Below, piece by piece: positions 1-26,806 of a stretch of DNA of 26,806 bases. Under the pieces are notes generated by a model, which worked only from the letters and a program-made list of their open reading frames with translations, was not told where the DNA came from and did not search any database. The stretch spans positions 1-26,806 of the IMG/VR virus record IMGVR_UViG_3300025759_000573. The stretch is one strand, 5' to 3'. A program made the translations under genes and the position numbers. This DNA is from a virus. How positions within the stretch are numbered: the first letter of the stretch is position 1; each line of letters opens with the position of its first letter.

Positions 1-1
1 C

Positions 2-142
2 GAGTGTGACCACCGTTGGAGGACGTTGCAGCCACCTGAAGAGGTGCTGGACCCGTCGATTTTGGTCAAATTTCCGCGTTGGAAGTCACCTGAGGGCAGT
101 CGGCGTCAAGTGACGTTGGAATACGCAACTAAGGGCCGTTAG
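2..142 (+). CDS. C-terminal end of an unidentified gene (partial at window start)
   Basis: An open frame enters from the left edge and ends at the TAG at 140-142, leaving 46 residues. The piece is hydrophilic with several Trp (CDHRWRTLQPPEEVLD, then a PRWKSPEG segment). The CDHRW start could be half of a zinc-binding ribbon, but the partner cysteines would lie outside the window. Terminase genes normally precede the portal in this gene order, so it might be the end of a terminase subunit or a small gene after it. No terminase motif is visible, so I do not assign a function. Confidence 0.5.
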   Translation, partial: ECDHRWRTLQPPEEVLDPSILVKFPRWKSPEGSRRQVTLEYATKGR

Positions 143-169
143 ACTGGGTGCATCCCATGTTTATTTGTC

Positions 170-271
170 ATGCCTGGTCATTACGGAGCCGGTGGCAAGA
201 AAAAACCCAACGGTAAAAAAAAGGGTATGAAGAAGGGCAGCAAGAAGATGCGGTGTAGCTGTGGCAAGTGA
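170..271 (+). CDS. Small Lys-rich protein, MPGHYG type
   Basis: This is a 33-residue frame from the ATG at 170 to the TGA at 269-271. It begins MPGHYGAGGKKK, is dominated by Lys and Gly, and ends in a short CSCGK motif. I associate very short proteins starting MPGHYG and rich in lysine with cyanophage genomes; this is recall, not a search. There is no clear Shine-Dalgarno sequence. Its end overlaps the next gene by 11 bases, which suggests translational coupling. The charge would suit nucleic-acid or polyanion binding, but no function is established. It is easily missed because of its size. Confidence 0.55.
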   Translation: MPGHYGAGGKKKPNGKKKGMKKGSKKMRCSCGK

Positions 272-461
272 AAACGTCCCAGTAAACAAAGCGCTTTATG
301 CTCGCGTAAAGGCTGAGGCCAAGCGCAAGTTCGCGGTTTATCCGAGCGCGTATGCAAATGCGTGGTTGGTGCGCGAATATAAGAAGCGTGGTGGCACCTA
401 CCGAAAAGCAACCAGTGGCGGAACGAAAAAAACCACGAAAACCCGCAAAACCAAAAAGTAA
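261..461 (+). CDS. DUF5872-like protein, N-terminal module (SAYANAW type)
   Basis: This 66-residue protein uses a GTG start at 261, inside the end of the preceding gene. It carries the recognisable core KFAVYPSAYANAWLVREYKK followed by RGGTYRK, and then a short Lys/Thr tail. This core is the N-terminal part of DUF5872-type proteins known from cyanophages and large eukaryotic DNA viruses; their function is unknown. The tail (KKTTKTRKTKK) overlaps the start of the next gene, which carries the second DUF5872 module in the +1 frame. The two ORFs therefore look like one split protein. The region of overlap contains a run of seven A at 426-432. Confidence 0.7.
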   Translation: MASENVPVNKALYARVKAEAKRKFAVYPSAYANAWLVREYKKRGGTYRKATSGGTKKTTKTRKTKK

Positions 462-714
462 AGGCCGTGGTGGCCTTGGCCGATGGTTTGACGAGAAATG
501 GGTCGATATAAAGACCGGGAAACCTTGTGGGCGCTCCAAAGGCGAAAAACGGGACTATCCAGCGTGCCGACCGTCAAAACGTGTGTCGGACAAGACGCCA
601 AAGACGACTAAAGAGATGAGTCCTTCAGAAAAAGCCCGATTTAAACGTGAAAAAACGGGCTCGAAGAAGATAAGCTATCAGCATCGGCGTCGTAAACCCA
701 AGGGTAAAAGCTAA
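415..714 (+). CDS. DUF5872-like protein, C-terminal module (GLGRWF type)
   Basis: From a GTG at 415 this encodes 99 residues beginning MAERKKPRKPAKPKSKGRGG. The core is GLGRWFDEKWVDIKTGKPCG, followed by YPACRPSKRVSDKTPKT and a basic tail. The WF..KW, CGR and RPSKRV..KTP signatures match DUF5872, an uncharacterised viral family. The frame is also open back to an ATG at 352. I prefer 415 because it gives a 47-base rather than 110-base overlap and the same MAERKK start as the DUF6321 gene at 1556. A strongly basic charge and two Cys are the only functional hints. The stop overlaps the next start (TAATG). Confidence 0.7.
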   Translation: MAERKKPRKPAKPKSKGRGGLGRWFDEKWVDIKTGKPCGRSKGEKRDYPACRPSKRVSDKTPKTTKEMSPSEKARFKREKTGSKKISYQHRRRKPKGKS

Positions 715-1058
715 TGGCCACCACCGTTGAGCGCTACACCAACACGGTTGAGCATCATGAATCGACCGCCTTGGCGGCGGTAGACGACGCTTTTATAGTT
801 AGCGCTCACTCGGACACGTTTACGTTTGCTCTGGTCGCTACTGGCAGCGCAAACTTTACTGTTGCTCTTGAGCTGAACCACAGCGGTTCTACCGATACGT
901 GGTTTGAAATTGACACCACAAAAACTATCAACTCCGCTGGAAATTACGAGTATTTTTATTCAGGAAAGCCTGCAAGTCGCGTTCGCTGCCGCATTGCGTC
1001 CATTTCATCTGGCACGCCCAGCGTTGAGCCGCACATCATCGTTCATTACAACGGCTGA
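714..1058 (+). CDS. Beta-rich virion-type protein, function unknown
   Basis: This 114-residue protein starts at the ATG overlapping the previous stop. The sequence alternates short hydrophobic strands with Thr/Ser/Gly turns (FTFALVATGSANFTVALEL, then DTWFEIDTTKTI, then SRVRCRIASISSG). That pattern is what one sees in the small beta-sandwich proteins many phages carry as head decorations or short fibres. There is no signal peptide and no membrane segment. Its place next to the tube and portal genes supports a virion component, but this is inference from fold-like pattern and context only. Confidence 0.65.
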   Translation: MATTVERYTNTVEHHESTALAAVDDAFIVSAHSDTFTFALVATGSANFTVALELNHSGSTDTWFEIDTTKTINSAGNYEYFYSGKPASRVRCRIASISSGTPSVEPHIIVHYNG

Positions 1059-1121
1059 TTGCGTGGCTTGACAGGCATAAAGAGTTAGACTCGAAGGCAT
1101 AGACCCTTCCTATGTCTACTC

Positions 1122-1544
1122 ATGGCCATCCTTCGCGGAGAGCAAGGTGCGGTCCAGTTTGACGCTGCTGGCTCTTCTAACGCCACCATCGTTGGAACCC
1201 GCAGCTGGACACTGAACATCACCAAAGACACGTTGGACGTTACCGATCACGGTGACACGTTCCGTGCGTTTGTCGGCAGCATGATCAGCGGTTCTGGCAC
1301 CGTTGAGCTGGTGTACGACCCAGATGCAACTGGTCAGGCTGCATTTCTTGAAGACGTGATTACTGCTGCAGACCCTGCAGACGCTACGTTCGAGCTGTTT
1401 ACCACCGGCACTTCCACCGGCACCGACAGTGTGAGCTTCGCGGGCATTATCACCAGCATGGATATTGCATCCACTGTTGGCGATTTGGTCGTTGCCACCT
1501 GCAACTTCGTCACCAGCGGCGCCATCACCTCCAACCTTGAATAA
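1122..1544 (+). CDS. Major tail tube protein (probable)
   Basis: The 140-residue product is a candidate subunit of the tail tube that stacks around the tape measure. Diagnostic features are an N-terminal GEQGAVQFDAAG strand, the RSWTLNITKDTLDVTDHGD segment, a GSGTVELVYD strand and a late FAGIITSMDI strand. The TLDVT.hGDTFR pattern is typical of siphovirus tube proteins of the lambda gpV/TP901-1 type, and the length fits. No other tube candidate occurs between the tail terminator (6786) and the chaperone (7243), where this gene normally sits. There is a 63-base gap upstream and no obvious Shine-Dalgarno sequence. The start context ACTCATGGCCA is shared with the gene at 3310. Confidence 0.7.
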   Translation: MAILRGEQGAVQFDAAGSSNATIVGTRSWTLNITKDTLDVTDHGDTFRAFVGSMISGSGTVELVYDPDATGQAAFLEDVITAADPADATFELFTTGTSTGTDSVSFAGIITSMDIASTVGDLVVATCNFVTSGAITSNLE

Positions 1545-1555
1545 GGTTTAGGACG

Positions 1556-1816
1556 ATGGCAGAGCGCAAAAAGCGTAAGCGTGGTCCCAACCTTAGTGTT
1601 GGCCGTGGCGAAAAGCTGCCTGCAAGTAAAGGTGCTGGCCTGACCGCTAAAGGTCGGGCTAAGTACAACCGGCAAACAGGTTCTAATTTGAAACCGCCGG
1701 TTACAGGCAAGCCCAAGACAAAGGAAGAAGCTGCCCGTAAGCGTTCTTTCTGCGCTCGAAGTCGTAATTGGACTGGTGAACGGGGTAAAGCAGCTCGTCG
1801 TCGATGGGGCTGTTAA
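1556..1816 (+). CDS. DUF6321-like basic protein
   Basis: The protein has 86 residues and is very rich in Lys/Arg. It contains GAGLTAKGRAKYNRQTGSNL, then KPPVTGKPKTKEEAARKRSF, CARSRNWTGERGKAARRRW and a terminal GC. The LTAKG..KYN....S.LK..VT and RK.SFCAR..N...E.GK.ARRRW.C signatures are those of DUF6321, an uncharacterised family in phages and large viruses. An AGGA lies just upstream of the ATG. The mass of basic residues suggests nucleic-acid association, but nothing in the sequence proves it. It sits between the tube and portal genes. Confidence 0.75.
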   Translation: MAERKKRKRGPNLSVGRGEKLPASKGAGLTAKGRAKYNRQTGSNLKPPVTGKPKTKEEAARKRSFCARSRNWTGERGKAARRRWGC

Positions 1817-1836
1817 TAACTCAACTCTGAGGTGTC

Positions 1837-3288
1837 ATGACTTACTCCGTTCCTGGTCTCGTTAGAACGCATCTCGTCAGCAGTTCCTACATGGGCACTG
1901 TTGATAGTCCGTTCGTGCGGACACGGGCTGTGATCGACCAGATGAAGGGCTGGGAGATCATGAAAGCCGTGACTTCTGGGACGGAGTATCTACGTGAAAA
2001 CTGCGAGACATTTCTGCCTTTAGAGCCTCGTGAGGACTATTCCGCGTATTTATCGCGGGTCAATCGTTCTGTTTTTACGCCTTACACGCAACGTCTATTG
2101 CGGGCAGCCGCCGGGTTGATCCTGAGGAAACCAATTAGTGTCCAAGGTGATCCGTATTGGACAGATGTATTCAACAAAGACGTTGATGGATGCGGCTCAG
2201 ATTTAGATGAGTACGCTCGACGACTCTTGATTTGTGCCCTGACGTATGGGCACTGTCACACGTTGGTTGACTTTCCTGCGCCTTCGGACGCGAGAAGTCT
2301 TGCAGAGGAGCGTGCTCTTAATCGTCGGCCCTATTGGATTGAGGTGGATCCGACTGACGTGTACGGTTGGCGATTGGACCGCGAAGCCAATTACGGAAAC
2401 CTTACACAGGTTCGGATTGGGGAAAAGGCTGTAGTTCCTGACGGCGAGTTTGGAGAAAAGGTCTATGACCAAGTACGTGTCATCGAGCCGGGTCGTTATC
2501 GCATCTTTAGGCAGGAAGAGCAAAAGACAGAGATGCAAGGGCCATTTCCATACCCCGCTTCGTTCGATCAATCCGACGCTACGTCGGAGTACGAGCTGGT
2601 TGAGTCTGGCGATTTCTCGCTTGGGCAGATTCCACTGGTAACGATCTACGCAAATAAAACCGATACGTTGACCAGTAAGCCACCGCTACTGGACATTGCT
2701 CATCTCAATCTGGCCCACTATCAGCGGCAAGCGGATCTTATCCACAGCCTCCACATCGCTTCGCAACCGATGCTCGTCCTTGAGGGCTGGGACGACCAAA
2801 CGAAAGACATGGCTATCAGCGTTAATTACGCGATGGCGACCCAGCCGGGTAACAAGGTCTATTACGTGGAGCCTGCGGCAAGCGCGTTTGAAGCGCAATC
2901 GGCGGAAATCCAAGAGTTACAGCAGCAGATGGCGACACTGGGCATCAGCACGCTGAGTCAACAAAAGTTTGTTGCTGAATCAGCTGACGCACGCCGTCTG
3001 GACCGGATTGACACCAACTCGATGTTGTCGATGGTGTCGATGGACCTGGAGTCTGGTTTGCAAAAGGCTTACAACATGGCTGCTGATTACTTGGGTCTTG
3101 AGCCGCCTGAGGTGAAGATCAGCCGTGACTTTGACCTGCAACGCCTGATTGGTCAGGACATTGCAGCGATGGCACAGCTGTTTGAAGACAAGGTGATTGA
3201 TCGCGAAGAGTTCCGCGACATGCTGGTTCAGGGTGAAATCCTGCCTACAGCAGCCGAGTCGCCAGATTCCGCGCCAGAGTTACAGTAG
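1837..3288 (+). CDS. Portal protein, DUF4055 family
   Basis: The 483-residue product would form the dodecameric ring at the capsid vertex through which DNA is packaged and to which the neck binds. The N-terminal half has the family pattern: a long helical segment with PLEPREDYSAYLSRVNRS, then a TPYTQRLLRAAAGLILRKPI helix and a GSDLDEYARRLLICALTYGH helix followed by TLVDFPAP. The C-terminal third is helical with QQQMATLGISTLSQQKFVAE, as expected for the portal stem and crown. GAGG lies upstream of the ATG. It directly precedes the scaffold and capsid genes. Family assignment is by recognition; the role is well supported by gene order. Confidence 0.8.
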   Translation: MTYSVPGLVRTHLVSSSYMGTVDSPFVRTRAVIDQMKGWEIMKAVTSGTEYLRENCETFLPLEPREDYSAYLSRVNRSVFTPYTQRLLRAAAGLILRKPISVQGDPYWTDVFNKDVDGCGSDLDEYARRLLICALTYGHCHTLVDFPAPSDARSLAEERALNRRPYWIEVDPTDVYGWRLDREANYGNLTQVRIGEKAVVPDGEFGEKVYDQVRVIEPGRYRIFRQEEQKTEMQGPFPYPASFDQSDATSEYELVESGDFSLGQIPLVTIYANKTDTLTSKPPLLDIAHLNLAHYQRQADLIHSLHIASQPMLVLEGWDDQTKDMAISVNYAMATQPGNKVYYVEPAASAFEAQSAEIQELQQQMATLGISTLSQQKFVAESADARRLDRIDTNSMLSMVSMDLESGLQKAYNMAADYLGLEPPEVKISRDFDLQRLIGQDIAAMAQLFEDKVIDREEFRDMLVQGEILPTAAESPDSAPELQ

Positions 3289-3309
3289 AGATACTGCCGC
3301 TACTTACTC

Positions 3310-3474
3310 ATGGCCAAGTCTCTCGACAAGGTATTGCAGGCTGACGGTTCCTACAAATGGGAACTTGTTGATTCATGGGATCCTTCTTCTGAAACATCAG
3401 CCAAGCCTGTTGCCAAGCCTGCTGTTAAAAAACCTGCCGCTAAAAAAGCAAAGGCTAGTAAAGTAACAGAGTAA
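3310..3474 (+). CDS. Small protein with Lys/Ala/Pro-rich tail
   Basis: This 54-residue frame begins MAKSLDKVLQADGSYKWELV and ends in a low-complexity AKPVAKPAVKKPAAKKAKAS tail like that of histone H1. The N-terminal part looks folded (two Trp), while the tail is disordered and positively charged. It lies between portal and scaffold with a 21-base gap upstream and 14 bases downstream. The start context ACTCATGGCCA is the same as that of the tube gene. A capsid-internal or DNA-associated role is possible, but I do not recognise the family. Confidence 0.6.
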   Translation: MAKSLDKVLQADGSYKWELVDSWDPSSETSAKPVAKPAVKKPAAKKAKASKVTE

Positions 3475-3488
3475 ATTCATTTCTAATA

Positions 3489-4196
3489 ATGGAAGAGCAA
3501 GTCATCCAGGAGACGCCTGTGGCGCCTTCTGAGCAGCCCGTGGCTGAGACTGCAAACACCGTCAACGTTGATGTTTCTGCTTACGAGCAGCAAATTCAAG
3601 CGTTGCAACAGCGTGCCAGCGAAGCCGAGGAAAAGTTCCAAGGCATCAAAGGCAAGCTTGACGACGTTTACAAGAAACAAGACGAGCAGCGTCGTAAAAC
3701 ACTGGAAGATCAAGGCCAGTGGAAGGATCTTTGGGAAGAGGCCAACAAAACGGCTCAAACCAAAGACCAACAGATCGCTGATCTGGAGCGGCAACTCGCG
3801 GATCTTCGTGTTTCTAACGAGACTGCTGCGATGAAAACTTCTGCACTGTCTGCGATTAGTCAGGCTGGTGCGATCAATGCTGAGCAGATGCTGCAGCTTG
3901 TTCAAAGCAATCTGAAAAAGTCAGATGACGGCAGTGTCAAAGTTCTCAACGGTGGCGTTGAAGAAGACATCAATGTCTATCTCGGCAAGCTGAAGAATCC
4001 CGGCTCTGGTTATGAGCATCACTTCAAGCCAAGTGCTCAGGCTGGCATGGGTGCTAAGCCAACTACAGGAACTGCTGGTGCCGCAGGTATCGCTAATCCT
4101 TGGTTGGAAGGTAGTATTAACTTAACGAGGCAAATGGCCTTGGAAGCTACCGACCCTGACCTTGCAGCTGTGCTCAAGCGAGAGGCCGGTAAATAG
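3489..4196 (+). CDS. Capsid assembly scaffolding protein
   Basis: The 235-residue protein has an acidic, Gln/Glu-rich N-terminus and a long coiled coil at about residues 30-105 (EQQIQALQQRASEAEEKFQG, and later KDQQIADLERQLADLRVSNE). A Gly/Ala/Thr linker follows. The C-terminus reads NPWLEGSINLTRQMALEATD and ends PDLAAVLKREAGK. This design, a coiled coil plus a C-terminal NPW..NLT.Q capsid-binding helix, is typical of scaffolds that guide HK97-fold coat assembly. It lies immediately before the coat gene, the usual place. No protease domain is visible, so scaffold removal would have to occur another way. Confidence 0.8.
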   Translation: MEEQVIQETPVAPSEQPVAETANTVNVDVSAYEQQIQALQQRASEAEEKFQGIKGKLDDVYKKQDEQRRKTLEDQGQWKDLWEEANKTAQTKDQQIADLERQLADLRVSNETAAMKTSALSAISQAGAINAEQMLQLVQSNLKKSDDGSVKVLNGGVEEDINVYLGKLKNPGSGYEHHFKPSAQAGMGAKPTTGTAGAAGIANPWLEGSINLTRQMALEATDPDLAAVLKREAGK

Positions 4197-4214
4197 TCCC
4201 TGTGGGACACCACC

Positions 4215-4231
4215 TCAAGTCCGTGACTTGA
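4215..4231 (+). other. Small hairpin in the leader of the capsid gene
   Basis: TCAAGTC and GACTTGA form a perfect seven-base stem around CGT. It lies in the 64-base gap between scaffold and capsid genes. There is no T run, so it is not an intrinsic terminator. It could mark an RNA-processing or stability element for the abundant capsid message. The role is unproven. Confidence 0.3.
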
Positions 4232-4260
4232 ACCCCGCAAACCTCAATCCCGAATAAGAA

Positions 4261-5343
4261 ATGGCTGCTCCATTTCAGAATTATTCCGGCGGTGTCCTTC
4301 TGGCGGACATCGTAAAAAGGAATAATCTCAGCACCTATGTGTCTGAGGCAATCAAAGAACGCTCCATGCTGCTGAAGAGCGGCGCTGTGGTGCGTAATGC
4401 TCTTCTGGATGCACGCGAAGGCGGCACCCGGATTCAAGTTCCTGAATTCAACCCTGTTGCACCGACCGAAGAGATCTTCGACGGCACCGCAACTTGGGGC
4501 ACCAGTGGCGCTGGTTACCTGACTCCTCAAAAGGTTGGTACCGGAACCCAGATTGCATCCATCGTTCACCGTGGTTTCGCCTACGCCGTGGATGACGTTG
4601 CTGTTCTGGCAGCTGGTGAAGATCCCATGCTTCACATCCGCAATCAGCTGGCTGATGCCATCAACAAGCTGAATGCAACCCGTCTGTTCGAGCAACTGAC
4701 TGGTCTGTTCCACACTGCCCTCAATGGCCACCGCCTTGAGAAGCAACTGGGTGGCTCCGGCGCTACTAGCGAGTCCAACTACCTGACCGCTGCCACAATG
4801 GCAGAAGCTCGCTCCCTGCTGGGTGAGCGTGGTGAAGAGCTGGACACTCTGATCGTCCACCCCTCCGTCGCTTACTACCTGTATCAGGTGGGAATGCTGA
4901 CCTTCTCCACTTCAGCACTGGCTGCTTCTGGCGCAGTGACCTGGGGTGGCGGTGGTGTTGGCATCGGCGCTCGTGAAGTCGGTGAGTTTGCTGGTTGCCG
5001 AGTCATTGTTGACTCCCTGTGCAACATCAACGACCCGACCTCTACTGGCAACCGCCAAGAGTTCCGTTGTTACCTCGTGAAGTCCGGCACCATCCTTGAG
5101 GGTGTGCAGCAGGATCTTCGCATTGAAGCTGACCGCAACGTGCTGTCCAAGCAGGACGTGCTGTCTGTGGACTACCACGGTGCTTATCACATCATGGGCA
5201 CCAAGTGGGGTTCGGCGTCTGACAACCCGACCAACGCAAACCTGCGTACCGGCAGTAACTGGTCTGCCACCTACGACATCGACCTCATCCCTGCGGTTGA
5301 GATCTTCGTCAACTCTCCTCTGGACAACGGCCTCAAGTCCTGA
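4261..5343 (+). CDS. Major capsid protein (HK97-fold coat)
   Basis: The 360-residue product follows the scaffold gene directly. The N-terminal arm (AAPFQNYSGGVLLADIVKRN) leads into TRIQVPEFNP, a GFAYAVDDVAVLAAGEDPML segment, and a long helix beginning IRNQLADAINKLNATRLFEQ. LDTLIVHPSVAYYLYQ and GEFAGCRVIVDSLC follow, and the end reads IDLIPAVEIFVNSPLDNGLK. This order (helix, IVHP..., G..VIVDD-like strand) is the usual layout of phage coat proteins with the HK97 fold. Length and position support the call. Codon usage is more GC-rich and regular than in the tape measure gene, as expected for a highly expressed gene. Confidence 0.85.
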   Translation: MAAPFQNYSGGVLLADIVKRNNLSTYVSEAIKERSMLLKSGAVVRNALLDAREGGTRIQVPEFNPVAPTEEIFDGTATWGTSGAGYLTPQKVGTGTQIASIVHRGFAYAVDDVAVLAAGEDPMLHIRNQLADAINKLNATRLFEQLTGLFHTALNGHRLEKQLGGSGATSESNYLTAATMAEARSLLGERGEELDTLIVHPSVAYYLYQVGMLTFSTSALAASGAVTWGGGGVGIGAREVGEFAGCRVIVDSLCNINDPTSTGNRQEFRCYLVKSGTILEGVQQDLRIEADRNVLSKQDVLSVDYHGAYHIMGTKWGSASDNPTNANLRTGSNWSATYDIDLIPAVEIFVNSPLDNGLKS

Positions 5344-5359
5344 TCCTGACGAGACAAAT

Positions 5360-5392
5360 GGCCCTACCATTAGGTGGGGCCTTCTTCTTTTT
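5360..5392 (+). terminator. Intrinsic terminator after the capsid gene
   Basis: A nine-base-pair stem (GGCCCTACC with GGTGGGGCC, one G-T pair) closes on an ATTA loop at 5360-5381 and is followed by TTCTTCTTTTT at 5382-5392. It starts 17 bases after the capsid stop. The next gene begins only six bases after the T run, so downstream genes must be expressed by read-through or from another promoter. Confidence 0.85.
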
Positions 5393-5397
5393 GCGCT

Positions 5398-5928
5398 ATG
5401 GCTGCCACGATCAACGCCACACTGAAGAGTGAGACAGCCAACAGCTTTGTGACGCTGGCCGAAGCCGACGCATATTTTGAAACCGTCCCAAGCAGCACGC
5501 AGTGGGACAACAAAACTGATGACGCGAAGAACCGAGCGCTGATCTCTGCAACCCGCTGGATCGATACGTTGAACTTCTACGGTGATCGTTGTGATGACAA
5601 CCAAGCGCTGAGCTGGCCTCGCAACAACTATCACGTTGATCGTGTGGAGTTGGTTTGCACCAGCATTCCAAACGACATCAAATACGCTACTTATGAGTTA
5701 GCCAACGCACTGGCTAATGACACGGACTCGATTACAGGGACTACCGGCGATACGGGGCTATACGAATCCGTCAAGCTCGGAGAGATGGAAGTCAAGTACA
5801 ACACTTCTAGCCAGGCTGTTGGAACTGTTAATAACGTATTCGACGTTTATCCTTGGCTTCAGTCTTATCTCGGCGCTTATTGTCTGGGCGGCAGTGGCTC
5901 GTATTCTCTCCGCGTTGTGAGGGGTTGA
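5398..5928 (+). CDS. Head-tail adaptor (DnaT-like/head completion protein)
   Basis: The 176-residue protein starts MAATINATLKSETANSFVTL, then AEADAYFETVPSSTQWD, ALISATRWIDTL and LSWPRNN. The A..SF....EAD.Y......W and ALI.AT..ID....G.... sWPR patterns are those of the phage family often labelled putative DnaT-like ssDNA-binding protein, which in gene order corresponds to the adaptor bound under the portal. I chose the ATG at 5398 because an upstream GTG at 5374 lies inside the terminator hairpin. It is the first gene of the neck module. Confidence 0.7.
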   Translation: MAATINATLKSETANSFVTLAEADAYFETVPSSTQWDNKTDDAKNRALISATRWIDTLNFYGDRCDDNQALSWPRNNYHVDRVELVCTSIPNDIKYATYELANALANDTDSITGTTGDTGLYESVKLGEMEVKYNTSSQAVGTVNNVFDVYPWLQSYLGAYCLGGSGSYSLRVVRG

Positions 5929-5929
5929 G

Positions 5930-6313
5930 ATGGCAGGAGCGCTCGACAGCCTTTTTAAGAACGTTGCCAAGCAGGTCGTTGCTGATCTGGGCAAGTCGTT
6001 TGATCACACGATTACGTACACCCGCAAGGCGTCTCCGAGCTACAACACGAGCACTGGAGCGCTGACAACCACTGATACGGCTTATTCCTTTGACGTTCCA
6101 GTTGAGTTTGTTCACTCACAAGAAGAGGAAGGCCGTGAAGAGCGTGAAGCTCGTCTTTACATCACTCCTGATCTGATTGGTGACAGTCAGCCAACGTTTG
6201 AGGACACGATTACTTTGAAATATGCCGGGTCTAATCGCGAGGCACAGATCACTGATATTCGCACGTACAAGGGCGATCAAGAGTACATGTTTATCGTGCT
6301 GGTGAAGTTCTGA
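5930..6313 (+). CDS. Head closure (stopper) protein, probable
   Basis: The 127-residue product has an N-terminal helix, then HTITYTRKASPSYNTSTGAL, a strongly acidic HSQEEEGREERE segment, a LYITPDLIGDSQPTFEDTIT stretch and a C-terminal VLVKF. The ITYTR....Y....G pattern and the beta-rich remainder resemble head-closure proteins of the SPP1 gp16/lambda gpFII class. A GAGG sequence (GAGGGG) precedes the ATG. Its stop overlaps the next start (TGATG). The role comes mainly from position between the adaptor and the gp10-like gene. Confidence 0.6.
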   Translation: MAGALDSLFKNVAKQVVADLGKSFDHTITYTRKASPSYNTSTGALTTTDTAYSFDVPVEFVHSQEEEGREEREARLYITPDLIGDSQPTFEDTITLKYAGSNREAQITDIRTYKGDQEYMFIVLVKF

Positions 6314-6789
6314 TGGGACGAGCTGCTGAAGAATTTGAACGCGAAGCTAGGGCAGGCTTGGATGAAGCGTTTAATTCGTTGATTCGTTTGATCGCAACAG
6401 AGTTGCCTGAAGTAAGTCCGGTTTACACCGGATTTTTTGCGTCTAGCTGGCAGGTTTCATTGAGTGGGCCTCCTGCTCCAAGAGACGAAATTAAAAATTT
6501 TGAGCCTTGGGCACAGATCAAGCGTGAGAAACGCAGTCGGTTTCCGAGTTTTCCGCCGGTCATTGACCCTCGTTTTGACATCCCTAGGGTCACGATTAAA
6601 GATCAGGTCTATATCGGCAACACTGCAAAATACGCACGGTATGCATTGGAGCGCCCCAGTCAAATCGTTTCGTATATTGCTGGAATCCAGAAGCTAGCTA
6701 AAACTGTTTTCAAGCCATCGGATGGTCTTAGCCTTAAGGCATCTGCTCGCGGTTCTAGCACTGGAGCCCGTTACCGGAGGATCGTATGA
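6313..6789 (+). CDS. HK97 gp10-like neck/tail completion protein
   Basis: The 158-residue protein starts with an amphipathic helix (EEFEREARAGLDEAFNSLIR) followed by SPVYTGFFASSWQVSLSGP. That PV.TG....SW element is the hallmark of gp10-like proteins that join neck and tail. Later segments are KDQVYIGNTAKYARYALERP and a basic C-terminus. Pro-rich loops separate the two halves. It overlaps both neighbours (TGATG at the start, ATGA at the end), which fits co-translation within the neck module. Confidence 0.7.
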   Translation: MGRAAEEFEREARAGLDEAFNSLIRLIATELPEVSPVYTGFFASSWQVSLSGPPAPRDEIKNFEPWAQIKREKRSRFPSFPPVIDPRFDIPRVTIKDQVYIGNTAKYARYALERPSQIVSYIAGIQKLAKTVFKPSDGLSLKASARGSSTGARYRRIV

Positions 6790-7214
6790 CACTTGTTGCT
6801 CCTCGTGCTGCGTTTGAAAAAGCAGTCACTGACGCTGTTGCAGCTGCTGATGCAACGGTGCAAATGGTGTATGACAACGTTCGGTTTACGACTCCAGGCA
6901 AGACCAAGAAGTATGTCTTGATGTCTGTGTCGTACAGCCAGAGCACGATCCAGACGCATGGCGCATCGTCAGATTTTTACGTTGGCGTCGTTCAGTGCAA
7001 CATCTATGTGCCCAAAAACGCTGGCACTTCAGCGCTTGCAGCGATTGGCGAGGCTGTGATTGACGGCTTGACCTCCGTTAATGCTTCTGATTACACGGAT
7101 ACTTTTAGTTGCAGCCCACGATCGCTTGACATTTCTGGTCCTACACCGTTGGAAATCGAAGACCGAGCGCATTTTATTGGTCTCGTATCTTGTCAGTTTA
7201 GTGCTGTAGCATAG
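6786..7214 (+). CDS. Tail terminator protein
   Basis: The 142-residue product begins LVAPRAAFEKAVTDAVAAAD and has VRFTTPGKTKKYVLMSVSYS, GVVQCNIYVPKNAGTSA and a final LVSCQFSAVA strand. A helix, a beta-hairpin with a GVVQ.NIYVP strand, then a helix AAIGEAVIDGL is the layout of phage tail terminators (lambda gpU/DUF4128-like), which cap the growing tube and join it to the head. Its order after gp10 and before the tail chaperone agrees. An ATGA overlap couples it to the previous gene. Confidence 0.7.
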   Translation: MTLVAPRAAFEKAVTDAVAAADATVQMVYDNVRFTTPGKTKKYVLMSVSYSQSTIQTHGASSDFYVGVVQCNIYVPKNAGTSALAAIGEAVIDGLTSVNASDYTDTFSCSPRSLDISGPTPLEIEDRAHFIGLVSCQFSAVA

Positions 7215-7242
7215 AATAGTAATGAAAAGGAACCCAACTTCC

Positions 7243-7593
7243 ATGCGTGCATCGGAGCTTCTTCGCAATAAGTTTGGAGTCAGCCAGCTCTATAAGTACG
7301 AACTGAAGGAAGGTGATGAGGTGGTGCTGAGCATCTACTGGCACCCCTTGACCATTGCTGAGCGTGAGTCGATCCAGAAAAAATCTGACAGTGATGATGC
7401 TGCCGATTTTGCGCTGGGCATGATGATCGAAAAGGCTCTTGATGCTGACGGCAAACGCCTGTTTCAGGATGGCGAAAAGGCTGTGTTGAAGAACGCAATC
7501 GACGCTTCTGTTCTGCAAGAAATCCAGATGGCAATGCTGACCTCTGGAGCGGAGAACAAGGTGGAGGAAGCGAAGGCAGACCTGAAAAGCTAA
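7243..7593 (+). CDS. Tail assembly chaperone, upstream part (lambda gpG-like)
   Basis: From the ATG at 7243 the product has 116 residues (MRASELLRNKFGVSQLYKYE, then IYWHPLTIAERESIQKKS and a helical C-terminus). The frame is also open from an ATG at 7222, but AAAGGAA lies upstream of 7243. The WHPLTIAERESI element is typical of the small chaperones that bind the tape measure during tail assembly. The frame stops at 7591-7593 within a region where the +1 frame opens. The sequence CTG AAA A at 7582-7588 would let a lysyl-tRNA re-pair after slipping one base forward, giving a longer G-T fusion protein. Confidence 0.75.
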   Translation: MRASELLRNKFGVSQLYKYELKEGDEVVLSIYWHPLTIAERESIQKKSDSDDAADFALGMMIEKALDADGKRLFQDGEKAVLKNAIDASVLQEIQMAMLTSGAENKVEEAKADLKS

Positions 7594-7783
7594 TACGGAC
7601 TGGTTTTTCATTTACTTCCTTGCAAAGGAACTAGGAAAGACCGTCCGTGAGCTGACTGAAACGTTGACGCAAGAAGAGCTGGTCGGATGGGCAGCGTTTC
7701 TGGAGATCAAGAACGAAGAAGAAGAGAAGGCGATGGAACGAGCGAAAATGGGTGCAAAGGCGCAGTCAATGGGCAAGCGCTAA
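7586..7783 (+). CDS. Tail assembly chaperone, frameshifted part (lambda gpT-like)
   Basis: Sixty-five codons from 7586 to the TAA at 7781-7783 have no ATG before the conserved core and no ribosome-binding site. The text reads DWFFIYFLAKELGKTVRELT, then LTQEELVGWAAFLEIKNEEE and a Lys-rich end. The LAK.LGKTV.EL...LT..EL..W.AF...K pattern is that of the T domain of G-T tail chaperones. The frame is +1 relative to the upstream part, and the last upstream stop in this frame is at 7583-7585, so the shift must occur at 7585-7590. Most known examples use -1, making this one unusual. The expected fusion is about 181 residues. Confidence 0.7.
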   Translation, partial: KANTDWFFIYFLAKELGKTVRELTETLTQEELVGWAAFLEIKNEEEEKAMERAKMGAKAQSMGKR

Positions 7784-7810
7784 GATTGGACATATCTGTG
7801 GCTTGGCGCT

Positions 7811-10800
7811 GTGGTCGCTCCTATTGAGCTATCTCTAAGGGTCAAGGGCGAGAAGGAGCTTAAGCGTACCAAGCAGCTTATTGATCAAGTCGAAAAGACG
7901 ATTGGTAAGCTTAATAAGCAAAAAATTACTCTTGATACAAAACAAGCAGTAAGAAGCGTTGACGAGTTAATTTCACAGTTAGAACTAGCATCTGCTGTTA
8001 GCAAAAGGTTTTTTGGCTCAAACGCGATACGCAGTGGCATCGGCGCATTTTCAGCTGCAACAGGAGGGGTTAAAAAAGAAGTTCAAGCGCTTAGAGTTGC
8101 TCTTCAAGGGGCAAAGACTGATAGTGACCGAACAGGTTTTGCGCTTCAAATTCTTTCTGGCCAATTTAAAGCAGCTCGATTAGAAGGCCAAGCTTTTGCA
8201 AGAGCAAGTGAGGACTTTTTTAAGTTTGAAGGTGCAGGTTCTTTACAGACACGTTTAAACGAGATTGAAGCCTTTCCAAAAACTCTGGCTGCATCAGCAG
8301 AAGCTCTAAAAGAGCTGACGTTTATGCAGTCCATGGCGATTGCTGGAACGGATGAGTTCCTTGCTGTTAATGCAGCTCTTGGAAGACAGCTTGAATTTAA
8401 TGCAGGTTTATTAGAGCGGGCAGCAAGAGCGCAGAAACCATTTAGCGCTGGAATGTCAATGGTGCCGCCAGGCTTGCAGCGACCTGCATTGCCTGCTGCT
8501 GGTCAAACATCTGGCAGTCGTAATCTATCCACTTTGGACCAAGCTGTTGCTGCAGCAGGTGTTCAGCAAGCAACTAGCGGAAACAGAGTTGGGTTTGCCG
8601 CTGGAGTTGAAAGCATCGCAATGGAAAGAGCGGCAGCTGCTACTCAAGCTGCAGCTGTTTCAAGTGCCACATTTGCTGCAAACGTTAAAAAAGCGGCATT
8701 AAATGCAGGAACATTCCCGGATATTTTTAAAGCGGTTGAAGAGTCGTTTAAAACGATTGAAAAGTTTTCTAAAACAGGTGGTGGCTTAGGCGGACGCCGC
8801 CTGAAAAATCCTTTAAAGGGATTTGGTCCAAAAGGAAAAAGCATTATCAGCAGTGCTTTGATTGGCGGTGGTTTTCCACTGTTGTTTGGTGGAGGTCCGG
8901 GCGCTGCAATCGGTGGTGGTATCGGCGGTGGTATTGGTGGCGCGATTGGTGGTGCCTTTGGATTTGCTGGCGGAATTGTTGGCACAGCTATTGGACAAGC
9001 GCTTGATCAGGCTGCTGAAGGAGCAAATTTATTTGCAAAAGAAGCGACCAAGGCTTCAACGTCTATAGGCAGACTTGTTGAAGCGTTTGGGCTTCGTGGA
9101 ACGGGTGCCGCTCAAACTTTTGGTTTTGCAGGAACTTTAGGAATTGGAGGTGCTGCAAGACAAGCAGCAGAAGGAAGCCTTGAAACGATCGTAGGAAAAG
9201 ATGGACTGGGTAAATTAGAAAAACTAGCCCAGTCTTCTGAAGACGCTTCTAACGCCTTAGATCGTTTTGGTGCGGCCACGACATCGTTTTTTGCTCCTTT
9301 ACTTACAGCTGTCAATCAAGGTGTAGCAGGGTTGTTTGGAGGAATATCGCCTTTAGAACAGCAACGACGCGATCAAGAAGCGCTAGAAAATCTTCCTACA
9401 CGGCAGCGAGGCTCCGCTGCTCGTCGCAATCGACTAACCACTAGGATTGCAGAGACAAGTGCTAGCCCAGAAGCCAGGGCTCAGCTTGAGCTAGAAGAGA
9501 AAATTACTGCAGTAGTTGATGCCAGAAAACAGTTAGCAAAAGATTCTGCTCGTGTAGAGGGCATACGGCTAACCAGTCGTCGAGATTCGCTTGCTTTTGA
9601 GCAAGGCACATTACAAGTTCAAGCGGAACAAAACAAGTTAGATGTTCTTGCAATTCAACTTGCAGGCAAGCTGACAGAGCAAAAAGAAAAAGAGCTGAAA
9701 CTGGAGCAAGAACTTGCTAAACAGGCTAAAAAGCAAGCTGAAAATGCTAGGGCAAATGCAGTAATTGAAGCAAGACGACAGATAAAACGCGAACAACTTG
9801 GAGTGCAAAATCGACTTCTTGGACTTATTGGTCAAATAAACGGTGTCGAGCTGGACAGGTTAAAAGCAACAAATGGTCAGTTTGCTGCTCGACAAGAAGA
9901 ATTTAACAAGATTGATCAAACGCTAAGCCTTGAAAAAGCAAGGCTGGCTAATCAACTAGAAACTAACTTGTTAGGCAAGCAAGAAGGTGAAATTACAGTT
10001 CGTCTTCGCGCTGAAAATGAATTCTTGGTCAAGCTTGCAGAAGATCGCGCAAGGCTTGAGAAAACGCTGTTGACGCAACGACATGCCGAATACGATTTGG
10101 GACGGTTGCAGGTGCGTCAAGCACTTGATCTTCAAAAAATTCAAGCCCAAACAGATGCACAGCGCAAAATTCGTGAAACCAGCCCGTTCGAGCGGCAGCA
10201 ATTTTTGCTTGATCCGTTCTTTGGCAGTAGCCGTGAATTAGCTGCAAGTCAAGGAGCTAACTTCCGGGAACAAGTTTCAATGATGAATTTCCAGCTTGCT
10301 CAGAACCAAGCTGGTTTAGACGTTGCTGGAATCAGTAAAGAGCGCCGACAGGCTTTAGAAGATCAACGCGCTCAGCTTGAGTTGAACTTGGCGTTGTTCA
10401 AGGAGTATCAACCTGCTGTTGATGAAGCAGCTCTGGCTCAAGCTCGTTTTAGTGATGCGCTAGCGATTACAAAGCCTGTTACGGACAATCTATTTGACAG
10501 CTTGCTTTCAGTTGTTGAAGGAACGAAGACTGCGGAACAAGCGTTTGCTGATTTCCTTCGCAGCATTGCATCAATACTGTTTAGTGCTGCTAAAAGCATC
10601 ATTGCTCAATACCTTGCAATCGGTTATGCGCGGTTGTTTGCGTTCCCTGGAAGCTCTGCTGGCCCAGTTGCTCCAGACGTGCAATCCGGTGCCGGATTTG
10701 GCTTAGGGAACAAAATCTTAGTTGGCGGCATGAGAACTGCTGCCAGCGGTAAAGGAGCGTTGATGAACCAGCCGTATCTGGTTGGTGAACGTGGTCCTGA

Positions 10801-11005
10801 GTTGTTCGTTCCAAGGAATAACGGAACTATTGTCCCAAATCACCAGATGGGCGCTGGAGCTAGTGTGACCGTAAACGTAGATGCTTCTGGTTCGTCTGTT
10901 GAAGGCAGCTCTAGTCAAGCAGCACAACTTGGCAGAATGCTTGGCGCTGCAGTGCAGGCTGAGCTAATCAAGCAAAAACGTCCTGGCGGTCTCCTCTCAA
11001 GCTGA
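7811..11005 (+). CDS. Tape measure protein
   Basis: The 1064-residue protein sets tail length and is packed inside the tube. A GTG start at 7811 gives MVAPIELSLRVKGEKELKRT. The N-terminus is helical (VKGEKELKRTKQLIDQVEKT). At about residues 345-400 there is a Gly-rich hydrophobic stretch (GGGIGGGIGGAIGGAFGFAG), probably the membrane-inserting segment. At about 555-780 there is a long, Lys/Glu/Gln-rich coiled coil, and near residue 990 the motif YLVGERGPELFVP found at tape measure C-termini. At about 1.5 angstroms per residue the tail would be near 160 nm (rule of thumb). The gene is more A/T-rich with different codon choice than the capsid genes. Its end overlaps the M gene (TGATG). Confidence 0.9.
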   Translation: MVAPIELSLRVKGEKELKRTKQLIDQVEKTIGKLNKQKITLDTKQAVRSVDELISQLELASAVSKRFFGSNAIRSGIGAFSAATGGVKKEVQALRVALQGAKTDSDRTGFALQILSGQFKAARLEGQAFARASEDFFKFEGAGSLQTRLNEIEAFPKTLAASAEALKELTFMQSMAIAGTDEFLAVNAALGRQLEFNAGLLERAARAQKPFSAGMSMVPPGLQRPALPAAGQTSGSRNLSTLDQAVAAAGVQQATSGNRVGFAAGVESIAMERAAAATQAAAVSSATFAANVKKAALNAGTFPDIFKAVEESFKTIEKFSKTGGGLGGRRLKNPLKGFGPKGKSIISSALIGGGFPLLFGGGPGAAIGGGIGGGIGGAIGGAFGFAGGIVGTAIGQALDQAAEGANLFAKEATKASTSIGRLVEAFGLRGTGAAQTFGFAGTLGIGGAARQAAEGSLETIVGKDGLGKLEKLAQSSEDASNALDRFGAATTSFFAPLLTAVNQGVAGLFGGISPLEQQRRDQEALENLPTRQRGSAARRNRLTTRIAETSASPEARAQLELEEKITAVVDARKQLAKDSARVEGIRLTSRRDSLAFEQGTLQVQAEQNKLDVLAIQLAGKLTEQKEKELKLEQELAKQAKKQAENARANAVIEARRQIKREQLGVQNRLLGLIGQINGVELDRLKATNGQFAARQEEFNKIDQTLSLEKARLANQLETNLLGKQEGEITVRLRAENEFLVKLAEDRARLEKTLLTQRHAEYDLGRLQVRQALDLQKIQAQTDAQRKIRETSPFERQQFLLDPFFGSSRELAASQGANFREQVSMMNFQLAQNQAGLDVAGISKERRQALEDQRAQLELNLALFKEYQPAVDEAALAQARFSDALAITKPVTDNLFDSLLSVVEGTKTAEQAFADFLRSIASILFSAAKSIIAQYLAIGYARLFAFPGSSAGPVAPDVQSGAGFGLGNKILVGGMRTAASGKGALMNQPYLVGERGPELFVPRNNGTIVPNHQMGAGASVTVNVDASGSSVEGSSSQAAQLGRMLGAAVQAELIKQKRPGGLLSS

Positions 11006-11346
11006 TGGCTACTTTTCCGTCAATCACTCCAAAGTATGGGCTGCAAAAAAGCAGCGCACCAAGCTTTCGCAAGGTGCAATTTTCTGACGGCTACGAAGCC
11101 CGCCTAACTTTTGGCCTCAATCAAAACCCTAAGACTTACAGCCTGACGTTTGAGGTGTCTGAGTCTGACGCCGACACTATCGAAGCGTTTTTGGATGCTC
11201 GTGCCGACGACAACGCTCCATTCGACTTCACACCACCGGGAGAGGCTTCAAGCTCGAAGTTTGTTTGTGAGAAGTGGAGCAAGTCGATTCCATACTTGAA
11301 CCGCGCCACAATTCAGACAACGTTCCGCGAAGTCTTTGAACCGTAA
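11005..11346 (+). CDS. Minor tail protein M (tail tip)
   Basis: The 113-residue product begins ATFPSITPKYGLQKSSAPSF and continues RKVQFSDGYEARLTFGLNQN, LTFEVSESDADTIEAFLDA and FDFTPPGE. The P......G.....P..r..qF.DGYe.r...GLN..p....l.f......A..i..FL..r......F..tpP pattern is that of the lambda gpM family, a small tip protein linking the tube to the baseplate-like tip. The length matches the family. It is coupled at both ends by overlapping stop/start codons. Confidence 0.8.
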   Translation: MATFPSITPKYGLQKSSAPSFRKVQFSDGYEARLTFGLNQNPKTYSLTFEVSESDADTIEAFLDARADDNAPFDFTPPGEASSSKFVCEKWSKSIPYLNRATIQTTFREVFEP

Positions 11347-12383
11347 TGGCGACAGCAGTTTGGACCGCTAGCACCGCGTTTTCTGTAGGCGACGTTCGTC
11401 GTCCCACGGTTTCGTATGGAACTGGCTTGTGGTTTCGCTGCACCACAGCTGGAACGTCAGCCAGCTCAGAGCCGACATGGCCGACTGATATAGCCAGCAC
11501 GATTACGGATGGAACATGCGTTTGGACTGCGATCAGTAGTGTCTATGACGAGCTGCTAAAGCTCGCGCCTAGCGCAGTCATCGAGCTGTTTGAACTGCGT
11601 TTGAACAGCAGCCTGCATGGGAGTTCAGACGTGTACCGCTGGCACGCTGGTATGAGCCGAAACGACCGTAATCAAGATGTCAACGTAGTTTTCAACGGCA
11701 ACGAGTACACACGATTGCCGGTCAAAGCAGAGGGTTTTGAGTACACGAGCACTGGAACGTTGCCTCGTCCAACGCTAACGGTCAGCAATCTCGATAGCAC
11801 CATGACTGTGCTGCTCGCATTGGTTAATGCCACAACAGCAGGCAATGACCTTGGTGGAGCGGAGGTTCGACGTATCCGCACGCTGAAAAAATACCTTGAT
11901 GACATCAACTTTCGTTTTGAGAACGTTGCTATCGCACAAGACGGTGACACGTTGATTACGCAAGCTGGAGACGAGTTCAACGTTGAGACAGTTGGTAACC
12001 CCAGCGGGGTGCCTGATCCAAACGCTCAGTTCCCGCAAGAGCGTTGGTTTATCGACCGCAAGGCAAGCGAGTCACGCGACACTGTGACGTTTGAGCTGGC
12101 TAGCAAGTTTGATTTGGCGGGTCAAAAGCTGCCGAAACGACAGGTCATTGCCAACGTTTGCCAGTGGATCTACAAGTCAACGGAATGCGGGTACGACCCA
12201 ACCACCGGCCCAGGTAAAACAATCGACGGCACTAACTTCAGGCGTTTTGACGTAAACAACGAAGGTGTGACCACTGATGCTGAGGACGTGTGCGGGAAGC
12301 GTATTGCTAGTTGCAAGTGCCGTTTTGGTGATAACGCTGAGCTGCCATTTGGATCGTTCCCTGGAGCAGGTCTTACCAAGTGA
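11346..12383 (+). CDS. Minor tail protein L with Fe-S type cysteines and extra N-terminal domain
   Basis: The 345-residue product is a tail-tip protein like lambda gpL. Residues 66-190 contain YDELLKLAPSAVIELFELRL and TLPRPTLTVSNLDSTMTVLL, and the C-terminal part has RQVIANVCQWIYKSTECGY. Five cysteines (272, 281, 316, 323, 325) lie in this region; lambda gpL is known to bind a [4Fe-4S] cluster through four C-terminal cysteines. Residues 1-65 are an added domain (WTASTAFSVGDVRRPT, GLWFRCTTAGTS, EPTWP, TDGTCVWTAI) of the short surface-binding type seen in other phage proteins. An insertion at about 192-228 contains DGDTLITQAGDEFNV. The stop overlaps the K start. Confidence 0.8.
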   Translation: MATAVWTASTAFSVGDVRRPTVSYGTGLWFRCTTAGTSASSEPTWPTDIASTITDGTCVWTAISSVYDELLKLAPSAVIELFELRLNSSLHGSSDVYRWHAGMSRNDRNQDVNVVFNGNEYTRLPVKAEGFEYTSTGTLPRPTLTVSNLDSTMTVLLALVNATTAGNDLGGAEVRRIRTLKKYLDDINFRFENVAIAQDGDTLITQAGDEFNVETVGNPSGVPDPNAQFPQERWFIDRKASESRDTVTFELASKFDLAGQKLPKRQVIANVCQWIYKSTECGYDPTTGPGKTIDGTNFRRFDVNNEGVTTDAEDVCGKRIASCKCRFGDNAELPFGSFPGAGLTK

Positions 12384-13090
12384 TGCGGCTGTCAACAGCC
12401 ATGAAGGCTGAGATTCTGGAGCACGCTAAAGCTGAAACTCCTCGTGAGTGTTGTGGTTTGGTTGCTGTTGTCAAAGGACGGCGCAGGTACTTTCCGTGCC
12501 AAAACATCGCTCAAACACCTGATGAGCACTTTGTTCTTAGCGGTTGGAACGAAGTAGAGGACCAAGGCGAGGTGGTGGCGATTGTGCATAGCCATCCGAT
12601 TACGAATCCTCAGCCGTCAACAGCTGATCGAGTGGCCTGCGAAAAGTCGGAGCTGCCTTGGTTCATTGTCAATCCAAACACTGAGGCATGGGGCTACTGC
12701 GAACCAGCTGGTTTTGAGCTGCCGTATGTGGGGCGGGAGTTTTCGTTTGGAGTGGTGGACTGCTACACCCTTGTGCGTGATTGGTACGCAAGGGAGTACG
12801 GGATTGAGCTGAGGGACTACCACCGGCAGGACAAGTTTTGGGACCGTGGCGAGAACTTGTATATGGATAACTTTGCAGCGGAGGGGTTTCGCAAGATTCC
12901 AGTAGAAGAGGTGCATCCTGGGGACTTGATCTTGATGAATCTGGTTTCACCGTTGCCGAACCATGCAGCGATCTACATGGGCGATCAACAGGTGTTGCAT
13001 CATGTGCAGGGCAGGTTGTCTAGCCGAGACCTTTACGGCGGTTATTATGGGAAAAGCACTGCCTGCGCCTTGAGGCATGAAAGTCGTTAA
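12383..13090 (+). CDS. Tail tip protease/peptidoglycan hydrolase K (JAMM + NlpC/P60)
   Basis: The 235-residue product starts at the ATG overlapping the L stop. The N-terminal half is a JAB/MPN metalloprotease-like domain with the complete JAMM set: E22, H69, H71, S79 and D82 in VHSHPITNPQPSTAD. The C-terminal half is an NlpC/P60 cysteine peptidase with the nucleophile C127 in GVVDCYTLVRDWY, the GDLILMNL strand and H194 in NHAAIYMG. This matches lambda gpK, a tail-tip assembly factor thought to act on peptidoglycan or on tail proteins. All catalytic residues I can check are present, so activity is plausible. The next gene overlaps by 14 bases. Confidence 0.85.
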   Translation: MRLSTAMKAEILEHAKAETPRECCGLVAVVKGRRRYFPCQNIAQTPDEHFVLSGWNEVEDQGEVVAIVHSHPITNPQPSTADRVACEKSELPWFIVNPNTEAWGYCEPAGFELPYVGREFSFGVVDCYTLVRDWYAREYGIELRDYHRQDKFWDRGENLYMDNFAAEGFRKIPVEEVHPGDLILMNLVSPLPNHAAIYMGDQQVLHHVQGRLSSRDLYGGYYGKSTACALRHESR

Positions 13091-13754
13091 GGTCTATGGC
13101 GCTTTGCGTAAACGGCTTGGTCAATGCCGTTTTGAGTTTGACGTAACAACACCAGCACAGGCAATCAAAGCATTGTGCGTCAACTTTCCGGGTTTAGAGA
13201 AATGGTTAATTGATAGCCAAAAAGATGGTGTTGGCTATCGGGTAGCAATTAGCAAAGAAAAAGTAGCTGAGAACGATGTGACTCCTTTGCTTGCGCCATT
13301 TAGCGATCGAGAGGTGTTTAGCATTACGCCTGTTATTGCTGGCGCTGGAGGGAGCACAAGTCAGATTTTGCTTGGAGCGGCCTTGATCGGAGCATCGTTT
13401 CTGCTCCCTGGTGCAGGATTGTTTGGCACAACTAGCGTTTTTGGAGTAAGTGCTGCAGGAACTGCAGCAGGTGCTGGTGTTGTTGTAGGAAGTGCTGCAG
13501 CAACTGCAGCAGGCACAGCACTTAGCGCTATAGGCGCTGGATTGGTTTTGCAGGGAATCGCGGGGATCATTTCGCCTCAACCAGACTTGGGATTGGAACG
13601 TGGGCGTGAAGCAGCAAAGTTGGAATCTTTTGTTTTTAATAACGTGGTCAACACCTCTAAGCAGGGCTTGCCTGTGCCAATAGCCTATGGGCGGGTGTTC
13701 GTTGGTTCGGCAGTGCTATCCAGCGGTCTCGACGTTGATCAGAAACAGGTATGA
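13077..13754 (+). CDS. Tail assembly protein I-like
   Basis: The 225-residue product starts VVKVYGALRKRLGQCRFEFD and continues with PAQAIKALCVNFPGLEKWL, a ubiquitin-like N-terminal fold typical of lambda gpI proteins. A long Ala/Gly-rich hydrophobic segment follows at about residues 93-170 (AAGTAAGAGVVVGSAAATAA), and the C-terminus contains VVNTSKQGLPVPIAYGRVFV, the element that recurs in this family. gpI acts during tip assembly and is not thought to stay in the mature tail. It overlaps the K gene by 14 bases and the J gene by 4 (ATGA). Confidence 0.8.
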   Translation: MKVVKVYGALRKRLGQCRFEFDVTTPAQAIKALCVNFPGLEKWLIDSQKDGVGYRVAISKEKVAENDVTPLLAPFSDREVFSITPVIAGAGGSTSQILLGAALIGASFLLPGAGLFGTTSVFGVSAAGTAAGAGVVVGSAAATAAGTALSAIGAGLVLQGIAGIISPQPDLGLERGREAAKLESFVFNNVVNTSKQGLPVPIAYGRVFVGSAVLSSGLDVDQKQV

Positions 13755-16700
13755 CACAAACCAAGTACGTTCAAGGCGCTGGTGGCGGCGGTAAAGGCGG
13801 CGGTGGAGCGCATACGCCAACCGAGGCAGACGATACTCTGCAGTCAATCCAGTTTGCCAACGTGCTGGATTTAGTTGGCGAAGGCGAGATCCAAGGCTTA
13901 GACGATGGCAACAAAAGTATTTTCTTGGACAACACTCCAGTCCAAAACGCAGACGGCAGCAACAACTTTTCTGGCTACACCGTTGTTACGCGCAATGGCA
14001 CTCAAGCGCAGAACCACATTCCTGGTGATTTTGGATCAACGCAGGTCGAAAGAGCGGTCAACATTGAAGTAACCAACAGCGCCTCTGTTACTCGACCTGT
14101 TGAAGGCACAGAAGTTGATCGTCTTCGGGTAACGCTAACTATTCCTAGCCTTCAAAAAGTAGAAGATGATGGCGACATTGTTGGTCACACTGTTGAAATT
14201 AAAATCCAAATTCAATATGACGGCGGGGGTTTTAACGACGTAGTTACAGACACGATCAGTGGTAAAAGCAGCAACCGTTATCAGCGTGACTACATGATTA
14301 CGCTAAGCAGCAGCACCAATGTTTTGGTCCGTATGGTGCGTGTCAGTGCTGACGAAACCAGTCAAAAACGAGCCAGTACCACGATTTTTCAAAGCTTTAC
14401 CGAGATTATCGACGAAAAGTTCAGCTACCCAAACTCTGCACTTGTTGCGCTTCGTTTTGACTCGCGTGAGTTCAGCAGCATCCCAAGTCGTAAGTATCTG
14501 ATTCGTGGAATCAAAGTCAAGATTCCAAGCAACGCAACGGTAGACACCACTACGCATGTGGGACGAATCACGTATTCCGGCATCTGGGACGGCACGTTCC
14601 AAGCGGCTACATGGACGAATGATCCAGCCTGGTGTTTGTATGACCTGCTGATTTCAGACCGCTATGGCGCGGGCATTCCTGAAGAGACGCTCGACAAGTA
14701 CGACTTCTTTTCTGTAAGCCAGTATTGCAACGCTCTTGTTGATGATGGCAAAGGCGGTCAAGAGCCACGATTCAGCCTCAACATGCTGATTAACAGCCGC
14801 GCTGAGGTTTACAACGTCATCCAAGAGATGACAGCTATTTTTAGGGGCATCGCCTACTACGGCGCAGGCTCTTTGGTGCTCAACCAAGACAAGCCGACTG
14901 ATTCAAGTTATGCACTTGGCCCATCAAACGTTATAGATGGGCTGTTTACATACGCTGGAACGTCTCAGAAAGCCCGCCATACCGTTGCGACGGTTGCGTA
15001 CCAGAACTACGACACACAAGGCGATACAGAGTTTGAGTACGTCGAAGACCACGACGCTGTAGCCAAGTACGGCATCATCAACAAAGACATCAAGGCTGTT
15101 GGTTGTTACAGCCAAGGTCAGGCGCACAGGATTGGCAAATGGACTTTGTTGTCAGAGCAGAATCTGACTGAGACGTGCCAGTTTGCTGTTGGTATTGAAA
15201 GCGGCATCATTCTTCGCCCTGGGCAGGTTGTAGACATTGCTGATCCCGTTAGAGCTGGTGTCAGGCGTAGTGGTCGCGTTCGTTCTGCCACCACAACACA
15301 ACTGACGGTTGATAGCAGCACCAACCTGTCGGTCAGCGTGGCAACCAGCGATAACGATCCAAAGGTGTCAGTCATGCTGCCAAGCGGTATTGCTGAAACA
15401 CGCAGTATCCCGGCAGGTGGTATTCAGCCACAAGCCAATGGAACGGCAACGATTGACGTGACATCTGCGTTTAGTCAAACACCTACAGCTGGATCGGTGT
15501 TTTTAATTCAGACATCTGACATTCAGTCACAGCAGTTCAGAGTTCTTTCTGTTGCCGAATCAGAGGATGGTGTTTATGGCGTTAGCGCAGCTGCTTACAA
15601 CGCCACGATCTACGACGCGGTTGAGTCTGACAATGAGCTGACTAACCGCGACATCACGAACCTATCAGCCATTCCTAATGCTGTTGATTCAATCACGGCA
15701 GAAGAGTTCCTTTACGAAACAGGCCAGGGCGTGTTTGTTGGTGCGTCAATTAGTTGGCAGCATGATCGCGTCAACATCAGTGAGTTCCGCGTCCAGTTCC
15801 GCATTGACGATGACAACTTTGAGACGCTGACTACAGCATCACCGTCAATCACCATCCGTGACATTCGAGCTGGCAACCTGCAGGTTCAAATCCAAGCCAG
15901 AAACTATCTGAATCGCGGCAGTGTTATCACAAGCGACACATTTACGATCCAGGGCAAAACTGCACCGCCGCAGCTGGACAATAATGAGTTCTTGACGGAT
16001 GGGACTACGCCTAACCCCAGTTACATCAACTTCGACATGATCCCGGTTAATGGTCAGGCCAAGTTGACTTGGCGTCAGTCTCTTGACCTTGACGTGCGGA
16101 ACGGCGGTCACGTCAGGCTGCGTCACTCGCCAAACACGTCCAACGTGACGTGGAGCAACTCAACCAGCATCTCTGAAGAGATCGCAGGTGCCGCGACGGA
16201 AGCCTATGCAGACCTGAAGTCTGGAACGTACTCAATGAAGTTCATCGACTCTGGCGGTCGCGAGAGTCAGAATTTTGCTCTAATCGAGTACACCAAGCCA
16301 GAGCTTGAGAGCACTGAGGAAGTGTCAGCGTTGTCGGCAACAGAGGATCCGACATTTCCTGGAACGAAAACCAACCTCAGCGTGGACAGCGTTGACCAAG
16401 AGCTGGAGATGGCAGCAAACGGCTCTGTGCTGCACACGACTGGAGAGTATGTGTTCAACGGCAATCCATTTACGTTGACGCATGTGGGAAGCCTGCGGCT
16501 TGAAAGCACTCTGCGAGCCCGGTCTTACTTCCCAGCAACCAACCTGATCGATAACGTTGCTGACTTTGACTCGATTGCAGATTTTGACGGCACGACGCCA
16601 ACAACCTGTGATGTCAAGTTGTACGTGCGAACAACGGAAGACGATCCAAGCGGTTCTCCCACTTACACCTCTTGGCGTCACTTCAACAATGCAGAGATCA

Positions 16701-17044
16701 AGTGCCGTGCATTTGAGCTAAAGGCTGAGTTTGAGACTGGTGACGATGACGCCCAAATTTCAGTAGACCAGCTGCGCGTCAAGGCGTTGATGCCTTTCCG
16801 GTCGTTGTCCGGCGAAGTAACGACTAGCACTAGCGGTGACACGACCGTTAATTTTGGGACGGGCAACAGGTTCTACGTCAAACCGTCGATTGGCATCATT
16901 TTTGCCGCGTCTAACACCACGGATTACTACGTCATCTCCAACGACAGCAGCGGTTCCAGCTTTGACATCTCCGTCTACAATTCAAGCAACACCCGGATCG
17001 CTTCAACGGTCCGCTGGAACGCTGTCGGTTACGGACGAGGCTAA
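13751..17044 (+). CDS. Tip attachment protein J-like (central tail fibre)
   Basis: The 1097-residue protein forms the central tip of the tail and is the lambda gpJ equivalent. After an N-terminal glycine stretch (GAGGGGKGGGGAH) it has DTLQSIQFANVLDLVGEGEI followed by QGL, the usual gpJ opening. Residues about 90-220 contain RLRVTLTIPSLQKVEDDGDI and the region to about residue 500 is the tail-hub part, with WTNDPAWCLYDLLISDRYGA and NVIQEMTAIFRGIAYY. Fibronectin-like beta domains follow at about 650-830. The C-terminal third is Ser/Thr/Asp-rich and beta-predicted. It may contact the receptor. The stop overlaps the next start (TAATG). Confidence 0.85.
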   Translation: MTQTKYVQGAGGGGKGGGGAHTPTEADDTLQSIQFANVLDLVGEGEIQGLDDGNKSIFLDNTPVQNADGSNNFSGYTVVTRNGTQAQNHIPGDFGSTQVERAVNIEVTNSASVTRPVEGTEVDRLRVTLTIPSLQKVEDDGDIVGHTVEIKIQIQYDGGGFNDVVTDTISGKSSNRYQRDYMITLSSSTNVLVRMVRVSADETSQKRASTTIFQSFTEIIDEKFSYPNSALVALRFDSREFSSIPSRKYLIRGIKVKIPSNATVDTTTHVGRITYSGIWDGTFQAATWTNDPAWCLYDLLISDRYGAGIPEETLDKYDFFSVSQYCNALVDDGKGGQEPRFSLNMLINSRAEVYNVIQEMTAIFRGIAYYGAGSLVLNQDKPTDSSYALGPSNVIDGLFTYAGTSQKARHTVATVAYQNYDTQGDTEFEYVEDHDAVAKYGIINKDIKAVGCYSQGQAHRIGKWTLLSEQNLTETCQFAVGIESGIILRPGQVVDIADPVRAGVRRSGRVRSATTTQLTVDSSTNLSVSVATSDNDPKVSVMLPSGIAETRSIPAGGIQPQANGTATIDVTSAFSQTPTAGSVFLIQTSDIQSQQFRVLSVAESEDGVYGVSAAAYNATIYDAVESDNELTNRDITNLSAIPNAVDSITAEEFLYETGQGVFVGASISWQHDRVNISEFRVQFRIDDDNFETLTTASPSITIRDIRAGNLQVQIQARNYLNRGSVITSDTFTIQGKTAPPQLDNNEFLTDGTTPNPSYINFDMIPVNGQAKLTWRQSLDLDVRNGGHVRLRHSPNTSNVTWSNSTSISEEIAGAATEAYADLKSGTYSMKFIDSGGRESQNFALIEYTKPELESTEEVSALSATEDPTFPGTKTNLSVDSVDQELEMAANGSVLHTTGEYVFNGNPFTLTHVGSLRLESTLRARSYFPATNLIDNVADFDSIADFDGTTPTTCDVKLYVRTTEDDPSGSPTYTSWRHFNNAEIKCRAFELKAEFETGDDDAQISVDQLRVKALMPFRSLSGEVTTSTSGDTTVNFGTGNRFYVKPSIGIIFAASNTTDYYVISNDSSGSSFDISVYNSSNTRIASTVRWNAVGYGRG

Positions 17045-18147
17045 TGGCACAAGCTGACCAGCAGATTCAAAACGCCAGCGGCAGCTCAGTACGTGCTGAC
17101 CTCAATAACAACTTTGACGCGCTGTTTAGCAATAACTCTGGATCGTCTGATCCTTCAGTTACCACAGCGTTCATGTGGTTCGCTGATACCACAAATGATG
17201 CGCTGAAGATCCGCAACGCTGCTGACTCTGCGTTTATTACTGTTGGCACGCTATCCGAGACCAATCTTGGTCTTGCGCTGAAAGCCAGTCCCACGTTTAC
17301 CGGCAACGTCGGAGTACCTGCTGGAACGGTTAGCAGCTTGCCGATCAGGCGATCTGACGACACCAACACGGGGATCTACTTCAGCGCAGCCGATACGCTT
17401 GATATTGCAACGGGTGGAACGCGCCGCGCTCACTTCGACAGCAACGGCATCACCATCCGTGATCGCAAAGCACTAAGGCTGCGAGATACGAGCAATAGCA
17501 ACTTTGTTGCGATTCGCGCTCCATCAGATGTCAGCAGTGACGTAACGCTGACTCTGCCCAACAGTGATGGCAATGCTAACGACGTGTTGCAGTCAGATGG
17601 CAGCGGCAATCTGAGCTTTACTGCTTTGCCGCAAGCTGTGCCGACTGGATCGGTCCACTTGATGGCTAGCACTACCGTTCCTAGCGGATATGAAAAGTGC
17701 AATGGCCAAGCCCTGAGTAGAACGGTTTACGCCGACCTGTTTGCTGAGATTGGAACGGCGTTTGGCGCGGGTGATGGCAGTACCACCTTTAACGTTCCAG
17801 ATCTACGTGGCGAGTTTGTCCGTGGCTGGGACGACTCTCGTGGCGTTGATAGCGGGCGCAACTTTGCTACAGCTCAGAGCGACCAAAACAAGCAGCACAA
17901 TCACAGTGCTTCTGCGACTTCGACCGTTACTGACCCTGGTCACAACCATGTTTATATCGACCAGCAAGCTCATAACGAGGGTTATCGACCTTGGAAAGCA
18001 GGCGATAACGACTGCGGACAAAGAAATAAGAACACAAGCAATGCCTTTACTGGCATCAGCGTCTCAACGTCAGTCAGTGTTGCCAACGATGGTGGCAACG
18101 AGGCCAGACCGCGTAACATTGCAATGATGTACGTCATCAAAACGTAA
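17044..18147 (+). CDS. Tail fibre with C-terminal tail-collar domain
   Basis: The 367-residue protein is a receptor-binding fibre. It opens AQADQQIQNASGSSVRADLN and NNFDALF, the usual anchor of small fibres, followed by FMWFADTTNDALKIRNAADS. The middle has repeats such as RRSDDTNTGIYFSAADTLDI, which recur in the next fibre. The tail-collar domain lies at about residues 199-280 (PTGSVHLMASTTVPSGYEKC, then FNVPDLRGEFVRGWDD), and a His-rich HNHSASAT/PGHNH stretch follows that may bind metal ions. The terminal ARPRNIAMMYVIKT is the standard collar-fibre end. It lies five bases before the next gene. Confidence 0.8.
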   Translation: MAQADQQIQNASGSSVRADLNNNFDALFSNNSGSSDPSVTTAFMWFADTTNDALKIRNAADSAFITVGTLSETNLGLALKASPTFTGNVGVPAGTVSSLPIRRSDDTNTGIYFSAADTLDIATGGTRRAHFDSNGITIRDRKALRLRDTSNSNFVAIRAPSDVSSDVTLTLPNSDGNANDVLQSDGSGNLSFTALPQAVPTGSVHLMASTTVPSGYEKCNGQALSRTVYADLFAEIGTAFGAGDGSTTFNVPDLRGEFVRGWDDSRGVDSGRNFATAQSDQNKQHNHSASATSTVTDPGHNHVYIDQQAHNEGYRPWKAGDNDCGQRNKNTSNAFTGISVSTSVSVANDGGNEARPRNIAMMYVIKT

Positions 18148-18152
18148 GCGTC

Positions 18153-21100
18153 ATGGCAAATAAGAAGATCACGGAACTCGATGCCATCACCACACTGGCG
18201 TCAACTGACGTGGTGCCTGTCGTTGACGTAAGCGCGGATACAACCAATAAGATCACAACGACCAACCTGTTCCGCACGTTGCCTGATGGAACGGCAGCTG
18301 CTCCAGCGTTGGCGTTTAGCTCGGACCAAGCAAACGGTGTTTACCTTGCTGGTACGGATACGGTCGGCATTAGCACTGGTGGAACGCAGCGCGTCACGGT
18401 TGATGGAAGCGGCAATGTCACCATTTCTGGTGATCTGACGGTTAGTGGTGCGACCACAACGGTTGAAAGCACGACCGTCACGATCGACGACAAGAACATT
18501 GAGCTGGGTTCTGTTGCATCACCCAGTAACACCACTGCTGATGGTGGCGGCATCACGCTGAAAGGTGCGACTGATAAGACTCTGAAGTGGATTAACAGCA
18601 CTGGTTCTTGGACTTTTAACCAGTCGTTGCATATCGACTATGCAAGCAACAACCCAGCTGTTTTTACTATTGAGAACAACGAAGGTTCTTTCAAGCTTTC
18701 AGCCAACGCAAATCTTGGGCTTCTTGATGCTGCTCAGCATGTATTCAGAAATGCTGCAGGCAGTAGTGAATATGCACGCATCGACAGCTCAGGCAACTTG
18801 GGCGTGGGAGACTCCAGCCCAGATGCACGTTGTGTTGTTTACCGAGCAACACAGTTTTCTGGCAACACAGTATTCGCCGTAAAGAGTGATGCTGACAGCA
18901 CAAAATCAACCAAATTTATGGTTGATGGTGATGGCAAAGTTGGCATTGGAACAACGTCGCCTGCACAAGGCCCGCTTCACGTCCATTCTTCGACTACAGC
19001 TGCATATATCCATCTAACAAACTCAACAACAGGAAGTGCTGGGTCTGACGGTTTTAGTCTGCACCAAAGTGGAAATTCGACGATTCTTAATAACAGAGAG
19101 TCGGACGCTATGCGGTTCTTTACGGCAAACACCGAGCGCCTCCGAATCGACAGCTCTGGGAATGTTGGCATTGGGACATCCTCGCCTACCAAGCATCTTG
19201 TTATTAGTTCCGGCGGAGCCGCTGGAATGGAAATAGGCGCTGGCAACGGAAGCGCTAATGGCGGCACACTTATCGAACATTACAACAGAAGTTCTTCCGC
19301 CTATGTCCAATCCAGGACGATTGCGTCTGATTTTTTGTTTAATGCAGGATCAAACACTTTTGCTATCGACAGCTCAGGCAACGTCGGCATTGGAACTACC
19401 AGCCCACAGACTGAATTACATCTAAATGATGCAACTGGTTTGTCGCGAATTCGCTTATCTGGCGGTGCGTCTGGAGCAGATAACTTTGAGTTTGGTCAGG
19501 GCACAACTGGCGTAACTAATGGTGGATTTGAGATTAGAGATGTAGATGCAAGCGCGACACGCTTTGTTATCGACAGCTCTGGCAATGTGGCTATCGGCAG
19601 TACGTCAGCTCCAGACAGATTAAATGTCGGAAGCACTAGCAACGGCTTTACTGCAATCAGAATTCTTACGTCAAATGATGGTAACGGTGAAGTTAGATTT
19701 GGTGATGCTGGCTCGGGAAATGCAGGCTATATAAGGTATGCACATAATGGTAATCACTTAATTTTTGCTAGGGATAACACGGAAGCGATGCGCATAACAA
19801 GCGGTGGAAATGTTGGCATTGGAACTACAAGTCCTCGCACCAAATTAGATGTAAGTGGAGGAATCTATGCTGCTGCTGGAAATCAAATTCAGATAACTGG
19901 AAGTCCAGGCAGCGCAGGTTTGCAGCTTATTGGAAATGATTCTGACGCTTCATACGTTGGCACTATGAGTGCTCAGGCGTTAGTTTTTAGAACAAACTCT
20001 GCCGAGCGCCTACGCATAGATACATCTGGCCGGCTCCTTCTGGGCACATCGTCTGCACAACTTTCTCCAACTGGTTCGGCACTTCAGGTTTCTGGTAACG
20101 GTTTTGCAACCAGTTCTGTTAGACAAACTCGCTATGAGTCAGGTATTTCTGGCGCGAGCATAATTCTTGCTCATGCAAGAGGCACCGAAGGTTCAAAAGC
20201 AATACTTAATAATAATGATGAAATTGGTAAAATTCGATTCTACGGATACGACGGATCTAGTTTTGCTAGTTGGGGAGCAGAAATAAAGGCTGAAGTCGAT
20301 GACACTCCAGGCACAAGTGACATGCCAGGCCGTCTTATATTTTCTACTAATAGCGGTGCAGGTAACGCTACAGAGCGGATGCGGATTGACAGATTGGGAA
20401 ATGTAAGCATTGGAAATAGCACCCCTATTAACTCTACTGGTTATAGAACCTTAACGATTGGCGATGGCAGTACCTCTGGGGGACAAATTCACATTGAAGC
20501 CCCTAACGGCAATAATTTTCAGATATGGCATGGTAATACCAGTGTTAATTTTTATGCTGCACAATCAGTATCGCAAAGGTTTTACACGGCTGGCTCCGAG
20601 CGGATGCGAATCGACAGCTCTGGGCGGTTGTTGGTTGGGACAAGTTCTGCTCGTGGGCGCTATACCTTACAGCTAGAAGGCAACTCAGAAAGCTCAACCG
20701 ATGTAGGTGAAATTTGGATAGGACGTCCACTTGTTGATGCTTCAATAAATTCTGGTACTGGCTTAGGTAAGGTTTATTTCGGCGGTCAAAGTGGCGGCGT
20801 AGGTGCAAAGATTGAAGGGCTTGCTGATGCGCAATGGGGAACAAATGATTATCCAGGTCGCCTTATGTTCTTCACCACAGCGGACGGTGCGAGCAGCCCG
20901 ACCGAACGGATGCGAATCGACAGCTCGGGCAGGGTTGGAATCAATGAAACGGCCTTATCGTCGTTCAACACTATCGCTGATGATCTTGTAATTTCGCAGG
21001 CTTCTGGCAGTGCTGGAATCACTGTTCGTAGCAGCACCTCAGGGTCTGGAACGCTTGCATTTACAGATGGCGCAAATACCCTCTTCCGTGGTGATATTCG

Positions 21101-22073
21101 TTATGTGCATAACGGCGATTACATGCGCTTAAGTACCGCTGGTGAAGAGCGGATGCGTATCGACAGCTCGGGGCGGTTGCTTGCGGGAACTACAAGCAGC
21201 TCTGGAAACTTCCGTGCAGTTTTTCAAGGCAACGCTGGAAACAACGCCGCTGGTGGTGATGTTGTTTTAGCAAGAGGTGCTGCAACACCTGCAAACGCGC
21301 AAGCCCTTGGTTTAGTCGGCTTCTCAGACAATACCCACACAGTTTCTGGAGTAATTCAATGCAACAGGGATGGTGGCACTTGGAGTGGCAGCTCTAAGCC
21401 AACATTGATGGCATTTCAAACCTGTGCAGACGGTAGTACGACGCCGACTGAGCGGATGCGAATCAACAGCTCCGGACATCTTTCAATCGGGACAACAGCT
21501 ACAAATCCTGGCGACAATAATACTACTACTGGCTCTAGCATTAACTCAAATGGCAAATACTTTTTTAGTTGCGCCAGTGATGGAGGCCACATAAATAGGA
21601 ATAATGCTGGGTATATTTTGCACGCTAGAAATAATAAGAATCTCGTTGGGGGTATTACTGTCAACTCAAACAGCACTGCTTACAACACAAGTTCTGATTA
21701 CCGTCTCAAAGAAAACGTTGTTGATCTTGACGGCGCTATCGGTCGTGTAAAACAACTTGCGCCTAAACGCTTTAACTTTATTACTGCGCCTGATGCGACA
21801 GTTGACGGCTTCCTTGCTCACGAAGCGCAAACCGTCGTACCAGAAGCGGTCTTTGGAACGCACAACGGCGTTGAAGTTTGGAAAGAAGGCGAAGAACTGC
21901 CTGATGGTGTTTCTGTTGGTGACAACAAGCTGGATGGAGATGGCAACACGATTCCTGATTATCAAGGCATTGACCAATCCAAACTGGTGCCACTGTTGAC
22001 TGCGGCACTGCAAGAAGCAATCGCCAAAATTGAGACGCTAGAAACCAAAGTTGCCGCCCTTGAGGCGCAATAG
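18153..22073 (+). CDS. Long repeat-rich tail fibre with peptidase S74 chaperone
   Basis: The 1306-residue protein opens with ITELDAITTLASTDVVPVVD, a common fibre anchor. The body holds about a dozen copies of a beta motif of the form ERMRIDSSGRLLVGTSSA or SSGNVGIGTTSP, each followed by a variable segment. The C-terminal 127 residues form a peptidase S74 intramolecular chaperone: SSDYRLKENV carries the catalytic Ser (1180/1181) and Lys (1186), followed by APKRFNFI, GFLAHEAQTVVPEAV and a coiled coil ending ETKVAALEAQ. The chaperone trimerises the fibre and then cleaves itself off. The middle (about 19200-20900) is more A/T-rich, suggesting mosaic origin. Confidence 0.9.
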   Translation: MANKKITELDAITTLASTDVVPVVDVSADTTNKITTTNLFRTLPDGTAAAPALAFSSDQANGVYLAGTDTVGISTGGTQRVTVDGSGNVTISGDLTVSGATTTVESTTVTIDDKNIELGSVASPSNTTADGGGITLKGATDKTLKWINSTGSWTFNQSLHIDYASNNPAVFTIENNEGSFKLSANANLGLLDAAQHVFRNAAGSSEYARIDSSGNLGVGDSSPDARCVVYRATQFSGNTVFAVKSDADSTKSTKFMVDGDGKVGIGTTSPAQGPLHVHSSTTAAYIHLTNSTTGSAGSDGFSLHQSGNSTILNNRESDAMRFFTANTERLRIDSSGNVGIGTSSPTKHLVISSGGAAGMEIGAGNGSANGGTLIEHYNRSSSAYVQSRTIASDFLFNAGSNTFAIDSSGNVGIGTTSPQTELHLNDATGLSRIRLSGGASGADNFEFGQGTTGVTNGGFEIRDVDASATRFVIDSSGNVAIGSTSAPDRLNVGSTSNGFTAIRILTSNDGNGEVRFGDAGSGNAGYIRYAHNGNHLIFARDNTEAMRITSGGNVGIGTTSPRTKLDVSGGIYAAAGNQIQITGSPGSAGLQLIGNDSDASYVGTMSAQALVFRTNSAERLRIDTSGRLLLGTSSAQLSPTGSALQVSGNGFATSSVRQTRYESGISGASIILAHARGTEGSKAILNNNDEIGKIRFYGYDGSSFASWGAEIKAEVDDTPGTSDMPGRLIFSTNSGAGNATERMRIDRLGNVSIGNSTPINSTGYRTLTIGDGSTSGGQIHIEAPNGNNFQIWHGNTSVNFYAAQSVSQRFYTAGSERMRIDSSGRLLVGTSSARGRYTLQLEGNSESSTDVGEIWIGRPLVDASINSGTGLGKVYFGGQSGGVGAKIEGLADAQWGTNDYPGRLMFFTTADGASSPTERMRIDSSGRVGINETALSSFNTIADDLVISQASGSAGITVRSSTSGSGTLAFTDGANTLFRGDIRYVHNGDYMRLSTAGEERMRIDSSGRLLAGTTSSSGNFRAVFQGNAGNNAAGGDVVLARGAATPANAQALGLVGFSDNTHTVSGVIQCNRDGGTWSGSSKPTLMAFQTCADGSTTPTERMRINSSGHLSIGTTATNPGDNNTTTGSSINSNGKYFFSCASDGGHINRNNAGYILHARNNKNLVGGITVNSNSTAYNTSSDYRLKENVVDLDGAIGRVKQLAPKRFNFITAPDATVDGFLAHEAQTVVPEAVFGTHNGVEVWKEGEELPDGVSVGDNKLDGDGNTIPDYQGIDQSKLVPLLTAALQEAIAKIETLETKVAALEAQ
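18780..21474 (+). repeat. In-frame beta-motif repeats of the long fibre
   Basis: The 11-mer ATCGACAGCTC occurs exactly at 18780, 19146, 19365, 19569, 20610, 20916 and 21159, with diverged copies near 20017, 20385 and 21464. Each encodes the IDSS core of the protein motif. Spacing is variable (about 200-1000 bases) and the sequence between copies differs, so this is a coding repeat and not a CRISPR array. Confidence 0.85.
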
Positions 22074-22101
22074 GTAAACTTCACCTGCAAGGACTTTCCC
22101 A

Positions 22102-22425
22102 ATGTCTACACCCACCACAACGTTCACCTGGGCCGTTGGCTCTATGGATCGTCAGCTGAGCAACGGTGCTGTTCAAACAGTCCACTACACCGTTTCAGCT
22201 TCTGACGGCACCTATTCCGCTGGTGCGTATGGCAGCGTTGGTCTTGACCAGCCTGAAGATGATTCCGAATTGACCGCGTATTCGGAACTAACAGAGTCTT
22301 GGGCAATTTCAGCTCTGCAAGCCAAGCTTGGTGGTGCGGACAAGGTTGCTGAAATCGAAGCTGCGCTCCAGGTACAGATTGACGTGCAGCGCACTCCTGT
22401 TTCAGGTTCTGGAGTTCCTTGGTGA
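22102..22425 (+). CDS. DUF7936-like conserved phage protein
   Basis: The 107-residue product begins STPTTTFTWAVGSMDRQLSN and continues GAVQTVHYTVSASDGTYSAG, AYGSVGLDQPEDDSELTAYS, a helix ESWAISALQAKLGG and the end VQRTPVSGSGVPW. The F.W.V..mdR...NG.V...hy.v.a......a..yG..gl pattern and the IE..L..QI..QR.P....G.PW ending match a small phage family of unknown function (DUF7936) that often sits after tail fibres. A clear AAGGA lies nine bases upstream of the ATG. It could be a fibre-associated or assembly factor. Confidence 0.7.
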   Translation: MSTPTTTFTWAVGSMDRQLSNGAVQTVHYTVSASDGTYSAGAYGSVGLDQPEDDSELTAYSELTESWAISALQAKLGGADKVAEIEAALQVQIDVQRTPVSGSGVPW

Positions 22426-22616
22426 TGCAGCGTCCAGATCCAATGATCGCCGCTAAGCCTGGTGCGGAGGATGTCCAGGCTATGGCGGCTAGAACGCTGT
22501 GGCTTGAAGAGCTGTACTTCCTTGATGGCCGTGACCAGATCAGCCATCCTCAATATGGTTTGTTCACAGGTCTGGCTCTGAAGTATCAGAACTTGACTTC
22601 GACTGACGGCATCTGA
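22425..22616 (+). CDS. Small conserved-type protein
   Basis: The 63-residue product starts at the ATG that overlaps the previous stop (TGATG). It begins QRPDPMIAAKPGAEDVQAMA, then ARTLWLEELYFLDGRDQISH, and ends ALKYQNLTSTDGI. It is a soluble, helical, acidic protein without recognised motifs. Overlap with both neighbours indicates a co-translated set from 22102 to 22741. Upstream GTG and TTG codons at 22422 and 22419 are alternative starts. I do not recognise a function. Confidence 0.6.
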   Translation: MQRPDPMIAAKPGAEDVQAMAARTLWLEELYFLDGRDQISHPQYGLFTGLALKYQNLTSTDGI

Positions 22617-22741
22617 TGGCTAAGTCACTTAGCGGACAAAATTTTGTCCCTAGCAAGCCAAAAAAGACACGTCAAGGTAATGGATCACATTCCAAACCGT
22701 CCCATGGACGGAAGAAGTATCGTGGCCAGGGAAAACGCTAA
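22616..22741 (+). CDS. Small basic protein (KKTRQGNG type)
   Basis: The 41-residue product, MAKSLSGQNFVPSKPKKTRQ, ends with HGRKKYRGQGKR. It is strongly basic with no acidic residues. Short proteins with a KKT.QGNG...S and KKYRGQGR pattern recur in cyanophages, to my recollection; the function is unknown. The ATG overlaps the previous stop. The length and composition resemble the basic mini-proteins at 170-1816, so this phage carries several of them. Confidence 0.6.
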   Translation: MAKSLSGQNFVPSKPKKTRQGNGSHSKPSHGRKKYRGQGKR

Positions 22742-22752
22742 TTCTCCTTCCA

Positions 22753-23094
22753 ATGTTCAAACTTCTCATTGCGAGTGGTGTCGTCGTTTCAGCAGCTGTG
22801 CTGGCATCTCCTGCTCAAGCCGACTGGTACGTCAACCCTGAGCTGAACATGTCAGCTGGGCTGGATTCTGGAACGGGATCAGGCATTCTCGAAGGTCACA
22901 TTGGGTATGACTTCGACAACGGTGCCTACGTGCAGGCTGGTCCTGCTGCAATCTTCCCTGATGCAGGTGACAAAGAGATCGAGCTGACCGGCAAAGCTGG
23001 TATCAGCGGTGGTCCTCTTTACGGTGAGGTTTCTTTCAGCACTGGCGATGAAGTCGGCCTTGGTTTCAAGACTGGAGCCAAGTTCAGCTTCTGA
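22753..23094 (+). CDS. Exported beta-rich protein (outer-membrane-like)
   Basis: The 113-residue precursor has a Sec signal peptide (MFKLLIASGVVVSAAVLASP then AQA, predicted cleavage before DWYVNPE). The mature part alternates aromatic/hydrophobic and polar residues (LEGHIGYDFDNGAYVQAGPA, then YGEVSFSTGDEVGLGFKTGA) and ends in Phe (KFSF), a pattern typical of beta strands in outer-membrane barrels. At about 90 residues it would be a very small barrel, or a periplasmic beta protein. A strong terminator follows, so it can be the end of a late transcript. Its role is unknown; a modified host surface during infection is one possibility. Confidence 0.7.
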   Translation: MFKLLIASGVVVSAAVLASPAQADWYVNPELNMSAGLDSGTGSGILEGHIGYDFDNGAYVQAGPAAIFPDAGDKEIELTGKAGISGGPLYGEVSFSTGDEVGLGFKTGAKFSF

Positions 23095-23131
23095 GCTATA
23101 ACTAAATCGTCTCCTCACACAGACGGCAAGG

Positions 23132-23166
23132 AGCCCCCGTACTTGTGCAGAGCGCGGGGGCTTTTT
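23132..23166 (+). terminator. Intrinsic terminator
   Basis: AGCCCCCG (23132-23139) pairs perfectly with CGGGGGCT (23155-23162) around a 15-base loop, and a run of five T ends at 23166. It lies 38 bases after the stop of the exported protein gene. The next gene starts 17 bases after the T run. Confidence 0.85.
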
Positions 23167-23182
23167 GTTGACCCAAACGATT

Positions 23183-23422
23183 ATGCAAAAGGTCTACAAC
23201 GTGCTCGGCGTGCTGGGCTTCGTGATGTCTGGAACGTTGGTTGGGCTGAGCATTGCTGCTTTTGCTCGCATCCCAGGATGGATTGATGACTACGCAGCAA
23301 CCATTACTGATGACATCACTGGTACGGTGACTGAAATGGTGCCGGGTCAAGTTGAAGAACTGATGCCTGAGATCCCTGAGCTACCTAAAGCAACTGGTCC
23401 TGCTATCCCATCTATTCAGTGA
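23183..23422 (+). CDS. Small one-TM membrane protein
   Basis: The 79-residue product begins QKVYNVLGVLGFVMSGTLVG and continues LSIAAFARIPGWIDDYAATI; one membrane span is expected at about residues 8-27. The rest is acidic with a Pro-rich end (EMVPGQVEELMPEIPELPKA). I used the ATG at 23183 because the upstream TTG codons lie in the terminator. It is translationally coupled to the next gene by a four-base overlap. It may be a cytosolic-facing membrane anchor; no function is recognised. Confidence 0.6.
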   Translation: MQKVYNVLGVLGFVMSGTLVGLSIAAFARIPGWIDDYAATITDDITGTVTEMVPGQVEELMPEIPELPKATGPAIPSIQ

Positions 23423-23943
23423 AGATTGAGGTTTTTGATAATCAGGTGCCTTTTTCCGTTCGCGAAAAAGCGCTTGATTACTGTTCACGCACCAATTTCA
23501 CTCTTGGTTGGACAGATCGACCTGTTGTTGACAATGAAAAGTCTGTCCCTAATGTCCATGCGTCTTGGAGCCAAGAACAGCTAGACGCCAGCGGGATCTT
23601 CACTTACATCGCCCCGTGCATAGAGGAAACGGCTTTTTTCACGTCTCGACGGATTGAAAGCGCAGTGGTGAATCTGGTACGTCCTTCAGACGTGCATTAC
23701 ATCCACTCGCACCCCGGCAAGCAGGTTGCGTTGTACTACTGCAATCTGGACTGGGAGGACGGTTGGTACGGAGAAACCTTATTCCACGACCCAAAAGACT
23801 TGAGCAGGATCAGTTTTGCGTCGTCTTACACGCCAGGCAGAATCATTTTGTTTGACGGCAGCATCCCCCATGCAATCAGGCCGCAGTCAATCAATGGTCC
23901 TAAGTACCGTATCTCGCTGACTGTCCTGCTTTGCGAGGACTAG
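23419..23943 (+). CDS. 2OG-Fe(II) oxygenase-like protein
   Basis: The 174-residue protein uses a GTG start overlapping the previous stop. It shows the double-stranded beta-helix signature of 2-oxoglutarate/Fe(II) dioxygenases: YIHSHPGKQVALYYCNLDWE (His96 and His98), WYGETLFHD (Glu119), a PGRIILFDGSIPHAIRPQS strand pair with the distal His151, and KYRISLTV with Arg164 for 2-oxoglutarate. Such enzymes hydroxylate proteins or modify bases, and many cyanophages carry them. The position of the usual acidic metal ligand holds His98 (HSH instead of HxD), so iron binding is not certain. Its stop shares the CTAG at 23940-23943 with the minus-strand gene. Confidence 0.75.
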   Translation: MKIEVFDNQVPFSVREKALDYCSRTNFTLGWTDRPVVDNEKSVPNVHASWSQEQLDASGIFTYIAPCIEETAFFTSRRIESAVVNLVRPSDVHYIHSHPGKQVALYYCNLDWEDGWYGETLFHDPKDLSRISFASSYTPGRIILFDGSIPHAIRPQSINGPKYRISLTVLLCED

Positions 23944-24254
23944 GTGATCATCTTGGTATTGGCAGTTGGATCGTCGTCATGAGCTTCAGGCCCGAAGCCT
24001 TCAGCCTTAATTTTTGCCATATCAAGTTCTGGCGCGGGTGCTTGAGGTTCCTGCTCAAACGACGCCAACCATTCGCGTAAAGCATCACCAGTTGGTGTGC
24101 CTTTAGGCCACTTCACCCACTTGAGGATTGCTTTTGGATCGGTAAATGGCCTGGCAGATTTGCCGCACAGTACGGTGTAGACAACAGGCGGTCCTTCACG
24201 TCTGCGGTTACGTTCAATCCAAAGTTGACCTGCTGTAAACCGCTCTGACTTCAT
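23940..24254 (-). CDS. Conserved-type protein of unknown function on the minus strand
   Basis: The 104-residue product begins KSERFTAGQLWIERNRRREG, then PPVVYTVLCGKSARPFTDPK, AILKWVKWPKGTPTGDALRE and WLASFEQEP, followed by an acidic, Pro/Ala-rich tail. The Trp-rich basic core looks folded; the tail looks disordered. It is fitted exactly between two plus-strand genes: its stop shares CTAG at 23940-23943 with the oxygenase stop, and its start shares CATG at 24252-24255 with the next gene's start. That leaves no intergenic room for promoters. I do not recognise a function. Confidence 0.65.
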   Translation of the reverse strand: MKSERFTAGQLWIERNRRREGPPVVYTVLCGKSARPFTDPKAILKWVKWPKGTPTGDALREWLASFEQEPQAPAPELDMAKIKAEGFGPEAHDDDPTANTKMIT

Positions 24255-24777
24255 GGAGATCCGAGAGATCGTTGTGCCTGAGATTAACGTGGTTCACGAT
24301 TTGCCACAGGTAGCAATACCGCAAGCACCGCCGGTCACCCTAGATGTCGGCGTTCCAGTCATCAATTTGCCTCACTTCAATCCAATGGAGATGGAGCCTG
24401 AGGCTGAGCCAGAACCTGTTAAACCTGTCGCTCCAAGACCTGCTGATCCACCAGCTGCAGAACCACCACCAGTCAAACTCCCCAAAAGAGAAGAATCAAA
24501 ATCAGAAACACCGCCAGTAGTTCCAAAACCAAAGGTCGAAGAAAAGACACTGCCTCAACGCATCATCGAAGCAGTTCCAACCATTCCGCAAGCGGTCAAC
24601 ACCGCTGGAACGTCAGCGATTGCAGTGTCAGCAGCCTTGGCAACTCCCTTGCTGCTGAAGGCGATCAGGCCGACCATAAAAAAGTTGGCGAAGAAACTTC
24701 AAAAGGCATTGGGTAAGAAGGTCAAAGTAGAAAGCGTCAGGGAGCGGAGGAAGTTCCAGAGGTCGTTACGGGGATAG
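24253..24777 (+). CDS. Pro-rich protein with C-terminal hydrophobic segment
   Basis: The 174-residue protein opens with EIREIVVPEINVVHDLPQVA, then passes through an extended Pro/Glu-rich region (about residues 46-98). Near residues 115-138 there is a hydrophobic stretch, AVNTAGTSAIAVSAALATPL then LLKAI, followed by a strongly basic end (KKLAKKLQKALGKKVKVE, with RERRKFQRSLRG last). This is the layout of a membrane-tethered or membrane-active protein with an extended spacer. The start ATG sits in the CATG shared with the minus-strand gene. The 3' end overlaps the minus-strand gene at 24737 by 41 bases. Confidence 0.65.
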   Translation: MEIREIVVPEINVVHDLPQVAIPQAPPVTLDVGVPVINLPHFNPMEMEPEAEPEPVKPVAPRPADPPAAEPPPVKLPKREESKSETPPVVPKPKVEEKTLPQRIIEAVPTIPQAVNTAGTSAIAVSAALATPLLLKAIRPTIKKLAKKLQKALGKKVKVESVRERRKFQRSLRG

Positions 24778-25534
24778 AATGGGTGTGTGGAACGGGCCGG
24801 TAAACACGCACGTCACGACAGACTTTTTCGTAAGGGCTGCCTTTGGCGAAGCGAATACCCTTCATCATCAGCTCACCGCAATGCTTTAGTCGGCTGATCT
24901 CGAAGTCAAGCCGTTTGTTGGCGAGAGCCTGTTGCTGAATCGCAAGCTGCGTATCGACTGCTTCTTTACAGCGTCGTTGCAGACCTTGGTCCAGTGGGAT
25001 GGTTGCCTGAACAGATAAGCCCAGATTCCAGTTGTGGTTGTCCTTTTGTCCTGTGCGCGTGTCTTTGAAGAAGAGCACGTCGCCTGGATTGTCTAACCGA
25101 CCATCGTCGTTCAGATCGGAAAGGTCATAGACCGGATCTGGATAGCTGTATTCGTAGGGCAGCCCCCATGATTTGGTGCGGTTGAGGTATGGCGTGACAG
25201 TCAGTGTTGGACCTTGGCATTGAATGTTGCCGCCATAGGTGTTGGTAATTGCTGAGCCCTGCATGATCTGCACAGCCTGGTTAGACACCGACCCAGATGA
25301 TGTGGCAGTTGGCGATGCGGTTGCAGAGATTCCGCCAACGTCTTGCGCGTTGACTGGAGCAGTGGCGATTATTCCGAGAAGGAGGAAACCGTATCGGTAA
25401 CGCTTGTGATTTCGGTGGTGCGTTGAATGGTGGTGACGTTCGACAAGCCCGGTCCCTTCAGGCTTTCGACGAACTGAAAGGCTTCTCCAGGTTTGACGAT
25501 TGACCAGTTTGGTCGTTCTCCTAAGGAGGTCCAT
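24737..25534 (-). CDS. Exported protein with a dockerin-like calcium loop (start unresolved)
   Basis: The frame carries 265 codons. A signal peptide is clear but sits about 49 residues in: GFLLLGIIATAPVNA, cleaved before QDVGG. The mature part has GGNIQCQGPTLTVTPYLNRT, then YSYPDPVYDLSDLNDDGRLD, and a helical LQRRCKEAVDTQLAIQQQAL segment. D-L-N-D-D-G-R-L-D matches an EF-hand/dockerin calcium loop. Between the only ATG (25534) and the signal peptide there is no ATG, GTG or TTG in frame; from 25534 it overlaps the upstream gene by 166 bases. So the start is uncommon, or a frameshift from the upstream gene joins them. No function is recognised. Confidence 0.65.
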   Translation of the reverse strand: MDLLRRTTKLVNRQTWRSLSVRRKPEGTGLVERHHHSTHHRNHKRYRYGFLLLGIIATAPVNAQDVGGISATASPTATSSGSVSNQAVQIMQGSAITNTYGGNIQCQGPTLTVTPYLNRTKSWGLPYEYSYPDPVYDLSDLNDDGRLDNPGDVLFFKDTRTGQKDNHNWNLGLSVQATIPLDQGLQRRCKEAVDTQLAIQQQALANKRLDFEISRLKHCGELMMKGIRFAKGSPYEKVCRDVRVYRPVPHTHSIPVTTSGTSSAP

Positions 25535-25761
25535 CCGTTGACCGTTGTGTTGGAGACGGGGTTAATTGCGCCGTCTGGCTTGATGTTTACACCGCTAGCA
25601 CTGTATTCAAACCCCGTTGAATAGTTCTCACTGACAATCGTCTCAGTGACCTTACTGGTTGTCTCTGTATGAGACGACATTGTGCCCTGCGTGAAGTTGG
25701 GGATCACAGGAACAGCGTGAGCCGCTGGAGCGGATAGCAACAGCAGCAGAAGCCAGCGCAT
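25369..25761 (-). CDS. Exported Thr/Ser-rich protein
   Basis: The 130-residue precursor begins MRWLLLLLLSAPAAHA, a clean Sec signal peptide, with cleavage before VPVIPNFTQG. The mature part is Thr/Ser/Val-rich and beta-predicted (TMSSHTETTSKVTETIVSEN, then KPDGAINPVSNTTVNGWTSL) and has no cysteine. The ATG at 25761 overlaps the upstream stop; a GTG three bases earlier (25764) is possible. It is the third gene of a minus-strand operon and its 3' end lies inside the frame of the next gene. Function is not recognised; a surface or periplasmic role in the host is inferred from the signal. Confidence 0.7.
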   Translation of the reverse strand: MRWLLLLLLSAPAAHAVPVIPNFTQGTMSSHTETTSKVTETIVSENYSTGFEYSASGVNIKPDGAINPVSNTTVNGWTSLGERPNWSIVKPGEAFQFVESLKGPGLSNVTTIQRTTEITSVTDTVSSFSE

Positions 25762-26252
25762 CACTTGATGGTGATTTCAGTCACGAGCTGACCTACAGCC
25801 AGCGTGTTTGCTCCACCACCAACGATTGTCATGCCACCGTCAGAGGAGATCGTGCCTGCCAAGTCACCTGCCGTGCCAGAAGCCGTGGATGTCAGGCTGC
25901 CGAAGTTGCCAACAGCGCCAGTGGTGACAGCGGATGTTGGAACGGCATCAGCTTGGCGGTAGGTCTGGCTAAAGGAGAACGCATCCCCTGGAACGTCTTG
26001 CGTTGCGGAGATCGTGCCGGGTGCGTAAACACCGCTAGTAATCGTGCCAGCAGAAACTGTGTTGGCGGTAGTGCCGTCAGTTGTGTCGATGTTGGTGCCG
26101 GAGATGCTGAACGAAGAGCCAATCCGTTCTGCTGTGGTTACAGCACCACCGACTTGCAGCTGAACCGACGACATGATTTTGTGCTGGAGATCAGCACGGG
26201 CAGGCAATCCAGCTGCCAATGTGATGCCCAATACCAAAAGTGTCCGGGTCAT
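25761..26252 (-). CDS. Exported low-complexity beta-rich protein
   Basis: The 163-residue precursor starts with MTRTLLVLGITLAAGLPARA, a Sec signal, followed by DLQHKIMSSVQLQVGGAVTT. The mature part is rich in Gly/Ser/Thr/Ala (ISGTNIDTTDGTTANTVSAG, then TSAVTTGAVGNFGSLTSTAS) and ends LVTEITIK. The repeated T/G/S strands suggest a beta-solenoid or fibrous fold. It has no cysteine. It overlaps the upstream gene by four bases (ATGA) and the downstream gene by one (TGATG). I recall similar proteins from cyanophages and Synechococcus genomes, but no function is known. Confidence 0.7.
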   Translation of the reverse strand: MTRTLLVLGITLAAGLPARADLQHKIMSSVQLQVGGAVTTAERIGSSFSISGTNIDTTDGTTANTVSAGTITSGVYAPGTISATQDVPGDAFSFSQTYRQADAVPTSAVTTGAVGNFGSLTSTASGTAGDLAGTISSDGGMTIVGGGANTLAVGQLVTEITIK

Positions 26253-26515
26253 TTGATGCCAGCTTTGGTGTCTTTGTTGTCAACAATAGTCGGCTTCTTA
26301 TTTCCATTGCCATTGCTCTTGCGCTCGATGCCAAATGAAGCCATTGCGCCAGTCAGCAGAGAAGCGACAAAGGTGTTGTCCATCTTCATTTGGGGGTAGA
26401 TCCCTAGGTACGAGATGGTCAGCAGTGTGGCGCTCCAGGCGAGGACACCGCATTTGACGACATCAGCAACGCAGATGCCTTCCTTTTCGTGCTGCTCTTC
26501 GGGGTTGTTGGCCAT
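26249..26515 (-). CDS. Small two-TM membrane protein, possible holin
   Basis: The 88-residue product has an acidic N-terminus (ANNPEEQHEKEG), a membrane span at about residues 18-38 (VVKCGVLAWSATLLTISYLG), a second short span at about 46-62 (NTFVASLLTGAMASFGI) and a polar Lys/Asn-rich tail. Size, two spans and a charged tail fit a class II holin. No endolysin is visible nearby, so lysis is only one option. It is the first gene of the minus-strand operon that also encodes three exported proteins. Promoter elements would lie in the 42-base gap to the plus-strand gene at 26558. Confidence 0.65.
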   Translation of the reverse strand: MANNPEEQHEKEGICVADVVKCGVLAWSATLLTISYLGIYPQMKMDNTFVASLLTGAMASFGIERKSNGNGNKKPTIVDNKDTKAGIK

Positions 26516-26557
26516 GACGCAACAGAGCTACCGTTACAGCGTAACTAGGTCAATCCA
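26516..26557. promoter_or_regulatory. Divergent intergenic gap with a small inverted repeat
   Basis: This is the only space between the minus-strand operon and the plus-strand gene at 26558. On the minus strand TTGACC resembles a -35 box but no good -10 follows. GTTAC-AGC-GTAAC (26533-26545) is a perfect five-base inverted repeat that could be an operator. The evidence is weak. Confidence 0.25.
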
Positions 26558-26731
26558 ATGCTTCTGGTTCTTAAGCCTCTGGTCATGACGATGTGGCGCT
26601 CCAGAGCGTTCAAAGAGTTGATCATTGCGATGTTGGAGCGGATCGTTACTCGCACCGACAACGATTTGGATGATCTGGCTGTCAAGCATCTGAAGGATTT
26701 GCTGTTGCCTGACACAAGGATTGAAAAGTAG
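26558..26731 (+). CDS. Small hydrophobic/amphipathic protein
   Basis: The 57-residue product begins LLVLKPLVMTMWRSRAFKEL, then IIAMLERIVTRTDNDLDDLA, and ends LPDTRIEK. A hydrophobic N-terminal helix is followed by an amphipathic one with an acidic TDNDLDDLAVKHLKDLL region. The TDN.lDd motif is found in the cytoplasmic part of some small phage holins; the similarity is weak and by eye only. It is followed immediately by another small hydrophobic ORF, and the pair could be a membrane-acting module. Confidence 0.55.
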   Translation: MLLVLKPLVMTMWRSRAFKELIIAMLERIVTRTDNDLDDLAVKHLKDLLLPDTRIEK

Positions 26732-26806
26732 GTGTTATCCGGCATTATCCAAGTGACCTTGCTGCTGCTGGCCATGGGTCTTGCCCTACTGCCGTTTTTC
26801 CAGTTC
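26732..26806 (+). CDS. Start of a small membrane protein (partial at window end)
   Basis: A GTG directly after the previous TAG opens a frame that runs off the window after 25 codons (MLSGIIQVTLLLLAMGLALL, then PFFQF). The text is almost entirely hydrophobic and would form one membrane span. An in-frame ATG inside the span is an alternative start. Only the N-terminus is seen, so no function can be assigned. Confidence 0.45.
   Translation, partial: MLSGIIQVTLLLLAMGLALLPFFQF

Follow-up and report, generated by a model that had tools for sequence, protein, structure and literature searches.

Among the ocean's most abundant photosynthetic cells, many die through infection by marine cyanophages. 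Judged from sequence comparison, four overlapping genes of a viral genome fragment on balance probably form the main part of a transferable, non-canonical lysis or envelope-disruption cassette of these phages. The window (that is, the whole analysed stretch of 26,806 nucleotides, positions 1 to 26,806 of IMG/VR record IMGVR_UViG_3300025759_000573) carries the four genes, g1 to g4, on its minus strand at 24737-26515. An earlier note on this DNA had described them there, and the open reading frames were confirmed and all fall into conserved families. The features of the locus are:

26249..26515, minus strand: g1, 88 aa, DUF6450, with two hydrophobic segments; a candidate holin from its holin-like anatomy
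25761..26252, minus strand: g2, 163 aa, predicted exported, phrog_564
25369..25761, minus strand: g3, 130 aa from ATG (131 from the listed GTG), predicted exported, DUF6322/phrog_650
24737..25534, minus strand: g4, 265 aa, predicted exported, phrog_848/1755
25369..25534, minus strand: overlap of g3 end and g4 start, 166 nt, differing frames, conserved g4 ATG
25346..25399, minus strand: signal-like hydrophobic segment of g4, approximately residues 46-63, ending A-x-A (cleavage site by eye)
24253..24777, plus strand: convergent partner, phrog_570, with Pro-rich acidic N-terminal part, C-terminal hydrophobic segment and basic tail; predicted N-out/C-in
23165..23422, plus strand: phrog_568, labelled 'plasmid stability', a small protein with one TM segment in the convergent arm
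26558..26731, plus strand: 57-aa helical protein flanking g1, phrog_2738

The overlaps measure 4 nt (g1/g2), 1 nt (g2/g3) and 166 nt (g3/g4), and the family matches are PF20048 (DUF6450) plus phrog_21865/721 for g1, phrog_564 for g2, PF19847 (DUF6322) plus phrog_650 for g3 and phrog_848/1755 for g4. The small two-TM protein of the earlier note is g1, which has two hydrophobic segments, and its statement that no known lysis enzyme is present also held, as the window proteins scanned match no lysis family. Its placing of the genes right after the tail fibres was loose, with ~2.7 kb and several small genes in between.

By tblastn, each of the four genes was found in ~400-430 of 50,697 phage records (g1 in 430), and gene orders recurred in three clades, in line with the co-occurrence the earlier note had proposed to look for. 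The cassette is common to sipho-, T4-like and T7-like cyanophages, a distribution that is new here, and is therefore not bound to one virion design. The recurring orders are p2738-g1-g2-g3-g4 opposite phrog_570/phrog_568 in the window clade (52 of 80 loci), g2-g3-g4 opposite phrog_570/568/g1 in T4-like phages (38 of 85) and Pro-rich gene-g1-g3-g4-p2738 in T7-like phages (59 of 90). The loci are gp164-gp167 in Syn9 and PSSP7_042-046 in P-SSP7. In T7-like cyanophages, small proteins resembling the phrog_2738 product come after g4. The set is thus not a four-gene operon of one phage, as had been claimed, but belongs to a larger cassette, which also has a convergent arm and has been partly known since 2010. 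In the parts of Sullivan et al. 2010 (PMC3037559) that were available, a cluster of the same genes is named in T4-like cyanophages with no function given, is present in 15 of 16 of them (S-PM2 being the exception) and is called possibly mobile; export, overlap, g1, occurrence in sipho- and T7-like phages, endolysin exchange and function do not figure there. The correspondence follows from the S-SSM7 record notes, where g2 is T4-GC 237, g4 is T4-GC 235 and T4-GC 234 sits at the phrog_570 position (with 218 in the arm), and from tblastn, by which homologues of T4-GC 235, 237 and 234 were found together. No paper assigning a lysis role to this cluster was recognised in a limited literature search. 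A host origin was discarded: a search of 84,980 bacterial and archaeal genomes gave 18 matches, mostly in MAG contigs with non-cyanobacterial names, which were taken for misbinned phage DNA.

In eight annotated T7-like genomes, the cassette has large structural or fibre genes (explicitly labelled as fibre in S-TIP37 and P-SSP7 only) on one side and the large terminase gene on the other. On the T7 map, the holin and Rz/Rz1 genes occupy the corresponding region. This position before the terminase, and the filling of the same slot by an endolysin in S-CBP1, are new here. Four proteins around the slot match between S-RIP1 and S-CBP1, namely the fibre-like one that precedes it (40% over 484 aa), the product of the next gene (49%), a coiled-coil protein (54.5%) and one resembling the small terminase (80%). 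Within these common flanks, S-RIP1 carries Pro-rich-g1-g3-g4 and S-CBP1 a 65-aa protein plus an endolysin. The latter is the C39/glucosaminidase endolysin of P-SS2, S-CBP1 and S-CBS1, which, unlike the cassette whose slot it takes, is a recognisable enzyme and is unrelated in sequence. The coiled-coil neighbour was considered as XhlA-like and set aside as evidence (PF10779, E=0.07 only).

Searches of 17 cassette-bearing genomes with seven Pfam families revealed no stand-alone peptidoglycan hydrolase, the matches falling only in frames of at least 961 aa and in a single P-GSP1 frame of 243 aa, which is DUF7227; likewise, none of the 45 P-SSP7 and 54 MED4-117 ORFs scanned matches a peptidoglycan hydrolase. 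Conversely, and new here like the result for the 17 genomes, 9 of the 11 phages with an endolysin are without the cassette. The exceptions, DSL-LC03 (the whole set plus two endolysins) and S-CAM7 (an endolysin plus a divergent g3/g4 pair), rule out strict mutual exclusion. Cassette and endolysin are inversely associated in the records examined, these having been chosen on either trait: among 29 records, 2 have both endolysin and g4, 17 g4 only, 9 endolysin only and 1 neither (Fisher's test, p=5e-5; p=0.0017 if three cassette-bearing records with Pfam matches count as endolysin-bearing), a test that is descriptive only, given the related and trait-selected records, and that leaves out the P-SCSP1h SLT match.

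Under the favoured lysis reading, g1 would act like a holin and make the inner membrane permeable late in infection, while Sec would export g2, g3 and g4, whose site of action would be the periplasm or the outer membrane. The Pro-rich protein would span the periplasm from the inner membrane via its C-terminal TM and, in a putative partnership with the exported proteins, do the job of the coliphage Rz/Rz1 spanins. Directly supported are the conservation and order of the genes, their overlap, the genomic slot, the predicted export and topology pattern of the products and the inverse association with endolysins in the records examined. That g1 acts as a holin, that the Pro-rich protein partners the exported ones in a spanin-like way and that the set lyses the cell is inferred. 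Among the options of the earlier note, export with action at the envelope agrees with everything observed (export being predicted), and its unknown lysis system has the most support, from T7-like synteny, endolysin exchange at one locus and the lack of stand-alone hydrolases. If true, this would help to explain the exit of viruses without recognisable lysis genes, give a testable function to a gene set in hundreds of sequenced cyanophages and measurable genes to lysis timing in the ocean, and correct the misleading 'plasmid stability' and 'OMP1' labels.

Two other forms of the lysis reading differ in scope. In the broader one, which we hold to be unlikely, many marine cyanophages would lyse without endolysin: the cassette would stand in for holin, endolysin and spanins together, with g3/g4 a new envelope-rupturing exported class exchanged as a unit for an endolysin in T7-like phages. 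The narrower form, possible if not probable, is that the set disrupts only the outer membrane in place of spanins, leaving the peptidoglycan to host enzymes or to a phage enzyme from a family not yet recognised. The endolysins of DSL-LC03 and S-CAM7 alongside g3/g4 relatives fit it, as does the overlap of cassette-bearing phages with the spanin-less list in the available parts of PMC6139136, but it does not account for the absence of the set from most of the endolysin-bearing phages examined.

A holin is expected to be small, with one or more TM segments and a basic C-terminus, and the candidate holin g1 fits this description. Two hydrophobic peaks of at least 1.2 were found in 55/69, 49/49 and 67/68 loci of the three clades, with a median C-terminal charge of +2 to +4. 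It resembles T7 17.5-like holins in being small, acidic at its start and basic at its end, in having two hydrophobic segments and in its T7-like slot; its only matches in the searches run were to DUF6450 and to PHROGs without an assigned function, and none was to a curated holin family.

The Pro-rich protein shows the N-out/C-in charge pattern in 207 of 207 loci, with the TM in its second half in 198 of 207; in T7-like phages the putative counterpart is phrog_9426, a PHROG distinct from phrog_570. In the accessible text of Kongari et al. 2018 (PMC6139136), the list of phages without spanins takes in the cultured marine cyanophages, among them Syn9, P-SSP7 and each of the 16 T4-like ones that Sullivan et al. 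studied. Those cassette-bearing genomes that were checked here are also without a recognisable stand-alone endolysin. Kongari et al. suggested that spanins could be replaced by an OMP together with an inner-membrane protein of N-out/C-in orientation whose TM is C-terminal. The linked Pro-rich protein is predicted to have this topology once proposed for unconventional spanins, an observation that is new here. Compared with Rz/Rz1 and unimolecular spanins as described in that text, the cassette is alike in overlapping genes, membrane and exported partners, T7-like genome place, a Pro-rich, presumably periplasmic segment and conserved Cys. It differs in that the Pro-rich TM is C-terminal, no coiled-coil i-spanin of known type was recognised (the Rz-type arrangement being an N-terminal TM with a periplasmic coiled coil) and a lipobox is absent. 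No lipobox Cys occurs in the signal segments of g2, g3 and g4 in the window, or by eye in the printed g3/g4 relatives, and therefore there is no canonical o-spanin. P-SS2, S-PM2 and Syn5, spanin-less in the same list, yet lack g4; therefore, outer-membrane rupture is possible without the cassette.

As for the exported proteins, the claim of three signal-peptide proteins held for g2 and g3, whose ordinary short N-terminal signal-like segments end in A-x-A (judged by eye), and in modified form for g4, where the segment appears only after ~46 residues. g2, a remote relative of g3 commonly annotated 'OMP1', shows allele swapping: among 873 locus pairs whose identity reaches at least 90% in g3 and at least 85% in g4, that of g2 is bimodal (<60% in 377, at least 80% in 464, between in 32). 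Such swapping is odd for a lysis part, and therefore surface remodelling or superinfection exclusion, in which the exported proteins would coat or alter the infected cell's outer membrane and block adsorption of competitors or own progeny with g2 as specificity part, stays a serious rival, though rather unlikely. An outer-membrane role would suit three exported proteins and the nearby beta-barrel gene (PF24653), and cyanophages lack the T4 superinfection (r) genes, according to the part of PMC2984593 available. Against it, most T7-like loci are without g2, and the endolysin exchange at one locus and the absence of other stand-alone lysins are left unexplained. Moreover, 31 of 69 T4-like loci have the T4-like late-promoter motif NATAAATA no more than 80 nt upstream of g2 (versus 42 of 3450 random windows), which fits late action better than early exclusion; it is from this motif only that late timing would follow. 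For g2 by itself, the allele swapping favours this option of the earlier note, which overall is less supported than lysis.

The late-type promoter would also suit products that join the particle or aid tail-fibre maturation outside the cytoplasm, a role in virion or host recognition for which tail-fibre genes lie near the set in the window, T7-like phages and S-SSM7. We consider it very unlikely: tailed-phage virions are assembled in the cytoplasm whereas these proteins carry export signals, the S-TIM5 record labels g2, g3 and g4 'hypothetical' and some neighbours virion structural, and replication genes adjoin the set in Syn9 and other T4-like phages examined (near gp43 and regA, away from known lysis genes).

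In tallying the lysis reading, three virion types, the T7-like slot, endolysin exchange, absent stand-alone hydrolases, the spanin-less list with the matching charge pattern of the Pro-rich protein, and the late-promoter motif were counted for it. Counted against were the DSL-LC03/S-CAM7 endolysins, the g4-less spanin-less phages, g2 allele swapping, the missing lipobox, the lack of a catalytic or fold match for g4, the T4-like position, the separate PHROG of the T7-like Pro-rich protein and the trait-based choice of records.

g3 and g4 gave no hydrolase either. No peptidoglycan hydrolase family matched g3, a PDB search with its sequence gave no useful match, and NCBIfam PraA/PraB scored 1e-4 with P-SSP7 g3, far under cut-off. 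Its structure model, of two very long Ser/Thr-rich strands, hints at a beta pore former (lysenin/aerolysin at Foldseek E 0.17-0.6 and VIA Z of at most 3.9, with a model pTM of only 0.33). In g4, a basic N-terminal extension is followed by the signal-like segment and then by the mature domain, in which four Cys are invariant and a long helix is present. It has no catalytic motif, no Pfam or PDB match and no significant fold match, and no peptidoglycan hydrolase family was among the matches of 64 relatives at E up to 1. A TolC-like half-barrel, considered from the strand-then-helix layout, was rejected (TolC at Foldseek rank 45, E 5.3; no Pfam OEP match).

The ~46 residues ahead of the g4 signal-like segment are encoded out of frame across the end of g3. 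A g3-g4 frameshift fusion was considered because no start codon lies near that segment, and was dropped, as the upstream in-frame ATG inside g3 is kept in 240 of 242 5'-complete loci. This conservation supports a g4 start within g3, which is new here. When g3 codons were shuffled synonymously, the g4 frame stayed open in a median of 6.8%, 3.4% and 0.8% in the three clades, and the ATG was retained in 25%, 22% and 69%. The two loci without the conserved ATG are L089 and L094, and shorter computed overlaps were found at L048 and L090.

The four overlapping minus-strand genes that the earlier note described at 24737-26515 are present, with successive overlaps of 4, 1 and 166 nt, in the window (an IMG/VR virus record of 26,806 nt), which comes from a cyanophage with a lambda-type tail (a J-like protein and minor tail proteins were found). 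All four belong to families without assigned function:

g1, minus strand, 88 aa, two hydrophobic segments, family DUF6450
g2, minus strand, 163 aa, phrog_564
g3, minus strand, DUF6322
g4, minus strand, phrog_848/1755

g2 and g3 are distant relatives (hhalign probability 85.5%, 53 columns). By tblastn against 50,697 phage records, g1, g2, g3 and g4 were matched in 430, 398, 412 and 419 records, respectively, nearly all, going by name, from Synechococcus or Prochlorococcus phages. A set of 84,980 bacterial and archaeal genomes yielded no more than 18 loci, mostly on MAG contigs named as non-cyanobacterial, which were taken for misbinned phage DNA; thus these are phage genes. The 188-kb contig NZ_RMVE01000006.1 (locus L278), filed as the isolate Nonlabens xiamenensis, carries a cyanophage-type g4 (50% identity) and is probably a phage contig or contamination.

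The genes form a real conserved cassette that extends beyond the four-gene operon. The commonest order in the window clade (52 of 80 loci) is p2738-g1-g2-g3-g4, p2738 being a 57-aa helical protein (phrog_2738), facing the Pro-rich phrog_570 (24253-24777, plus strand) and phrog_568. In the T4-like group it is g2-g3-g4 facing phrog_570, phrog_568 and g1 (38 of 85 loci, many of the remainder being incomplete at their ends or without a detected member). T7-like loci most often carry Pro-rich gene-g1-g3-g4-p2738 on a single strand (59 of 90), and most are missing g2; their Pro-rich gene is phrog_9426, placed with phrog_570 on anatomy alone. In P-GSP1 (L094:5246-5962) and P-SSP3 (L096:5297-6007), a p2738-like helical segment lies in frame at the g4 C-terminus.

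No start codon lies close to the signal segment of g4, and the first ATG of the g4 frame falls within g3. Among 258 sequences (257 loci plus the window), both genes were readable in 255, of which 242 were complete upstream; 240 of these keep the in-frame ATG, and 155 sequences share the exact 166-nt overlap. When g3 codons were permuted synonymously, leaving the g3 protein unchanged, the g4 frame stayed open in a median of 6.8, 3.4 and 0.8% of shuffles in the three clades (73, 81 and 68 loci, respectively). Fourfold third positions are less divergent in the overlap than in the remaining g3 in all three clades (0.443 versus 0.484, 0.429 versus 0.585 and 0.334 versus 0.467), a comparison in which g3 amino-acid divergence is itself uneven between the two parts. 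The conserved ATG therefore implies an extension of ~46 basic, weakly conserved residues ahead of the g4 signal segment; it is dispensable for the family, since g4 of P-SCSP1h (overlap 56 nt) begins directly with a plain signal segment.

Mature g4 harbours four Cys invariant in 64 relatives (C43, C126, C156 and C176, A2 numbering), which would fit an oxidising periplasm. Its AlphaFold model (pLDDT 62, pTM 0.34) comprises a beta part and a 43-residue helix and had no PDB match at E 0.001. The g3 model (pLDDT 72, pTM 0.33) has one strand of 23-24 residues at either end and gave weak matches only, among them stems of pore-forming proteins and phage tail/collar proteins. Such model matches are too weak to assign a fold to g3 or g4. 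That the cassette serves in the virion is improbable.

A strong, indirect case can be made for lysis or envelope disruption, based on genomic place, exchange with an endolysin, inverse occurrence, topology and a timing motif, and we lean slightly towards this role. In eight T7-like cyanophages (SS120-1, P-SSP10, P-GSP1, S-RIP1, P-SSP3, S-TIP37, 9515-10a and P-SSP7), the cassette lies ahead of the large terminase, with large structural or fibre genes on its other flank (the fibre label is explicit only in S-TIP37 and P-SSP7). T7 itself has its holin and Rz/Rz1 in the corresponding region. Moreover, S-CBP1 and S-RIP1 have flanking genes on either side in common, and the same slot holds Pro-rich-g1-g3-g4 in S-RIP1, where S-CBP1 encodes an endolysin (phrog_10051, E 8e-154) together with a 65-aa protein.

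Searching seven hydrolase families against 17 selected complete g4-carrying genomes revealed no stand-alone lysin. The matches lay in S-RIM14 (C39 and lysozyme inside a single 1126-aa frame), S-WAM1 (amidase, 1034 aa), P-SCSP1h (SLT, 961 aa) and, more weakly, S-TIM5 and Syn9 (frames >1000 aa); the matching 243-aa frame of P-GSP1 is DUF7227. This DUF7227 protein of the T7-like P-GSP1 (L291:368-1069) also scores as a C39 peptidase. Conversely, among 11 likewise selected phages that encode a stand-alone endolysin (P-SS2, S-PM2, S-CBP1, S-N03, ACG-2014f, S-CBS1, S-SRM01, S-B68, S-CBS2, S-CAM7 and DSL-LC03; not a census), g4 was not found by profile in nine, all but the last two. S-PM2 was the sole T4-like cyanophage found to lack the cluster by Sullivan et al. 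(2010, PMC3037559), and it carries a C39 gene as well as a lysozyme gene. In Syn5, neither g4 nor a C39 match was found. DSL-LC03 carries the entire cassette and S-CAM7 a divergent g3/g4 pair; this coexistence with an endolysin means that part of the set may perform the outer-membrane step only, a narrower form that overlaps with the lysis reading and is considered less likely than not. The S-CAM7 pair (L290:1091-1969) is stripped down, each protein with its own signal-like segment.

The Pro-rich protein contains 14-23% Pro (clade medians) ahead of a C-terminal hydrophobic segment, which sits beyond the midpoint of the protein in 198 of 207 loci, and has an acidic N-part (more negative in 207 of 207) and a strongly basic tail; it is thus predicted to be N-out/C-in. 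Kongari et al. (2018, PMC6139136) list these cyanophages as spanin-less and suggest that a protein of this same topology plus an OMP could be a spanin substitute; as a further suggestion, they raise plain fragility of the cyanobacterial outer membrane. The T4-like late motif NATAAATA, described in PMC2984593, is present in 31 of 69 loci no more than 80 nt ahead of the computed start of g2, versus 1.2% of random windows, and upstream of g3 in one of the same 69; its positions are spread because the start computed for g2 lies too far downstream in some loci.

Against lysis, P-SS2, S-PM2 and Syn5 are without g4 and, by the 2018 list (PMC6139136), also without spanins, and none of the matches obtained points to an enzymatic activity. 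Furthermore, two deep g2 alleles alternate in 377 of 873 close pairs while neighbouring genes stay alike, a pattern typical of surface-specificity genes that counts against lysis and resembles what exclusion would involve; we consider exclusion unlikely as the role of the cassette. Gene by gene, the lysis, exclusion and virion readings are not mutually exclusive.

The small one-TM protein phrog_568 (23165-23422, plus strand) is labelled 'plasmid stability', a label that has passed into PMC3037559 and PMC9602691; nothing in the present analysis supports a plasmid role. A 2OG-Fe(II) oxygenase-like protein (23419-23943, plus strand) has a best PHROG labelled 'DNA endonuclease V', and annotated oxygenases occur within or beside the cassette in S-SSM7 and S-TIP37. 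Also near the cassette, 22753-23094 (plus strand) encodes a small predicted beta-barrel with a signal-like segment (PF24653, Phage_OMP).
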